Assembly (NCBI GenBank): GCA_021831785.1
Contig: JAKBMB010000024.1
Span: 62,001-126,000 of the forward strand
From: Deltaproteobacteria bacterium
Lineage (GTDB): Bacteria; Desulfobacterota; Binatia; Binatales; Binataceae
DNA length: 64,000 nt
Reading direction: 5' to 3'
Position 1 is the stretch's first letter. Every line of letters begins with the position of its first letter. The notes below the pieces were generated by a model. That model saw only the letters and a program-made list of their open reading frames with translations. It made no database searches and had not been told where the DNA came from. Both the position numbers and the translations under genes were made by a program. Below, piece after piece: positions 1 through 64,000 of this stretch.

Positions 1-540
1 CGCTGGGAGCGGGCAAAGACCCGCGAGGTGGCGCTGATGAACCGGCTGGGCGAGTGGTTCTTATCTCACATGCCGGCACCACAAACGCCCACGCTCCTGC
101 ACAACGACTTCTTCCTGCACAACGTCATGTTCGACCGGCGGGATTCGAGCAAGCTGAGCGCGGTCCTCGACTGGGAGATGTGCACGCTGGGCGATCCGAT
201 GGTTGATCTCGGTATAACGCTTGCTTACTGGCGCGAAAGCACGGACGCGGAAGAACTGCTGGCGCTGGCCGAAGGATACCCGCATACGACGCTGCCGGGC
301 TTTCTTAGGCGCGAGCAGCTTGCCGAGCGCTACGCCCGAGAGACCGGCCGCGACCTAAGCGCTTTGCCTTACTACGTCGCCCTGGCGCACTGGAAGACCG
401 CGACCGTGGTCGAGCAGATATACTCGCGCTACGCCCGCGGTCAGACGAGCGACCCGCGTTTTGCTATCATGGGCAGGCAGCCGCCGGTGTTGGCCCAAGC
501 GGCGGCCGAGATCGTCCGCCGCTTGGGCTTCGCCGCCTGA
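1..540 (+). CDS. Phosphotransferase family protein (ACAD10/11 N-domain type), 3' part
   Basis: The reading frame is open from the first base of the window, so the 5' end lies outside. The visible part carries the kinase-fold catalytic motif LLHNDFFLHNVMF (Brenner-type H-x-D-x5-N) followed by VLDWEMCTLGDPMVDLG, the metal-binding DWE/D pair of the aminoglycoside/choline kinase fold. The spacing and the TLGDP segment match the phosphotransferases that accompany acyl-CoA dehydrogenases (ACAD10/11 group), which are thought to phosphorylate hydroxyacyl-CoA. The thiolase and acyl-CoA dehydrogenase further on fit such lipid metabolism, but neither is adjacent. The substrate cannot be told from sequence. 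Confidence 0.85.
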   Translation, partial: RWERAKTREVALMNRLGEWFLSHMPAPQTPTLLHNDFFLHNVMFDRRDSSKLSAVLDWEMCTLGDPMVDLGITLAYWRESTDAEELLALAEGYPHTTLPGFLRREQLAERYARETGRDLSALPYYVALAHWKTATVVEQIYSRYARGQTSDPRFAIMGRQPPVLAQAAAEIVRRLGFAA

Positions 541-629
541 CCGGCGCCACAGATCGTCTGTAACTGACGCAAGTATAATTTGATGAAAGGCGCGCCGGTC
601 TTTAAAACCGCAAGAGAGGGAGACTCGCT

Positions 630-1502
630 TTGCACGAGTTCAGCTACTATGCCCCAAGGAGCCTCAGTGAAGCGATCGGCCTGCTGGCGACTCATGGCGC
701 GAAGGCGCGGCCCTTGTGCGGCGGTACGGACCTTATCATCCAGATGCGCGCCGGCGCCTTGCGGCCCACCAGCATTATCGATGTCAAACAAATCCGGGAG
801 CTGCGTCGAATAAGCTTCGACGGCACCACCGGACTTTACCTTGGAGCGGCGGTGCCTTGTGTTGAAGTTTACGAGAATGCGGCTGTTTTGGGGCGCTACC
901 CGGGATTGGCCGATGCGGCGCGGCTAATCGGGTCGGTCCAAATTCGCCATCGCGCTTCGCTGGGAGGCAATCTCGTCAACGGCTCGCCCGCGGCTGATAG
1001 CGTGCCGGCGCTTATCGCGCTCGGCGCGACCGCGCTTGTCGCCGGACCCGAGGACGAGCGCACGGTGCCGGTCGAAGGGTTTGTCGTCGCGCCGGGCCGC
1101 ACGGTCCTAAGATCAGGCGAGCTGCTGGTGGGGCTGCAAGTCCCGCCGCCGCCGCCGGCCAAATCATCGAGCGCGTATCTGCGCTTCACGCCGCGCAACG
1201 AGATGGACATCGCCGTGGTTGGGGTCGGCGTGGCGCTGGTTATGGACGGCGAGCGGTGCCTTAAGGCGCAGATCGCGCTCGGCGCCGTCGGGCCGACTCA
1301 AATCATCGCCCAAGAGGCGGCCGCGTATCTTACGGGGCGACGGCTTGACCAAGCCGCGCTCGACCATGCGGGGTGGCTGGCGTCGCGGGCGGCGACGCCG
1401 ATCGATGACGCGCGCGGCACCGCCGAGTTTCGCCGCCACATCGTGTCGGTCCTGACGCGCCGGGCTTTACTCGCCGCCGCCGACCGCGCGCGCGTCAACT
1501 GA
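630..1502 (+). CDS. Molybdenum hydroxylase, FAD-binding medium subunit (CoxM/CutM-like)
   Basis: 290 residues, usual for the family. The N-terminal half has the FAD-binding segments CGGTDLIIQMRAG and QIRHRASLGGNLVNGSPAAD typical of the vanillyl-alcohol-oxidase-fold medium subunits of xanthine dehydrogenase/CO dehydrogenase enzymes. The C-terminal CO-dehydrogenase flavoprotein domain follows. The start is a TTG at 630 with a GAGAGGGAG ribosome site about 8 bases before it. No ATG gives a better N-terminus. It is the first gene of an M-S-L set. The subunit passes electrons from the iron-sulfur subunit to an acceptor, probably in the cytoplasm. Confidence 0.9.
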   Translation: MHEFSYYAPRSLSEAIGLLATHGAKARPLCGGTDLIIQMRAGALRPTSIIDVKQIRELRRISFDGTTGLYLGAAVPCVEVYENAAVLGRYPGLADAARLIGSVQIRHRASLGGNLVNGSPAADSVPALIALGATALVAGPEDERTVPVEGFVVAPGRTVLRSGELLVGLQVPPPPPAKSSSAYLRFTPRNEMDIAVVGVGVALVMDGERCLKAQIALGAVGPTQIIAQEAAAYLTGRRLDQAALDHAGWLASRAATPIDDARGTAEFRRHIVSVLTRRALLAAADRARVN

Positions 1503-1660
1503 TGCGGCAGGCTCAGGCGGCGAATCGTCGAGCCGACCGGCGAATATATACGTCAACCGATGCGCACGATGCGCCAGCCGCGCAGTGTACAAGCTATTAC
1601 GGTTCTCAGTAATTGCAATGAGTGAAACGGTAGACCGACATCGAGAGTGAGCAAAGGCAA

Positions 1661-2176
1661 ATGACCAAAGAGCTGATCGAAGCGACCATCAACGGCGAAC
1701 CCGTCGAGTTCCTGTGCGAGCCGCGCCAGAGCTTGCTCGAGGTTTTGCGCGACGTGCTGAACCTGACCGGAACCAAGGAGGGATGTCTGACGGGCGATTG
1801 CGGGGCGTGCAGCGTGATCCTGGACGGCCGCGTGGTCTGCTCTTGTCTGGTGCTGGGAGTGGAGGTTGCCGGCGGCGCGATCGAAACCGTGGAGGGCCTG
1901 GCTGAGGGCACCCACCTCACGGAGCTTCAGCAGACATTCTTGGAGGACGCCGCGCTTCAATGCGGCATCTGCACGCCCGGTTTCCTGATCGCGGCCAAGG
2001 CGCTCCTGGATAGCAATCCGGACCCGAGCGAGACCGAGGTCAGGTACGCCCTGGCGGGCAATCTTTGCCGCTGCACCGGCTACGACAAGATCGTGCGCGC
2101 CGTGATGGACGCGGCTGCGCTGATGCGACAGCGGCAATCCTCATCTTCATCCGCAAAGCAGGGCCGGGAGGCGTAA
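1661..2176 (+). CDS. Molybdenum hydroxylase, [2Fe-2S] small subunit (CoxS/CutS-like)
   Basis: 171 residues. The N-terminal plant-type ferredoxin domain has the cysteine pattern GCLTGDCGAC plus a downstream Cys (about residues 45-70). The C-terminal all-helical [2Fe-2S]-binding domain has CGICTPGFL and NLCRCTGYDKI (about residues 105-140). Both clusters are complete. It sits between the FAD and Mo subunits, with one base between its stop and the next ATG, so translation is probably coupled. It relays electrons from the Mo centre to the FAD. Confidence 0.92.
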   Translation: MTKELIEATINGEPVEFLCEPRQSLLEVLRDVLNLTGTKEGCLTGDCGACSVILDGRVVCSCLVLGVEVAGGAIETVEGLAEGTHLTELQQTFLEDAALQCGICTPGFLIAAKALLDSNPDPSETEVRYALAGNLCRCTGYDKIVRAVMDAAALMRQRQSSSSSAKQGREA

Positions 2177-2177
2177 G

Positions 2178-4469
2178 ATGGCGACCAACACGATCGATTC
2201 GAGCTCCGGGTACAGAGTAATCGGCACGCGCCCGATTCGCCCTGACGGAGTGGACAAGGTAACCGGGCGGGCGAAATATGGGGCGGACTACGCGCTGCCC
2301 GGCATGCTGCACGGAAAAGTGTTGCGCAGCCCGCACGCGCACGCGCGAATAAAAGCCATCCGCTTCGAACGGGCGCTCAAGCTGCCCGGGGTCAAGGCGG
2401 TGGTAACCGGCAAGGACCTGCCCGAAGGAGAGAACAAGTCCGTGCCGCTGGGCGAGATGAGCGTCAATCCGCGCTACTTGGGACACAATATCTTGGCCCG
2501 CGACAAGGCGCTGTATCAGGGGCACGCCGTGGCCGCGGTGGCCGCGGTTGGCCTTCATATCGCCGAACAGGCACTCGAGCTAATCGAGATTGAGTACGAA
2601 CTGCTGCCGCCGGTGATGACCGTGGACGAGGCGATGGCGAACTCCGCGCCGATCCTAGATCCCGAGCTGCGCAACGAAGAGCAGGGCGACGAGCCCACCA
2701 ATATCGCCAAGCACACGCAGCTCAAGCGCGGTGAGACCGAGGCGGGATTCAAGTCGGCGCAGACCGTCGTCGAGCGCGAATTCCGCACCGCGATGGTGCA
2801 TCAGGGCTACATCGAGCCGCACAACGCGCTGGCGACCTACGGCTCCGATGGCCGCGCGACGATTTATTGCTCGACCCAGGGCCCGTTTGAAGTGCGCGGG
2901 ATGAGCGCGGCGGTGCTGGGCGTGCCGGTCGGAAGCATCAAGGTGGTGCCGGCGGAGATCGGCGGCGGCTTCGGCGGCAAGACCACGGTGTACCTCGAAC
3001 CGCTGGCGCTGTTGCTGGCGATGAAAACCGGCCGGCCGGTCAAGATGGTGATGACGCGGGCCGAGGTGCTGCGCGCTTCGGGGCCGACCTCCGGCTCGCA
3101 TATCAAGGTCAAGATGGGCTGCGCCCGCGACGGCAAGATAACCGCCGCCTGCGTCTGGTTGGCCTATGAAGCGGGAGCGTTCCCAGGCTCTCCGGTTGCG
3201 GCAGCGGCGATGACCGTCCTGGCGCCGTATGCGATTCCCAATGTTCTGATCGACGCCTACGACGTGGTGGTGAACCGGCCCAAGACCGCGGCCTATCGCG
3301 CCCCAGGGGCGACCAACGCGGCCTTCGCCGCCGAAACCGTGATCGACGAGCTCGCCGAGCGATGCGGAATCGATCCGCTCGAGATGCGCATTCTCAACGG
3401 CGCCCGGGAAGGGACGCCCCATCCGGCCGGCCCGCCGTACCGGCGAATCGGCTTTATCGAGACCTGCGAGGCGATCAAGAACAGCCCGCACTATCGCTCG
3501 GAGCTCAACGGCGCCAACCGCGGCCGCGGCGTCGCCTCCGGCTTCTGGTTCAACGCCGGCATGCAGTCGGCCGCGATGGTGAACATCCACGCCGACGGCA
3601 CCGCCAGCGTGGTCACCGGCTCGCCCGATATCGGCGGCAGCCGCGCCTCGTGCGCAATGATCGCGGCCGAGGTGCTGGGGCTTGAGGCTGAAGAAGTGCG
3701 GCCGGTAGTGACCGATACCGACGCCATCGGGCATACCGACGTAACCGGCGGCAGCCGGGTCACGTTCGCCACCGGCATGGCGGTTTTCCAGGCTGCCGAG
3801 GACGCGATGCGCCAGCTCAAGGAACGCGCGGCCAAACTGTGGGAGTGCAAGCCCGAGGAAGTCGAATTTCGCGCCGGGAAGTTTTTTGCCAAGGGCAATC
3901 CCGATGCTCCGATCACGATTAAGGAACTGGCCAAGCGGCTGCCGCGCACCGGCGGACCGGTAAGCGGCCGCGCCACGGTCAACGCGCGCGGCGTAGGACC
4001 CGCCTTTGCCACCACGTGCATCGACGTCGAGGTCGATCTCGACACGGGAAAGGTCGAAATTCTGCGCTGCACCGTGGCACAGGACGCCGGTCGGGCGATC
4101 CACCCGGCGTACGTCGAAGGGCAGATGCAGGGCGGCACCGCGCAGGGCATCGGCTGGGCGCTCAACGAGGAATACGTCTACGACGCGCAGGGCCGGATGC
4201 TCAACGCCGGATTGCTCGACTACCGGATGCCGACCTGTCCCGACCTGCCGATGATCGAAACCATCATCGTCGAGGTCCCCAACCCCGGCCATCCCTTGGG
4301 CGTGCGCGGCGTAGGAGAAGTGTCGATCGTCCCGCCGCCGGCGGCCGTCGCCAACGCGATATACCGGGCGGTCGGCGTGCGGCTGACCGAGCTGCCGATG
4401 TCGCCGCCGCGCGTGCTCAAGGCGATCCTGACGCATAGCGGGCAGCCGTCCGCCACCGCCTGGAGTTGA
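2178..4469 (+). CDS. Molybdenum hydroxylase, Mo-cofactor large subunit (xanthine dehydrogenase family)
   Basis: 763 residues, full length. It has the a/b hammerhead N-domain (GRAKYGADY, SPHAHARI), the cofactor loop EIGGGFGGKT and the C-terminal GVGEVSIVPPPAAV with the catalytic Glu. The loop that in CO dehydrogenases reads AYRCSFR (form I) or AYRGAGR (form II) reads AYRAPGATN here. It is therefore not a form I CO dehydrogenase and is better called an aldehyde, purine or aromatic hydroxylase of unknown substrate. The order FAD-FeS-Mo is that of cox/cut operons. No cofactor-insertion genes (coxD/F-like) are adjacent. Confidence 0.9.
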   Translation: MATNTIDSSSGYRVIGTRPIRPDGVDKVTGRAKYGADYALPGMLHGKVLRSPHAHARIKAIRFERALKLPGVKAVVTGKDLPEGENKSVPLGEMSVNPRYLGHNILARDKALYQGHAVAAVAAVGLHIAEQALELIEIEYELLPPVMTVDEAMANSAPILDPELRNEEQGDEPTNIAKHTQLKRGETEAGFKSAQTVVEREFRTAMVHQGYIEPHNALATYGSDGRATIYCSTQGPFEVRGMSAAVLGVPVGSIKVVPAEIGGGFGGKTTVYLEPLALLLAMKTGRPVKMVMTRAEVLRASGPTSGSHIKVKMGCARDGKITAACVWLAYEAGAFPGSPVAAAAMTVLAPYAIPNVLIDAYDVVVNRPKTAAYRAPGATNAAFAAETVIDELAERCGIDPLEMRILNGAREGTPHPAGPPYRRIGFIETCEAIKNSPHYRSELNGANRGRGVASGFWFNAGMQSAAMVNIHADGTASVVTGSPDIGGSRASCAMIAAEVLGLEAEEVRPVVTDTDAIGHTDVTGGSRVTFATGMAVFQAAEDAMRQLKERAAKLWECKPEEVEFRAGKFFAKGNPDAPITIKELAKRLPRTGGPVSGRATVNARGVGPAFATTCIDVEVDLDTGKVEILRCTVAQDAGRAIHPAYVEGQMQGGTAQGIGWALNEEYVYDAQGRMLNAGLLDYRMPTCPDLPMIETIIVEVPNPGHPLGVRGVGEVSIVPPPAAVANAIYRAVGVRLTELPMSPPRVLKAILTHSGQPSATAWS

Positions 4470-4545
4470 TGGCGCACGCCAAGGGCACCGCCGCTCGCGC
4501 GAGAGCCTGAAGGCGATTCGTCTCAAGCGTCACGGGTAAAGAATC

Positions 4546-5190
4546 GTGCCAACCACAGTTGCTGCGCTCAACATTTTGGTTTTCCTGCTTCCCGGTTTCC
4601 TCTCCGACAGGATTATCGTTTCCCTCAACGCACCGCGGGAACGTTCTGACCTAGTGTTCGTTATCGATGCCCTCGTCTTCGCGTTCGTCGATTACGTGAT
4701 CTACAGCTTTGCCGCCGCTCACCTTAAGCTCCCAGCAATCCCCATCCAGGTCTCCGCGAATGGGGCTGAGTTCTTACCGGGTCAGTCTGCCAGCTTGGCA
4801 CTTCTGCTCGCCATTGCGGCTGTGGTGGGCCTCATATGGGCAAAGATTTCCGATGCCGGCTGGCTGTATAAGCTGTTGAAGTACTTGCACGTCACGCGTG
4901 TCACCGGGCGAGTTGACGTGTGGCACGATATTTTTACCGATTTTAGAGGCTACTGGTTTCAAGTCCGTCTAAAGGACGGTACACGGATCACCGGGTGGCC
5001 CGACTATTTTTCCGATAATCCCGCAAAGCGCGAAGTCTTTCTCCGAGAAGCTTTGATTGAGTCTCCGGACGGTCGTGATTACGATCTTGAAGGACCCGGT
5101 GTATTACTCACCGAGCGGGCCGAAATCGAACGCATCGAAATTCTTAACAAGGAAACAGATCATGTCGGACGCGAAAAAACCACTGACTGA
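4546..5190 (+). CDS. DUF6338-like membrane protein
   Basis: 214 residues from a GTG start at 4546. Hydrophobic segments lie near residues 7-24 (NILVFLLPGFL), 38-56 and 82-101, followed by a soluble C-terminal part with WPDYFSDNPAKREVFLREA. The pattern of an N-terminal LPGF membrane segment with a soluble tail resembles the DUF6338 family, which has no known function. Base use is less GC-rich than in the preceding molybdoenzyme genes, suggesting a separate origin. It overlaps the small gene at 5162. Confidence 0.6.
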   Translation: MPTTVAALNILVFLLPGFLSDRIIVSLNAPRERSDLVFVIDALVFAFVDYVIYSFAAAHLKLPAIPIQVSANGAEFLPGQSASLALLLAIAAVVGLIWAKISDAGWLYKLLKYLHVTRVTGRVDVWHDIFTDFRGYWFQVRLKDGTRITGWPDYFSDNPAKREVFLREALIESPDGRDYDLEGPGVLLTERAEIERIEILNKETDHVGREKTTD

Positions 5191-5317
5191 GGGTCGCGGG
5201 GAGAAGCCGTCAACTCCTCGCCCGCCGATCGAAAGGATCAAAACGATGAGGGGCGAAAAGCCGGGCAGCCCTAGGCCACAGAGGCCTCAACCGGCACAAA
5301 GCCAAAGCACGAAATAG
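5162..5317 (+). CDS. Small proline/arginine-rich protein (51 aa)
   Basis: ATG at 5162 lies inside the 3' end of the DUF6338-like gene, with an AAGGAAA ribosome site just upstream, giving a 29-base overlap. The 51-residue product is basic and rich in Pro, Arg and Lys, contains EKPS-TPRP and EKPG-SPRP as an internal near-repeat, and has no membrane segment. It looks translationally coupled to the membrane protein and may be its partner. Function unknown. Confidence 0.5.
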   Translation: MSDAKKPLTEGRGEKPSTPRPPIERIKTMRGEKPGSPRPQRPQPAQSQSTK

Positions 5318-5397
5318 AGTGTTCGTTGTAAGCAGCGACGAGTTCTCGAAGACCTCAGCGTGACTATAATCCATGTCCCGCTTTCATTCAAAAAGGG

Positions 5398-5529
5398 TCA
5401 CCGAATCCGCGAGTGGCACGTGATCGAAAAACTACACCGATGCCCAGATGCTGCCTCATTGTCCTTGGTCGGGTCGAAATCGGTCCAGAGCAGATCGCCG
5501 GCACCGGGCACATAGGTCCGCGGCGTCAT
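5398..5529 (-). pseudogene. MazF toxin, N-terminal fragment
   Basis: The ATG at 5529 overlaps the stop of the upstream MazE-like frame (ATGA). The first 31 residues (TPRTYVPGAGDLLWTDFDP then EAASGHR) match the start of MazF/PemK endoribonuclease toxins. The sequence then departs from the family exactly where R-P-A-L-V-L-S is expected and stops after 43 residues. It lacks most of the toxin fold, so it should be inactive. Confidence 0.7.
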
Positions 5530-5699
5530 TCTCGGACGTTCTCACGTCCGACATCCGGTGCCCAGTCGAAGGCTCGGGCATAGGCCGCTCGCCACTGTTT
5601 AGGACTTTTGCCTCGAAACAGTTCCTCCAAGGTGAAATGCGGAACGGCGCGGCGGATGACGATGCCGCCGGCGCGCTGAAGCGCCGACGGCATCGTCAT
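5526..5699 (-). pseudogene. MazE-like antitoxin, C-terminal part
   Basis: Open frame of 57 residues whose C-terminus (FTLEELFRG, AFDWAPDVGRE) is typical of MazE antitoxin tails that wrap around MazF. The N-terminal AbrB-type DNA-binding half is missing: the frame begins inside the 46-bp palindrome at 5655-5700. It ends with a 4-base overlap with the MazF fragment, the normal mazEF arrangement. It is read in a different frame from the Phd-like ORF that overlaps it. Confidence 0.65.
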
Positions 5700-5898
5700 C
5701 GAACTGCGCCTCGGCGACCCGCTGCAGGAATTCCGGATGATGCTCGAGGCGATAATCGAACCAGTCCTCCTCGCTTTCGAACCCGATTAGCACGCCGGCC
5801 GGCTTCCCATGGCGCGTTATCACGATCTCCTCGAACTCGGCGAGCCGCAGGAATCGCGACAGGTCGTCCTTGACTTCAGCCAGCGCCACCCGGCGCAT
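5599..5898 (-). CDS. Phd/YefM-type antitoxin with altered C-terminus
   Basis: ATG at 5898. Residues 1-64 (RRVALAEVKDDLSRFL, VITRHGKPAGVLIGF) are a good Phd/YefM antitoxin N-terminal DNA-binding domain. After residue about 65 the frame runs into the palindrome and then out of frame through MazE-derived sequence, so the C-terminal part is not native. The start overlaps the end of the RelE/ParE-like remnant by 23 bases, the toxin-first order of several relBE-like pairs. It may still bind DNA but probably no longer neutralises a toxin. Confidence 0.6.
   Translation of the reverse strand: MRRVALAEVKDDLSRFLRLAEFEEIVITRHGKPAGVLIGFESEEDWFDYRLEHHPEFLQRVAEAQFDDDAVGASARRRHRHPPRRSAFHLGGTVSRQKS
5655..5700. 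repeat. 46-bp near-perfect palindrome at a toxin-antitoxin junction
   Basis: Arms 5655-5674 and 5681-5700 are complementary at 19 of 20 positions, with a 6-base loop. There is no T-run, so it is not a classical intrinsic terminator. It lies exactly where Phd-type and MazE-type sequences meet. Confidence 0.85.
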
Positions 5899-6159
5899 CG
5901 GGCGTTCCGCGCTCGATAAGCTCGCGCGCCGCCTCGGCTTTCGTAAAGATCGCGAGGATTTCGACGGTTTTGGCCGTAACGTCATAGAAAACCCTCAACT
6001 CCCCAACCCGGAGCCGATACCGGGGCCGGCTCAAACCCCGCAGGCGCTTGAGCCGGCTCTTGCTCCTTCGGGTCGGCTGACGGTCGGACGTAAATCCCCC
6101 ATAAGACCACAGCCGTTGCCTTCTCCGCTCCTGAGTACCTGGCCGCCAAGGTGGTTTAC
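5876..6159 (-). pseudogene. RelE/ParE-family toxin remnant
   Basis: On the minus strand a frame without any start codon reads KRLRGLSRPRYRLRVGEL, then RVFYDV and VEILAIFTKAEAARELIERG. This is the core and C-terminus of a RelE/ParE toxin (beta-sheet RLRVG-RVFYDV, conserved Lys). It ends at 5876 inside the Phd-like antitoxin gene. Upstream the family's N-terminal helices are absent and a TAG at 6160-6162 closes the frame. The toxin is therefore N-terminally truncated or frameshifted and should be non-functional. Confidence 0.65.
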
Positions 6160-6300
6160 CTAAGGCATGGCCGCCGCAAAGAGCGAAGTGTAATAATTAG
6201 CGTCGAGTGAGCGCGTTGACTCGAGTGCGTTGAGGAGGCCTCCTCGGCGGGTCGAGCATGCGTTCGGCAGGCGCGCGCGCGCGTTAAGATTTAGGAAGCG

Positions 6301-6564
6301 ATGGCGAAGGTGTTTATTCCCGCGCAGATGCGCCGGGTCTGCAACGGATGCGAATCCGCGGTCGTGGCCGGCGCGAACGTGCGGGAACTGATCGACGGCC
6401 TTGAGCAGCGCTTTGCGGGTATCCGCGCACTGCTCGTCGAAGGCGCCGACCTGCGCGCGTCGATCGCGGTCTCGGTTGACGGCGAGATCGCCACGGGAGG
6501 ATTGCTCGAACGCGTCGGTCTCGACAGCGAAGTCCATTTTGTGCCCGCGCTTGGCGGCGGCTAA
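6301..6564 (+). CDS. MoaD/ThiS-like sulfur-carrier family protein
   Basis: 87 residues with a ubiquitin-like beta-grasp pattern and the C-terminus FVPALGGG. The Gly-Gly end is the site of adenylation and thiocarboxylation in MoaD, ThiS and their relatives. Such proteins give sulfur to molybdopterin, thiamine thiazole, cysteine or other products. No E1-like partner (MoeB/ThiF) or MoaE is next to it. The molybdoenzyme genes 2 kb upstream make a molybdopterin role attractive but unproven. Confidence 0.75.
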   Translation: MAKVFIPAQMRRVCNGCESAVVAGANVRELIDGLEQRFAGIRALLVEGADLRASIAVSVDGEIATGGLLERVGLDSEVHFVPALGGG

Positions 6565-6818
6565 GATGCTTCGTTGTTCGCTCGAATGCATAGCGCCGGC
6601 GTAATCCGCCGATCTGCCGGGCGCGTGCTATGAATAGCCGCCGCGCGAAGCAGGCGCCGCGAAACGAGCCGGCAAAAGTGAAGAGGTTTATTTCGACGCA
6701 TATCAAAACACGATATGCTATTGAGGATTGCAAAATGCAAAATATTGAGACAGCGCAGAGTCGTGAGGGCGGCCTTGTGCGCGCTGCGCGGGCAAGGCCC
6801 GCGCCGGCCTTCCCGGCC

Positions 6819-6839
6819 TTCCCCCGCTGGGCGGGGGAA
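6819..6839. repeat. Hairpin with 9-bp perfect GC-rich arms
   Basis: TTCCCCCGC at 6819-6827 pairs with GCGGGGGAA at 6831-6839 around a 3-base loop. No U-tract follows on either strand. It may be part of an interspersed intergenic repeat. Confidence 0.6.
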
Positions 6840-6890
6840 GATGAGGATGGGGGTGGCTCAGGCTTCCAGTTTGAGATGACAGTGGCTGGG

Positions 6891-6920
6891 GCTTTTAGCC
6901 CGAGATGACAGGCTAAAAGC
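6891..6920. repeat. Hairpin with 10-bp perfect arms
   Basis: GCTTTTAGCC at 6891-6900 and GGCTAAAAGC at 6911-6920 with a 10-base loop. The T/A-rich arm centres could act as a weak bidirectional terminator, or it could be an intergenic repeat copy. Confidence 0.6.
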
Positions 6921-7057
6921 CTGTCCCACAATAGAAGGCCAAGCTCGGAGTCTACTGTCGCTATATTCTGCAGTTCTCAGTGGCAAAAGCGGCTGCGAAC
7001 CGCTGTTCGCGCGCGCAACGAGCGCGGACATAAGCTTATGACAAGGAGCGAGATGCT

Positions 7058-8290
7058 ATGGCCGAGGCGTGGATAATTGACGCGGTGAGAACCCCGCGTG
7101 GAGTTGGCAAGAAAGACAAGGGCGCGCTGTCGCAAGTGCATCCGCAAGAGCTGTTCGCGCAATGCCTCAACGGGCTGCGCAGCCGCAACGGCTTTGACCC
7201 GCCGGAGATCGACGACGTGGTATGCGGATGCGTCTCCCAGGCCGGCGAGCAAGGCGCGTGCATCGCGCGGATGGCGATTCTGGCCGCCGGATGGCCGCGT
7301 GAACCCTCGGGAGTAACGCTCAACCGGTTTTGCGGTTCCGGGCAGCAGGCGGTCAATTTCGCCGCGATGGGGATCATGGCCGGGCAGCAGGACGCGGTTA
7401 TCGCCGGCGGGGTCGAGAGCATGTCGCGCTGTCCGCTGTTTAGCGACGGCGGCGGAGTCGCGGGCGATAATCCGGACCTGCTGAGGCTCCATCCGCTGGT
7501 GCCGCAAGGGATCAGCGCCGACTTGATCGCGACTCTGGAAGGCTTCACGCGCGAGGATTGCGACCGCTTCGCCTACCACAGCCAGATGAAATGCAAGCGC
7601 GCGATGGAAGAGGGCCGATTTGCCAAAAGCCTCCTGCCGGTGCGGGACCGCGCCGGACAGCCGCTGCTCGAACGCGACCAGTATCCGCGGCCGTCGACCA
7701 CGCTTGAGGTGCTGGCCCAGCTCAAGCCCTCGTTCCTCGACATGGGCGAGAGCAGCTACCTCATCGACGGCCTCACCTTCGACCGGGCGGCGCTTACGCG
7801 CTATCCGCAGGCCGGGTGTATCAACCACGTGCACACGGCGGGCAATTCAAGCGGCATCGTTGACGGCGCGGCGGCGCTGCTGCTGGCGACGCCCGAATGG
7901 GCGCGCAGCCGCGGGCTTACGCCGCGAGCGCGAATCCGGGCGTTGGCGACGTGCGGCTCGGAGCCGGTAATCATGCTGACCGGGCCGGTGGCGGCCACGC
8001 AGCGATGCCTCAAGCGGGCCGGTATGAGTGCCGATGATATTGACCTGTTCGAAATCAACGAGGCTTTCGCCGCCGTGGTGCTCAAGGTGATGCGGGACAT
8101 CGGGATTGGCCCCGAACGTGTCAACGTGAACGGCGGCGCGATCGCTTTCGGCCATCCGCTCGGCGCGACCGGCGCGATGTTGATTGGCACGCTGCTGGAC
8201 GAAATGGAGCGCAGCAATAAGGCCAGCGGCCTGGTCACCATGTGTATCGGCGGCGGAATGGGGATTGCGACGGTGATCGAGCGCGCGTAA
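7058..8290 (+). CDS. Thiolase family protein (acetyl-CoA C-acyltransferase type)
   Basis: 410 residues. The nucleophilic Cys is at residue 92 in NRFCGSGQQAVN. The family motifs INEAFAAVVLK, NGGAIAFGHPLGATGA (catalytic His) and the second Cys in CIGGGMG are all present, so it should be active. It catalyses thiolytic cleavage or condensation of acyl-CoA in fatty-acid degradation or acetoacetyl-CoA metabolism. The ATG at 7058 has an AAGGAG site 9 bases upstream. It stands alone: no hydroxyacyl-CoA dehydrogenase or enoyl-CoA hydratase is adjacent. Confidence 0.92.
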   Translation: MAEAWIIDAVRTPRGVGKKDKGALSQVHPQELFAQCLNGLRSRNGFDPPEIDDVVCGCVSQAGEQGACIARMAILAAGWPREPSGVTLNRFCGSGQQAVNFAAMGIMAGQQDAVIAGGVESMSRCPLFSDGGGVAGDNPDLLRLHPLVPQGISADLIATLEGFTREDCDRFAYHSQMKCKRAMEEGRFAKSLLPVRDRAGQPLLERDQYPRPSTTLEVLAQLKPSFLDMGESSYLIDGLTFDRAALTRYPQAGCINHVHTAGNSSGIVDGAAALLLATPEWARSRGLTPRARIRALATCGSEPVIMLTGPVAATQRCLKRAGMSADDIDLFEINEAFAAVVLKVMRDIGIGPERVNVNGGAIAFGHPLGATGAMLIGTLLDEMERSNKASGLVTMCIGGGMGIATVIERA

Positions 8291-8557
8291 CTTTACCGGT
8301 CGCGCGCCCGGCGGGCTGCCCGACATGCTATGCGCTTGGCCGCGCGGGCGCGTCGGTCGACTAGACGCGCTTTGGCGCGCAAGCGGTGGTGCAGCGAGCG
8401 CCGCGCGGCAGGGTGCGCCGAGCATGCCGAAAGCGGTTCGTCTTGACTGCACGTTGTTTTGCTGGCTAGCTAGTGTTGCCGGTCGGATTCACTTGAAGCG
8501 ACATTCTCGGCAAAAAAGAGACATCGCAAAGGCCTGCTCGCACAGCCCGTTGGCGTC

Positions 8558-9337
8558 ATGATCGAGGTCAAAGGTCTAACCAAGGCTTACGGCAGCTTCT
8601 TAGCCATCAAAGACGTGTCGTTTACCGCCGAACGGGAACAAATCCTGGGCTTTCTGGGCCCCAACGGCGCCGGCAAGACGACCACGATGCGGATCATCAC
8701 GGGCTTTATGCCGGCCACGTCGGGCAGCGTTTTGGTGGAAGGCCTGAACATTTTCAGCGAGTCGCTCGAGGCGCGCCGGCGGATCGGATATCTGCCGGAA
8801 AATCCGCCGGTGTATCCGGACATGCGCGTTGAGGATTACTTGCGCTTCGTGGCCAAGCTTAAGGGCGTAGGGCGAAACCGGCTGGACGAAGCGATAGAAA
8901 ACGCGGTTCGCGGATGCGGACTTGAAGACGTGAGGAACAGGATCTGCGGGCAGCTTTCCAAGGGTTATCGGCAGCGCGTTGGCCTCGCCGCGGCGATCGT
9001 ACATGACCCGCCCGTGTTGATCCTTGACGAACCGACGATCGGTCTCGACCCGCGCCAGATTATCGAGATTCGCAGGCTCATCCGCGGCCTCGCCAAAGAA
9101 AGAACCGTGGTCCTTTCCACCCACATATTGCCGGAAGTGTCGCAGGTGTGCGACAAGGTCGTAATCATCAACGACGGCCGTATAGTGCTCGAGGAGAAGC
9201 TCGACCAGATCTCTCGCGGCGAGTCGCTCGAAGACGTGTTTCTCAAGGCGATAGCCAAAGAGGAACCGGCCGGTTTAGTGGGCGAGGCCGAGCTGGAAGA
9301 AGTGGAGGCCGGGCGCAGCAGCGAGCAACCGCGATGA
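8558..9337 (+). CDS. ABC transporter ATP-binding protein (GldA-like)
   Basis: 259 residues with Walker A GPNGAGKTT (about residues 35-43), signature LSKGYRQRVGLA and Walker B VLILDEPTIGLD. It is the nucleotide-binding subunit of an ABC-2 exporter. Its stop overlaps the permease start by ATGA, and permease, GldG-like and DUF4340 genes follow, the same set and order as gld-type ABC operons in many bacteria. The transported substrate is unknown. Confidence 0.9.
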   Translation: MIEVKGLTKAYGSFLAIKDVSFTAEREQILGFLGPNGAGKTTTMRIITGFMPATSGSVLVEGLNIFSESLEARRRIGYLPENPPVYPDMRVEDYLRFVAKLKGVGRNRLDEAIENAVRGCGLEDVRNRICGQLSKGYRQRVGLAAAIVHDPPVLILDEPTIGLDPRQIIEIRRLIRGLAKERTVVLSTHILPEVSQVCDKVVIINDGRIVLEEKLDQISRGESLEDVFLKAIAKEEPAGLVGEAELEEVEAGRSSEQPR

Positions 9338-10107
9338 GGAACACGCTTACTATCGCCGGACGCGATCTGCAGAGCTATTTTGTCCAGCCTGTCGCTTACG
9401 TGGTCATGACGGTTTTTCTGCTATTGGCCGGCTGGTTCTTTTTTGCCCTGCTGCGCCGATTCGAGTTGATTCTCGAGATGTACGCCGCGTTGCGCAACCA
9501 GCCCGGGATGCAGAATTTCAACCTTAACCAGGCGGTGATCGAGCCCCTTCTGCACAACCTGGCGGTGGTACTGGTTATTCTGGTGCCGGCGGTTACGATG
9601 CGCACGTTTGCCGAGGAAAAGCGCACCGGCACCTATGAGCTGCTGCTGACCTCGCCCGTGAGGACCGGCGAGATAGTGGCGGGCAAATTCGTGGCCGCCG
9701 CGCTATTCGTGATTCTGATGATCGTACTGGCGGGGATTTTTCCGCTCATTCTACTTTTTTTCGGCAACCCCGAGATCGGCGTAATGTTTTCGGGATATCT
9801 GGGACTCGCCCTTGTCGCCGTATGCTTTGTCGCCGTGGGGCTTTTTACGAGCTCGCTTACCAGCAATCAGGTCATCGCCGCGATCAGTTCGTTCGGCGCC
9901 CTGCTGCTGCTCTATGTAATCTCGTGGCCGGCGGAAGCGGGCGAGGTGCAGTTTGCGGGCTTATTGCGGTATTTTTCGCTGCCCGAGCATTTCGCGCAGA
10001 TGGTAAAGGGTATCATCAGTACGCAAGACATCGTGTACTTTCTAAGCCTAATCGCAGTGGCACTATTCCTCACGCAGCGCTCGGCCGAGTCGGCCCGTTG
10101 GCGCTAA
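9334..10107 (+). CDS. ABC-2 type permease (GldF-like)
   Basis: 257 residues from the ATG at 9334, which overlaps the ATPase stop codon. Longer upstream reading is only the other frame of the ATPase gene. There are about six membrane segments, beginning with the one near residues 20-38 (VVMTVFLLLAGWFF). The segment MRTFAEEKRTGTYELLLTSPV is characteristic of ABC-2 permeases of the GldF/NosY type. It forms the membrane channel of the exporter with the upstream ATPase. Confidence 0.9.
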   Translation: MRNTLTIAGRDLQSYFVQPVAYVVMTVFLLLAGWFFFALLRRFELILEMYAALRNQPGMQNFNLNQAVIEPLLHNLAVVLVILVPAVTMRTFAEEKRTGTYELLLTSPVRTGEIVAGKFVAAALFVILMIVLAGIFPLILLFFGNPEIGVMFSGYLGLALVAVCFVAVGLFTSSLTSNQVIAAISSFGALLLLYVISWPAEAGEVQFAGLLRYFSLPEHFAQMVKGIISTQDIVYFLSLIAVALFLTQRSAESARWR

Positions 10108-10125
10108 GCTCACACCCATCTTAAG

Positions 10126-11697
10126 GTGATGGAACCAAGCGCATCCCTGGCCGGACTAATCGGTCTCGTCTGCCTCGTCTTTGGGCTGATCGATTATCTC
10201 ATCGCCAGCGGCTTTGGGTTTTTCTTTGCGCTGAACATGGTGTTCGGAATCGGCTGCCTGATAATCTGGCTCAGCGCGAATCGCCAAGCGCTAGGCTCGA
10301 TGGTGGGCAGCCGGCGGGCTCGCTACGGCGCAAACGCCGCGGTGTACGCGTTGGCCTTTGTCGGCGTGCTGGTCGCGGTTAACTATCTCGCGGCGCAGCA
10401 CGAGTACCGCGTGGACATGACTTCGGAGCGTGTGTACAGCCTGTCGTCCCAGTCGATCAAGGTTGTCCGAGCGCTCAAGGAGCCGGTAAAGTTTTATGGC
10501 TTTTTCGAAGGCGGGGTGAATCAGCGCGCGCGTTCCCTCTACCAGATGTACGCCTACGCTTCGCCCAACGTGCGCTACGAGTTGATCGATCCCGACCGTC
10601 ATCCGGAGTTGGCCGAGCGGTTCAAGGTCAGCGTGATGGGCACCACGCGCGTCCAGTATGGGGGCGACAACGGCAGGGGCACGAACGTTACCGACCTCAG
10701 CGAGAGCGCGTTGACCAACGCCATCATCAAGGCGACCCAGACCGGGACAAAGGTCGCATGTTTTCTTGACGGCCACGGCGAGGCCGACCTGAGCGACGCC
10801 CAGCATAACGGCGGCTTTGCCTCCGCGCGCCAGGCGCTTGAAGGCGACGGCTACGCGACGAAAAAAGTCCTGCTCGCTTCCCAACCCGCGGTGCCCAAGG
10901 ATTGCAACGTGTTGTTGATCGCGGGGCCGGAAAAGCCCGTGTTGCCCCAAGAGCTGGACGAGATTTCCAACTACCTCAAAGGCGGCGGGAGCGCGATCGC
11001 GCTGCTGCGCCCACCGCGGCCGGATCAAGCGTTCGACGAATCCGGACTGGTCAAGTTTGCCGCCCAGTGGGGTGTCAAGGCGGGCAACGACATCATCGTT
11101 GACCAGGTGCTGCGTCTTTTTGCGGGTCCGGCGCTCGGCTTAAGCCCGATCGTCGAAGACTACAACCGCGCCCAGCCGGTGACCGAATCGTTCACGCAGC
11201 GCACGGTGTTTCCGATGACGCGTTCGGTCGAGCCCGACGACCACGCCCAGCCGGCGCTGCACGCGGCCTGGCTGGCGCGCACCAGCAAATCCTCCTGGGC
11301 CGAAACCGATCTGGACGGAATTTTCAAGCGCCAGGAAGCGTCCCTCGGTCCGGAAGACCGCAAAGGTCCGGTCACCGTGTGCAGCGCGATCGACGCGGAC
11401 CTCGGTCAATTAGCCGGCGCCACGGGGCGCAAGGCGCGGATGGTGGTGTGCGGCAGCACGGATTTTGTGGACAACCAGCATATCAACGATTTCTACAATC
11501 GGGACCTGTTCATGAACAGCGTTGATTGGCTGATGGGCGAGGCCAATGAGATATCGATTCGCCCGCGTACGATGCGGGCCTCGCGTTTTCGCCTGACCGT
11601 GGCCCAGTTCAGCATCGTGTTCGCGCTGTCGGTGCTGCTGCTTCCGGAGTTGCTGCTGATAGCCGGTATCGTCGTCTGGTGGCAGCGGCGCATCTAG
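10126..11697 (+). CDS. GldG-like ABC transporter auxiliary protein
   Basis: 523 residues (GTG at 10126, with an ATG at 10129 equally possible). Membrane segments lie near the N-terminus (about residues 8-48 and 68-86) and at the C-terminus (about 495-517). Between them is a large soluble, presumably extracytoplasmic domain beginning MTSERVYSLSSQSIKVVRALKEPVKFYGFFEG, typical of GldG/IFT52-like auxiliary subunits. It belongs to the exporter operon, with a 4-gene co-directional arrangement. Confidence 0.85.
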   Translation: MMEPSASLAGLIGLVCLVFGLIDYLIASGFGFFFALNMVFGIGCLIIWLSANRQALGSMVGSRRARYGANAAVYALAFVGVLVAVNYLAAQHEYRVDMTSERVYSLSSQSIKVVRALKEPVKFYGFFEGGVNQRARSLYQMYAYASPNVRYELIDPDRHPELAERFKVSVMGTTRVQYGGDNGRGTNVTDLSESALTNAIIKATQTGTKVACFLDGHGEADLSDAQHNGGFASARQALEGDGYATKKVLLASQPAVPKDCNVLLIAGPEKPVLPQELDEISNYLKGGGSAIALLRPPRPDQAFDESGLVKFAAQWGVKAGNDIIVDQVLRLFAGPALGLSPIVEDYNRAQPVTESFTQRTVFPMTRSVEPDDHAQPALHAAWLARTSKSSWAETDLDGIFKRQEASLGPEDRKGPVTVCSAIDADLGQLAGATGRKARMVVCGSTDFVDNQHINDFYNRDLFMNSVDWLMGEANEISIRPRTMRASRFRLTVAQFSIVFALSVLLLPELLLIAGIVVWWQRRI

Positions 11698-11728
11698 CCG
11701 TCGGCGCGTTCGCTTTCGTCTCGTTCGC

Positions 11729-13153
11729 ATGCAATTCCGCAACACGGCAATCGCCCTTGCATTACTGGCGTTGCTAGGCGGCTACGCCTACTATGTCAGC
11801 CGGCACCAAGAGGCGTCGCAAGGGAAGCCGCTGTTTAACATCGCAGCCAAGGACATCGCCGGGATCGGCCTGCGCTACCCAAACCGCGAAATTGAGCTCG
11901 CGCTTGACCCCCACGGCAGATGGGTTTTGACCAAACCGCTTAAGGCCGCCGCCGACCAGATGGCCGCCGAAGAGTTGGCGCGGGCGATCGCCGGTCTCGA
12001 AATCAAAAAGACCGTTGCCGAAGGGGTTAAGGACCTGGTGCCGTTCGGCTTAAGTCCTCCTCGGGCGGTCGTCACAGTGTCGCTTAGAAACAAAAAGGAG
12101 CTGCCCGCGGTCGAAGTGGGCAAGGCCACGCCGATCGGCTTTTCGACTTATATTATGCGCGCCGACAAACCGACGGTGATGATCACGTCGTCCACTTTCG
12201 GCACCCAAATGACCAAGGACGTCGACGACCTGCGCGACCGGCAACTGCTGTCCTCGTCGGCCGACCAGGCCGATAAGGTCGTGATTGAGCACCGGCCGGG
12301 GGAGACGATCGAGCTCGACAAAACCGAGGGCCAGTGGAAAATTGTAAAGCCGTCCTCGTATCCGGCGGACTCGAACGCCGTCACGAGCCTTTTGAGCGCG
12401 CTGACGAGCGGGCGAATTAGCCGCTTTGTCAGCGATTCTCCGGCCAACCTCGCCGAATATGGGCTCGACCAGCCCCAGCTAACTATCAGCGTGTCCACCG
12501 GCAAGCAGCAGCCGCCCCAGTCGCTGGCCTTTGGTAAGCAGACCGGCTCCGGCAGCGAGCAGGGCTATTATGCCAAACGCGCCGACAGCCAGTCCGTCTA
12601 TACCGTGCCGGACTGGATATTCAAGGACCTCGGCAAGCCGGTCAACGATTTGCGCGACAAGACCGTTTTGGTCTTCGACCCCTCCAAGGTGGGCCTTGTA
12701 CGCGTGGCAAACGGCGGCCGCAAGTTTACCCTCAAGCTCGGCAAGGACGAGAAATGGCGAATCGAAGACGGGGCATCCGCGCCTGCGGACCAGGCCGCGG
12801 TTGTCCAGTTTCTGAGCAATCTGCGTAATCTCAAAGGGACGTCCATCGCGGCCGAGCCGCTGCAAGACCCGCAGCGGTTCGGTCTTGAGCCGCCGCTTGA
12901 AGAGCTCGCTTTGACCGATACGAGCGGCAAACCGCTCGGCTGGATCAAGCTCGGCCGGGTCCCGCAGGCGCCGCCGAGCGCCGCCGCGGCTCCATCAACA
13001 CCCAGTCCGGCACCACCAGCCTACGACTACTATGCTTCCGCGAGCGGGACGCAAGCGGCCTTCAAGATCGACAGCTTCAACTACGACGACCTGAACAAAA
13101 CCCCGGAGCAGCTCAAGCCTCAGCCGGCTACCGCGCCGAGCGCGAGTAAATAG
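11729..13153 (+). CDS. DUF4340 domain-containing protein
   Basis: 474 residues: one N-terminal membrane anchor or signal (about residues 5-24) then repeated DUF4340 modules, visible as recurring V-E-x-x-G-(K)-x-T-P and D-x-L-R-D-(R/K)-x-(L/V) units such as DDLRDRQLL and NDLRDKTVL. The C-terminus is Pro/Ala-rich and low-complexity (about residues 415-440). This family regularly follows GldG-like genes and is taken to be an extracytoplasmic component of the exporter. Function unknown. Confidence 0.82.
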   Translation: MQFRNTAIALALLALLGGYAYYVSRHQEASQGKPLFNIAAKDIAGIGLRYPNREIELALDPHGRWVLTKPLKAAADQMAAEELARAIAGLEIKKTVAEGVKDLVPFGLSPPRAVVTVSLRNKKELPAVEVGKATPIGFSTYIMRADKPTVMITSSTFGTQMTKDVDDLRDRQLLSSSADQADKVVIEHRPGETIELDKTEGQWKIVKPSSYPADSNAVTSLLSALTSGRISRFVSDSPANLAEYGLDQPQLTISVSTGKQQPPQSLAFGKQTGSGSEQGYYAKRADSQSVYTVPDWIFKDLGKPVNDLRDKTVLVFDPSKVGLVRVANGGRKFTLKLGKDEKWRIEDGASAPADQAAVVQFLSNLRNLKGTSIAAEPLQDPQRFGLEPPLEELALTDTSGKPLGWIKLGRVPQAPPSAAAAPSTPSPAPPAYDYYASASGTQAAFKIDSFNYDDLNKTPEQLKPQPATAPSASK

Positions 13154-13269
13154 CCTTGCGCCGCCGCTTCCGCGCCTGGGGATCTTTACCGGCTTAGGGC
13201 ACCCCCGCATTTCGGGTCATCGCGCAAGGAACGGCTGACGCGCGGCCGACGACGAACCCGCGCTCTGAG

Positions 13270-13671
13270 TCAGCTTTCGGCTATCACATGCGCGATGGCG
13301 TGAACCGAGGTGTGGGTCAGGCTTAGATGCACGACTCTTATGTTGCGCTGCCGGGCCAGAAGCGCGGCTTTGCCTGAAAGCGCGATACGCGGAGCTTGCC
13401 CGCGTTCGCGCAGCACCTCGAAGTCGCGCCATCCCGCGCGCCGTCCCCAGCCGGTGCCCAGGGCCTTCATCGCCGCTTCTTTGGCCGCGAAGCGCGCCGC
13501 ATAGCTCTGAAAGCGGGTTATGCCGCGCGACTCGCAATACTCGGTTTCGCGCGCGGTGAACAGCCGCGAGCGAAGGCGCGCTCCAATTAGCGGGCGCTCC
13601 AACGCGCGGCGGATCCGCTCAACCTCTACCATGTCCACGCCGGTGCCTATGATTGCCACTGCCCTGACCAA
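13270..13671 (-). CDS. acpS: Holo-[acyl-carrier-protein] synthase
   Basis: 133 residues with the 4'-phosphopantetheinyl transferase motifs GTGVDMVEVERI (Mg-binding Asp) and ARFAAKEAAMKALG (F-A-x-KEA), and the C-terminal LSLTHTSVHAIAHVI. It transfers phosphopantetheine from CoA to ACP. The start given is TTG at 13671. GTG at 13659 would match the family N-terminus at least as well. It lies alone, convergent with the DUF4340 gene. Confidence 0.9.
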   Translation of the reverse strand: MVRAVAIIGTGVDMVEVERIRRALERPLIGARLRSRLFTARETEYCESRGITRFQSYAARFAAKEAAMKALGTGWGRRAGWRDFEVLRERGQAPRIALSGKAALLARQRNIRVVHLSLTHTSVHAIAHVIAES

Positions 13672-13948
13672 CGCGCTGCGGAGCTCGAACGCAGAAGCTC
13701 AACCATTGCCACGAGCCCGTGCCCAGAGCATAGCCGGCGCCTCAGCCCTGCGCGCCGGCCGCACGGCCTTGCGCGTGAAGCTTAACAGCGCGCGTGAGCC
13801 AGGGAAAACCATCCGGCCGGCTTTCGGGCAACCTTCAAGCCGCTCATCACCGGAGCATCGCGCCTCTTGCGGCGAGCAGAGCACGATCCTATGTTCATGA
13901 CATCGTTTCGAATCAACTTGTTCGGCCTATAACAGTTCGGCAGCCATC

Positions 13949-14182
13949 ATGGCTAAACTCAAGACGACCGTCGATAAAAGCAGGTGCATCTCGAGCGGCG
14001 ACTGTATCGAGACCGCGCCGACAGTGTTCGCCTTCGACGCGGATGACAAGTCGGAAGTGGTCAACCAAGAGGGCGCGGACCCCGAGACGATTCTCGCCAC
14101 CGCCCGCGGATGTCCGGTAAGAGCGATTACGTTAATCGACGAAGAGACCGGCGTGCGGCTCTACCCGGCGCCGAAGAAATAA
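13949..14182 (+). CDS. Ferredoxin, [3Fe-4S] type
   Basis: 77 residues with Cys at 13, 19 and 55 in the pattern RCISSGDC ... GCPV. Three cysteines with Gly/Ser between the first two is the arrangement of small 3Fe-4S ferredoxins that serve cytochromes P450 and other oxygenases. No P450 gene is in the window. It is convergent with the nitrile hydratase operon. Confidence 0.88.
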   Translation: MAKLKTTVDKSRCISSGDCIETAPTVFAFDADDKSEVVNQEGADPETILATARGCPVRAITLIDEETGVRLYPAPKK

Positions 14183-14221
14183 CGCCGCGAGCGGCCTTAG
14201 CTCGGCGTTCGCCGGGCTACT

Positions 14222-14563
14222 TTAGTCGGCGGCGAGAAGGTGCTCAATCTCCTTGGCGGTGCAAATCCCCTTGTCCTCCAGAAGCCGCTCCAGGGCAGCC
14301 GCCCAGCAGCGATAGTAGCTGAAACCCTCAGCGCCGGGATTACGCCGTTCGAACGCGGCTATCTCGGCGATCAGCCGGCTGCGGAATTCTTCCCAGTCGT
14401 AAGCTTTTCGCTCGCAAAGAGCGATGGCGATCCCAAAAGCGCGGCCCTCCCAGGGATGCTCGAAGACCAACTCGCCGTTCTTGCGCGGGGGCGCGATCGC
14501 GCCACCCAGGTTGGAGGTCAACTGTTCGGCGAGTATCGGACGCGCGGTTGCGCTCACGCTCAA
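14222..14563 (-). CDS. Nitrile hydratase accessory protein
   Basis: 113 residues with [16 protein letters not shown] and [15 protein letters not shown], which resemble the N-terminal half of the nitrile hydratase beta subunit. That is the signature of the small activator (P14K/NhlE-like) that delivers cobalt by subunit swapping. The ATG overlaps the stop of the alpha-subunit gene by 4 bases (ATGA). It is the third gene of a beta-alpha-accessory operon. Confidence 0.9.
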
Positions 14564-15192
14564 GCCCCCTTCCGCGCTTTACCAGGCGTGTTGGCCTCGG
14601 CGACACCGATCATCGATTCACGCGTCACTAGCTTGGCAAGCCGTTGTTCGCTCATGCCCCCGGTCCCGGCCGGGCGCCGCGGCAACACCATATAGCGAAG
14701 CTCGGCGCTGCTGTCCCATACCCGGATTTCGCGCGTGTCGTCGAGTTCGAGGCCAAACTCCCGTAGGACCGCGCGCGGCTCGATTACGGCGCGCGAACGA
14801 TAAGCCGGGGCCTTGTACCAGACGGGCGGGAGCCCCAAAACCGGCCACGGGTAGCACGAACACAGCGTGCAGACGACCATGTTGTGGACCTTATCGGTGT
14901 TTTCCACCACTACCATATGTTCACCCTGCATCCCGGAAAAGCCCAACTCGGCGATCGCGGCGGTAGCGTCCTTGAGCAGACGCCCCTTATAAGCCGGGTC
15001 GACCCAGGCGCGGGCGACTACCTTGGCCCCGTTGAGCGGGCCGATGTCTTTCTCGTAGGCTTCAGCCACTTTGTCCACGGCGTCAGTGGCGATCAGGCCT
15101 TTGTCGATAAGCAGCGCTTCGAGCGCCTTGACCCGTAACGCCACGTCCGGCAGCGGCTGAGGGTGATGGCCGTGCGTGCTTCCCTTGTCCAT
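14560..15192 (-). CDS. nthA: Nitrile hydratase subunit alpha, cobalt type
   Basis: 210 residues from the ATG at 15192. The metal-claw motif is C108-T-L-C111-S-C113. Thr after the first Cys is the cobalt-type signature, while iron-type enzymes have Ser. The two later cysteines are normally oxidised to sulfenic and sulfinic acid. Flanking conserved sequence ([22 protein letters not shown]) is intact, so the enzyme should be active in hydrating nitriles to amides. Thiocyanate hydrolase gamma subunits are relatives, but the two-subunit plus accessory layout favours nitrile hydratase. Confidence 0.92.
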
Positions 15193-15262
15193 CTTCTTAA
15201 TCCTTATTCCTGCGTTTGCGGATGTATGTTGAACACCCCGGACCGACACGCTTCGCGGACGC

Positions 15263-15937
15263 TCAGGCCGGTTCCAGATACTTCTCCCACATGTCGATAT
15301 ACACGACTTCGTTGCCCTCGGCCTGCTCACCCCAGAGATCCTTGGCGTTAAAGCGCACGCTATAGACCGGCTGCGGTTGCTCTCCCTTGCCGATGGCGTT
15401 GGTGTCGGGCGTGACAAACGTCCCGCGCACGCGCTCGATAACGCCCGTTTTGCCCCGCACGTAGCGCGGCAAGCGAGTGTGCGTCGGCGGGTTGATGTTG
15501 CGCGCGCGCACCCGGTCGCCGGCCGCGAAATGCGGCGCAAGCGGCTCGCGCATATAGTCGTCGCCTTTGTGGGCTATTTCGATCAAACGCTCGGCTAGAG
15601 CCGGGTCCCGCCTCTTCGGCACTACCGCGGAGCCGCTCTTCTTTAACCCGCGCAGCTTGGCCTCAAGCTCGGGCCGTTTGATGAGCCCCTTGTCAATCAA
15701 ATTCTTCTGCACCGTCTCAAGCCAATGTTCGTAGTAGCTCGATTCCAGGTAGTGAACCGGGTCCATCTGTTCAATCCCGAAGCGAAATTCGTCGACGTTG
15801 TACATCCCCTGGGCCATCGTCGCGACCATGATACCGAAGACTTTTCTCTCCCACGGGCGATGAAAAACGGGCTCGTCTCGCTCGGCCTGGACCGAGCCGA
15901 ATCCGTGCATACCACCTAGGTCATGGACACCGTTCAT
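15263..15937 (-). CDS. nthB: Nitrile hydratase subunit beta
   Basis: 224 residues. The start is set at the ATG at 15937 because [16 protein letters not shown] is the conserved N-terminus of the family. The longer upstream frame has no family match. The C-terminal SH3-like half has [16 protein letters not shown] and [15 protein letters not shown], which contact the alpha subunit. It is first in the operon, the order usual for cobalt-type enzymes. Confidence 0.92.
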
Positions 15938-16327
15938 TTTGCGCACCCCCCGCACCGCCTGTAGAGCTGCCGTTAACGGCTTGAATGAAACTTGAGTATC
16001 ACAAACGCAGCCCACGCGCAAAACCCTCGAGTGGGCGATTGTCTCAAGTTGGTGGCTAAAAATATCCGGCTTTCTAAGGCACGCGCGACCCGCACCTCCA
16101 TTGCGGATCATATTCGGAGGACTCAACATTTCAGCCGGACCAATTTCCGGGGTCCAGGTCAGTTGATCAAGCATGTTAAACCTCATACGTTACCTTCCAA
16201 TGTTACTCAAACCTTAGCCGGTGGTTGACCTGAAAGCTCAAGGGTTCCGCGAGGACCGGGCGACGACGCAAGCTGACTGTTTGAGGATTCTGGCGGTTGC
16301 GCTCCATCCGGCGCCAAAAGGGAGCCT
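15938..16327. other. Divergent intergenic region between nitrile hydratase and RecQ-like genes
   Basis: 390 bases between two outward-reading genes. It must hold both promoters. I see no gene, no strong inverted repeat and no confident promoter boxes. Confidence 0.4.
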
Positions 16328-18442
16328 ATGAGCGGCCGAGCGGCGATAGAACGGGACCGCGCTAGAGAATTCCTACGACGCGCTGTCGACGACTCCGGGG
16401 CGGATTTCCGTGATGGTCAGTGGGAAGCTATTGACGCCATCGTTAACCATCGCAAGAAGCTCCTCATCGTCGAACGCACGGGCTGGGGCAAGAGTGCGGT
16501 CTATTTCATCGCGACTCGCATTCTGCGTGACCAGGGCCGTGGGCCAACGCTAATTGTTTCGCCACTGCTCGCGCTGATGCGCAATCAGATTGAGGCGGCT
16601 GAGCGCTTGGGCATTGACGCTCGGACGATCAATTCCACAAATCGCGAGGAGTGGTCAGGTTTGGCGCGAGCGGTCCGGAAAGGGAAGGTAGACGCGTTGC
16701 TGATCTCGCCCGAACGATTGGCAAACGACAACTTCGTGCAGGAGGTGTTATTGCCCATTGCTGATCATATCGGCCTTCTCGTGGTTGATGAGGCGCACTG
16801 CATTTCGGATTGGGGTCATGACTTCCGGCCGGATTATCGACGCCTGGTCAGCGTCCTGAAGAATATGCCGGCGAACATGCCGGTATTGGGCACCACCGCG
16901 ACCGCAAACAATCGAGTAACGGATGACATAAAATCGCAACTGGGCGATATCGAGATTCAGCGGGGACCACTCGGGCGCGAAACGCTCGCGCTGCAAACGA
17001 TTCGGCTACCGGACCAAGCGGCGCGACTCGCATGGTTGGCGGAACACGTTCCACAGATGCCAGGAACGGGGATCATCTATACGTTGACAAAGCGCGACGC
17101 AGAGCAGGTGTCGGGCTGGCTTAACAAAAATGAGATAACCGCCCGCGCGTACTATAGCGATGTGCGAGCCGAAGGCTTCGAAAATGCCGATGATTATCGG
17201 CAGCACTTGGAAGCGTTGCTGCTTAAGAATGAGATCAAGGCGCTAGTCGCGACCACGGCGTTGGGCATGGGCTACGACAAACCGGATCTCGGCTTTGTCA
17301 TCCATTATCAGGCGCCGGGCTCGATCATTGGTTACTACCAGCAAGTAGGGCGCGCTGGTCGGGCTATCGACTACGCGTTGGCCGTGCTGCTGTCCGGTCG
17401 TGAAGACGATGAAATTCACGGCTATTTCCGTGCCGGCGCTTTTCCCGATGACCATCACGTTAGTGCGATTCTGAGCGCTCTCGCAAACAGCGAAGGCCTC
17501 ACCACCCGGCAACTTGCACAGATTATCAATCTGCGCAGTGGCCAGATCGATCAAGCTTTGAAATTCTTGTCGGTAGAAAGTCCCGCGCCCGTATTCAAAG
17601 ACGGCCCGCGTTGGAACAGGACCGCTATGGAGTATCAGATGGACCACGATCACATCGAGCGCCTAACCCATCAGCGCGAACGCGAGTGGCAAGAAGTGCA
17701 AGACTACATCGACAGCCGAGAGTGCTTGATGGTGTCTCTGGCCAAGGCATTGGACGATGAGCAAGCAGAGCCTTGCGGCAAATGCGCGGTGTGCCTGGGG
17801 CGCGCGGTGGTGCCGGAAGGTTTTGCACATCGACTAGGAGTGGATGCAGCACGCTATCTGCGGCATTCCGAACTGCCTCTGGAATGCAAGAAGCAGGCGC
17901 CCGCTGAGGCGTTCCCGGAGTATGGGTTCAAGAGTAATCTCCCGCAGGCCCTCCGCGCTGAGACAGGTAGGGTATTATCACGCTGGGGAGACGCGGGCTG
18001 GGGTCACGTCGTGGCGGACGACAAACGTGCCCATAGGTTCCGCGACGAGTTGGTAGACGCAATGGCCGAGATGATTTGTGAGCGCTGGAACCCGCAACCA
18101 ACTCCTACGTGGGTGACATGCGTCCCCTCGAGAAATCACCCTGAGCTGGTGCCCAATTTCGCACACCGCTTAGCGGCGCGGTTGCAGCTTCCTTTCGTTC
18201 TGGCTGTGACAAAGGTGCGCGACAACGTGCAACAAAAACTACAGCGGAACCGGTATCACCAATGTCATAACTTGGACGGCGTATTTGTGATTGCCGAAAG
18301 TGTACCAAACGGCTCGGTGCTGTTAGTAGACGACATCGTGGATTCGGCCTGGACAATGACGGTAGTAGCCGCTTTGCTACGACGGCAAGGAAGCGGTCCC
18401 GTGTGGCCCGTCGCGCTTGCTAGTACGAGCACCGGTGATTGA
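16328..18442 (+). CDS. RecQ-family helicase fused to a ComF-like phosphoribosyltransferase domain
   Basis: 704 residues. The helicase core has TGWGKSAV (Walker A, about 51-58), VVDEAHCISDWGHDFRPDY (DEAH box 154-157 plus the RecQ aromatic-rich loop), TTATAN and QQVGRAGRA (motif VI, about 338-346). A RecQ-type zinc cluster is present as Cys466, Cys483, Cys486 and Cys489. After residue about 500 there is a ComF-like part: CVPSRNHPELVPNFAHRLA (about 598-616), a QQKLQRNRYHQ-NLDGVF segment, and the PRPP-binding loop VLLVDDIVDSAWT at 664-676. A helicase-PRTase fusion is unusual. The DprA-like gene starts one base after its stop. Base use is visibly less GC-rich than in neighbours, hinting at transfer. 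The likely role is handling of single-stranded or foreign DNA. Confidence 0.85.
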   Translation: MSGRAAIERDRAREFLRRAVDDSGADFRDGQWEAIDAIVNHRKKLLIVERTGWGKSAVYFIATRILRDQGRGPTLIVSPLLALMRNQIEAAERLGIDARTINSTNREEWSGLARAVRKGKVDALLISPERLANDNFVQEVLLPIADHIGLLVVDEAHCISDWGHDFRPDYRRLVSVLKNMPANMPVLGTTATANNRVTDDIKSQLGDIEIQRGPLGRETLALQTIRLPDQAARLAWLAEHVPQMPGTGIIYTLTKRDAEQVSGWLNKNEITARAYYSDVRAEGFENADDYRQHLEALLLKNEIKALVATTALGMGYDKPDLGFVIHYQAPGSIIGYYQQVGRAGRAIDYALAVLLSGREDDEIHGYFRAGAFPDDHHVSAILSALANSEGLTTRQLAQIINLRSGQIDQALKFLSVESPAPVFKDGPRWNRTAMEYQMDHDHIERLTHQREREWQEVQDYIDSRECLMVSLAKALDDEQAEPCGKCAVCLGRAVVPEGFAHRLGVDAARYLRHSELPLECKKQAPAEAFPEYGFKSNLPQALRAETGRVLSRWGDAGWGHVVADDKRAHRFRDELVDAMAEMICERWNPQPTPTWVTCVPSRNHPELVPNFAHRLAARLQLPFVLAVTKVRDNVQQKLQRNRYHQCHNLDGVFVIAESVPNGSVLLVDDIVDSAWTMTVVAALLRRQGSGPVWPVALASTSTGD

Positions 18443-18443
18443 G

Positions 18444-19793
18444 ATGAATGTCACGCCGCAAGCGCAGGCGGTGTTGCTGCTGACCGCGCATTTTTCCAAG
18501 GCTGCGGGAGGGGGTACGCGACCGCTCTCGCCAAGCGAGTGGGGCCGCTTCGCGCAGTGGCTCAAAGATCGACGTATTGGGCCTGAAGCTTTACTCAGCG
18601 AAGACCCTGGTCGTGTACTGGCCGGCTGGGAAGATAAGTCGGTGACTGTTGACAGGATTCGATATCTGGTGGAGAGGGCTGGTGCCTTGGGATTAGCGCT
18701 GGAGAAGTGGAACCGGGCCGGCCTGTGGGTGCTGACGCGTTCTGACGCCGACTATCCCAGCCGACTTAAGCGGCGACTCCGGACCGACTCACCTCCGATA
18801 TTGTTTGGTTGCGGAGATCGCAAACTGCTCCGTGGGCAAGGCGTTGCGGTGGTTGGCTCGCGCCATGCCACAGAAAACGACCTCGCATTTGCCATTCGTC
18901 TGGGCGGCATCGCTGCGGCGCAGGGGCTCTCCCTCGTGTCCGGGGGCGCCCGCGGAATCGATGAGGCGGCCATGACGGGGGCGCTGGATTGCGAGGGAAC
19001 GGTAATAGGTGTTCTGGCTGAAGGGTTACTGCGGGCCGCAATATCAACCAAATATCGCAAAGGCTTGATGGCTAAGAATCTGGTGCTGATCTCTCCTTTC
19101 AATCCGGATGCGGGCTTTGATGTTGGCAACGCAATGGCGCGCAATAAGTATATCTATTGCCTTGCCGATGCAGCCATCGTGGTGTCGGCGAACAGAGAAA
19201 AGGGGGGTACTTGGAACGGAGCAATCGAGAACATGAATCAGCGATGGGTGCCTCTTTGGGTTAGACCGAATGGTCAGAGCGCAGGTAACGCCAGCCTCGT
19301 CGCACGCGGTGCTCGCTGGCTGCCGGAAGGCAACTTGGAGCTGAAACTTCTTCTAACGCCAGACAACGGTGTGCAATCATCTCAGCCTACAGGCGCTCTT
19401 TTTGACGAGCAACAAGCGTCCTCCTCCGACTTAAGTCGCGGTCCAAGTCTAACTTCCGCAGCGCAGCGCGTATCTGAGGAAGCTCCAGATAACCTTCCAC
19501 GGGAAGGCACACCGGAACGAAACTCCGAGGAACCGGTTGGCAGTCCTTCAGTGGAGACAGTGGAGACGATGAGTTTCTACGGTCTATTTCTGAGTCGCTT
19601 GCAGGGACAGACGGCGCGAACTCCTGCGACGGTGCAGGATCTTCTAGCGCATATGGATATCAGCAAAAGGCAGCTTGAAGTGTGGCTGAAGCGGGCGATC
19701 AACGAGGGACATGTTAAACGGCTACAGAAGCCTGTTAGGTATGAATGGCGAAGGCAGGAACCAAGACAGGGCTCGATGTTCGAGAGCAATTAG
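18444..19793 (+). CDS. DprA/Smf-like DNA-processing protein
   Basis: 449 residues from the ATG at 18444. A GTG at 18435 or an earlier start at 18417 inside the helicase gene is also possible. The Rossmann-like DprA core shows VAVVGSRHATENDLAFA (about 134-150), SGGARGIDEAAM (about 166-177) and GTWNGAIENM. An acidic, Ser/Pro-rich linker follows (about 335-385), then a winged-helix-like end (HMDISKRQLEVWLKRA, LQKPVRYEW). DprA binds ssDNA and loads RecA during transformation. No com genes are nearby, and tight coupling to the RecQ-PRTase suggests a dedicated two-gene module. It ends before the hairpin at 19837. Confidence 0.85.
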   Translation: MNVTPQAQAVLLLTAHFSKAAGGGTRPLSPSEWGRFAQWLKDRRIGPEALLSEDPGRVLAGWEDKSVTVDRIRYLVERAGALGLALEKWNRAGLWVLTRSDADYPSRLKRRLRTDSPPILFGCGDRKLLRGQGVAVVGSRHATENDLAFAIRLGGIAAAQGLSLVSGGARGIDEAAMTGALDCEGTVIGVLAEGLLRAAISTKYRKGLMAKNLVLISPFNPDAGFDVGNAMARNKYIYCLADAAIVVSANREKGGTWNGAIENMNQRWVPLWVRPNGQSAGNASLVARGARWLPEGNLELKLLLTPDNGVQSSQPTGALFDEQQASSSDLSRGPSLTSAAQRVSEEAPDNLPREGTPERNSEEPVGSPSVETVETMSFYGLFLSRLQGQTARTPATVQDLLAHMDISKRQLEVWLKRAINEGHVKRLQKPVRYEWRRQEPRQGSMFESN

Positions 19794-19836
19794 CGTTGCA
19801 ACTATTCGCAAAATACGATCAAGCTTAGTTGGTTTC

Positions 19837-19867
19837 GCATGACCTGCACCCGGGAAACAGGTCATGC
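19837..19867. terminator. Probable bidirectional terminator hairpin
   Basis: Perfect 10-bp arms GCATGACCTG (19837-19846) and CAGGTCATGC (19858-19867) lie in the short gap between the convergent DprA-like and amidinotransferase-like genes. No clear T-run is present, so strength is uncertain. Confidence 0.6.
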
Positions 19868-19895
19868 CCCCGGGCCGGCCATCCGCCAGCGACGC

Positions 19896-20909
19896 TCAGA
19901 ACGGGTACGAGCGGTAGCTGTGCTGCGCGCGGAAGACCTGAGCCGCGGGGCTGAGAGGTTGCTCGTCAACCGGTCCAAGGTCGAGGATCATGCACTTGAC
20001 TGAACCGCCGCCCTTAGCCATGAATTCGCTCACATCCACCGCGACCGGCTCGACGCCGCATCCCCTGATTCGCTCGAGGAGGCTGATGCTAAGGCCCTGC
20101 GGCACGAACAAAAAGAGCTTTCCTTCGCGCTCGACCTGGAAGGCGTTGGCCGCGTAGCGCGCGGCGTCCTGCTCCGAGAGCGCGATTAGGTTCTCGCCGA
20201 AAGCCTCCTTGAGACGTTCACGCGAAGCCGGGCTCAAGGCCTCCAGATAGGCAAGCAAAAAGCGCCGGCGCGGGCCGAACGAACACAGCGCGGTATCGCC
20301 GTGATAATGCGTTTCCAGCACCAGCTCGAGTGCCAGAATCGGGCGCTCCCGCGCGATCGCGGACAGCTCCTCCAACGCGCCGCGCTCCGAGCGAAACCCG
20401 TAGACTCTATGCCACGGCGGGAAGCCTAAGCGCGGCACGAAGCGTTGGGCTTCCATTCGCCCATAAGTGAAAAGCATGTAATCGCCCGCTGGGAAGAAAT
20501 CCGCTTCTCCCTCAAAGCGCGCCTTGACCTCGCTGGTTTCGTATCCCAGCCCGCCAACAAACCAACGGTAAACCTCTCGCTCCGCGGCGCGGGTCGGCAG
20601 AAGATGTGAAAGATAAAAGCGCTTGACGGAATCGGGCGCTGTCCCGGATGCGCCGGCCGCTCGATTCGAAAGCGGACAAAGAAAGCCGGCGTTCGCGGGA
20701 TAGACCAATCCGCTAAGCCTCGGATGCGCGTCGATCACGACCACTTCGGCGCCGTACTCAAGGAGCGCGCGCGCCATCTCGTGCCATTGCCGGCGGGCCA
20801 ATTCGGGATCGACGCGCTTTTTCATTCCGAAACGGTCGCGGGTGTGCGGATTCGCCCCGCCGCGCACGGAGAAGTAGCGCGGATCGCCCATTGCGACCAG
20901 CCTGCTCAT
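19896..20909 (-). CDS. Amidinotransferase/dimethylargininase-family (guanidino-group-modifying) protein
   Basis: 337 residues from the ATG at 20909. ANPHTRDRFGMKKRVDPELARRQWHEM, read in short pieces (ANPHTR, RRQW), matches the N-terminus of the GME superfamily. Family positions seen are PANAGF (about 71-76), the acidic FEGEADFFPAGD (132-143), His203-Gly-Asp205 in THYHGDTALCSFG, and the catalytic Cys306 in GGGSVKCMILDL. The superfamily includes amidinotransferases, arginine deiminase and dimethylarginine hydrolase. The exact substrate is not assignable. It has no operon partner. Confidence 0.75.
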   Translation of the reverse strand: MSRLVAMGDPRYFSVRGGANPHTRDRFGMKKRVDPELARRQWHEMARALLEYGAEVVVIDAHPRLSGLVYPANAGFLCPLSNRAAGASGTAPDSVKRFYLSHLLPTRAAEREVYRWFVGGLGYETSEVKARFEGEADFFPAGDYMLFTYGRMEAQRFVPRLGFPPWHRVYGFRSERGALEELSAIARERPILALELVLETHYHGDTALCSFGPRRRFLLAYLEALSPASRERLKEAFGENLIALSEQDAARYAANAFQVEREGKLFLFVPQGLSISLLERIRGCGVEPVAVDVSEFMAKGGGSVKCMILDLGPVDEQPLSPAAQVFRAQHSYRSYPF

Positions 20910-21130
20910 CAAGGACCTGCGGCAAAAGCGCGGCGATGTGGGAGCAGCTTGCGCGCGCACCGGCCTTGCAGGGCTTGGCCCTGCGCGCGCCCTCGGCGAT
21001 CCAGGCTGATTCGGGTCCGAAACGCTCCCCGCCAAAGCGCGATTATGATTGTATATAACTAAGGGCTTGTATATCGCTTACGACCTTAACGGTCCACACG
21101 ACGGAAGAAGAAAGCTTAGGGGTGCCGACC

Positions 21131-22273
21131 ATGATGGCTTTCGACCTCAGCGAGGAACAGCGAGAACTGAAAGCGCTGGCGCGCAAATTTGCCGAGCACG
21201 AGATAGTCCCCCGCTCGCGAGAGTACGACCTCAACGCAACCTTCCCGCACGACGTCTGCGCCAAGGCGTTCGCCGCCGGGCTGATGAATTTTCAGGTCCC
21301 TCGCGAGTTCGGAGGGCCCGGGCTGAGCGTGCTCGATAGTTGCATGATCTTCGAGGAACTGAACTACGGGTGCGCGGGAATCGCCGGAGCGATCGGCGCC
21401 AACGAATTGGCGACCCTGCCCTTGCTGATCGCCGGCAACGCCGAACAGAAACGGACCTATCTTGGCGCGCTGACGGCAAAACCTACCTTTGCCGCTTTCG
21501 CGATTACCGAACCCGGCGCCGGCTCCGACGTGGCGGCGATGTCCACTTCTTATCGGCGAGAAGGCGACTTTTACGTGCTCAACGGCGTTAAGCATTTCAT
21601 CTCCAACGGCTCGCAAGCACAGTGGTACGTCGCCTTTGCCACTGCCGATCGGCGGCGGCACCATAAGGGCATCACTGCCTTCGTCTTTCCCGCCGAGCTT
21701 GCCGGCATAAGCCGGCGCCGGATGCACGGCAAGCTCGGCCAGCGGGCCGGCGACACGGCCGAGGTGGCGTTCGAGGACGTCCGCGTGCCGGCCAGCGGAT
21801 TGCTCGGCGAAGAAGGCGAGGGCTTTAAATACGCGATGATCACCTTCGATCGCAGCCGCCCGTCGATCGGCGCCATCGCAACCGGCATCGCGCAGCGCGC
21901 GATGGATGAGTCGGTCAGATACGCCAAGCAGCGCAGCGCCTTCGGCCAGCCAATCGCGAACTTCCAGGCCATCCAGTTCATGCTCGCCGATATGGCGATC
22001 GAGATCGAAGCGATGCGGCTGCTCACCTACAAGGCCGCGTGGCTGGTCGACCAGGGGCAGGCGCGCAGCCCGCTCTCAGCTTACGCCAAGGCGTTCGCCG
22101 CCGACGCCTGCATGAAGATCACCACCGACGCGGTGCAGATTTTCGGCGGCTACGGCTACATGGACGAGTATCCGGTGCAAAAACTGATGCGCGACGCGAA
22201 GCTCTTGCAGATCTACGAAGGAACCTCCCAGATACAACGAGTGGTAATCGCGCGCGAGCTCTTGAAATCGTAG
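21131..22273 (+). CDS. Acyl-CoA dehydrogenase
   Basis: 380 residues from the ATG at 21131, chosen because AGGGG lies 8 bases upstream. A GTG at 21122 is in frame. Motifs include FAAFAITEPGAGSDVAAM (FAD/substrate), FGQPIANFQAIQFMLADM, IFGGYGYMDEYPVQKLMRDAK and the C-terminal IYEGTSQIQ, where the Glu is the catalytic base. It oxidises acyl-CoA to enoyl-CoA and passes electrons to ETF. ETF genes are not in the window. Confidence 0.92.
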   Translation: MMAFDLSEEQRELKALARKFAEHEIVPRSREYDLNATFPHDVCAKAFAAGLMNFQVPREFGGPGLSVLDSCMIFEELNYGCAGIAGAIGANELATLPLLIAGNAEQKRTYLGALTAKPTFAAFAITEPGAGSDVAAMSTSYRREGDFYVLNGVKHFISNGSQAQWYVAFATADRRRHHKGITAFVFPAELAGISRRRMHGKLGQRAGDTAEVAFEDVRVPASGLLGEEGEGFKYAMITFDRSRPSIGAIATGIAQRAMDESVRYAKQRSAFGQPIANFQAIQFMLADMAIEIEAMRLLTYKAAWLVDQGQARSPLSAYAKAFAADACMKITTDAVQIFGGYGYMDEYPVQKLMRDAKLLQIYEGTSQIQRVVIARELLKS

Positions 22274-22405
22274 GGCGCGGATTGGTCGCTGCGCCGCTTC
22301 CAGGCGCGGCCGGCGCGCTGACGGAGCTTCGTCAACGCTAACCCCGCAAAGGCACAAAGTAGCGCCGCGGCGGACCCCGGCGTGCTCCGACTCCGCGTCC
22401 TAAGT

Positions 22406-23179
22406 TTACGCCGGGCGAAACATCGCCGCCACAATTCGACTCACCAGGCCGCGCGGCGCAAAGCGCACCATTGCGGCCATTGCGCGATTCGTCCCGCCGT
22501 TTACATAGAGGCGCTTGCGCCGGCGCACGGCGGCCAGCGCCTGGTCCACGACGGCCTTGGAGGTCATATAGCCAAATGCAGGAATCATTACTTGCTCGGT
22601 GTCCGCGACCTGCTGAAATTCGGTCCGGGTTGGCCCCGGGCATAGCGCCATCACGTGAACCCCGCGCGCAGCGACCTCGGCCGCCAAGGCCAGCGAAAAA
22701 CTGAGCACGAAAGCCTTGCCGGCGCCGTAGACCGCCATATACGGCATCGGCTGAAAGGCCGAGGTCGAAGCGACATTGATAATCGTACCGTAACCCCGCT
22801 CGACCATCCCGGCGACGGCCAGATGGGCAACCGCGACCACCGCGCGAACGTTAAGGTCGATTTGCTCCAGCTCGCGCTCCAAGGGCAATTGATCAAACCG
22901 CCCGCGCGTGCCGAATCCGGCGTTGTTGACTAGGAAATCGATGGTGAGACCCGCCTGGTTGAGCCGTTCGAAAAGCTCCGGCGGTCCGTCACGACCGCTT
23001 AGGTCTTGCGCGATCGGCTCAGCCGCAAGCGCGCCGAGGGCTCGCGCTCGTTCAGCCACGGCCTCGAGCCGCTCCTTGCGGCGCGCGGTTAGCACCAGGC
23101 TGAAGCGCTCGCGGGCCAGCGCATAGGCGAACTCCTCGCCCAGTCCGCTCGACGCACCTGTGATCAACGCCCACGGCAT
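22406..23179 (-). CDS. Short-chain dehydrogenase/reductase (SDR family)
   Basis: 257 residues with the Rossmann motif TGASSGLG (7-14), NNAGFG and the catalytic Ser/Tyr-x3-Lys set (VASTSAFQPMPYMAVYGAGKAF, read as S...YGAGK). It is a classical NAD(P)-dependent oxidoreductase of unknown substrate. It is convergent with the acyl-CoA dehydrogenase. Confidence 0.9.
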   Translation of the reverse strand: MPWALITGASSGLGEEFAYALARERFSLVLTARRKERLEAVAERARALGALAAEPIAQDLSGRDGPPELFERLNQAGLTIDFLVNNAGFGTRGRFDQLPLERELEQIDLNVRAVVAVAHLAVAGMVERGYGTIINVASTSAFQPMPYMAVYGAGKAFVLSFSLALAAEVAARGVHVMALCPGPTRTEFQQVADTEQVMIPAFGYMTSKAVVDQALAAVRRRKRLYVNGGTNRAMAAMVRFAPRGLVSRIVAAMFRPA

Positions 23180-23447
23180 ACGGCTACCCTCAAGAAATCA
23201 CCGGGAGGGGAAGCGGTTCTCCCGTCACGGAAGTCGTCACGCGCCGCACCAGTGCCCTGGTGGGAACATTACCGTCAGCTTTGGCCGCTGTCCATCGATC
23301 AGGAGACCATCAGGTGCTGCACGCGAAAGGGATGGCTGATGAACAAAGAACGAATCGCGGGCTGAAGGGCAGCGTGCCGTCGTTGTTAGCGCGCGGAGGA
23401 CCGCGCGCGTTCCTTCACTCCGGCAGCCTCCGTTCAGGATGATGGAA

Positions 23448-23651
23448 TCAACGGGCGCCTCGGGCATCGTAGGACGTTTGCAGAGCCGGCGCGGCGTCAC
23501 GGCGCAGGCCGTCGAGATGGAAGCGGATTGCCTTTTTGATCTCGCGTTCGACTTCCCCGACTGTCGCGCCGGTCGAGGGGCATCCGGGCAAGTCCGGTAC
23601 CTGCGCCGAGTAGTTGCGGTCAGGCGCTGCATTGTATGCGCTGGCGTCCAC
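23448..23651 (-). pseudogene. HicB-family antitoxin, orphan and shortened
   Basis: 67 residues. NYSAQVPDLPGC, TVGEVEREIKKAI and FHLDGLRRD are the HicB partial-RNase-H-fold core. The usual N-terminal beta strand is replaced by unrelated residues, and the tail ends before the usual Y-V-x-V strand and DNA-binding part. No HicA toxin reads alongside it. It is probably a decaying orphan antitoxin. Confidence 0.6.
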
Positions 23652-23756
23652 CCTTCGTCCAACGCCGCGGAATCAAGCGCAACTGTCGCTATATTACGCG
23701 CGGCTCTGTAGACCGCGGTTATAGACACGTCCTTGCTCTGGGGCTCATTCGATCTA

Positions 23757-24092
23757 TCACTTCCGCCACTCGTCCTTAATTTCTCGCACTAACCCTTCCA
23801 AGTCGGGAAAGACGGAGGTTTACCGTATCCCGCTTGCCTCGAATTGGGCAACGATTCTCTTAACTCGCTTCTTTGCCGTGATGATAATCCGCGCCAGCCT
23901 GAGTTTCTTGGGCTTGCGCCGCGCGAGTCTCTCGAGCCCGTCCCTTTCGCTACCGAAGAGCGTGAAGTGGCTCCGTTGCGCCGCTAGCCGCGGATCGACG
24001 TGGACGGGATCGATTGCAATTGGATAACGCGGTTGAATAGCGCCGTAAGGATCTTTTGGAAGCGGACCGGCTTCGCCTTGCAGGTCTTCAAT
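23757..24092 (-). pseudogene. FRG-domain protein remnant with in-frame stop
   Basis: The minus strand reads HVDPRLAAQRSHFTLFG, then a Lys-rich helix and IVAQFEASGIR, then a TAA at 23820-23822, then in the same frame TSVFPDLEGLVREIKDEW before the final TGA at 23757. This order (AQ-x-x-x-F-T-x-F-G ... FPDL-x-G-L) is the C-terminal part of FRG-domain proteins, which occur in prophages and defence loci. There is no N-terminal half: the frame is closed by a stop at 24093. Confidence 0.6.
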
Positions 24093-24322
24093 TTAGACGT
24101 TCCCCTTCGCCTCTACGACCCCTGATTTCCCTCGCCCGATTCAGGCAAATGCCTTGCAAATGACTGTTGGGTACTGTCCCGAGGTCGTGTCTCAAAAATG
24201 CCTGGGGCACGCTCGTGTCGGGTTCGGCCGAAAGCGCCTGGAAGGTGGACCCGCGAACGCGGTTCAGCGTCGTCTGAATGCGTGACGCATCCACGGAACG
24301 TAAGACTCTCTAGGCTGGCGGC

Positions 24323-25264
24323 TTAGGCGGAGGTCAGGCCGAGCACGGCGCGGAAGTGCCGGACCGTACGCTCGAGCCCTTCGCGCAGAGGCATCAGTGG
24401 TTCCCAGCCCAGCCGCTCGCGAGCCAAGGAAACGTCCGGCTTGCGCCGTTCCGGGTCATCGGGGCGCGCCTGGCTAAAAGTCACCCGCGCGCGGCTAGCG
24501 GAGAGTTGCAGCACCATTTGCGCCAGCTCCTTCATCGTGAACTCGTCCGGACATCCTAGGTTCACCGGACCTACGAAGTCGGACACATCCATGAGCCTCA
24601 CCAAGCCGTCGATGATGTCATCGACATAGGCAAACGAGCGGGTTTGAGTTCCGTCGCCGTAAATCACTAAATCTTGCCCGCGCAGCGCCGCGACACAGAA
24701 GTTCGACACCACGCGCCCGTCATTTACCGCCATCCTCGGGCCGTATGTGTTGAAGACGCGGGCGATTCGCACCTCGACCTTGTTCTGCCGGTGATAGTCC
24801 ATCATCAGGCACTCGGCGACCCGTTTGCCCTCGTCATAGCAGGAGCGCACGCCGATCGGGTTGACGTTGCCCCAGTAGCTCTCCTTTTGGGGATGCTGCT
24901 GGGGGCTGCCGTAGACTTCGCTGGTCGAGGTCAGAAGGACGCGGGCCTTGACGCGCTTGGCCAGGCCGAGCATGTTAATCGTCCCCATCACGCTGGTCTT
25001 GATGGTTTTCACCGGGTTGTACTGGTAGTGCACGGGAGAGGCGGGGCAGGCCAGGTGAAAGATGCGGTCCACCTCGAGCCATACCGGTTGAACGACGTCG
25101 TGGCGGATAACCTCGAAGTTGGGATGGGGGAGCAGATGCCTGATGTTGGCGCGGCTACCGCTATAAAAATTATCCAGGCATATCACCTCAGCGCCGTCTT
25201 TCAGCAGACGCTCGCATAGGTGAGAGCCGAGAAACCCCGCTCCTCCGGTGACCAGCACTCGCAT
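24323..25264 (-). CDS. UDP-glucuronate decarboxylase / NAD-dependent sugar epimerase
   Basis: 313 residues from the ATG at 25264, with a GGAGGCGG ribosome site upstream. It has [11 protein letters not shown] (NAD-binding), the catalytic TSTSEVYG and YDEGKRVAE (Tyr-x3-Lys), and FNTYGPRM. The [17 protein letters not shown] and [12 protein letters not shown] segments are those of UDP-xylose synthase (UXS). It should convert UDP-glucuronate to UDP-xylose for cell-surface glycans. It is followed on the same strand order by a sugar aminotransferase gene. Confidence 0.85.
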
Positions 25265-25453
25265 CGAGACCGCCTCCTCAACAGCTGCCCATAAAATCAA
25301 ATATGCGGGAAGTTTAGCTTAAAAGACGGGGTAATAGCATGCCGTTGCTTGTATCAAACACGCGCCCAAATCGCGCTGTCGGGGCTGTTAAGCCTTTGAA
25401 CGGTGTCGCGATTGCCTTAACGATACATGCCGGCAACTAGCGGCCGAGGCTTA

Positions 25454-26635
25454 CTAATTCAAGTGCTCGCGGACGGTTGCCAGCACCGTGTCAATTACGT
25501 ACTCCACGTCGCGCTCGCTCATCGCGGGATAAATCGGCAGCGACAGGCATCGGCTGTACGCGTCCTCGGCAACCGGGAAGTCGCCTGGCCGGTAGCCGTA
25601 TTTGACTTGGTAAACGCGCATCAGATGGAGCGGGATGCAGTGGACCGAGACACCGACGCCGCGCCGGCGCAAAAGCTCGACGACCGCGTCGCGCCCGATC
25701 CGCAGGCGCTCGCTCCTTAAGCGCAAAACGTACAGATGCCAGGCGTGCTCCACATCGGCGCGCGCCCGCGGAGTTTGCAGCGCCATTTGCGCTGCGAAGG
25801 CGTCGTTGTAAGCGCGCGCGATCTGTGCCCGCCGGCGCTGAAACTCATCCGCGCGCTTGAGCTGGGCCAGGCCTATCGCCGCGTGCACATCGGAGAGGTT
25901 GTACTTGAAACCGAGCTCGTCGATCTCGTAGTACCATGAACCAGTGGCGTCGTAGCGCTTCCACGCGTCGCGATTCATCCCATGCAGGCTTGCCACAGCA
26001 ATCTTGTGCGCTAGCGCATCGTCCTCGGTCGTGACCATACCGCCCTCGGCGGTGGTGATGTTCTTGGTGGCGTAAAAGCTAAAGCAGCTCAGATCGCCGA
26101 TCGCGCCCACCTTCACCATTGCGCGCCCGTCAAGCCGTATCGCCGAGCCCGCGGCATGAGCCGCATCCTCCACGACCTTAAGCCCGTGGCGCCGCGCGAT
26201 CGCCAGAAGCCGATTCATGTCGCATCCCTGTCCGGCAAAATGGACCGGCAGAAGAACGCGCGGGCGGCTTAGGCGGCCGCTTTGCAAAAGCTCTTCGACC
26301 TTTGCCGGATCTAGGTTAAGGCCCTCCGGCTCGAGATCCACGAAAACCGGCCGGGCGCCCAGGTAAGCGACCGCCTCTGCGGTGGCGGTAAAGGTAAATG
26401 GAGTGGTGATTACCTCGTCGCCCGCGCCTATGCCCAGGGCGTAAAGTGCCAGATGAAGCGCGCCTGTGCAATGCGCGACTGCCACCGCGTAGCGCGCGCC
26501 CACGTAAGCGGCGAACTCTTGCTCAAAGCGCTTTGCCTTGGGTCCGGTGGTGATCCACCCGCTGCGCAAAACCTCGATTACTTCGCGTTCTTCGTCGGGT
26601 CCCAGGCACGGTCGATGGAACGGCACTTGATGCAT
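25454..26635 (-). CDS. DegT/DnrJ/EryC1/StrS family aminotransferase
   Basis: 393 residues from the ATG at 26635, with a TTG at 26656 also in frame. It is a PLP-dependent fold-type-I enzyme with GSWITTGPKAKRFE (read as GWITTGP), the PLP-lysine segment YATKNITTAEGG, and the C-terminal PIYPAMSERDVEYV. The family makes amino sugars on UDP-sugars for lipopolysaccharide, capsule or N-glycan chains. It is co-oriented with the UXS-like gene 190 bases away, so surface polysaccharide synthesis is likely. Confidence 0.9.
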   Translation of the reverse strand: MHQVPFHRPCLGPDEEREVIEVLRSGWITTGPKAKRFEQEFAAYVGARYAVAVAHCTGALHLALYALGIGAGDEVITTPFTFTATAEAVAYLGARPVFVDLEPEGLNLDPAKVEELLQSGRLSRPRVLLPVHFAGQGCDMNRLLAIARRHGLKVVEDAAHAAGSAIRLDGRAMVKVGAIGDLSCFSFYATKNITTAEGGMVTTEDDALAHKIAVASLHGMNRDAWKRYDATGSWYYEIDELGFKYNLSDVHAAIGLAQLKRADEFQRRRAQIARAYNDAFAAQMALQTPRARADVEHAWHLYVLRLRSERLRIGRDAVVELLRRRGVGVSVHCIPLHLMRVYQVKYGYRPGDFPVAEDAYSRCLSLPIYPAMSERDVEYVIDTVLATVREHLN

Positions 26636-26894
26636 TTTTTCCGGCTTTACAGACAAGCGGCGCGCCGCGCAAGAGCCGTATACAGCGTCGAGGCCGCGCG
26701 GCAGGACACGCCATAGCTGATAAAAGTTGAGCGCTTTGCGCTGGCGCGATTAGTGAAATATAGGGGGTTGCTTCGACCAGCACAAGGCATCGCAACCGGG
26801 CAGGCGCCGGATGGCGGGCTACGCTCGCCAAGAGGCTGCGCCGCGAGGGTACCGGCTCCTCCTCGTGCTGAGCGTTTCCGGCCGGTGCTTGAGG

Positions 26895-28022
26895 CTAGCG
26901 CCCGGCTGACAGAGTATCCGGGTTTTCTCCGGGCATCACGTAGGTTGGAACTCCGGTTTTCTCAACGACGGCCTTTTCAAGCTTCTTGAGGTCGAGCTTA
27001 TCGGCTACGCCCATGCTTTTCGCCTGGCGTAGGGCAAACTGCCACAACGCAGGATATCGGCCGTAAATGTCCGGATGCACCTCCACATAAAGCGCGTCGC
27101 CCCGCCATCCGAATTTTACCGGATAATCGACGAAGCGCCCGGGCGTGCCGATCTTGACCTTGTAAAACAAGCGCTTGATGTCTTCCGGATAAAGACGGAC
27201 GCATCCGTGGCTGGTCTCCATCCCAACGCCCCACGGCGTGTCGGTCCCGTGAATCGCATATTCGGGCAGTGTCAGCTCGATCCGGTAGTAGCCCAGCGGA
27301 TTGTCCGGCACTCCGCCCGGGACGACGTGTTCGGCTTCGCCGTCGCGCTCGAGGTGCTCCTGATAGATATCGTCGGGAACCACCCAAGTCGGGTTGACGG
27401 TTTTGCCGCGCACGCGAAACGGGCCGAGCGGGGTCTTCCAGTCGTATCGGCCCAAACCCACCGGGAAGGTGTACACGGTATTCTCACCGATAAACGCTGC
27501 CTTCTTGAGCCCGCCCTTCTTGCCGCGCGGCCCAAGGCGGCCGGGGAAATAGTAGAGCCGCATCTCCGGGATGTTCAGCACCAGTCCCTCCCTGGGGCCC
27601 GGAGGAATGATCCATTCGGTGGGCAGGATGATCGTGCGCCCCACCGGCGGCTGCCACCAGTCGAGCTTATGATTGGCGTCAGAAATTTCCGCGGCCGTGA
27701 GCCCGTAGCGCCGCGCTATGTCAAGCAGTGTTTCACCTTTCTCTACCTGGGAGGTCTGGACTTGGCCGATGACATCGTCGTGGCCGGATGACAAAGCGTA
27801 GGCGATCAAGGGCCGCCTTTCGAAGACCTTGTCCGCGTTGTCATCGGCGAACGCCAAGCCGCGCGCGGCGCAAACGACAGCCGCTAGAATCAGCAGGACC
27901 GTGCCGCCTGCGCAAGCTCGCGTAAGGGCAGCCAATCCTACGGCGGGCGATTTCGCCACCCTATTAGTTTGACCGGCGGGCCGACCTAGGACGCAACGGC
28001 CATGTAATCGCAGTAATCGCAT
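26895..28022 (-). CDS. L,D-transpeptidase with LysM-like domain
   Basis: 375 residues. A hydrophobic N-terminal segment (about 38-58) acts as signal or anchor. A LysM-like domain follows (VEKGETLLDIARRYGLTAAEI, about 92-112), then a YkuD domain with the catalytic set IHGTDTPWGVGMETSHGCVRL read as IHG-x(13)-SHGC. Cys is the nucleophile that makes 3-3 cross-links or attaches lipoprotein to peptidoglycan in the periplasm. The ATG at 28022 touches the start of the direct repeat at 28021. Confidence 0.92.
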   Translation of the reverse strand: MRLLRLHGRCVLGRPAGQTNRVAKSPAVGLAALTRACAGGTVLLILAAVVCAARGLAFADDNADKVFERRPLIAYALSSGHDDVIGQVQTSQVEKGETLLDIARRYGLTAAEISDANHKLDWWQPPVGRTIILPTEWIIPPGPREGLVLNIPEMRLYYFPGRLGPRGKKGGLKKAAFIGENTVYTFPVGLGRYDWKTPLGPFRVRGKTVNPTWVVPDDIYQEHLERDGEAEHVVPGGVPDNPLGYYRIELTLPEYAIHGTDTPWGVGMETSHGCVRLYPEDIKRLFYKVKIGTPGRFVDYPVKFGWRGDALYVEVHPDIYGRYPALWQFALRQAKSMGVADKLDLKKLEKAVVEKTGVPTYVMPGENPDTLSAGR

Positions 28023-28112
28023 AGCGGGCTAACCAAATCATCATAAGGGTAGTCAATAATTTTAGCTGCTTAACCGCCCTAACGCTAATTAATTGCCGGG
28101 CATCGCGCAAGC
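28021..28112. repeat. Diverged direct repeat, copy A
   Basis: About 92 bases similar to 29474-29565 with small gaps. The 20-base core AACGCTAATTAATTGCCGGG (28081-28100) is identical in both copies. A partial third copy of the core lies near 29604. The two full copies bracket the membrane-protein gene. Confidence 0.6.
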
Positions 28113-28423
28113 GGGGGTGGCCTGGCTCATCGCGTGCTTGCCTCGACCGCCTGCTCTACCATCCCAGCACTGCCAGCATCAAAGGCGGGACTTTTCGGTC
28201 CAGCGACAAACGCCGCGCCGGGCCTGCTGGATAACCTTGCGCCCGGCCAGCGACCGCGCGCCGCGGTCGAAGGCGAACCACGCTATAGCCAAGCGCCGGC
28301 TATCGCGGCTACCGGCGGCCTACCTCCACGGCGAGCGCGGCCGCGACGGCTGGCCGTGGTCAGCACGCCCAAGGTGGCGTGTCGAGTGGGTCTCGCTGCG
28401 GGCGCGCCGGCGCGGACGCCAAG
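28113..28423. other. Non-coding stretch, nothing recognised
   Basis: Frames in this GC-rich stretch have no family-like sequence. It follows the repeat and abuts the 3' end of the membrane-protein gene. Confidence 0.4.
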
Positions 28424-29113
28424 TCAGGCTCCGCTGCGTGTGGCAGCACCGGATGCCCCTATCGGCGCATCCCCGGTATAGGTCTCGCGCGCGCACTCGC
28501 GCCGGCATTCGTAGTCCTTGGGCCAGTTAGAGCAGGCCTGGATCAGGTGACGGGAGAGATCCACGCGAATCGTCGCGTGCCCTCCGGTCCGCGGGCATAT
28601 CACGCCCATCTCCATTCCAAGCACGCCGCGCCACGCCTGCGTAATGTCGCCGGCAAATCTCGCTTCGCCGCTCAAGAACACGATCGCCATTATCGCAACC
28701 GCCATGAAGTCGCCCAGCATCAGCTTCCACGCCGGAAATGCAACCGTTTGCGCCGGGCCCGCGCCGAATAAGAGCGCGATGAAGAACACCATCGCGGCCA
28801 GGGTTGCCAGCGAAAGCGGCGCCAGTGCGAGCGTGTCACGCCTGCCATAAGTAAGCGCCCATGCGCCGCACGCACCGAGTAGCGCGAAAAGCGCAAACTG
28901 GAACGCCACATACGCGAGCACCAGCCCGGCCGGGGCTTTCGGGAAGGCCAGGAACGCAAGCATTGGCCCGGTTCCCACGGCCAACTGTCGACCGAGATCG
29001 TAAAGGCCGCCCTGCGCCGCACCGACCGCCACAAACCATAAAGTGATGAAAGCCGAGCCAGCCAAACCGGCGGCTACGCCAGTCATCATCATTCGTCGCT
29101 TCGAGGCGTCCAT
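28424..29113 (-). CDS. Membrane protein of unknown function with Cys-containing tail
   Basis: 229 residues from the ATG at 29113, which has an ideal AGGAGGT ribosome site 5 bases upstream. Five hydrophobic segments are visible (about residues 10-32, 43-62, 65-88, 95-118 and 124-146), followed by a soluble tail with several Cys (VICPR, ACSNW, YECRRECARE). I do not recognise the family. It is bracketed by the 92-base direct repeats at 28021 and 29474. Confidence 0.6.
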   Translation of the reverse strand: MDASKRRMMMTGVAAGLAGSAFITLWFVAVGAAQGGLYDLGRQLAVGTGPMLAFLAFPKAPAGLVLAYVAFQFALFALLGACGAWALTYGRRDTLALAPLSLATLAAMVFFIALLFGAGPAQTVAFPAWKLMLGDFMAVAIMAIVFLSGEARFAGDITQAWRGVLGMEMGVICPRTGGHATIRVDLSRHLIQACSNWPKDYECRRECARETYTGDAPIGASGAATRSGA

Positions 29114-29221
29114 AGTCACCTCCTTTAGCGCAAAAACGTACTACCTCGATACACCTAAGTCCCTTATCGTTATAGCGCAATGGGAGAGCGCAGTGTAGCA
29201 AACATGCAGCTAGCCGCGCGG

Positions 29222-29296
29222 GTGTGGAAATGTGGCGGGTGGATCACCACTGGACCCAAGGCAAAGCGTCGAACCCGTGCGAGTGTGGAAATGTGG
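29222..29296. repeat. 14-base direct repeat pair
   Basis: GTGTGGAAATGTGG occurs at 29222-29235 and 29283-29296, a period of 61 bases. Confidence 0.7.
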
Positions 29297-29473
29297 GGTA
29301 GGACGCCGCTCCGTAAATGACGGGCGTGACAGGGCAGCGGCATGGAGCTCTTGGTGGACCGCCTCAATCTCTTCGACTTCGCCCGGGCAAGGGCTGGCGC
29401 CGGGAGAATGCATCTCGGCTACTTGGGCTGCCGCCCGGCGAGCTGGCCTCGGACGCGACGACCGTTTAATGGC

Positions 29474-29565
29474 ATAGCGGGCGTCCCAATCATCGCAACC
29501 CTAGCGAGTGATTTCAGCCGCTAAACCGCCCCAACGCTAATTAATTGCCGGGGGAGCCCGCAAGC
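29474..29565. repeat. Diverged direct repeat, copy B
   Basis: Partner of 28021-28112 in the same orientation. The shared 20-base core is at 29533-29552. Confidence 0.6.
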
Positions 29566-29886
29566 TAGGTTTCGCCCAACCGCCCTCAGTTGCACAGCCG
29601 CCCACGCTAATCAATTCCGCCACCGTTGCTTAATCTACCCTCTTGTGCCCATCGGGGCGTCGGTCTCTGGTCGTATTTTACCCCAGACGGTCGGCCCCTT
29701 CTGCTGGTCGCAACTCCTTACGTCGGTGTCGGCTCCAGCGTGATCGCCGTCATCGCGCACGGTCGTATCGGCTATCGATGTGACGGAGGATTTGCTACCT
29801 TACGTCCAAAGCGGAGAAGAAAGGATTTTGACCAAAACGCTTTCCTAGTCTGATCGATCTAGCCACGTTCCAGAGCCTTCACGGCC

Positions 29887-30840
29887 ATGCCCAATCCCCA
29901 CAAGGCAAACATAGTTCGGACGCTGGGCGAACGCTTTGGAGAACTCCGCAAGATTCGAGGCAGTGAGTCGCTGTTCACAGTGGGCAACGAAGCGGCGCGC
30001 GTGTACATCCGATATTCCAAAGTGCATCCTCGCGGGCGCGCGTTCTTCGGGCTGCGTGAAGTTGATTTGCGCCAACTCGAAGGTCACAACGCGTTTCGTT
30101 GCTTCGCGCTTGATGATGGCTCGCCGCCAATTTTCGTCCCGTATGCCGATTTCGAAGAAATCTTCCGCAACGCCGAAACCGCGAAGGACGGACAATATAA
30201 GGTGCAGATCGTCTCTCAAGGCGACGTGCGAGAACTGTATATCGCCCGCCAAGGGCGGTTCAACGTTGAAGGTTACGTTGGCTACGATACCGTTGCGCGG
30301 GGTGTCGACGCCGGACGCCTGCGTAAAGCACAAGCTCTTACTCACTCGCAGGTGCAGACTCTCCTCGGAGGCATCGGCCACAGTAAGGGGTATGACGTTT
30401 GCGTACCTTTGAATGACGTGGGGAAACTTGACTGGTCGCTGACAAGACCGTTCTCTTTACACCGTAACATGCCGGCCGGTTTCGGGTCTATTCGAGATGT
30501 CCTGTATGAAATTGACGTCGTATGGATCGCACGGGGACGCGAAGCGATTATGGGGTTGTTCGAGGTCGAACACTCTACGCCGGTCTACTCAGGGCTTCTC
30601 CGGTTCAACGATATACTACTTACGAACCCGAAAGTATCGCGCTTCTCAATCGTCGCAAATGACACGAGACGAGGAGTGTTCGTGCGGCATCTCTCCCGGC
30701 CAACGTTCAAGAAGAGCGGGCTCTCTGAGCTCACCAGTTTCCTTGAGTACGCGAACGTGGCCGACTGGCACGGGCGCACCGTGAAAGGCGATATAGATGA
30801 GCAAACCCGAGCCGAGGATGAGGATCTAAACAGTAGTTGA
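29887..30840 (+). CDS. Predicted PD-(D/E)XK nuclease-like protein
   Basis: 317 residues. The N-terminal half (IRYSKVHPRGRAFFGLRE, DGQYKVQI, RFNVEGYVGY) is a conserved block seen in restriction-endonuclease-like hypothetical proteins. The C-terminal half has VLYEIDVVWIARG ... GLFEVEHSTPVYSGLLR, that is Asp, then E-V-E, as in PD-(D/E)XK cores. The exact fold call is inference. It is alone in an accessory zone next to an IS256 element, which suits a solitary restriction or defence nuclease. Confidence 0.55.
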   Translation: MPNPHKANIVRTLGERFGELRKIRGSESLFTVGNEAARVYIRYSKVHPRGRAFFGLREVDLRQLEGHNAFRCFALDDGSPPIFVPYADFEEIFRNAETAKDGQYKVQIVSQGDVRELYIARQGRFNVEGYVGYDTVARGVDAGRLRKAQALTHSQVQTLLGGIGHSKGYDVCVPLNDVGKLDWSLTRPFSLHRNMPAGFGSIRDVLYEIDVVWIARGREAIMGLFEVEHSTPVYSGLLRFNDILLTNPKVSRFSIVANDTRRGVFVRHLSRPTFKKSGLSELTSFLEYANVADWHGRTVKGDIDEQTRAEDEDLNSS

Positions 30841-31079
30841 CGTGTGGCGCGGGTTCGCCGTCGCTGCCAAGAGTTTCTCCGAATTTGAAACACGCCGAGA
30901 TACCTCCAGCGGCTTCGCAAGGGACGTAATCTGCTTGAGGACGACGTACAGCTTTTCGTGGGCACGTTGGCCTCACCCGCAAAACGACCCTCGCGGCTTA
31001 GCGAAGGACCTCCAAGCGCAAAGGTTACGCGTCGCGTACAATAAGGACGAGGTTGACACCTGAATTTCCGTCGGGTCGG

Positions 31080-32455
31080 GGTGGTGCCGGTCAACTGGGT
31101 CAACTGGTGGAAAAGCAGTTAGCATCAGGATACGGCGTCGAGCAGTTGAAGTGTAAAGTTGCTAGGCTGCCTCCACTTGCGAGGTGGTCAGATCGTGCCA
31201 GCCGACGAGGCGGCGCAGCGTGATTTGGCCGCTGCGCAGGAGTCCGAAGAGTAGGAACAGAACTGCCTCTTCATTGGGGAGCGAGGCCTGGGTTTTGGTC
31301 CGCCGGCGAAACTCCTCGTTGATCCGCTCCAGCGCATTGGTGGTGCGCAGCGCCTTCCACTGCGAAAGCGGGAAAGCGATGAAGGTAAAGAGCTCGTCGC
31401 CGGCCTCCTCGAAGCTGGCGCTGACCGCGTTGCAGCGCAGCTTCCACTTGCGCAGGAAGGCGCCGCGCGCCTTCTCCACCGCCTCGCGGCTCGTAGCATA
31501 GATCATCCGCCGATAATCCTCGGCGAGTTCTTCGCGAAGATGTGCCGGGGCCTTGGCGAGCAGGTTCCACAGCTTGTGATTGGTACAACGCTGAATCGCC
31601 AGCTTGGGCCATTGCACCTTAAGCGCCGCTGCCAGTCCCGGATTGCCATCAATCACGGCCAACAGCGGAGCGCCGAGATTGCGCGCGGCCAGCGAGCGCA
31701 CGGCGTCGAGCCAGGCTTGCTCACTCTCGGCTCCGGCCAGCCGCGGGTCGAGCACCACACGCCGGCCGTTGGCGCATACGCCAAGCGTGACCAGCACCGG
31801 TACGCGCACGCGCTTCTTCCCGATCCGCACCCGCGGATACCAGCCGTCGAGAAACAGGTAGCGGACCTTCAGCTCGCCGAGATCCCGCTTCGCCCATGCC
31901 GCGAAGTCCTCTCGCAGCCGCCCCACCAGGCGCGACACTGCGTCCTTGGACAGCGGCGCGCCACGCAACAGCGGCGCCAGCGCTCCGCGCAGCCTACGGG
32001 TATTGGTGCCGCTCAGGTACACCCCAAGGATCGCCTCGTCGACCCGCTCGGTGCGCCGCTGGTAGCGCGGGATCACGCGGCTGTGCCACTCACGGCGCCG
32101 GCCATCAGCGCTCTCGACCCGAGCCCGCGGCATTGCGATCGTGGTCGCGCCTAGGCTGGTGGTCAGTGTTCGCGGGCGCTTGCCGCGCCTATAACCAACT
32201 CGAACCAGACCCACTCGTCGCGATCGTGCCGCGCCCAGCGCGCCCTCCAATTCCTCATCGACGATGGTCTCGATGGTGGCCCGAATCCGCTCCCGCATCA
32301 GCTCCTCCAGCGCGCCTTTTCCTTGCCACCCGCTCCTGCTATCCGTCTCCATGGCGTCATCCTCCGGCACCCGCCTCCCAGCGGGCGCGAGTTGTGGCTC
32401 AACTCGCCGGATCTTGACGCTTTTTCACTTTTCCACCAACTTCGCGACACTACCC
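31080..32455. mobile_element. IS256-family insertion sequence
   Basis: The element holds one transposase gene. The clearest terminal inverted repeat is TGGTGGAAAAG (31105-31115) against CTTTTCCACCA (32428-32438). Weaker similarity extends outward (GGTGGTGCCG against GGGTAGTGTCG). GGTCGG directly flanks both proposed ends (31074-31079 and 32456-32461), a possible but short target duplication. The outer ends are therefore approximate. Its right end cuts the prs gene. Confidence 0.75.
31162..32370 (-). CDS. IS256-family transposase
   Basis: 402 residues from a GTG at 32370, with an ATG at 32352 as alternative. The DDE catalytic residues are visible: Asp in YLFLDGWYPRV, Asp in LLAVIDGNPGL and Glu in TNALERINEEFRRRTK, with the C-x2-H pair in QRCTNHKLWN. 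Length and order are normal, so it should be functional. It catalyses copy-out/paste-in movement of its element. Confidence 0.95.
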   Translation of the reverse strand: MPEDDAMETDSRSGWQGKGALEELMRERIRATIETIVDEELEGALGAARSRRVGLVRVGYRRGKRPRTLTTSLGATTIAMPRARVESADGRRREWHSRVIPRYQRRTERVDEAILGVYLSGTNTRRLRGALAPLLRGAPLSKDAVSRLVGRLREDFAAWAKRDLGELKVRYLFLDGWYPRVRIGKKRVRVPVLVTLGVCANGRRVVLDPRLAGAESEQAWLDAVRSLAARNLGAPLLAVIDGNPGLAAALKVQWPKLAIQRCTNHKLWNLLAKAPAHLREELAEDYRRMIYATSREAVEKARGAFLRKWKLRCNAVSASFEEAGDELFTFIAFPLSQWKALRTTNALERINEEFRRRTKTQASLPNEEAVLFLLFGLLRSGQITLRRLVGWHDLTTSQVEAA

Positions 32456-32629
32456 GGTCGGCTGAACCACGTAGACGTCGCAGCCGCGCACGCTTTCTTC
32501 TATCTCTGCATGCAATTCGGTGTCAGGGAAACGGTTCAGAACAGAACGGCAGACCCGCGTTCCGAGCCTTTCGGCAATAGATTCGGCAAGCAATGGGTTT
32601 CCGGAACCCGCTACAACAACGAGATTCAT
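32450..32629 (-). pseudogene. prs: Ribose-phosphate pyrophosphokinase, 5' fragment cut at an IS end
   Basis: ATG at 32629. 59 residues (AGSGNPLLAESIAERLG, NRFPDTELHAEIEESVRG, DVYVVQPTG) match the N-terminus of PRPP synthetase. The frame stops in the IS256 end right after QPTG, where the family continues with about 250 more residues. The missing part is not on the other side of the element (below 31080), so an adjacent deletion or rearrangement also happened. Non-functional. Confidence 0.85.
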
Positions 32630-32829
32630 GTCAGTTCATCTCGAATTCTTGCACCACGTGTTCATGAGCATTAGCCATGCCACCTAATGTTACCCGCGAT
32701 ATCGTGATGCGGATACTGATGCGATTGGAATACACTGCGTACCTGAGGGTATGAGCGCTCGAGCTATTGAAATGGGTCCCGCTTTTCGAGCGGCTGGTAC
32801 AAGATTAAACGACCCGGAGAAGCAACAAA

Positions 32830-33063
32830 GTGTGGCCTAAGGCACTTCGCCAGGCTCGAAGGCTCATTGTTTTAGTAGTCGGCCTGACGCTGCTCCTTAC
32901 TGGCGCCGCAATGCTGATAACTCCAGGTCCAGGATTGCTCCTGATTATCGTCGGACTCAGCTTGCTCGCTGTTGAATTTGTTTGGGCACGCCGGCTTCTC
33001 CGTAAAATCAAAGCCAGGAGCAATGCGATAGGCCGGACAATCTTCGATTCCGACAAGAAATGA
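32830..33063 (+). CDS. PGPGW-family small transmembrane protein
   Basis: 77 residues from a GTG at 32830 with GGAG upstream. Two membrane segments (about 12-30 and 34-52) are joined by the motif ITPGPGLLLIIVGL. The PGPG turn is the hallmark of this family, whose function is unknown. It diverges from the prs remnant and converges on the P-type ATPase gene. Confidence 0.75.
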   Translation: MWPKALRQARRLIVLVVGLTLLLTGAAMLITPGPGLLLIIVGLSLLAVEFVWARRLLRKIKARSNAIGRTIFDSDKK

Positions 33064-33217
33064 CTGGTTGCTCAACTACTCGGTAGCGACCGTCACGCAC
33101 CGGCCCAAGTTGGATCTCCCCGCGGGGGAAAGTCCGTTCTCGGCAAAACGGTTTGGCTCCCCTGCCGGGAAACAGAGCGAAGGCCAACAGGCCGGTGCCG
33201 ATTTCCGAGGTTCATCT

Positions 33218-35947
33218 TCACGGCCTCAACCTATTGGCCGCGGCCCGCTTGCGCCGCACAAGTTTTCGCAATTCGAGGACTCCGAGTGGCATCAGGCCCA
33301 GAATTGGCCAGCTCGCGATCTGCGGCCATGTTGGCGGAACAGTTGCGAAAACAGTTTGCAGCGGCGCCAGGTACAGGATCGCGATCTGGAAACCGAAGCT
33401 CGTGGCCACCACCACGAAGAGCCGCAGGTTGGACAGCAGACCGAATTCCCAAATCGTGCGAATGCCGCTCCGGGAGCTGAAGGACCGCATGAGTTCTTCG
33501 ATGACCAGGACCGAGAACGTCGCGTTCCGTGCGCTCGCAACGGTCCCGCTGCCGTGCAGTTCCCATAAGAAAGCGGCAAGAGCCACACTGGCCGAGAGCG
33601 TTCCGATCAGCGCCAACTGTCCAAAAAAACTTTGGTCCATGATTTCGGACTTCGGATCTCGCGGCGGGCGCGCAAGGACGTCTGATTCGATCGAATCGGT
33701 CGCAAGCGCGAGCGCCGGCAGGCCGTCGGTGACAAGATTAATCCAGAGCAACTGGATCGGTACCAGCGGCAGCGGCAGCCCGGCAAGCGCCGCCAGGAGC
33801 ATGACCGCCAATTCTCCCGAGTTGCCGCCCATGAGATAGGCGAGCGTCTTGACGATATTGTCGTAGATGCCGCGGCCTTGCTCCACTGCGGCTACAATCG
33901 AGGCGAAGTTGTCGTCTGTAACGATGATGTCGGCAGTTTGCTTGGTGACCTCGGTTCCCGTCCTACCCATCGCCACGCCGACCGACGCTTCCGTGAGCGC
34001 AGGCGCATCGTTCACGCCATCCCCAGTCATGGCTACGACTGCGCCCCGCGCCTTCCATGCGCGGACGATTCTGAGCTTGTGTTGCGCCGTGACGCGCGCA
34101 TAAACGGAAATCTTTGTCACTCGCTCGATAAGCTCGCTGTCGGTCAGAGCTTGGATCTCTCGACCGATCAAAACCTCACCGCCGTGCTCGACGATTCCGA
34201 GCTCTCGACCGATAGCGCCGGCCGTCTCCGGGTGGTCGCCGGTGATCATAACGGTTTTTATTCCGGCGCGTTTACATTTTTGGATTGCATCCCTTGCCTC
34301 GGGGCGTGGCGGATCCTGCATTCCAGCCAGGCCGAGCAGGACTAGCTCGCGTTCGATCTCCATCCCACCATCAGCTCCGATCGCCGAAGGCGAAAACGAT
34401 TCGAGCCGGCGCTGGGCAAAGGCAAGCACGCGCAATGCGTCGCTCGCCATCTGCGCCGACGCTTCGAGCATGGTTGCGCGGTCGGCGGTGGATAGTGGTT
34501 CGTCACCCGTCGCGGTTCGGATCCTTGAGCATTGCTGGATAATCACCTCAGGCGCGCCCTTGACGAATGCCCACGGGTGCCCGTCGCGCTGGCGGACAAT
34601 CGTCATTCGCTTACGGTCGGAGGTGAACGGCAGCGATCCGAGCCGTGGCATTCGAGTATCAATGTCCTCGCGCCGCAGATTCGCCTTGGCCGCCGCAACC
34701 AGCAACGCGGCTTCGGTGGGGTCGCCTACAAACGAAGTCCGTCCATTGCGTGAGTCCAGGCGTGAATCGTTACACGCCGCCGACGCGAGCAGCAGATCGT
34801 ACAACGATGCATCCGCTTTGGGGTCGGCCTCCGTGCCGTCCGTTAGGATCGCGCCGCCAGCCGTGTAGCCTTCATCAGTTATGTTGAAGACGCTCTGTCT
34901 CGTGACCAGCCGGCGCACGGTCATCTCGCCTAAGGTCAGCGTGCCGGTCTTGTCAGTGCAAATTACCTGGACGCAGCCCAGAGTTTCGACCGCATGAAGG
35001 CGCCGCACCAGCGCGTTTCGGACGGCCATGCGTTGAATGCCCAGCGCAAGCGCGATCGTTACCACAGCCGGCAAACCTTCTGGTATCGCGGCGACGGCGA
35101 GGCTTACCGCTCCGAGAAACATCTCAAAGGGAGCGACCCCGCGCAGAAGTCCCAGCAGAAAGACGATTGCGACGATTGCCACGCTTGCCCACAATAGGCG
35201 CCAACCAACTCGATCAAGCTGACGCTCGAGCGGTATCTGGCCGCTGGACGCAGTCTCGATCAACGCCGCCATCCGTCCGGCTTCGGTTGTCATGCCAGTT
35301 GCGACGACCAGCGCGTGTCCTGTGCCGCTTATGACGCTCGTGCCTAGAAAAACCATATTGGTCCGATCTGCCAACAAGGTGTCCGGCGGCAGATTGAAAG
35401 GTTGCTTTTCGACCGGCAAGGATTCGCCGGTAAGCGCCGCCTCGTTGGTGTACATCGTCGCGGCGTCAGCCAGCCTCGCATCGGCTGCGACCAAATCCCC
35501 TTCGCCGAGGATGAGAAGGTCGCCGCGCACGATCTCGGCGGCGGGCACAATTTTGAGCTGCCCGTCTCTGACTACGCGAGCGCGCGGAGCAGTCAGCTTA
35601 GCCAACGCTGCAACGGCCCGTTGCGCGCGATACTCCTGGACGAACCCGATCAGCGCATTCAGAACAACGATCGCGATGATTACGACTCCATCAAGATGCT
35701 CCCCAAGAGCTACGGAAATGGCGGCCGCCCCTATCAGCACCCAGATGACAAAACTAAAAAACTGGCGAACGAGAATTGCGAGCACGGATACCTGCTTCGC
35801 CTGCCGAATTGCATTGGGTCCGTCGCGTTCGAGCCGTGCTGATGCTTCTTCTGCTGAAAGTCCGTCGCTCGAGTCGGCCTGCAGTTCCGCGTTGACTCGG
35901 TCCAGCGCTTCGGCGTGCCAGTTGATGTCAGCCATATTCGACGTCAT
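33218..35947 (-). CDS. Cation-transporting P-type ATPase (P2A, Ca2+-type)
   Basis: 909 residues, complete. It has TGESLPVEK (actuator), IPEGLPAVVT in M4 (metal-binding motif of P2-type pumps), the phosphorylation site DKTGTLT, and MTGDGVNDAPAL of the hinge. About ten membrane helices are present. It would export Ca2+ or exchange monovalent cations at the inner membrane. The start could also be the ATG at 35935. It is an intact member of the otherwise decayed stress island. Confidence 0.92.
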   Translation of the reverse strand: MTSNMADINWHAEALDRVNAELQADSSDGLSAEEASARLERDGPNAIRQAKQVSVLAILVRQFFSFVIWVLIGAAAISVALGEHLDGVVIIAIVVLNALIGFVQEYRAQRAVAALAKLTAPRARVVRDGQLKIVPAAEIVRGDLLILGEGDLVAADARLADAATMYTNEAALTGESLPVEKQPFNLPPDTLLADRTNMVFLGTSVISGTGHALVVATGMTTEAGRMAALIETASSGQIPLERQLDRVGWRLLWASVAIVAIVFLLGLLRGVAPFEMFLGAVSLAVAAIPEGLPAVVTIALALGIQRMAVRNALVRRLHAVETLGCVQVICTDKTGTLTLGEMTVRRLVTRQSVFNITDEGYTAGGAILTDGTEADPKADASLYDLLLASAACNDSRLDSRNGRTSFVGDPTEAALLVAAAKANLRREDIDTRMPRLGSLPFTSDRKRMTIVRQRDGHPWAFVKGAPEVIIQQCSRIRTATGDEPLSTADRATMLEASAQMASDALRVLAFAQRRLESFSPSAIGADGGMEIERELVLLGLAGMQDPPRPEARDAIQKCKRAGIKTVMITGDHPETAGAIGRELGIVEHGGEVLIGREIQALTDSELIERVTKISVYARVTAQHKLRIVRAWKARGAVVAMTGDGVNDAPALTEASVGVAMGRTGTEVTKQTADIIVTDDNFASIVAAVEQGRGIYDNIVKTLAYLMGGNSGELAVMLLAALAGLPLPLVPIQLLWINLVTDGLPALALATDSIESDVLARPPRDPKSEIMDQSFFGQLALIGTLSASVALAAFLWELHGSGTVASARNATFSVLVIEELMRSFSSRSGIRTIWEFGLLSNLRLFVVVATSFGFQIAILYLAPLQTVFATVPPTWPQIASWPILGLMPLGVLELRKLVRRKRAAANRLRP

Positions 35948-35982
35948 CCGCGCGCTAAACCCCGAGCCGCCCGGAACGCGCG

Positions 35983-36138
35983 CAGGGAATCCGAATCGTC
36001 CATGGCGGCAGCGTCACACCCACCGACGCGGCGGCGTTCCTGTCGCAACCAGACATCGATGTGGCGATCGCCGGTACCGCGAGCCTTGATTCTGATTCAT
36101 CTATCCAAATTGTAAAGGCTTGGACCGTACGACCTTGA
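35983..36138 (+). pseudogene. tpiA: Triosephosphate isomerase, 3' fragment
   Basis: The plus strand reads IRIVHGGSVTPTDAAAFL then PDIDVAIAGTASLD and ends at TGA 36136. This is the last beta-alpha unit of triosephosphate isomerase (Y/H-GGSV phosphate loop, GxASLD). The frame is closed upstream by a stop at 35956-35958 close to the ATPase start, so about 200 N-terminal residues are missing. Confidence 0.75.
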
Positions 36139-36344
36139 GTCTCGTTCGGCTCGCAGACGCGAGGTTGAGAATTTAAGCTGACAGTCAGCGCTTTCCTGCC
36201 AGAATGAATCGCAATCGGAGAACTCCCGCCCGTTTGCTTCGGCTTCCTGTTCCGAACCGCTCGCATTGTGTGCATGCCAACCGGCAACGATACCTACCGC
36301 GGCGTATAGGCGAGAGCCTCCGACTCTTTGCTGCAACGCTCCAG

Positions 36345-36842
36345 TTACGCATTCGCCTCGCGGCCTTCGACCTGAATCTTAACTTCCTTCGGCGTGGCCT
36401 CCTTGGGCATCGGGGCGCTGAGTTCAAGCACGCCGTCGCAATAGGTGGCCTTCAGATCCTCTGCCTTGATTCCTTTGGGTAGCGGGATCGAGCGCTCGAA
36501 GGAGCCGTAGCGGATTTCGCGTCTGAAAAAGTCGGCTTTCTTTGTCTCGCTCTTTTCCTCCCTTGAACCCTTGATAGTCAGAAGATCGCCCATGACCTTG
36601 ATATCGACATTCTTCGCATCGATGCCGGGGAGGTCGGTACGAACGATAAACTTGCCGTCCTCCACAAACGACTCGAACGCGGGCCGCGCCGCCACAGGCT
36701 CCCGATCGCCAAAGAACTGGCGGTCGAAACGAAAAGGGGCAAGCCAATCCCGGTCGAGGTTGAACCGCTCCAGCAAATCATCAAACTCGCGGCGGAACCG
36801 GTCCAAGTCTCTTGATGGTGTCCATTTCTCGAGAAACCCCAT
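36345..36842 (-). CDS. Hsp20/alpha-crystallin small heat-shock protein
   Basis: 165 residues from the ATG at 36842 with GGAGGAAAG upstream. The alpha-crystallin domain is seen in FIVRTDLPGIDAKNVDIKV and FERSIPLPKGIKAEDLKATYCDGVLELSAPM, with the C-terminal short I/V-x-I/V-like tail (VKIQV). It is an ATP-independent holdase for unfolded proteins. It sits directly downstream of the broken hydrolase-phosphoribosyltransferase gene, in the same direction. Confidence 0.92.
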   Translation of the reverse strand: MGFLEKWTPSRDLDRFRREFDDLLERFNLDRDWLAPFRFDRQFFGDREPVAARPAFESFVEDGKFIVRTDLPGIDAKNVDIKVMGDLLTIKGSREEKSETKKADFFRREIRYGSFERSIPLPKGIKAEDLKATYCDGVLELSAPMPKEATPKEVKIQVEGREANA

Positions 36843-36866
36843 TGTCTTTCCTCCTTCTTTATCCGC

Positions 36867-38168
36867 CTATGATTGGGGATGCGCCTTGGCGGGTTGTTCT
36901 GTTTGCAGAATTGCCTTCACCTCCTGGTCGGTAACCTGGTGGAAGTCGCGGTAGAACTGGCCAACCGCAAAGAAATCTTCAGGCGTCTCAAGACAGACAA
37001 TTTCGTCGGCTTCGCTACGCAACGCCTCGACCGTCTCCGCAGGCGCAACCGGAACCGCGAGCACAAGCCGCTTCGGCTTCTGACGGCGGACGCCGCGAAG
37101 AGCGGCTCTCACCGAGGAGCCCGTCGCAATTCCGTCATCGACGAGGATCACGGTCTTGCCAGCGAGCGGAATCTTGGCGCGGCCGCCTCGATACGCGGTC
37201 TTGCGGCGGTTCACTTCCTTCAATTGCCGCGCGATTTCAGCTTCGATGTAATCCTCCGACACTCCTAGGGGCTCGACAATGTCCTGATTGAAGATCGCGC
37301 GTGGATGGTCGCCGTCGACCACCGCGCCAATTCCCAACTCCGCCTAACCCGGAGCTCCCAGCTTGCGGACGACGACTACATCGAGCGGAGCGCATAACGC
37401 GTCCGCAACCTCTTTGGCGAGCGGCAGGCCGCCGCGCGGGACGCCAAGCACGACCACGTCGGCACCGGCATAAGACATCAGGCGGTGAGCAAGCATCCGC
37501 CCGGCCTGCTGCCGGGTTGAATAAACAGTTGTCCCTCGCGTTACGGGTTCCTCGGCCCGCACCGTCAGATGCCGGTCGAACCAGTCACTCGCAAGCCTCG
37601 CCACCTGCTCCAGCGCGCCCGGTTCCTCGAACAGATAGGTCGCGCCCGGCACGATCTTGAGGGATTTTTCAGAGCGCAGGACACGAAAAGCCTTCTCGTT
37701 GAGCTCGATTACACCGTAATCATGGCCGACGACGATAAGCAGGGTCGGCGCTTTCACATCAGCAAGCTAACGGATGGCGAGGTCCGGCCTGCCCCCACGC
37801 GAGACCACGGCGCCAATCGCGCGATCCTGTGACGCGGCGACCAGCGCTGCGGCAGCTCCCGTGCTGGCGCCAAAATATCCCACAGAAAAGTCCTTGATCT
37901 CGGGTCTACTCCTCAGCCAACGCGGTGCGCGAGGAAATCGACATCGAAGACGTTGTCGCGATCCGAAGCCTCGTCATCGGCAAGAAGGTCGAATAGCAGC
38001 GTCCCGATGTGTGCATTTTGCAGCCTTAGCAACGAACCGGTTGCGCGGACTCAGACGGCTGCTACCGCTGCCATGGGCGAAAAGAACTACTCCGATGGCA
38101 TTTTTCGGAATCGTCAATTCGCCTTCCAATCGGATGGAGTCGCAGGGTATCGAGACAGGCTGTCTCAT
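36867..38168 (-). pseudogene. Dienelactone hydrolase-phosphoribosyltransferase fusion, multiply broken
   Basis: Start ATG at 38168 (SIPCDSIRLEGELTIP, FAHGSGSSRLSPRNRFVA: alpha/beta-hydrolase N-terminus). A frameshift follows, then IGTLLFDLLADDEASDRDNVF and a TGA. After another frame change comes SVGYFGASTGAAAALVAA (nucleophile Ser) with SRGGRPDLAIR, a TAG, then [19 protein letters not shown] and [15 protein letters not shown], and the phosphoribosyltransferase ([25 protein letters not shown]). A TAG at 37344-37346 precedes AELGIGAVVDG and the PRPP loop VILVDDGIATGSSV. The two frames at 37344-37757 and 36867-37337 are one gene split by this TAG. The fused protein family occurs beside Hsp20 genes. 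Confidence 0.85.
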
Positions 38169-38418
38169 GAATATTCTCCCGCTTTCGGAACCTGGTCTCT
38201 TGCCTTGTTTGTGCATCAGCTGTGCCGGGTTTGTATGCCGCGCTAGCTGGCAGAAAGGCCGGCAGTGTGTGAGATTTTCCTGGCCGTCGTCTTGTCTGCC
38301 GATCTGTCGAAACAATTTCGCCGCAGACGTTGCCTTACGACTCAGTTAAACTGTTTCCGAAGGACACAGCGTTGGCGGCACAGTGTGTGTAGGTTAGCCC
38401 GCAAAGAGAACAAACCGT

Positions 38419-39508
38419 ATGGACGACGGCACTGCTCGATCGGCAAAAACACCCCGACGTCTGCCCAAGGCTATCATCGCTCTCGGCATCGTCTCGCTTT
38501 TCAATGATACGGCGGGAGACATGATCAACCCGCTGCTTCCGGCCTTCGTTGCTCCGGATGGGCCGCCTGAAGGCGGCCACGTTTGTTGGATACGCGGTCG
38601 CTGCCGTCGTGCGTCCACTGCTTGCGATTACGGCCGCGTGGTGGCAAATCCTGCTGGTCCGTTTTGGCGATCGATTGGGAAAAGCTGTGCGCGGGGCGCC
38701 TCGCGATCGCCTTATAGCGGACGCGGCGCCGCCGGAGATTCGTGGCCGCGCCTTCGGATACCATAGCGGGATGGACAATGCCGGAGCGCTCGGCGGCCCC
38801 TTAATCGTCTACTGGATGCTCGCGCTCGGCATGAAACCGCGAAACATCTTCGCATGGACCGTTGTTCCAGGACTGCTATCGCTGCTGATACTCGGCGCAG
38901 GCGTTCAAGAAACCAAGTCCATCGGAAGGGAAAAAATTGAAGTTGGCATCCCTGATGCGCCTAGATTCCGCCGGCTCCTTGCCGTGATCTTTGTTTTTAC
39001 CCTCGGCAGCTCGTCTGATTCCTTCCTTCAATGGCGTGCCCGAGAAGTCGGAGTCTCGGCGGCTCATCTTCCGCTACTTTGGTTCATTCTTGCATTCATC
39101 AGGGTCAGCAGTTCAACCCCAGGCGGAGAGCTGAGCGATCGCTGGGGACGCCATAATACAATCATAAGTGAATGGCTCCTTTATTCAGCGGTATATTTGG
39201 GTTTTGCTTTCGTTTCCGCTCCCCGGACAATATGGCTGCTTTTCGCCGTTTACGGTCTCTTTTCTGGCTTGACTGAAGGATCCGAGCGCGCCTTGGTGAT
39301 TGATCTGGTTGCCGAAGAGTGGCGCGGCCGAGCCCTTGGGGCTTACAAAGCTGCGGTAGGCATAGCATTACTTCCAGCCAGCGTATTTTTTGGCGTAGTC
39401 TATCAGCAATGGGGCGCCCAACCTGCTTTCATACTCGGTGCAGCACTGGCGCTGATAGCGATATTCCTGTTGCCTGCCAGCGCGCCTCTGGCGAAGCCGC
39501 CTACGTGA
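38419..39508 (+). pseudogene. MFS transporter with internal deletion and frameshift
   Basis: From ATG 38419 the frame gives the first helix (IIALGIVSLFNDTAGDMINPLLPAFVA). Coding then jumps frame near 38550 to RMGRLKAATFVGYAVAAVVRPLL, RFGDRLGKAVRGAPRDRLIAD and onward to 39508. The family normally has some 50 residues (helix 2 and most of the DR-x-GR loop) between these points. They are missing, so this is a deletion plus frameshift, not a simple sequencing slip. Remaining helices look normal. Probably inactive. Confidence 0.75.
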
Positions 39509-39543
39509 GACTTCGCAGTTATCCATCGTCACCGTATCTTGCG

Positions 39544-40176
39544 TCACTGTATTTTGCCGCGATGGCGGAGTTCCCGCGCGTTCATGATCTGGACGCCACG
39601 TCCGGACAATTCACGGCTCAGGATGTCGGCGCGCTGCGGCTCGATCGAACGACAGAGATCCCACGTCACGTTGACTCGAAAGCCTTCCTGGAGAACGTCT
39701 TCGGCTGTATACCTGACGCAAAAGTCGCGAGCCGGACCGCAGATAAAAATGTCCTCGGCCCCGCGATCTTTCAAATACCCCGTTAGTCCGGTCGTCGTTC
39801 GAATTCCTTTTGGATCCCAATTGTCGCGAAAGGCGGAATAGGAATAGATCGCCGCGTTGGTCGCTTTTCTGATGATCGCAGCCGCCTTTGCCGATGGAAT
39901 TCCAAAATGCAGATTCGCACCGGCGGTCCCTTGCACGCAGCGATCGGGCCATAGGATTTGTTCATGGCCGTAAAGTTCGATCTTTTCGAAGGCCCTCCGG
40001 CCCGGATGGTTGCTCGCAAATGAGACGTGTTCAGGCGGATGCCAATCCTGAACGGCGACAATCAGCTCGAACAGGTCGGCTTCCATCAAGTCCGCGATGG
40101 GCGCCACGATTTCATCACCACCTGCAACAGCTAATGCACCGCCTGGAAGAAAGTCCGGCTGGAGGTCAACCACCAA
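39544..40176 (-). CDS. pncA: Nicotinamidase/isochorismatase-family hydrolase
   Basis: 210 residues with DLQPDFLPGGAL (catalytic Asp and metal site), the metal-binding QDWHPPEHVSF, catalytic Lys region, and ICGPARDFCVRYTAED with the nucleophilic Cys. This is the full PncA pattern: nicotinamide to nicotinate for NAD salvage. The start is TTG at 40176 with AAGGAG 10 bases upstream. No ATG is available in frame. It is intact among broken neighbours, several of which concern PRPP and nucleotide metabolism. Confidence 0.88.
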   Translation of the reverse strand: MVVDLQPDFLPGGALAVAGGDEIVAPIADLMEADLFELIVAVQDWHPPEHVSFASNHPGRRAFEKIELYGHEQILWPDRCVQGTAGANLHFGIPSAKAAAIIRKATNAAIYSYSAFRDNWDPKGIRTTTGLTGYLKDRGAEDIFICGPARDFCVRYTAEDVLQEGFRVNVTWDLCRSIEPQRADILSRELSGRGVQIMNARELRHRGKIQ

Positions 40177-40459
40177 TAAAGCCGTACTCCTTCAGCGCGT
40201 TTGCCGCGCGTTGCGCAACTTCTTGAAAGAACTATCGCATATAAGATCTCACGTTTCGAGTAATATCGCACGCAGGTGTTTTCGACGGTTTGTCAAACAG
40301 CGCCGTTCGATTGGATTGCTCTTGAATCCCGCCGATTTGGCGGCGCGTTCGGATACAGCCTACGACTCTTCTAAGTCCTCCGATGTTCCTGAACGTCTAT
40401 TATCGAGCTGGGATGTGGCACGTTCCTAGCTTGGCCTCATAGATGGATGGTGAATTCAT

Positions 40460-41006
40460 ATGCAGCGCCCCCTTCAAATTACCTCACGCGATTTTCAATT
40501 GACCCCAGCCATGAAGGCGCAGATCCGCGAACGCGCCGACGACCTTCAGCTCTACTTCCCAAGGCTCACCGGATGCCACGTGGTGGTCGCAGCGCCGGTG
40601 CATCATCACCGCAAAGGAGGCCCGTTCAACGTGCGACCTCCGTGTGCCCGGTGCGGAGGTCTCGGTCAACCGGCAGGAGGCCGATGATTTGGCGATCGCA
40701 ATCAGAGATGCATTCGATGCCGCGCGGCGTCGCATCGAGGATCATCTTCGCCAGCTCAGGCGCGATGTGAAGGCGCACGAGCTGCCGTCGGTTGGCCGCG
40801 TTGCCCGCATTTTCCGGAAGGAGGGCTACGGCTTCCTCGAAACGACGGATAACCGCGAGATATATTTCCATCGCCATAGTGTCCTCGGTGAGCATTTCGA
40901 TGATCTGACGCCAGGAACCGCTGTGCGTTTTGCCGAGGAGGAAGGTGACGAAGGTCCGCAAGCGAGCACGCTTGCGATCATCGGAGGCAAAGCGACTCCG
41001 GAGTAG
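40460..41006 (+). pseudogene. HPF/RaiA ribosome-hibernation factor fused to cold-shock domain, frameshifted
   Basis: The first frame (40460-40687) gives QRPLQITSRDFQLTPAMKAQIRERA, CHVVVAAPVHHHRKGGPFNV: the S30AE/HPF domain. Near 40630-40640 one base is missing and the second frame continues DLRVPGAEVSVNRQEADD, IAIRDAFDAARRRIEDHLR, then a cold-shock domain (GRVARIFRKEGYGFLETTDNREIYFHRHSVL) to 41006. Both domains are otherwise well conserved. A sequencing error cannot be excluded, but several neighbours are also broken. Confidence 0.8.
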
Positions 41007-41168
41007 CCTGATCCCCTTGACCAGCTCCTATCGAAACGTGGAAGGGTGGAGAGCGAATAATTATTTCAAGCTCTCTTGCCCACAATTCCCGGCAGGGGCA
41101 ATCTTCGCACTTGCGCGAGCGGCTTCAGGATCGCGTCTTTGCTCGAGCGAATTTCGCGAAGCCGTTAG

Positions 41169-42119
41169 TTAGTGGCGGAACTGCGGCATGATCTCCTCCG
41201 CAAAAGCCTGCATGTCCTCTTCGGATGTCATGACGGGTTTGTGCTGGAAAATGAAATGCGAGACTCCCGCCTTGATGTACCGCTCGATCTTATCCACGCA
41301 CTCCTGCTTGCTGCCAATTATCATCCGCTCGCGCGCTTGCTCAGACGTGGTCTGCGCCATCGTTGCGACGAACGCTGACAGACTTTCCTCGCGACTTTTC
41401 GGCGCCCCATAACACATCGTCATCATCAAGGTCATTTCGATTTCATCGGCATTGCGTCCGACCGCGTCGCCGTGGCGCTCGATTACGCCGATCAGCCGCT
41501 TCATTTCCGCATCGTCGGCATTGCCCGCGTTCCACATATCGGCGTATTTCGCGACGATCTTGAGCAGCACGCGCTCGCCCTGGCCGCCAATCAGCAGCGG
41601 TAGATTTTTCTGCGCCGGCTTCGGATTGCAGACCGCGTCCACCACGCTCCAATGCTTGCCGCGAATCGTGGTCTTATCCTGCGAGAACATCCCCTTGATG
41701 ATCTGGCAGGCCTCGTCCAGCAACTGCAGGCGCCCGCCCAGCGTTTTGAAGTCGAAGCCGAGACTTTGATGCTCCAGTTCGGACCATCCGGCGCCAAGTT
41801 CGAGGTTGAGCCTTCCGCCGCTGATCTGATCGAGCGTAGCCGCCATCTTCGCCGTCAACGCGGGATTGCGATAAGTATTGCTGTTAATTATCGCGCCGAT
41901 GCGGGCGCGTTTCGCCACCTGGCTGAGTGCGCTCAAAAGCGTCCAGCCTTCCAGGCACGGACCGTTCGGGTCGGGCGAAAAGACCGGATAGAAATGATCG
42001 TAGACCCAGAGCGAGTCATAGCCCCATCCGTCCGCCTTCGCCCAAAAGCTGCGCAACTCTTCCCACTCGATATTCTGCTGTCCGGTATGGACGCCGAAGC
42101 GGATCGGATACTTGTTCAT
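41169..42119 (-). CDS. LLM-class (luciferase-like, F420/FMN-dependent) oxidoreductase
   Basis: 316 residues from the ATG at 42119 (NKYPIRFGVHTGQQ). Conserved features are WGYDSLWVYDHFYPV, ISGGRLNLELGAGW, KPAQKNLPLLIGGQGER and IIGSKQECVDKIERYIKAGV, typical of luciferase-like monooxygenases that use F420 or FMN. The substrate is unknown. The enzyme is complete and stands alone between broken genes. Confidence 0.9.
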   Translation of the reverse strand: MNKYPIRFGVHTGQQNIEWEELRSFWAKADGWGYDSLWVYDHFYPVFSPDPNGPCLEGWTLLSALSQVAKRARIGAIINSNTYRNPALTAKMAATLDQISGGRLNLELGAGWSELEHQSLGFDFKTLGGRLQLLDEACQIIKGMFSQDKTTIRGKHWSVVDAVCNPKPAQKNLPLLIGGQGERVLLKIVAKYADMWNAGNADDAEMKRLIGVIERHGDAVGRNADEIEMTLMMTMCYGAPKSREESLSAFVATMAQTTSEQARERMIIGSKQECVDKIERYIKAGVSHFIFQHKPVMTSEEDMQAFAEEIMPQFRH

Positions 42120-42455
42120 TGCTTGTCTTGCACCATTGGTTGGTAACTGTGGCAATGATTATCGGTTGGCGCGCCGTAAGTACAATGCCCGCCAGCGCGC
42201 GCGTAGATGAATTCTCGTTGCTCAGCGAGCATGTCCCTTTTTGAATTTCGTCGGCTTCCCCCTCTGCGTTTTGGCTCTCCTAATTCTCAACTCGGACCCG
42301 ATTCGTTCGATGATCGATTCGAGTTCCTTGTCGGATGAATGATTGACAATTTCCGTTCTTGACTGACCAAACGCGCGACTTTTAGCGTGGCAGTGAGCCG
42401 AGCGTCAAGCCGCGGCCCCACCGAGGTGTCGGCCGGACCGAGCAACGAACCTTAG
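42120..42455. other. Intergenic stretch, possible coding remnant
   Basis: No supported gene. A minus-strand frame of about 60 codons ending near 42240 (SSDKELESIIERIGSELRI) looks protein-like but has no start codon or recognisable family. It may be another relic beside the restriction-gene remnant. Confidence 0.3.
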
Positions 42456-42829
42456 TATTGGGTAAACGAAGACGCCAAGCTCATTCGAAAAACGATCCAC
42501 CTAAAGCCCAAACAGTGGAAAGTCCAGACCGAGGCTGCTGGAGGGAGGGCGATCACCTTCCACAACCAGACTGATTTTGTAAAAGACCGGATCGCAGTTG
42601 TGGTCCAAGTTGGCAAGTACGCTTTCGTCGCATACGATCTGTTCGTTGAGCACATGGCATTCTTCGTGGGAGACGTGATCGACGTGGGCGTGGAAATACT
42701 GCAATAAAAGATCTCCAAGCAAGAATGTCGTCCGGCGTTGGCTACTACGAAGGGGAGTCGTACAACGTCATCCGAGAAGGCCGGAGCGTGCCCGCCGTGC
42801 CCCTGGTGTCGATTGGCGTAGTTCCGTGA
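42456..42829 (+). pseudogene. BglII-family restriction endonuclease, 3' remnant with frameshift
   Basis: The plus strand reads FHNQTDFVKDRIAVVVQVGK, then YAFVAYDLFVEHMAFFVGD and VIDVGVEIL up to a TAA at 42705. A second frame then continues MSSGVGYYEGESYNVIREG and VPAVPLVSIGV to TGA 42827. This is the C-terminal catalytic region of BglII-type restriction endonucleases, shifted by one frame and lacking its N-terminus (stop at 42453). No cognate methylase is seen. Confidence 0.6.
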
Positions 42830-42910
42830 CGGACCACCCTGTCGCGGTGCCTCTCCTAATTTCCTGCGCTCAGTGCCCTAATTCGGGCAGTACCGGGAAA
42901 GGGAGCTCGG

Positions 42911-44245
42911 CTACTTGGGCTGCGGCCCGGCCAGGCGCTGGCGCACGTAAGCCAACGCCTGTTCGCGATCGGTAAGCGTGCCCTCGAGCTGCAGGTCTTC
43001 TATTTCCCTTAGAATTTCGCCCAAGCGCGGCCCCGGCGTGAGCCCGGCCGCAATAAGGTCATGTCCGGTGACCAGGCGCGATGGCCGGGGTTTCTGCCCG
43101 TCAAGATCGGCCAGCGCCCGGCGGCAGAAGTGGTAGTACCCGAGATAGGAATTGGACGCCAAGGCGTCGAGCAGGCTTAACTCAAGCAGATTGTTGAACC
43201 CGTCCTCCACCAGCATGCGCTTAAGCGTGGCCTGGCGCATCCTCGGCGCCATGCAAAGCCGCAGGTGATAGCGCACGAGGTAGGCAACGCGCTCCTCTAC
43301 GGCGCGCGGGCGGCGCAGACGGCGCAAAATTTCGCGCGCCATCTCGGCGCCATGCTCGCAATGGCCATAGAAGGTGACACGGTTATCGCTGAGCGCCCGG
43401 CATCGCGGCTTGGCAATGTCGTGCAGCAGCACCCCGAAGGCAAGCGTCTCGGCGCATCCGGGCTCGAGCATCGACAGCGCCAGCATCGTATGCCGGTAGA
43501 CATCGCCTTCGGGGTGGAAGTTGGCGGGCTGCTCGCAATGCTCGAGCGCGAGCATTTCGGGCAACAACTCGCCCATCAGACCGCTGCCCCGCAGAAGCTC
43601 CATGCCCACCGCCGGGCCGCCTTCGGTGAGGATGCGCGTCAGCTCCTCGCCGATGCGCTCGGCGGACACTACCTTGACCGCGTGCGCCTGCGCCTGAATC
43701 GCCGCGAGCGTAGCCGGGTCGATGGCGAAGCTCAAGCGCGCGGCGAAGCGTATCGCGCGTATCATCCGAAGCCTATCTTCGGCGAAGCGCTCGTCCGGCC
43801 GGCCGATGGTGCGGATTTTTCCCGCGCGCAAGTCGCTCATTCCGCCCACCAGGTCGATGACCCGTTCGCTTTGGGGGTCGAGATACATGCCGTTTATCGT
43901 AAAGTCGCGCCGGCGCGCGTCTTCCTCGATCGAGCCGAAGCGCACGTCAGATGGACGCCGCCCGTCCAGGTAGGGCGCGTCGGCGCGAAACGTGGCAACC
44001 TCGAACTGCTCGCCGTCCATGACCACGATGATCACGCCAAAGCGGGCGCCGACGGCGACGGTCTGGTCGAACAGGCGGCGCACGACGTCGGGACGCGCGT
44101 CGGCGGCGATGTCGTAGTCCTTGGCGGGCGCGCCGAGCAGACGGTCACGAACGCATCCGCCGGCGAGGTAAGCTTCAAAGCCCTGCTCCCTAAGCCGGCG
44201 GATTATCGCCAGCGCCTTTGCTTCTTTGCCCTCCTGAGTTCGCAT
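42911..44245 (-). CDS. cca: CCA tRNA nucleotidyltransferase
   Basis: 444 residues with the class II nucleotidyltransferase motif AGGCVRDRLLGAPAKDYDIA (G-G-x-V-R-D and D-x-D), RRRDFTINGM and the RNA-binding segment RPDERFAEDRLRMIRAIRFAARL. An HD domain follows (LLHDIAKPRC, FYGHCEHGAEMA). It adds or repairs the 3' CCA of tRNAs. The HD domain favours a CCA-adding enzyme over poly(A) polymerase, though not decisively. Confidence 0.9.
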   Translation of the reverse strand: MRTQEGKEAKALAIIRRLREQGFEAYLAGGCVRDRLLGAPAKDYDIAADARPDVVRRLFDQTVAVGARFGVIIVVMDGEQFEVATFRADAPYLDGRRPSDVRFGSIEEDARRRDFTINGMYLDPQSERVIDLVGGMSDLRAGKIRTIGRPDERFAEDRLRMIRAIRFAARLSFAIDPATLAAIQAQAHAVKVVSAERIGEELTRILTEGGPAVGMELLRGSGLMGELLPEMLALEHCEQPANFHPEGDVYRHTMLALSMLEPGCAETLAFGVLLHDIAKPRCRALSDNRVTFYGHCEHGAEMAREILRRLRRPRAVEERVAYLVRYHLRLCMAPRMRQATLKRMLVEDGFNNLLELSLLDALASNSYLGYYHFCRRALADLDGQKPRPSRLVTGHDLIAAGLTPGPRLGEILREIEDLQLEGTLTDREQALAYVRQRLAGPQPK

Positions 44246-44390
44246 TGGAGATTCAACCGCGACTTCAGCGTTGTCCTAAGCCGTAAGAGCGATGGACCCA
44301 GCGCCTAGCGTGCAGTGCCGCGCCTGCCTGGCGCCGTGCGCCCACCGCCGCGGCGCGGCATACCGGCGTGCATCGGCCCCCGCTAAGCGC

Positions 44391-45473
44391 TCAACCCAGC
44401 GTGCGCGCCGCCTGGTCGGGCTGGCCGTAACTGCGGCGAAAAACCCCGAGCAAGGCTACAAATACGGAGATTAAGACGGGGCCGACGAAGATTCCAAGCA
44501 CGCCGAATTCCTTTAGTCCGCCGATGATGCCAAAAAACAAGGCCAGCACGGTCAGGCCACTGTCATAGCCGATGAGCAGCGGCTTGACCAAGTGGTCGAT
44601 CGGCGCGATCACCGCCAAGCTCCACACCGTGAGCGCCAGCGCATGCCATAAGCCTGCCGCATAAAGTAGGTAAACCGCGATCGGCGCCCACACCAACATG
44701 GCGCCGCCCACCGGCAACAGACCGCAAGCTGCCGCGGCCAGCGCAAATGAAGCCCAGAACGGCACGGCGAGAAAGTAAAAGGCCACCCCGAGCAACGCCC
44801 CCTGAGCGGCCGCGGTCAGCATCACGCCGCGTATCACCGCGGCCAGCGTGCGGCTCAACGCGTCGAACACCTCCCGCTTGTCGCTCTCATGAAGCGGAGT
44901 GATCTCGAACAGCGCGCGATAGTAGTCGGCGCCGTCGCGCAGCACGAAAAAAAAGGTCGTCAGCATAACGATGAAGTCGATGGAAAATGAGGCCACGTTG
45001 CGCGCCACGTCGGTCAGGTTTTGCACCACAAGACGGCTCGTCACGCGCGCGCCTTGGACCGCGAGCGAGGACATCTCCTGTTTGAGGTCTAGCCCGTGAC
45101 GAGCCAGGAAATTGGACAAAGCGGCGGTCGGCGGCCAGGCGAAAAAGCGGTCCAAAAGCGTAGCGGCGCCGGGCCGCGCGACCAACTCCGTCGCCGTTGC
45201 GTAAAGTCCGTGGGCCTCGTGAACCAGCAGGCCGGCCACCCAGATGGCGGGCGCGATCACGGCCACGGCGGCCAGAAGCACCATCAGCAGCGCGGCCAGC
45301 GAGCGCTGCTTGGCTACCCGGAACACGCGCTCGGCCACGGGATGAAAGATGAAACCGAGCAGCAGGGCCCACGTAATCGGGGCGAGAAACGGCTTGAAGA
45401 TGAGATATAATTCGTACCCGATCCCCACCAGTGAGGCGAAGAAAAACAGTCGAACTGTGCGTTCGTATTCCAT
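44391..45473 (-). CDS. AI-2E family (PerM-type) transporter
   Basis: 360 residues with about eight membrane segments. FKPFLAPITWALLLGFIFHPV near the N-terminus and PIDHLVKPLLIGYDSGLTVLALFFGIIGGLKEFGVLGIFVGPVL near the C-terminus, taken as short motifs (KPLLIG, GGL-x-x-FG-x-x-G-x-x-x-GP), are the family signature. Known members export autoinducer-2 or act as Na+/H+ antiporters. The substrate is unknown here. Confidence 0.88.
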   Translation of the reverse strand: MEYERTVRLFFFASLVGIGYELYLIFKPFLAPITWALLLGFIFHPVAERVFRVAKQRSLAALLMVLLAAVAVIAPAIWVAGLLVHEAHGLYATATELVARPGAATLLDRFFAWPPTAALSNFLARHGLDLKQEMSSLAVQGARVTSRLVVQNLTDVARNVASFSIDFIVMLTTFFFVLRDGADYYRALFEITPLHESDKREVFDALSRTLAAVIRGVMLTAAAQGALLGVAFYFLAVPFWASFALAAAACGLLPVGGAMLVWAPIAVYLLYAAGLWHALALTVWSLAVIAPIDHLVKPLLIGYDSGLTVLALFFGIIGGLKEFGVLGIFVGPVLISVFVALLGVFRRSYGQPDQAARTLG

Positions 45474-45630
45474 ATCCTAATGGCAATGTCCTCGTGAGGG
45501 CCGGGCGCGCCCGCGTTTGGCAGCAGGCTAGCAGAAGCGGGCACGAAGTTCGCGGCTCGGCTTCTGTTCGGTTGCTCGGCAGGCTATTTTTTGTTAGCGA
45601 AAGGTTGGTTTGGGTCCTTTGCTGCAAATT

Positions 45631-45705
45631 AGGCACGTAGCTCAGCGGGAGAGCACTTCCTTGACACGGAAGGGGTCGGCGGTTCAATCCCGCCCGTGCC
45701 TACCA
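45631..45705 (+). tRNA. tRNA-Val (anticodon GAC)
   Basis: The cloverleaf folds fully: acceptor AGGCACG with CGTGCCT, D stem GCTC/GAGC, anticodon stem CTTCC/GGAAG around TTGACAC, T stem GGCGG/CCGCC with loop TTCAATC, then A and an encoded CCA. The anticodon GAC reads Val GUC/GUU. Confidence 0.95.
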
Positions 45706-45840
45706 TCGTCACCCGTCCGTGGCCATCAAGCCTTAAATCCGCCGAGCATCGGCGGGGCTCTCCACGCGCCCGCGATTGACGCCCCACCGGCCGAGTCTAG
45801 GTCCTGAGGCCGCGTGTTTCAATTCTAGACAGCGTCAAAG

Positions 45841-47757
45841 ATGAGTTCAGAAGAGGTCACAGTAACTCTTTCGGGCAGCGCCAGAAAGGCACTCAAGGGA
45901 ACGCCGGTCGGTGAGTTGTTCGAGCCCACCGAGCGACGCAAGCTTATCGCCGCGCGGGTCAACGGCAAGCTGGTTGACTTAAGCCGCCCGCTTGAGCAGG
46001 ACGCCGCAGTGGACGCGGTCGCCATCGACAGCCCGGCCGGCCTAAATATTTTGCGCCATTCTACGGCGCATCTGATGGCGCAGGCGGTGCAAAGCCTGTA
46101 CCCGGGCACCCAGGTGACGATTGGCCCCTCGACCGACGAGGGCTTTTATTACGACTTCGCTCCTCCAAAACCGTTCACCAGCGAAGACCTGCCCAGGATA
46201 GAACAACGAATGCGCGAGTTGGCGCGCGCCGATGAAAAGATCGAGCGGATGGAAATGGCGCGCGATGAGGCGGTCGAACTTTTCGCGCGCATGGGCGAGC
46301 ATTTCAAGGTGGACATTCTGCGCGCGATTCCCGAAGAGCGAGTCTCAATCTACCGGCAGGGCGACTGGATGGATTTGTGTCGCGGGCCGCACGTCCCGTC
46401 CACCGGATGGATCAGGGCGTTCGCCCTGCTCAGCGTGGCTGGCGCCTACTGGCGCGGCGATGAGCATAATGCGATGCTCTCGCGGGTCTACGGCACCGCC
46501 TTTGCCGACCAGGCGGCGCTGGACGAGCATCTGGAGCTGCTGAAGCTGGCGCGCGCGCGCGACCATCGCCGGCTAGGCCGGGAACTGGGGTTGATTCTCT
46601 TTGACTCGCGCGCACCCGGCTCGCCCTTCTTCTTGCCCAAGGGCGCGACCGTAGTCAACGAGCTTATCGCGTACATTCGTCGGCTATACGCCCGCTACGG
46701 CTTTAAGGAGGTGATCACGCCGCAGATCTTCCGCAACGAGCTCTGGCGCACTTCCGGCCATTGGGAGCTGTTTCGCGACAACATGTTTTTAACTACCGAC
46801 GGCGAGAACGCGGCGGGCGAACTGGATTACGCGCTCAAGCCGATGAATTGCCCGGCGCACGCGGTGATCTACGCCTGCGAGAAACGCTCCTACCGCGACC
46901 TGCCGCTGCGCTTGGCTGACTTCGGCCGGCTGCATCGGGCCGAACGCTCCGGTGTGCTGCACGGGCTGACGCGAGTACGCGCCATGACCCAGGACGACGC
47001 CCATATCTTCTGCGCGCTGGATCAAGTCGCCCAGGAGGTTGACAGCAATTTGAAGATGGTGCGCGAGGTCTATGACGCTCTGGGCTTCGAGCACATGGAG
47101 CTTAAGCTTGCGACTATGCCCGAGGAGCATCTAGGCAGCGAACAGACCTGGCGCCAGACCGAGGCGATGCTGGCCGAGGCTATGGGGCGCAACGGTCTAA
47201 GCTACCAGACCAATCCCGGCGAAGGAGCCTTTTACGGCCCCAAGATCGAGATTTATGTGCCCGACGCGCTCAAACGCCGATGGCAGCTTGCGACCATCCA
47301 GCTCGATTTCAATATGCCCGAAAGGTTCGGGTTAGAGTACGTCAACAGCCGCGCCACGGTCGAGCGGCCGGTGATGATCCACCGCGCAATCCTCGGCACT
47401 ATCGAACGTTTCCTCGGCCTGCTTATCGAGCACACCGGCGGGCTGTTCCCCTTCTGGCTGGCGCCCGAGCAGGTCCGGGTGCTGTCATTGAGCGAGAAGG
47501 TCGAGAGCTACGCCAAGGAGATTGCGGCGGGGTTAGAACGCGAACGGTTTCGCGTTGGCGTCGATGTGCGCAACGAAAAGCTCGGCTTCAAGGTGCGCCA
47601 GGCCGAGCTGGCTAAAGTGCCGTATATGGTAGTCGCCGGCGAGCGCGAGGCTGCCAGCGGCACGGTTTCGCTGCGCAAGCTGCGCGGCGCCAAGGCACAG
47701 AGCATGAGCGTTGACGAGCTGGTCGCGACGCTTAAATCGGAGCCCGCTCCGGGCTAA
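45841..47757 (+). CDS. thrS: Threonyl-tRNA synthetase
   Basis: 638 residues, full length: TGS domain (residues about 1-60, ARVNGKLVDLSRPL), the editing/SAD domain (LRHSTAHLMAQAVQ, YRQGDWMDLCRGPHVPSTG), the class II catalytic core (GHWELFRDNMF, RLHRAERSGVLHGLTRVRAMTQDDAHIF) and the anticodon-binding domain. It charges tRNA-Thr. It opens the thrS-infC-rpmI-rplT-pheST block. Confidence 0.97.
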   Translation: MSSEEVTVTLSGSARKALKGTPVGELFEPTERRKLIAARVNGKLVDLSRPLEQDAAVDAVAIDSPAGLNILRHSTAHLMAQAVQSLYPGTQVTIGPSTDEGFYYDFAPPKPFTSEDLPRIEQRMRELARADEKIERMEMARDEAVELFARMGEHFKVDILRAIPEERVSIYRQGDWMDLCRGPHVPSTGWIRAFALLSVAGAYWRGDEHNAMLSRVYGTAFADQAALDEHLELLKLARARDHRRLGRELGLILFDSRAPGSPFFLPKGATVVNELIAYIRRLYARYGFKEVITPQIFRNELWRTSGHWELFRDNMFLTTDGENAAGELDYALKPMNCPAHAVIYACEKRSYRDLPLRLADFGRLHRAERSGVLHGLTRVRAMTQDDAHIFCALDQVAQEVDSNLKMVREVYDALGFEHMELKLATMPEEHLGSEQTWRQTEAMLAEAMGRNGLSYQTNPGEGAFYGPKIEIYVPDALKRRWQLATIQLDFNMPERFGLEYVNSRATVERPVMIHRAILGTIERFLGLLIEHTGGLFPFWLAPEQVRVLSLSEKVESYAKEIAAGLERERFRVGVDVRNEKLGFKVRQAELAKVPYMVVAGEREAASGTVSLRKLRGAKAQSMSVDELVATLKSEPAPG

Positions 47758-47832
47758 GCCTTCCGCGACAAGCCGTCGTTCGCATAAATGAGATACCGGC
47801 CGCTAAAGATGCTCGCGAAAAAAAACCAGAGA

Positions 47833-47859
47833 CCGGCCCCGCGCCGGCGAAAGGAGGTG
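47833..47859 (+). promoter_or_regulatory. infC leader: hairpin and very strong ribosome site
   Basis: CCGGC (47833-47837) can pair with GCCGG (47843-47847) just before the near-consensus AAAGGAGGTG (47850-47859), which lies 6 bases before the ATA start of infC. Strong site plus weak start codon is the known arrangement for IF3 autocontrol. Confidence 0.6.
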
Positions 47860-47863
47860 TTGC

Positions 47864-48400
47864 ATAGCAAGGTTTAGTCGTATCCCCCCCACACCCCAGC
47901 CCACGGTGCGCGTCAACAATATGATCAGGGCGCCCCAGGTCAGGGTAATCGACGCGGACGGAAAACAGGCCGGGATCATGAGCGCTGCCGACGCTTTACG
48001 TTTGGCACAAAGTTCCGGGCTGGACCTGGTCGAAGTCGCTGCAACGGCGCAGCCGCCCGTGTGCAGAATAATGAACTTCGACAAGTACCGCTATCTGCAA
48101 AAGAAAAAGAGCCAGGGAAGCAAACGCACGACCTCGGCTTCAACCGTCAAAGAAGTCAAAATGGGCGCGCGCACCGACAAGCACGATGTCCAATTCAAGG
48201 TCCGCCACATCAGGCGCTTTGTGGGCGAAGGGCAGCGTGTTAAATTGTCAATTTCCCTGAGGGGCAGAGAAAACGTCCATCCCGAGTTGGGGCAGGCGAT
48301 GCTGGACCAGGTGGTGAAGCTGGTCGAAGACGTTGCCCAGGCCGAAGGTGGAATGCGCCGCGAAGGGAGAAATCTGTCAATTATGCTGCTGCCGCGCTAA
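47864..48400 (+). CDS. infC: Translation initiation factor IF-3 with ATA start codon
   Basis: 178 residues. The conserved IF3 N-terminus (ARFSRIPPTPQPTVRVNNMIRAPQVRV) begins only if translation starts at the ATA at 47864, placed 6 bases after a perfect AGGAGG. No ATG, GTG or TTG lies in frame upstream. The GTG at 47906 would remove conserved residues and has no ribosome site. IF3 rejects non-canonical starts, so an ATA start fits its known feedback control. N-domain, Lys-rich linker (QKKKSQGSKR) and C-domain (KMGARTDKHDVQFKVRHI) are all present. Confidence 0.9.
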   Translation: MARFSRIPPTPQPTVRVNNMIRAPQVRVIDADGKQAGIMSAADALRLAQSSGLDLVEVAATAQPPVCRIMNFDKYRYLQKKKSQGSKRTTSASTVKEVKMGARTDKHDVQFKVRHIRRFVGEGQRVKLSISLRGRENVHPELGQAMLDQVVKLVEDVAQAEGGMRREGRNLSIMLLPR

Positions 48401-48436
48401 GGCATCAACGAGGCGGCCGGCGGCTTAAGTTAAGCG

Positions 48437-48634
48437 ATGGCAAAACTGAAGACAAATCGTAGCGCGGCCAAGCGTTTCAAGGTTACCAAGACCGGCAAGG
48501 TGAAGCACAAGAGGGCCAATCTGCGCCATCTGCTCTCCGCCAAAAGCCGGGGCCGCAAACGTCATCTGCGCAAAGCCGGAGTGCTAACGCCCAGCGATGC
48601 GAAAACCATGCGCGCGCTGCTCCCCTACGCTTGA
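48437..48634 (+). CDS. rpmI: 50S ribosomal protein L35
   Basis: 65 residues, very basic: KLKTNRSAAKRFKVTKTGK, RHLLSAKSRGRKRHLRK. Full family length, in the universal infC-rpmI-rplT order. Confidence 0.97.
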   Translation: MAKLKTNRSAAKRFKVTKTGKVKHKRANLRHLLSAKSRGRKRHLRKAGVLTPSDAKTMRALLPYA

Positions 48635-48870
48635 GGCTTAGTACCGCCGCGCCCGCGCGCGAAGGCGCTCGGGCGATTGGGGGCCGGGCGAGCATCGCCG
48701 CAGGCGATGCCGTATGCCGGGGGGCTTTCGCTAGACCGGCCCGCAGCGCGGCTGGCCGCGCTTTCGCGCTTTGCCGGGCAGCAAGGTTTGGCGCTATGGC
48801 CGGCGGGCGGCGCGAATGCTATTTCTTTTAGGTTGTCCCGGCTGACTATTTTTGAGGAGAGCTGGATTCG

Positions 48871-49230
48871 ATGCCTCGAGTAAAAGGGGGCCCCGGTTCG
48901 CGCCGGCGCCACAAACGGCAGCTTAAACTTGCGTCGGGATTCGTCGGTGGCCGCAAGCTTTACCGGCAGGCTCGCAGCACGCTAGAGAAGGGTCTCACCT
49001 ATGCGTACCGCGATCGCAAGCAGAAGAAGCGCGGCTTCCGCGCGCTTTGGATCATTAGAATTAACGCGCTCGCGCGCGAGCACGGCTTGAATTACAGCCG
49101 CTTCATCAACGGGCTTAAGAAGGCCGGGGTCGAGCTCGACCGCAAACAGTTGGCACTCTTGGCTAAAGAGCGCTCGGCACTGTTTGACGAATTGGCCAAC
49201 ACCGCCAAGCACGCGCTTGCCTCGGGTTGA
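48871..49230 (+). CDS. rplT: 50S ribosomal protein L20
   Basis: 119 residues: [19 protein letters not shown] (extended rRNA-binding tail) and the globular part with [21 protein letters not shown] in family order. It nucleates 50S assembly and in many bacteria represses its own operon. A 236-base gap after rpmI could hold the leader target, but I cannot fold it convincingly by eye. Confidence 0.97.
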
Positions 49231-49359
49231 CGCGGCCTGCGTCCGCATCCGCAGCGCGCGCCGCGGATGCGCGGCTGGCTGCGCAGGGCCTTCAACGGCC
49301 GTCCGCGCATTCGGCAGGGCCGCCTTATAAAGACCGCATAGCCGCAGTCGAGGATTCAC

Positions 49360-50409
49360 TTGGCCGCTTTTGCAAAGAGCGACGTTAGGCAGAGCCTTGA
49401 GGCCATACGTGCTCAGGCGTTGGCTGAGCTTGCGGAAAGTTCAGGCCTCGACCAAATCGAGAGCGTCCGTGTTCGAGTGCTGGGCCGCAGCGGCGAGCTG
49501 ACCGAGCTTATCCGCTCCATGCGCGAGCTGCCCGAACACGAGCGCCCGGCGGTGGGTCAACTTGCCAACCAGGTCAAGCGCGAGATCGAAGCGCGCATCG
49601 AATCGCTTCAACACGAATTGCGCCTGCGCAAGCTCAACGAATCGCTGGCTCAGACGCCGCTTGACGTAACTCTGCCTGGGGTACGATTTTTCCACGGACA
49701 TACTCATCCGCTGACCCAAGTCACCGAGCGTCTGCTCGATATCTGGGCGGCGATGGGCTTTGAAGTCGTTGCTACGCCGGACATCGAGGATGACTTTCAT
49801 AACTTCGGCGCGCTCAACTTTGCGCCCGACCATCCCGCGCGCGACATGCAAGATACGTTCTTTCTCGACGGCGGTCTTCTGCTCCGAACACACACCTCCA
49901 ACGGCCAGATTCGCGTGATGGAGCAGCGCCGGCCGCCCTTGGCCGTGGTCTGCCCCGGGGCCTGTTACCGGCGGGACGAGCTTAGCGTGCGCTACTCGCC
50001 GATGTTCAGCCAGATTGAAGGCTTCGCGGTCGACGACTTCGGCAAGATCACGATGGCCCACCTCAAAGGCGCGCTGACCGAGTTTTTACGCGCCTTTTTC
50101 GGCCCCGAGAGCGAGGTGCGGTTTCGGGCAAGCTTCTTTCCGTTCACCGAGCCTAGCGCCGAGGCCGACGTACGGTGCATCTTCTGCGCCGGCGCCGGCT
50201 GCCGCGTGTGTAAGCAGAGCGGATGGATCGAGATTCTCGGTTCCGGAATGATCCATCCCAACGTGCTGCGCGCGGTCGGCTACGACCCCGAGCGATACGC
50301 CGGTTTTGCCTTCGGCATGGGTGTGGAACGGCTGGCTTTAATCAAGCTCGGGGTCGACGACATGCGTCTTTTCTTCGAAAACGACCTTCGTTTCCTGGGC
50401 CAGTTCTGA
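49360..50409 (+). CDS. pheS: Phenylalanyl-tRNA synthetase alpha subunit
   Basis: 349 residues from a TTG at 49360 with GAGG 6 bases upstream. An N-terminal coiled coil precedes the class II core: GHTHPLTQVTERLLDIWAAMGF, FHNFGALNFAPDHPARDMQDTFF, and GSGMIHPNVLRAVGYDPERYAGFAFGMGVERLALIKLG (read as motif 3 GMGVERL). A short Cys cluster (CIFCAGAGCRVC) lies before motif 3, as in many bacterial PheS. It pairs with pheT directly downstream. Confidence 0.96.
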   Translation: MAAFAKSDVRQSLEAIRAQALAELAESSGLDQIESVRVRVLGRSGELTELIRSMRELPEHERPAVGQLANQVKREIEARIESLQHELRLRKLNESLAQTPLDVTLPGVRFFHGHTHPLTQVTERLLDIWAAMGFEVVATPDIEDDFHNFGALNFAPDHPARDMQDTFFLDGGLLLRTHTSNGQIRVMEQRRPPLAVVCPGACYRRDELSVRYSPMFSQIEGFAVDDFGKITMAHLKGALTEFLRAFFGPESEVRFRASFFPFTEPSAEADVRCIFCAGAGCRVCKQSGWIEILGSGMIHPNVLRAVGYDPERYAGFAFGMGVERLALIKLGVDDMRLFFENDLRFLGQF

Positions 50410-50428
50410 AGCATTTTACGGCGGTGCC

Positions 50429-52876
50429 ATGAAGCTGCCTTTGAGCTGGCTCAGGGAGTTTGTCCGGATCGAGGCCGACCCCGCAACGCTGGGCGAGCGC
50501 CTGAGCATGGCCGGTCTGGAAGTCGAGGCGGTGGAGCGGCTGAAGCCGGCTTTTTCCGGCGTGGTGGTGGCCAAGGTGCTGCGCGTCGAGCGCCATCCGA
50601 ACGCCGATCGCCTGAGCGTGTGCGAGGTGGACGCTGGCGCGGCCGGCCGCGCCAGCGTGGTGTGCGGCGCCCCTAACGCGCGCCCCGGAATGGTCTCGGC
50701 GCTGGCTGTGGTGGGCGCGCGCTTGGCGCCGGAAAGGGCCGACGGCGACGGCGCGCTCAGACCGCCGCTGGAGGCGGCAGTGATTCGCGGAGTCAGGTCG
50801 GAGGGGATGCTGTGCTCGGAGCGGGAGCTCGGCCTGTTCGACAACCATCGCGGGATTGTGGTGCTGCCGGACGACGCGCCGGTGGGCCGAAGCCTGGCGG
50901 ATTATCTTGAGCTCGACGACTATGTCCTGAATATCGCGGTAACGCCAAACCGCGGCGATTGTCTTTCGGTTCTCGGCCTGGCACGCGAGGTCGCGGCATT
51001 GTTCGGGCTTAAGCTTGGCCCTGCGCACAGCCGGCCGGCAGCGCCGCGGCTGGGCCACGCGGCGGCTGACCCGGCTCTATCCATCGCGATCGAAGTTACG
51101 GCGCCCGACCTTTGTCCGCGCTATGCCGCGTTACCGATGGCGCGCGTCGAGATCGACGATTCGCCGCTGTGGTTGAGGCAGCGCTTGAAGCCATGCGGGA
51201 TGCGGCCGGTCAACAACGTGGTCGATGTGACCAACTACGTCATGTTGGAGTTGGGCCAGCCGCTGCACGCCTTCGATCTGGACCGCCTGCGCGAGCGCCG
51301 CGTGATCGTACGGCGCGCCGGCGACGACCGCGAGCTTGAGACCCTGGACCACGTCAAACGCGCGCTGCTCAAGGACGACCTGGTGATCGCCGACGGCGTC
51401 GGCCCGGTCGCACTGGCGGGGCTGATGGGTGGGCTAGCGAGCGAGGTTGACAACTCGACAACGCGTATTCTGCTGGAAAGCGCGTTTTTCGCGGCAGCGG
51501 GCGTGGCCCGCACCTCGCGCAGACTCGGGCTGGTCACCGAGGCCAGCTACCGGTTCGAACGTGGGGCCGACCGGCAGGGGCAGATCGCCGCGCTATACCG
51601 CGCGGCACAGCTTATCCGCAAGGTCGCGGGCCGCTGCGAGCTCGGCGCCGTGATCGATGTCGAACCCCATCCGCTGCCGGCGCGTCAGGTAGAGTTCAGC
51701 CGAGAGCGGGTCGCCGGCCTTCTTGGGATAAGCATGTCCGCGGGCGAGATGGCGCGCCGTCTGCGCTTGCTCGAGATTAACGTCAAACCCGCCGGCAAGG
51801 GCCGCCTGGTGGCGACGATTCCGTCGTTCCGGGCCGATCTGGGTGAAGCCGCCGATATCGCCGAGGAAGTGGCGCGCGTCGCGGGCTTGGCCGACATCCC
51901 GACGCTGCCCTGCCGGCCGCTCAAAGATATCGGCGGTGAAGACCAACGGCGCGCGCTGCTCAGCGTAATCCGCGCGACGTTGACCGGGTGCGGTCTCACC
52001 GAGACGAAAACCCTGGCTTTTGCCGCGCCGCGGGACAATCAGACGTTCGCCGGCTTTAAGGGCACGGCGCCGGTGCAGGTCGCCAATCCGCTTTCCGCGG
52101 AGCTCAGCGAGTTGCGTAAAAGCCTGCTATACGGCCTGATCGGGACGCTGCGCTTTAATTTGCACCGCGAGGCGCAAGCCTGCCATCTGTTCGAGTTAGG
52201 CAAGGTTTTTTACCGGGAACAAGGCGAACTCAAGGAAGGCGAGCGGCTTGGCGCGCTAAGCTACGGTGAACTGGCTTTCAAGGGATTGGGCGAGCGCGGG
52301 CGTATCGCGGACCCGCTGACGCTCAAGGGCGTGGTCGAGAGCTGTCTTGATGCGCTCGGTTTGAGTGCCAGGGTCGAATTTGCGCGCCTGCCTCCTTCGC
52401 TCGCTCCGCACCTGCATCCGGGCAAGGCGGCGGAGGTGCGGCTCGACACCGGCGTAAGCTTAGGCCAGCTCGGCGAACTGCACCCCGAGTTGGCCTTAGC
52501 TCTGGAACTCGATTATCCTGTGGCGCTGTGCGAGCTTGACGTTGGGGAGCTTATCGCCTATGGTTCGCTACGCAAGCCGGTCGCGCCGCCGCCTCGATTT
52601 CCCGCGATCAGAAGAGACCTGGCTCTGGTGCTCAATCGCGATTTTCCGGTCGCGCAGGTACGCAAAGTAATTGCGCAGGCAGACGCCAGTCTGCTCGAGA
52701 GCGTGGAGTTATTCGACGTGTACGAGGGCGGCTCACTTCCGGCCGGCAAGAAAAGCGTCGCCGTAACCTGTCGCTACCGCGCAAAAGATCGCACGCTGAC
52801 CGACCAAGAGGTGAATCAGCTTCACGCGAAGGTCACGGCCTTCGCGATGGAGCGGCTCGGAGCGCTACCACGCTAG
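50429..52876 (+). CDS. pheT: Phenylalanyl-tRNA synthetase beta subunit
   Basis: 815 residues: tRNA-binding (OB) domain with VLRVERHPNADRLSVCEVD, B3/B4 editing domain (NRGDCLSVLGLAREVAAL, MRPVNNVVDVTNYVMLE), B5 (FSRERVAGLLGI), catalytic-like core, and the C-terminal ferredoxin-fold anticodon-binding domain (RFPAIRRDLALVLN). Length and domain order are standard. Confidence 0.96.
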   Translation: MKLPLSWLREFVRIEADPATLGERLSMAGLEVEAVERLKPAFSGVVVAKVLRVERHPNADRLSVCEVDAGAAGRASVVCGAPNARPGMVSALAVVGARLAPERADGDGALRPPLEAAVIRGVRSEGMLCSERELGLFDNHRGIVVLPDDAPVGRSLADYLELDDYVLNIAVTPNRGDCLSVLGLAREVAALFGLKLGPAHSRPAAPRLGHAAADPALSIAIEVTAPDLCPRYAALPMARVEIDDSPLWLRQRLKPCGMRPVNNVVDVTNYVMLELGQPLHAFDLDRLRERRVIVRRAGDDRELETLDHVKRALLKDDLVIADGVGPVALAGLMGGLASEVDNSTTRILLESAFFAAAGVARTSRRLGLVTEASYRFERGADRQGQIAALYRAAQLIRKVAGRCELGAVIDVEPHPLPARQVEFSRERVAGLLGISMSAGEMARRLRLLEINVKPAGKGRLVATIPSFRADLGEAADIAEEVARVAGLADIPTLPCRPLKDIGGEDQRRALLSVIRATLTGCGLTETKTLAFAAPRDNQTFAGFKGTAPVQVANPLSAELSELRKSLLYGLIGTLRFNLHREAQACHLFELGKVFYREQGELKEGERLGALSYGELAFKGLGERGRIADPLTLKGVVESCLDALGLSARVEFARLPPSLAPHLHPGKAAEVRLDTGVSLGQLGELHPELALALELDYPVALCELDVGELIAYGSLRKPVAPPPRFPAIRRDLALVLNRDFPVAQVRKVIAQADASLLESVELFDVYEGGSLPAGKKSVAVTCRYRAKDRTLTDQEVNQLHAKVTAFAMERLGALPR

Positions 52877-52894
52877 ACACCGGATGGAACAAGG

Positions 52895-53212
52895 TTGATT
52901 CGACGGCGGCAAAGGCGAAAGCCAAGCCTGAACAAGGCTGCGCTTGTAGAACTAATCAACCACCGTACGGGACTGGCCAAGAGAGACGCCCAAGACTTGG
53001 TGGAAACAGTCTTCTCCATCATCAAGGAGGGGCTGTCCGAAGGCGAGCGAGTCAAGATTTCCGGTTTCGGCGCCTTCGTGGTCAACCACAAACAGGCGCG
53101 TCGCGGGCGTAACCCGCACACCGGAGCGCCGATGCAAATCGGTCCCCACCGTGTGCTTTCCTTCAGACCCAGCCAGACCCTGAAAGAACTTGTGAACAGC
53201 GGGCGCAATTGA
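52895..53212 (+). CDS. ihfA: Integration host factor subunit alpha / HU family
   Basis: 105 residues from a TTG at 52895. LNKAALVELINHRTGLAKRDAQDLVE and GERVKISGFGAFVVNHK are the dimer body, and RRGRNPHTGAPMQI is the DNA-inserting beta arm with the bending Pro. The position after pheT is the classic place of ihfA. It bends DNA in recombination and transcription. Confidence 0.92.
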   Translation: MIRRRQRRKPSLNKAALVELINHRTGLAKRDAQDLVETVFSIIKEGLSEGERVKISGFGAFVVNHKQARRGRNPHTGAPMQIGPHRVLSFRPSQTLKELVNSGRN

Positions 53213-53667
53213 CCAGGACGCGTTCTTCGCATCGCTCAACCCTAGGGCACCGTGCCCAAGGCGCGGAATCTTCGGAGAACAAAGATTTGTCGCCGCGCGG
53301 CTTGAAGATCGGCGAAGCCGCGAAGCTCATCGGCGTGGCCCCGTATGTGCTGCGCTTCTGGGAGACTCAATTCCCCTCACTGCGCGTCTCCCACACGCGC
53401 TCCAAACACCGTCTCTACCAGGCCAAGGACCTTCAAGCGCTCAGGCTCATCAAGCGCCTCCTGCATCAGGAAGGGTTCACGATAGCCGGCGCGAAAAAGC
53501 GCCTCAAAGCGCTGAACACGGAGCGCCAGGGCGTCGATTCAGCCGCGGCGGACGACAAATCCGACGACGCTGCCCGAATGGAGGCGCACAACGAGGTCGA
53601 GATGCTCAAGCGAACGCTCAAAAGCATTCATCGCGACCTGGTCTCCCTGCACAAGCTGTTGCAGTGA
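53209..53667 (+). CDS. MerR-family transcriptional regulator
   Basis: 152 residues from a TTG at 53209 overlapping the ihfA stop by 4 bases. The MerR helix-turn-helix is at about residues 32-100 (KIGEAAKLIGVAPYVLRFWE, RLYQAKDLQALRLIKRLL). A C-terminal coiled coil follows (NEVEMLKRTLKSIHRDL). There is no metal-binding or drug-binding domain. This small MerR downstream of ihfA is common in proteobacteria-like genomes. Its target is unknown. Confidence 0.9.
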   Translation: MTRTRSSHRSTLGHRAQGAESSENKDLSPRGLKIGEAAKLIGVAPYVLRFWETQFPSLRVSHTRSKHRLYQAKDLQALRLIKRLLHQEGFTIAGAKKRLKALNTERQGVDSAAADDKSDDAARMEAHNEVEMLKRTLKSIHRDLVSLHKLLQ

Positions 53668-53745
53668 GCGTCAGCGCCGAGCGGCGGCCGGGCCGCGAGC
53701 GTCGCGGCGGTTGGGTGTCGCGGCTAAGCGGTTGAGTTGCCACTG

Positions 53746-54591
53746 CTAATCAGCCGGCGCGTTGCGCTCGAGGGCTTCGGCCATCGAATCGAGGGCTTCG
53801 ACCACCTGGAGAGGGCTGGGTACGCGATACTCGGCCCAACTCGGCGCGCAATCGCCCACGCGCACCGTGATGCCGTCGTGGCGCAGCGCGTAAAAGGCGT
53901 CCTCGTCGGTAACGTCGTCGCCGAAGTAAACCGCCGGCGCGTCGGAGCGCAAGCGGGCCCGCAAAAAGCGCATCGCGCGTCCCTTGTCGGCGCCCTTTGG
54001 CATCGCCTCGACCACCATCTTGCCGCGCCCCAGACGCAACTCCGGAGCTTGAGCGGTAACGAAGGTCTCGAAGGCGCGAATTACCGGTGCGGCCGTTTTC
54101 TGTGCGGCGTTGCGGTAATGCAGCGCCACGGAGAGGCGCTTGTCCTCGATCACCAAGCCGGCGCGCTCAGGAACGTTGGCCCTGAGCCAGTCCCGCACTT
54201 TGTCCAGCGCGTGAGGCGCGCCGCCAAGCTCTTCGACCAGCAGGCGCGTGCCGTCGGTTTCCATGACTTCGGCGCCGTGGACGCCAAGCATCGTGACGCC
54301 GAAGTCGAGGCCAAGCAGCGAACGGAGCTGGTCGATGTCGCGTCCGCTGATAACGGCGAGCACCACGGCCTGCGTGTGGCGCGCAAGGCGCGCTAACGCT
54401 TGACGCGCGCCCGGCGCCGGCACAGCGCGGGCCGGATCGTTGACGATCGGCGAGAGCGTCCCGTCATAGTCAAGCGCGAGCAGCACCGGCGGGCACCGGA
54501 TGACCAGCTCGGGAAGCAAGCAACGGGGCAGAGCGCGCGGCCGCTCAGCGGCCGGCGGCGTCGGCGAACGCTCGATCGGCACGGCAGGCAC
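53746..54591 (-). CDS. otsB: Trehalose-6-phosphate phosphatase
   Basis: About 281 residues. HAD motifs: LALDYDGTLSPI (nucleophile Asp), VISGRDIDQL and GDDVTDEDAFYAL (Mg-binding). It removes phosphate from trehalose-6-phosphate. The start is uncertain: GTG at 54591 or 54582. Both lie inside the 3' end of otsA, so the pair is translationally coupled. Reading further upstream only follows an alternative frame of otsA. Confidence 0.9.
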   Translation of the reverse strand: MPAVPIERSPTPPAAERPRALPRCLLPELVIRCPPVLLALDYDGTLSPIVNDPARAVPAPGARQALARLARHTQAVVLAVISGRDIDQLRSLLGLDFGVTMLGVHGAEVMETDGTRLLVEELGGAPHALDKVRDWLRANVPERAGLVIEDKRLSVALHYRNAAQKTAAPVIRAFETFVTAQAPELRLGRGKMVVEAMPKGADKGRAMRFLRARLRSDAPAVYFGDDVTDEDAFYALRHDGITVRVGDCAPSWAEYRVPSPLQVVEALDSMAEALERNAPAD

Positions 54592-56074
54592 TCTCGTTGA
54601 GCGCGGCGACGAACGCCTCTCCCCAGCGATCGAGCGTGCTCTGGTTGACCTTGGCGCGCATCGCACGCATCGTCTCGGCGCGCAGCCCGGCCGGCATCTC
54701 GAGCGCCTGCTTGAGCCTGAGCGCGATCGCCTCTATGTCGTAAGGATTCACCAGCAGCGCCTCGGTCAGCTCTTCGGCGGCACCGGCAAACTCGCTCAGC
54801 ACGAGCACGCCGTCGTCATCCACCCGCGAGGCGACGTATTCTTTGGCGACAAGGTTCATCCCGTCGCGCAGCGGCGTCAGAAGCGCGACCTCCGCGGCGC
54901 GGTAGTAAGCGATGAGATGCTCCTGGTCAAGTCGGGTGTGAAGATAGCGCAGCGGAACCCATCCGTCGGTGGAGAAGGAGCCCAGGATGCGGCCCACCAG
55001 CTCCTCCACCCGGCATCGCAACTGCTCGTAGGCCGGCACCCTCTCGCGCGAGGGAACCGCGATCTGGATCATCGCCACGCGCCCGTGATACTCCGAGTTT
55101 CGTTCTAAGAATTGCTCGAAGGCGAGCAGGCGCTCGGGGATGCCCTTGGTGTAGTCGAGCCGGTCGACGCCCAGGATGATCCGCGGCGTGCCGACCGCTT
55201 GCTGAATCTCAAGCGCGCGCTGGCGCACGCGCTCGCTCGCAGCAAGGTCGGCGAAGTCGCGCGCGGCAACGCCCAGCGGAAAAGCACGCACGGCGACCTG
55301 GCGCTCGTTTACCATCACCACCCCCGCTTGGCGATCGACCTCAAGGCGCAGCAGGCGCTCGCAGGCGGTCAAAAATTCCTCGGTATAAGAACGCGTATGA
55401 AAGCCAATTAGGTCCGCGCCCAGCATTCCGCGCAAAAGCTCCGTGCGCCAGGGAAAAATGCGAAAGACCGGTTCGGGAGGGAACGGCACATGCCAAAACA
55501 GCCCAATCGTGGAGCCGGCCCGCAACTCGCGCAGCATGCTCGGCACCAGCGCCAGATGGTAGTCTTGAACCCAGACCGTGTCTTGCGTTACCGTCTCGGC
55601 CGCGGCCAGATGGGCGAACGAAGAATTTACCCGCTGATAATGCGTCCAGTCGATTCCGTCAAAATGACACCGCTGCGGGTTCAGATGCATCAGCGGCCAT
55701 AACGCGCGGTTGCACAGCCCGTGGTAGTAATGGGTGACCTCGCGGTCCGTCAGGCCCAGAAGCAGAACCGTCAGGTTGGCCTTGTGAGACGGCATCGTCA
55801 GCCGCTGGGCCGTCTGGCCGCCCGACCACGCGATCCAAAGCCCGCCGCTGTTTCCAAGCAAGCGCACGAAGGTCGCCGCCACCCCGCCCACAGTGCGTCG
55901 CGTGGTCTGGCTGGAGCCCTCGCCGACGACCTCTATCGGCGCACGATTAGAGATGACGACGAGTCGGCGCCCGGTGCGACCGCTGCCAGGCTTCGGCCTT
56001 GCCGAAACTTGCTTGGCGCCTTGCGGACCGGCGGTCGAGACCGCCGTGCCCTTCGTCAGGTCGTTTATATTCAT
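54545..56074 (-). CDS. otsA: Trehalose-6-phosphate synthase (GT20)
   Basis: 509 residues. [48 protein letters not shown] and [15 protein letters not shown] are the GT20 substrate-binding motifs (UDP-glucose and glucose-6-phosphate). It makes trehalose-6-phosphate, the first step of osmo- and desiccation protection. The N-terminal 30 residues form an unconserved basic extension before [11 protein letters not shown]. Confidence 0.94.
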
Positions 56075-56316
56075 TACCGCAAAGCATTCATCGAGCGGCG
56101 CCGCTCCGGGATGGACGGCGCAGCGCCATGGCGCTCCAAGCCATGTCCCCGATTGTATTAGGGGTCAAATTTGTGGACAAGCCCGCTGCGTGCGCGCCAG
56201 CGGCAGACAAGACCGCGGCAAGCCTAAGATAAAACGTGAGTTACCGGCGCGAATCTTCGCGCTCCGCCGGCTAGGACGAAGGTCGGTTCGCGTCAAAAGC
56301 TAAGGTCATGTTAAGA

Positions 56317-56359
56317 CCCCAGCCATTCTGGGATAATCAAATCCCAGATATAGCTGGGG
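56317..56359 (+). promoter_or_regulatory. Two-tier leader hairpin before the GT2 gene
   Basis: The outer arms CCCCAGC (56317-56323) and GCTGGGG (56353-56359) and the inner arms TCTGGGAT (56327-56334) and ATCCCAGA (56341-56348) are all perfectly paired, with a 6-base loop and a CAT/TATA internal loop. It ends 23 bases before the ATG at 56383. It may be an RNA control element, a terminator/attenuator without T-run, or an operator. Confidence 0.55.
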
Positions 56360-56382
56360 AGAGGAGCTCGGCGCTGGCGTAG

Positions 56383-57348
56383 ATGGACAGGACGAGCGTC
56401 GTGGTGCCGGTCTATAACGGCGAGGGCTTCGTCGCCGAGGCGCTGCGCAGCGCCCTCGAACAGACGCTTCCCGCCTTCGAAGTAATAGTTGTGGACGATG
56501 GCTCGACCGACCGCACCAGGGAGGTGATCGAGCACTTCGGCGAGCGCGTACGCTATTTCTATCAACCGAACAAAGGCGCCGCCGAGGCCCGCAATCGCGG
56601 GGTCGCCGTCGCTCAAGGCGAATGGATCGCCTTCCTCGATGCCGACGATGTGTGGTACCCGGAAAAGCTCGCCCTCCAATTTGACTACCTCAAGCGCCAT
56701 CCTGAGGTCCAATTCGTGTACTCGGACCTTGCTCTCTGCGACGAAAGCGGCGCCGTAATTGAAACCGACGCGCTGAAAACCCAATGGGAAGCCGAGCGGC
56801 CAGGGCGCAATCTCAACCTCGATTTGATCTCGCTGGCGTTCAACCAGCAGCCTTTTCCCCACCCGTCAACAGTGCTGATCAAGAAGGACGTTCTGCTCAA
56901 GGCCGGCGGCTTCAATCCGGCCTTTCGTCGCAATTACCACGAAGACTTCGAGGCCTTTGCCAAGGCCGCGCGAATCTCTCCCCCGCACTTCATGGCGCGA
57001 AGCTTGATAAAATATCGACGCCCTTCCCGGCGGCCCGCCGCCGAGCAAAATTTTCTGTTGCTGCTGCACGGTCTTTACGATCTTTGGAGCGACGACCCGA
57101 AAAGGCAAGCCGTAGTGCGACAGTGCCTTGCCGGCTACTACGGGAAAAAAGGCCAAAGCTACTTGTGCTCGGGCTACTACAAGCAAGCACGCGAATATCT
57201 CGCATTGGCTCTTTCCTATAACCCGTCGGACAGGCACGCCTTGCGCCGCCGTCTGGTTTCGCGCCTGCCCCTGGTGCGCGACTTTTATGCCTTTTGGCAA
57301 GTGCGAGTCCGCGGCAAGGTGTTCGTGCTCTCCAACGAACTGTTCTAA
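56383..57348 (+). CDS. Glycosyltransferase family 2
   Basis: 321 residues: GT-A fold with VVVPVYNGEGFVAEALRSAL, VVDDGSTDRTREV (about 33-46) and FLDADDVWYPEKLALQ (metal-binding D-x-D, about 85-100), and the acceptor-side NYHEDFEAFAKAAR. It transfers a sugar from an NDP-sugar to a surface glycan or lipid. It lies alone between the trehalose genes and smc. Confidence 0.9.
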   Translation: MDRTSVVVPVYNGEGFVAEALRSALEQTLPAFEVIVVDDGSTDRTREVIEHFGERVRYFYQPNKGAAEARNRGVAVAQGEWIAFLDADDVWYPEKLALQFDYLKRHPEVQFVYSDLALCDESGAVIETDALKTQWEAERPGRNLNLDLISLAFNQQPFPHPSTVLIKKDVLLKAGGFNPAFRRNYHEDFEAFAKAARISPPHFMARSLIKYRRPSRRPAAEQNFLLLLHGLYDLWSDDPKRQAVVRQCLAGYYGKKGQSYLCSGYYKQAREYLALALSYNPSDRHALRRRLVSRLPLVRDFYAFWQVRVRGKVFVLSNELF

Positions 57349-57388
57349 CGGCCTCTAACCGTAAAATCGCCGGCACCGGCGCGCTTGG

Positions 57389-60300
57389 TCAAGCGGCTTC
57401 GGAGAATTTGAGCGAAATGACCTGCGAGATCCCTGGCTGCTCCATCGAGACGCCGTGGATTTGGTCAGCCACGCGCATCGTGGCCTGATTGTGCGTGACC
57501 AGCATAAACTGCGAGCGCTGGTTGAGTTCGCCGAGCAAGGAAGTGAAGGCGTTAAGGCTGCGCTCGTCCAGCGCCGCGTCCACCTCGTCGAGCAGGCAGA
57601 ACGGGCTTGGTCTCAACAAAAAGAGCGAAAAGATCAAGGCCAGCGCGCTGATCGCCTTTTCGCCGCCGGATAAAAGGCCCAACTCCTTGACTCGCTTGCC
57701 GGGAGGCCGAACCAGAACGTTGAGTCCTTCGCCAGCCTCGTCGTTGCTATTTAAGAGTTCAAGTCGGCCCTCGCCCCCGTCCATCAGTTTGGGTACCAAA
57801 TCGGCGAAATTGCGCGCTGCTGACTCGAAGGTCTCGCTGAAGCGACGCTTGGCCTCGCGATTTAGCTTCTGAATCGTGTGGGCTAAGTCCTGCGAAGCCT
57901 GATCTAGGTCGGCACGTTCTTTTTGCAGCTTTTCTGCGCGTTCGGCAAGCTCGGCGACCTCGCCCTCGGCCTCGAGATTAACCACGCCGAGCCGCTCGAC
58001 TCGAAGGCGCAGCTCCGCCAAGCGGCTTTCATCCTCGCCGGCACTCCGCGTCTCGGGCGTCCCGCTTAATTCGCCGCAACACTGATCGAATTCGACCCGA
58101 AAACGTTCCACGAACGAGCGAGCGAGCTCCTCGCAAAGCGCGGAAAGGCGCTCCTGCCTGAGTCCGCTTTCGACCTGCTCGGCGTCGAGCCGGCCCATCT
58201 CCGCCTCGGCTTGCTCGAGCACGGCGCAGGAGCGCTTAAGCTCCCCCGCTATCTCTTCTCGCGCCTGGCGCAGGCCTTGGGCCTCGACGGCAAGTGCCTG
58301 GGCGCTTGCATGTGAGGCCTGGTCGTGCGCGCCGATCGTGTCAGTCTCGCGGGCAAGCTCCTCGCGTTCGGCAGACATTTTGACTAGCGCGCGTTCTTCG
58401 TCGGTAAGCTGGGCCGCGATCTGCTCGGCGAGCAGTCGCGCCTGATGAAGCTGGCGCGCCAGGCCCTCACGCCGGTCTTTGCGCGCCTTAAGCTCCGAAC
58501 CGAGGGTGCGCAGCTTGATGCCCAGCTCATCGACAAGGGCCCTTTTTTGGGCCGCGATATGCTTTAACTGGCCAAGCCGTTCGCGCTGAGCTTGCTGCGC
58601 GGCCTCGATTTCCTCGACGCGTGCTTTCAGCTCAGGCATGACGCTATCGATTTCACTCAGACGGCGCAAAGTTTGGTTGCGATGGCCGGCGGCGAGCTCC
58701 CGCTCGCGCTGCATGCCGGCACACGTCGATTGAGCCGCGTCAGCGGCTAGCCGCGCCTTAGCGCCGGCCTCACGCGCTTGCGCGAGCTTCGACTCGGCTT
58801 GCCGGCGCAACTCGCGCGCCGAAGCCAACTCCTGGCGCAAACGCTCGCGCTCCTCGTCGGCTTGCTTCAGCACCGCGTGCGCCTGCGCCACTGAGAGCGT
58901 CTGCTGGGCGTCCCCCGTGGGCTCGGGCTCTACGCGATTGCCGCCCGAGACAATCCCGCCGGGCCGAACGATGTCGCCGTGGCGAGTCACGAAAATTCGC
59001 CCGCGCTGCCCGTTGGAGGCTGCCTCCAGCGCCGAGGCGACGTCCTCAGCCAGCGCGACATGGCCTAGCAGCGCCTCGGCCAGCCCGGCATGGTTTTCAT
59101 CCACCGCCAGCATCTCGAGCAGCCGGCGCCCGCCGCCCGTGTAGGCCGGCGCGCCGTTTGCGGCGCTGTCGAGGTCGTGCGGCACGAAGCTTAAACGTCC
59201 GCTCTGCTTTTCACGCAGGATTTCCACCGCCCTGAGCGCGAAACGCGGCGAGTCGACAATCACCGCGCTAAGCAGTTCGCCGAGCACCGCCGCGAGCGCG
59301 CCCTCAAGCGCGAGCGGCGCCCTGATAACGTCGGCGAGAAAACGCGGCGTGGATGCCGGACGGTCGCCGTCCAGCGAGTCGAGCACCGCGCGTAAGCGCT
59401 CCTCGGCGGTGTCGAGCTCAAGCCGGCGCGCCCGCCTGAGCGCCGCATCGAGCGCTTCGCGCGCACCTACAAGCGCCGTCTGGTGCCGCTCGAGGGCCTC
59501 GCGCGCGGCCAGTTCGCGCTCGTTAGCGGCGGCAAAATCGGCTTCGCTCTGTTCGGCCTGCGCGCGCAATCGCTCAATCGCCGCCCGGACCCGCTCGAGC
59601 TCGGCTTGCGCGCCCTGGAGCGCCGCGCATGCTGCGGCCAACACGCGCTCAGCTTCCCAGGCGCGATTTGCCGCCTCCTCGCGTTCACGCGCGAGCTGCG
59701 AGATTTGCGTGCGCGCCGCCGCCGCCTCGCGCAGCGCCTCGGAGAGCTCGTCCCTTAGCTGCTCAACCAGCGCCTCGTGACGTTCGAGGTCGGCGCGTGC
59801 GGCCGCGAACTCGCCCTCGACGGCGCACAGTTCCGACTCGCCGTGGTCGTCGGGCATCGGAGCGAGCGCGAGCTCGCGCTCGAGCTCCGCGCAGGCTTGA
59901 CGAGAGGCAGCCGCCTTATCGGCAAGCGCGCTTCGGCGCGCGGCGATTTGCGGCGCGAGCTCTTCTAGCTCGGTGCGCCGGCGCGCGAGAAACTGGCGCA
60001 CGCGTTCGCGCTCCGCCGCGGCGGCGCTCAGACTCTCGCTCTCCTTAGCATTGGCCACAAGCTGCTGGTCGAGCCGATTCGACTCCTGGCGCAGGCGCTC
60101 GACCACAGAGGCCGCCTCGGCGCGACTCCTACGGACCTGCTCAACGCCGCGCGTCAGGCGCGCCTTGGCCGCCGCTGCCTGCTCAAGCTCGCCGCGCGTG
60201 CTCGCGATACGCCGCGCGGCGCACCGCCGTTCCAACTCTTCGAGCTCGGCCTTGAGCACGCGATAAGTCTCGGCCTTTTTGGCCTGACGGCGAACAAAAG

Positions 60301-60919
60301 CAAGCTGGCGCTCGATTTCAGCCAGCACCTGATCGACGCGGGCGAGATTTTCCCTGACCCGCGCCAGCTTGCGCTCGCTAAGCTCGCGCCGCTCCTTGAA
60401 TAACGCAAGCCCGGCCGCCTCTTCAACCAGCGCCCTCAAGTCAAGCGGCTTGGCCTGAATTACCTCCTCCACTTTGCCCTGGGGTATGATTGCGTAAGCG
60501 CGGCTGTGGATGCCCGCGGCCATGAAGAACTCGCTGACATCTTTGAGCCGGCAAGGGAGCTTGTTGAGCAGGCATTCGCTGTCGCCCGAGCGATAAACGC
60601 GGCGCGTCACCGAAACCTCGCTGTGCCTGGCAAAAGGCTCGGGGAAGGACGCGCCCTCGTCGGCTTCGAGCACCATCGACACCTGAGCCATCCCGGCCTG
60701 CCCACGGCTCTCGCTGCCGCCGAAGATTAGGTCTTCAGCGGCGCGCGCGCGCAGGCGCCCGGGCGCCTGCTCGCCCAAGACCCAGCGAATCGCGTCGACA
60801 AGGTTGGATTTGCCGCACCCGTTCGGACCGACAATCGCGGTCACCCCGGGCGCAAAGATAACTCTGGTCGCGTCGAAAAAAGACTTAAAGCCGACCAGCT
60901 CTAGGCTCTTAAGCCGCAT
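57389..60919 (-). CDS. smc: Chromosome segregation protein SMC
   Basis: 1176 residues. The N-terminal head has Walker A IVGPNGCGKSNLVDAIRWVLGEQ. Two long Ala/Glu/Arg-rich coiled coils flank a hinge at about residues 520-670. The C-terminal head has the signature LLSGGEKAISALALIFSLFLL and Walker B PFCLLDEVDAALDE. It loops and compacts DNA with ScpA/ScpB, which are not in the window. Full-length SMC indicates absence of a MukBEF-type system. Confidence 0.96.
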   Translation of the reverse strand: MRLKSLELVGFKSFFDATRVIFAPGVTAIVGPNGCGKSNLVDAIRWVLGEQAPGRLRARAAEDLIFGGSESRGQAGMAQVSMVLEADEGASFPEPFARHSEVSVTRRVYRSGDSECLLNKLPCRLKDVSEFFMAAGIHSRAYAIIPQGKVEEVIQAKPLDLRALVEEAAGLALFKERRELSERKLARVRENLARVDQVLAEIERQLAFVRRQAKKAETYRVLKAELEELERRCAARRIASTRGELEQAAAAKARLTRGVEQVRRSRAEAASVVERLRQESNRLDQQLVANAKESESLSAAAAERERVRQFLARRRTELEELAPQIAARRSALADKAAASRQACAELERELALAPMPDDHGESELCAVEGEFAAARADLERHEALVEQLRDELSEALREAAAARTQISQLAREREEAANRAWEAERVLAAACAALQGAQAELERVRAAIERLRAQAEQSEADFAAANERELAAREALERHQTALVGAREALDAALRRARRLELDTAEERLRAVLDSLDGDRPASTPRFLADVIRAPLALEGALAAVLGELLSAVIVDSPRFALRAVEILREKQSGRLSFVPHDLDSAANGAPAYTGGGRRLLEMLAVDENHAGLAEALLGHVALAEDVASALEAASNGQRGRIFVTRHGDIVRPGGIVSGGNRVEPEPTGDAQQTLSVAQAHAVLKQADEERERLRQELASARELRRQAESKLAQAREAGAKARLAADAAQSTCAGMQRERELAAGHRNQTLRRLSEIDSVMPELKARVEEIEAAQQAQRERLGQLKHIAAQKRALVDELGIKLRTLGSELKARKDRREGLARQLHQARLLAEQIAAQLTDEERALVKMSAEREELARETDTIGAHDQASHASAQALAVEAQGLRQAREEIAGELKRSCAVLEQAEAEMGRLDAEQVESGLRQERLSALCEELARSFVERFRVEFDQCCGELSGTPETRSAGEDESRLAELRLRVERLGVVNLEAEGEVAELAERAEKLQKERADLDQASQDLAHTIQKLNREAKRRFSETFESAARNFADLVPKLMDGGEGRLELLNSNDEAGEGLNVLVRPPGKRVKELGLLSGGEKAISALALIFSLFLLRPSPFCLLDEVDAALDERSLNAFTSLLGELNQRSQFMLVTHNQATMRVADQIHGVSMEQPGISQVISLKFSEAA

Positions 60920-61076
60920 CCGCCGTCACTTCCACCCGCACCGGCCAACTCCCCCCAGTCATTCTGGAAGTACGGAGGCGCTGTGTCAAGTGAAAAGCTC
61001 GACTGCCGGCGGGGCGTGGGGAAAACGTGCGCGGAGCGCCGCGAAGGAAAAGCCCGATGCCCGGCGCGCGATCTAA

Positions 61077-61721
61077 TTATTCGATCAGCTCCGTGTTCCA
61101 GTACGCGCTGTCGACCAGATTGAGGAAAGGCCGCCACTCGCGGCAGTGCCTGGGGTTGAAGGCCTCGAGAGAGTAGGGCGTCCATTCCGGGCGGCGCGGC
61201 TTCCTTACCAGCTTCATGACGGCCTCCTCGGGCGTCCGTCCGCCTTTGCGTCGGTTGCAGGCATGGCACGAGCAGACCACGTTCTCCCAGACCGAGAGGC
61301 CGCCTCTCGAGCGGGGAATCACGTGGTCCAGATTCAGCTCCGAGCGCGCAAAGCGCTTGCCGCAGTACTGGCAGCGATTGCGATCGCGAGCGTAGATGTT
61401 GAAGCGGGAGAAGCGCACGTGGCGCTTGGGCAGGCACTCGTAAGCGGTGAGCAAAAGCACCCGGGGCACGCGCACAGCCCCGCCGACCAGGCCGATGTGC
61501 TCATGATGCAGCTCGGAGCCGAGTTCGCGCCAACTCTCGAAGTCGAACGTGCGGTAGCCTTCGTCAACGGCGCGGGCGACACCCTGGTACAAAAGTGAAA
61601 AGGCGCGGCGCACAGAGGTTACGTGAACCGGCAGGAAGGAGACGTTGAGGACTAAGACGCGACCGTTGAGCGCTGCGCTTTCAGCCCGTTCGGGCATCGA
61701 CGCCTGTGCTGCCTCAGCCAT
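61077..61721 (-). CDS. HNH endonuclease
   Basis: 214 residues. The HNH core with zinc-binding pairs is NRCQYCGKRFARSELNLDHVIPRSRGG and NVVCSCHACNRRKGGRTPEEA (shown in parts: CQYC, LDHVIPRSRGG, CHACNRRKG). The N-terminal half (VLNVSFLPVHVTSVRRAFSLLYQGVARAV) is the conserved extension of the common single-copy bacterial HNH protein of this length. Despite the motif it is usually chromosomal and not a homing enzyme. Its role is not known. Confidence 0.88.
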   Translation of the reverse strand: MAEAAQASMPERAESAALNGRVLVLNVSFLPVHVTSVRRAFSLLYQGVARAVDEGYRTFDFESWRELGSELHHEHIGLVGGAVRVPRVLLLTAYECLPKRHVRFSRFNIYARDRNRCQYCGKRFARSELNLDHVIPRSRGGLSVWENVVCSCHACNRRKGGRTPEEAVMKLVRKPRRPEWTPYSLEAFNPRHCREWRPFLNLVDSAYWNTELIE

Positions 61722-62000
61722 TCGTTTTATCCACTATCGGCAACCGCCGGCCATGTCAAGCGAGCTTGCCCCTTGCGCTCGGGCTCTTTATGATCGCTTT
61801 ATGGGAGGCCATGAGCCGCTTTGAAGGCCTGGAGCGCAGGCTTCGGTTAAATAGGAGGCGAGCTCCGAAGGCCGAGGATTTGCGTCGCCGGCGCTGGTTG
61901 TCGCCCGCCGGCCGGCAGGACAAGAGCCTGAATTGCAGCAGAGTCGAGCGGGTCTTGCACACAGGTCCTCCGCTGGCGCGCCAAAGCGAACGGCGCATAC

Positions 62001-63635
62001 GTGAAGCGTGAAATTATAATCAACCACGGCCCTCTTCAGACGCGCGCCGCGCTGCTTGAAGATGAGGTCCTGACCGAATTTTTTCTCGAGCCCGCCGGCC
62101 GTTCCAACCTGGCGGGAAATATCTACAAGGGCAAGGTCGTACGCGTGCTGCCCGGAATGCAGGCAGCGTTTGTCGCGATCGGGCTGGAGAAAAGCGGCTT
62201 TCTGCATGCCTCGGACTTCCTCAACGAGGTTGAGAGCTTCGGCGTCCTGGCCGAGACCGTGGCCGGGGACGACATCGAGACCGAACCGCTGGCCGAGGAG
62301 ACGGTGACCGGCGATGCGGAAGGCGACGAGGCGCCCTCTCCGGCGGCCTTGCCCGCCGCAAACGCCGCGAGCCGGGAAGGCAGTCGGCAGCGCTGGCGCT
62401 TTTTGCGCCGCTACCGAAGACCGATCGAGCAGAAACTCAAGCGCAACCAGGAAATCATCGTCCAGGTCGCCAAGGAGCCGATCGGCGACAAGGGCGCGCG
62501 CCTGACCTCGTTCGTCTCCTTGCCCGGGCGCCATCTGGTCTACCTGCCGACCAGCCGCCATATCGCCATTTCGCGCCGCATCGAGAACCCGGCCGAGCGG
62601 GCGCGCTTGCGCGCCGCGGTGCGGGCGATCAAACCCCCTCAAGGCGGCTTTATCATTCGGACCGCCTGCGAAGGGCTGAGCAAGCGGGAAATTCAGCGCG
62701 ACGTATCGTTTTTAACCAAGCTCTGGTCGTCAGTCGTGAAAAAGGCCGAAACCGACTCGCCGCCCGCCTTGCTTTACGCCGAGCCGGACTTGCCGATCAG
62801 GGTGGTGCGTGACCTTTTCGGCGCCGACGTCGAGCGCCTGTGGTGCGACGACCGCGAGACCTACGAGCAGATCGCCGCCTTCGTTCAGCAGTACATGCCG
62901 AGGCTACGCTCGCGGGTGGCCCTCCACGACTCGCCCGAGCCGGTCTTCGACCATTTTCAGATCGAGCCGCAGATCGAGCGGGCGCTCGAGCGGAAGGTCT
63001 GGCTTAAGTCGGGCGGCTACCTGGTCTTCGACCAAGCCGAAGCACTGACCGCGGTCGACGTCAACACCGGCCGCTTCGTGGGCACGCGCGACCAGGACGA
63101 AACGATGCTCCAGACCAATCTCGAAGCGGCCGAGGAATTGGTCAACCAGCTTCGTGTGCGCAATATCGGCGGGATTATCGTCGCCGACTTTATCGACATG
63201 GCAAAAGCGGGCGACCGCAAGAAGCTGACCGAAGCGCTCACTCAGGCGCTCAAACGCGACAAGGCGCGCGCCTCGATGCTCGAAATCTCGGACCTCGGGC
63301 TGGTTCAGATGACGCGCAAGCGCACGCGCGAGAGCCTCGAGCAGCTTCTTACGGAGAACTGTCCGCGATGTCAGGGACGGCGCGTGGTCAAATCCACGCC
63401 CACGCTGGCCGCCGAGGCGCTACGCGCGGTGCAGCGCGAAATGGGCCGGCGGGGCGGCGGCGTGGACATGCTCGTGATGCGGCTTAATCCCGAGGTGGCG
63501 CGCTACCTCTACGGACCGGGCGCCGCGGCGCTGGAGCACATCGAGCGGCGGCTCTCGCTTAAGATTGTGCTTAAGTCGACCGAAGAGCTTGCGCTGGGAA
63601 CCGTCGAGTTCGTCGCGGCCCCGGCCGCCGCGTAA
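62001..63635 (+). CDS. rng: Ribonuclease G/E family protein
   Basis: 544 residues from a GTG at 62001. The N-terminal S1 domain (GNIYKGKVVRVLPGMQAAFVAIG) is split by an acidic Ala/Pro/Glu-rich insert (about residues 85-130). The RNase H-like and 5' sensor parts follow, then the catalytic domain ALTAVDVNTGRFVG with the metal-binding Asp, NIGGIIVADFIDM with the second Asp, and the zinc-link CPRCQGR. It is an endoribonuclease for rRNA maturation and mRNA decay. The length is closer to RNase G than RNase E: the degradosome tail is absent. Confidence 0.92.
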   Translation: MKREIIINHGPLQTRAALLEDEVLTEFFLEPAGRSNLAGNIYKGKVVRVLPGMQAAFVAIGLEKSGFLHASDFLNEVESFGVLAETVAGDDIETEPLAEETVTGDAEGDEAPSPAALPAANAASREGSRQRWRFLRRYRRPIEQKLKRNQEIIVQVAKEPIGDKGARLTSFVSLPGRHLVYLPTSRHIAISRRIENPAERARLRAAVRAIKPPQGGFIIRTACEGLSKREIQRDVSFLTKLWSSVVKKAETDSPPALLYAEPDLPIRVVRDLFGADVERLWCDDRETYEQIAAFVQQYMPRLRSRVALHDSPEPVFDHFQIEPQIERALERKVWLKSGGYLVFDQAEALTAVDVNTGRFVGTRDQDETMLQTNLEAAEELVNQLRVRNIGGIIVADFIDMAKAGDRKKLTEALTQALKRDKARASMLEISDLGLVQMTRKRTRESLEQLLTENCPRCQGRRVVKSTPTLAAEALRAVQREMGRRGGGVDMLVMRLNPEVARYLYGPGAAALEHIERRLSLKIVLKSTEELALGTVEFVAAPAAA

Positions 63636-63797
63636 GCCGATTGGCGATTTTGCGCCCGGCTTTCGCGCCTCTCAACCCTCGGCGTCGAGTCGAAAAGACC
63701 CAGCCTCGCCGCGGCTGCGTCCCGAGCGGCGGGCAGTAGTTCTCGTCCGAGCGCGGCCAATCGCCTCGCCTCGCTCGCCGCCTGTCGGCATGCCGGG

Positions 63798-64000
63798 TTA
63801 TCGGTAGTTGATTAGTTCGAGCAGGTTGCCGTCGGGGTCGAGAAAGTACACGCAGTCATGGTCGCCCCAGTCGATCGGCGCGGCGCTCTCCACGCCGGCC
63901 GCCGCAAGCCGCTCGCGCGCAGAAGCAAAATCGTCGGCGCCCACGCGAAAAGCATGATGGCCCTTGCCCAGCGGAGAGCCGATAAGCGCCTTGCGCGCCT
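63798..64000 (-). CDS. VOC-family (glyoxalase/dioxygenase-like) protein, 3' part
   Basis: The frame runs off the right edge, so the 5' end is outside. The visible C-terminal 67 residues read GKGHHAFRV, RERLAAAGVE and the closing motif HDCVYFLDPDGNLLELINY, the last beta-alpha-beta unit of VOC domains with its metal-binding Glu in the LLELI strand. The specific reaction cannot be told. Confidence 0.85.
   Translation of the reverse strand, partial: ARKALIGSPLGKGHHAFRVGADDFASARERLAAAGVESAAPIDWGDHDCVYFLDPDGNLLELINYR

What the first reader, a model, noticed from the sequence alone, without database searches (positions are those of the whole stretch)
16328..19793. Two-gene RecQ-ComF-like PRTase plus DprA-like module
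The sequence shows a complete RecQ helicase (DEAH box, zinc cysteines) whose C-terminus is a ComF-type phosphoribosyltransferase with an intact PRPP loop (VLLVDDIVDSAWT). One base after its stop begins a DprA/Smf-like gene with a winged-helix end. RecQ, ComF and DprA all handle single-stranded DNA. In competence they are separate genes among com genes, and none of those is present here. Fusion plus tight coupling, and base use unlike the neighbours, suggests a mobile dedicated module, perhaps sensing or processing incoming DNA as a defence system with the PRTase making or consuming a nucleotide signal. Similar helicase-PRTase-DprA sets may have been predicted computationally elsewhere, which I cannot check here.
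Basis: partly seen in the sequence, partly recalled or inferred. Interest (0 to 1): 0.88.

Follow-up and report, generated by a model that had tools for sequence, protein, structure and literature searches.

The report
PsyrTA (RqlHI) toxin-antitoxin defence operon
The two genes are an intact-looking copy of a known bacterial toxin-antitoxin pair, a DNA helicase fused to a phosphoribosyltransferase toxin plus a DprA-like antitoxin, of a kind reported to protect bacteria from phages; here it sits as an acquired insertion between ordinary housekeeping genes.

Summary
In detail: 16328-18442 encodes a 704-aa RecQ-type helicase with a C-terminal ComF-like phosphoribosyltransferase (PRTase), and one base later 18444-19793 encodes a 449-aa DprA-like protein. 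The pair is not new. PADLOC models PsyrT and PsyrA match over nearly their full length (998 and 506 bits). It is the PsyrTA toxin-antitoxin/anti-phage system, the architecture of RqlH-RqlI of pathogenic E. coli (PMC4670107). There the PRTase domain is needed for genotoxicity, the DprA-like partner binds and counters it, and mutating the DIVD loop (same four residues here) removes most of the effect. The pairing recurs in 40 of 42 testable relatives, in 4 of 51 loci and on an E. coli plasmid beside type I restriction genes. In the one other genome held for the genus the flanking genes lie 148 bp apart without it. The genome's own DprA, ComF-like and ComEC genes lie elsewhere. The PRTase model resembles ComF and the PRPP-bound toxin ShosT. 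The mechanism here is inferred from published relatives; chemistry and trigger remain open. Novelty: already known; low interest apart from a family-wide tryptophan in the PRPP loop.

The parts
15941..19883 (.). Inserted cassette: DNA present here and absent from the same-genus genome G001, where about 139 bases lie in its place between the same two flanking genes
   Evidence: homology ends at 15940 and resumes at 19884 or 19915; no shared direct or inverted repeat of 9 bases or more between 15900-16330 and 19780-19960
16328..18442 (+). psyrT (rqlH-like): RecQ-type helicase fused to a PRTase, 704 aa; toxin
   Evidence: PADLOC PsyrT 998.4 bits, model 5-688 of 689
16475..16495 (+). helicase motif I, RTGWGKS (K55, equivalent to K49 of an E. 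coli plasmid copy)
16787..16798 (+). helicase motif II, DEAH (D154, equivalent to D148 of an E. coli plasmid copy)
17723..17794 (+). zinc-type cysteines C466, C483, C486, C489
   Evidence: invariant in 44 of 44 aligned full-length proteins
17945..18439 (+). PRTase domain as modelled (residues 540-704), ComF/ShosT-like fold
   Evidence: AlphaFold2 pLDDT 93.0; ComF 7p0h Z 14.7, ShosT-PRPP 8zvc Z 11.9
18317..18355 (+). PRPP-type loop VLLVDDIVDSAWT (D668, D669, S673, W675, T676 invariant)
   Evidence: 44 of 44
18444..19793 (+). psyrA (rqlI-like): DprA-like protein, 449 aa; antitoxin
   Evidence: PADLOC PsyrA 506.5 bits, model 1-397 of 398
18708..19319 (+). DprA-type domain of psyrA (GSR and SGGARGID motifs)
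   Evidence: Pfam PF02481 132.5 bits; G138, R140, G167, A169, G171, D173 invariant in 27 of 27 rows of A2, at least 93% in 42 rows

Best explanation
This is a PsyrTA (= RqlHI) toxin-antitoxin/anti-phage operon acquired as a solitary cassette. PsyrT is a RecQ-type helicase carrying a ComF-like PRTase; PsyrA is a DprA-like antitoxin, probably translated from the same message. Most likely working: PsyrA binds PsyrT and keeps the PRTase off. Phage infection or DNA stress, perhaps sensed through ssDNA bound by the helicase and PsyrA, frees or activates the PRTase, which damages the cell's nucleotide or DNA metabolism and stops phage growth at the cell's expense. Shown here: identity, intact motifs, conserved pairing, insertion relative to a congener, company with other defence genes in relatives. 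Shown by others in an E. coli relative: PRTase-dependent toxicity, need for the DIVD loop, binding and neutralisation by the partner. Inferred: the trigger, the chemistry, and that this copy works the same way.
For: Best matches to PsyrT (998 bits) and PsyrA (506 bits), far above the next families DpdF (288) and ShosA (89). Published E. coli RqlH-RqlI has the same order and domains; PRTase deletion or loop mutation removes growth inhibition and SOS induction, and RqlI binds RqlH (PMC4670107: abstract, passages, sections). The four residues DIVD mutated there are the same here (669-672). 40 of 42 full-length relatives with at least 900 nt downstream have a PsyrA homologue after PsyrT; the two lacking it are actinobacteria, matching the published Gram-positive pattern. 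T and A identities to the window pair co-vary over 44 loci (Spearman 0.68). Empty site in the same genus; a full-length PsyrT match in 1 of 41 family genomes, its own. Type I R-M genes surround it on an E. coli conjugative plasmid and in 4 of 51 loci. The PRTase model matches ComF and PRPP-bound ShosT.
Against: No experiment on this copy. In strain NILS69 an overexpressed PsyrTA gave no detectable protection; three phages even plated better, which the authors put down to its growth defect (PMC12409345, passages). In the E. [quoted passage not shown] No other defence gene was seen beside the window copy: of 10 window ORFs scanned, only an SMC-like and an ABC-ATPase-like protein resembled PADLOC models. 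The neighbour survey in relatives had no control set. One genome without the cassette could also be a loss.
Confidence: 0.86

Rival explanations
1. A DNA-repair or recombination operon: the helicase and DprA-like protein process ssDNA and the PRTase is an accessory, with toxicity only an artefact of imbalance.
For: Helicase motifs and zinc-type cysteines are conserved; with PsyrT as query no ordinary RecQ was found elsewhere in this genome; PMC4670107 proposes a cooperative, undefined beneficial DNA function; actinobacteria carry RqlH without RqlI.
Against: Patchy presence (1 of 41 family genomes), insertion relative to a congener, company of restriction genes in relatives.
Confidence: 0.1
2. 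A competence or DNA-uptake module.
For: ComF-like PRTase fold and DprA-like partner; the genome has ComEC, a ComF-like gene and a DprA elsewhere.
Against: The housekeeping DprA is a separate gene, 32% identical over 262 aa; no competence family among the 25 families shown for 76 neighbour ORFs of relatives (the lists are capped); the same-genus genome lacks the pair.
Confidence: 0.02
3. A detached part of the Dpd (deazaguanine DNA modification) system, the helicase being DpdF.
For: PADLOC DpdF models match at up to 288 bits, one covering the PRTase end.
Against: PsyrT scores 998 bits; NCBIfam DpdF 137.7 bits against a cut-off of 550.
Confidence: 0.02

Closest known systems
PsyrTA toxin-antitoxin/anti-phage system (PADLOC; psyrTA as a toxin-antitoxin pair goes back to Sberro et al. 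2013, seen here only as cited)
   Same: Same two genes, same order, near full-length family matches
   Different: No difference found; this copy stands among housekeeping genes
RqlH-RqlI of extraintestinal pathogenic E. coli (PMC4670107) and RqlH of Mycobacterium smegmatis (as cited there)
   Same: RecQ-like helicase with C-terminal PRTase followed by a DprA-homology protein; same DIVD residues
   Different: M. smegmatis and nearly all Gram-positives lack the partner. The F11 sequences themselves were not compared; an E. coli plasmid copy is 59.6% and 45.8% identical
ShosTA (PRTase toxin ShosT, DprA-like antitoxin ShosA)
   Same: PRTase toxin plus DprA-like antitoxin; the PRTase model aligns with ShosT-PRPP-Mg 8zvc, Z 11.9, rmsd 3.6, 157 aligned; P0002 finds ShosA 9vzo at E 5e-4
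   Different: The ShosT model has 237 positions and the solved chain 424 residues, too short for this helicase plus PRTase (inference); sequence similarity is weak (E 2.3e-4 on the PRTase domain)
DprA + PRTase system of a P2-like phage hotspot (PMC9122126, passages read)
   Same: DprA with a PRTase; protects against T7 and lambda
   Different: The passage names no helicase

Membership tests
PsyrTA / RqlHI | RecQ-type helicase fused to a C-terminal PRTase, PsyrT family | tested here: met
   PADLOC PsyrT 998.4 bits over model 5-688 of 689; Pfam DEAD, Helicase_C, Pribosyltran
PsyrTA / RqlHI | DprA-like partner directly downstream on the same strand, PsyrA family | tested here: met
   1-base gap; PADLOC PsyrA 506.5 bits over model 1-397 of 398
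PsyrTA / RqlHI | Intact PRPP-type loop with the DIVD residues needed for RqlH toxicity | tested here: met
   DIVD at 669-672; D668, D669, S673, W675, T676 invariant in 44 of 44
PsyrTA / RqlHI | Toxicity of PsyrT alone, neutralised by PsyrA | not testable with these tools
   needs expression; shown for the E. coli relative in PMC4670107
PsyrTA / RqlHI | Protection against phage | not testable with these tools
   PMC10855318 lists PsyrTA as an abortive-infection system (passages); in strain NILS69 none was detected (PMC12409345, passages)
ShosTA | ShosT toxin model | tested here: inconclusive
   ShosT is not among the 25 of 28 families shown for the whole protein; the PRTase domain alone reaches ShosT at E 2.3e-4, against PsyrT at 1.9e-65
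Dpd system (DpdF) | NCBIfam DpdF curated cut-off | tested here: not met
   137.7 bits against 550
Housekeeping RecQ | NCBIfam recQ equivalog cut-off | tested here: not met
   TIGR01389 262.9 bits against 640.2; the broader RecQ-family model TIGR00614 is met, 237.3 against 219.8
Housekeeping DprA | NCBIfam dprA equivalog cut-off | tested here: not met
   TIGR00732 92.4 bits against 191.15; a separate DprA gene exists on contig C14

The most novel reading that the evidence does not exclude
The PsyrT PRTase does not act on the free nucleotide pool, as its relative ShosT is reported to, but transfers phosphoribose onto bases of single-stranded DNA that the attached helicase exposes; the family-wide tryptophan in the PRPP loop (DDxxDSxWT, where the PRPP synthetases aligned have Gly) would mark this changed acceptor or donor. 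PsyrA would then reverse or shield the lesion. The idea of a DNA target was already put forward for RqlH (PMC4670107).
Probability: 0.15. Interest if true: 0.65.

Novelty: already known. Interest (0 to 1): 0.14.

Why it matters
It takes a candidate 'new' system off the list: the module has names, published genetics and detection models. The remaining open point is general to the family and testable: what the helicase-borne PRTase modifies, and whether the invariant loop tryptophan separates it from ShosT-type toxins. The empty site in a congener gives a natural with/without pair in one genus.

Tried and rejected
Competence module: rejected on neighbours of relatives and on the separate housekeeping genes. 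DpdF: rejected on scores; the other dpd genes were not searched for. Mobile-element ends: no shared repeat of 9 bases or more between 15900-16330 and 19780-19960; the only tRNA found in the window is far off at 45631, and Rfam finds nothing else at its gathering scores; promoter-like sites 1 found against 1.4 expected, terminator-like 6 against 3.5 (sd 1.9). Phage carriage: 27 of 50,697 phage records matched PsyrT, 0 over at least 80% of it; plasmids: 277 of 72,556 records matched, 11 over at least 80%. Whole-protein fold search gave RecQ-family helicases in the 50 rows shown, so the PRTase was modelled alone; a family missing from the VIA list is not excluded (note). The recalled PRTase pattern fits the window but only 16 of 44 family members, because the residue before the tryptophan varies.

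Rows dropped: the structure alignments A1 and A4 used 38 of the 43 full-length loci plus the window (L019, L022, L025, L036, L040 left out). The neighbour scan used one ORF per side from 38 of 39 loci of 15 kb or more (L046 left out; ORFs over 1200 aa left out; for L031 the second upstream ORF was used), without a control set. Of 51 loci, 8 did not give a full-length PsyrT by the script's rule and were left out of the pairing count, as was L007 for lack of downstream DNA. The PsyrA alignment A2 (27 rows) was not modelled.

Literature: ten searches. Sberro et al. 2013, Ordonez et al. 2012 and Pu et al. 2025 are not held; what is said of them is second-hand from papers citing them. Millman et al. 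2022 was seen only as a citation. Of PMC4670107 the abstract, passages and sections 11, 15 and part 1 of 2 of section 16 were read; of PMC9122126, PMC5512222, PMC8790059, PMC12278908, PMC12409345, PMC10855318 and PMC12593503 only passages.
Full report
What is there. The window is bases 62001-126000 of contig C9 of genome G000. At 16328-18442 (+) lies a 704-aa open frame, and one base after its TGA, at ATG 18444, a 449-aa frame ending at 19793. Pfam reads the first as DEAD + Helicase_C + phosphoribosyltransferase, with a RecQ zinc domain under its cut-off, and the second as DNA_processg_A.

What it is. PADLOC names the first protein PsyrT (998.4 bits, model positions 5-688 of 689) and the second PsyrA (506.5 bits, 1-397 of 398), far ahead of the next families (DpdF 288 bits; ShosA 89 bits). 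NCBIfam's equivalogs for RecQ, DprA and DpdF are below their cut-offs, while the general RecQ-family model is met. The same architecture was analysed experimentally as RqlH-RqlI in pathogenic E. coli (PMC4670107; abstract, passages, sections 11 and 15 and part 1 of section 16 read): RqlH alone is genotoxic; deletion of its PRTase or mutation of the loop DIVD removes growth inhibition and SOS induction (a modest effect on viable counts stays for the loop mutants); the PRTase domain alone is not sufficient; the helicase changes K49A and D148A give fewer viable cells and more SOS induction; and RqlI binds RqlH and counters it. PMC5512222 (passages) had also noted the helicase-PRTase protein coupled with DprA, and PMC9122126 (passages) describes a DprA+PRTase phage-defence system and names shosTA, 'syrTA' and rqlHI as toxin-antitoxin systems with DprA-homologous antitoxins.

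Active sites. In an alignment of the window protein with 43 full-length relatives, the DEAH box, the four zinc-type cysteines and loop residues D668, D669, S673, W675 and T676 are invariant in 44 of 44; Walker-A K55 and D672 are at least 93% conserved. K55 and D154 correspond to K49 and D148 of an E. coli plasmid copy, the same numbers as the residues mutated in RqlH. The model of the whole protein is good (pLDDT 88.7) and the 50 Foldseek matches shown are RecQ-family helicases. The PRTase domain alone (pLDDT 93.0) aligns best with H. pylori ComF 7p0h (Z 14.7, rmsd 3.0, 153 aligned), then with ShosT in complex with PRPP-Mg 8zvc (Z 11.9, rmsd 3.6, 157 aligned), which is tied with several adenine PRTases (Z 11.3-11.7). 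Foldseek's own ranking puts PurF, PRPP synthetase and adenine PRTase first. In the five profile alignments shown, all PRPP synthetases, DDxxD is shared but Gly stands where PsyrT has the invariant tryptophan. Pocket geometry was not measured.

Conservation of the pair. A scan of genome contigs (one genome for each of 84,980 species) with the window protein returned 51 loci (its peptide seeds favour close relatives). Of 43 with a full-length PsyrT, 42 have at least 900 nt downstream and 40 of these carry a PsyrA homologue. In 39 it lies between 4 bases of overlap and 157 nt away; in L038 the best-scoring copy is 1181 nt away but a second copy lies directly after PsyrT. The two without are actinobacteria, L041 and L045. 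This agrees with the published count: of Gram-negatives in that survey 87.9% have both genes, of Gram-positives 99.6% only RqlH. Identities of the two proteins to the window pair co-vary (Spearman 0.68, 44 loci).

Gain by transfer. In the only other genome held for the genus, G001, the genes that flank the pair here (a dimethylarginine-hydrolase-like gene and nitrile hydratase beta) lie at C85:158-1171 and 1320-2009, 148 bp apart. Window homology stops at 15940 and resumes at 19884 (19915), so some 3.9 kb here replace about 139 bp there. No terminal repeats were found. A full-length PsyrT match occurs in 1 of 41 family genomes, its own. With the PADLOC model 3 of 57 genomes, its own included, pass E 1e-100, the other two (G019, G059) only over part of the model. 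GC3 of the two genes (0.64, 0.587) is below that of 14 other window ORFs (0.693-0.843). One congener without the cassette could in principle be a loss; the scarcity in the family argues for gain.

Company. In the window the neighbours are housekeeping (nitrile hydratase, dimethylarginine-hydrolase-like, acyl-CoA dehydrogenase and others), and among 10 window ORFs scanned only an SMC-like and an ABC-ATPase-like protein resemble PADLOC models. In relatives, 76 neighbouring ORFs included 5 that match type I restriction models, 3 PglX models and 3 type I specificity models (25 of 154 families shown; Pfam agrees with 5 HSDR_N and 3 Methylase_S, 25 of 89 shown); there was no control set. In an E. 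coli conjugative plasmid the pair sits between the S and R subunit genes of a type I system, and 4 of 51 loci (L008, L030, L031, L032) show HsdR at 60% identity or more together with HsdM and HsdS matches; a fifth, L037, matches HsdR only weakly. 11 of 72,556 plasmid records hold a match over at least 80% of PsyrT.

Mechanism. Shown in a relative by others: PRTase-dependent toxicity and neutralisation by a bound DprA-like partner. A review states that ShosT acts as phosphoribosyltransferase and pyrophosphatase and disturbs purine metabolism, T7 Gp0.7 being a trigger (PMC12593503 passage, citing Pu et al. 2025, not read). PMC10855318 lists PsyrTA as a system that protects by abortive infection (passages). 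Inferred for this copy: PsyrA holds PsyrT; infection-linked DNA or ssDNA changes release it; the PRTase then harms nucleotide or DNA metabolism. Against a simple story: in strain NILS69 an overexpressed PsyrTA gave no detectable protection and slowed growth (PMC12409345, passages), and deleting rqlHI had no detected fitness effect in E. coli.

Verdict. The finding is real, correctly located and functionally interesting, but it is a known system, PsyrTA/RqlHI. What stays open, namely substrate, trigger and the role of the loop tryptophan, concerns the whole family rather than this window.

Noticed in passing
window 15263-16186 (-): The nitrile hydratase beta ORF has an upstream extension without a counterpart in the G001 match, which begins at residue 77; the real start is probably near 15958.
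   Followed up: partly
L038:12087-14082: A PsyrT relative in a Bacteroidetes MAG is followed by two PsyrA-like copies in tandem.
   Followed up: no
L085:2694-12773; L008, L030, L031, L032: PsyrTA amid type I restriction genes, between the S and R genes on an E. coli conjugative plasmid, and beside such genes in four genomes.
   Followed up: partly
L044, L046, L047: Loci with a shortened PsyrT reading frame (330, 282 and 253 aa); L044 and L047 keep a PsyrA frame of 342 and 423 aa, L046 has no PsyrA match.
   Followed up: no
G000 whole genome: With PsyrT as query no ordinary RecQ helicase was found besides PsyrT; the next match is a 423-aa helicase-like frame at E 3.3e-9.
   Followed up: partly
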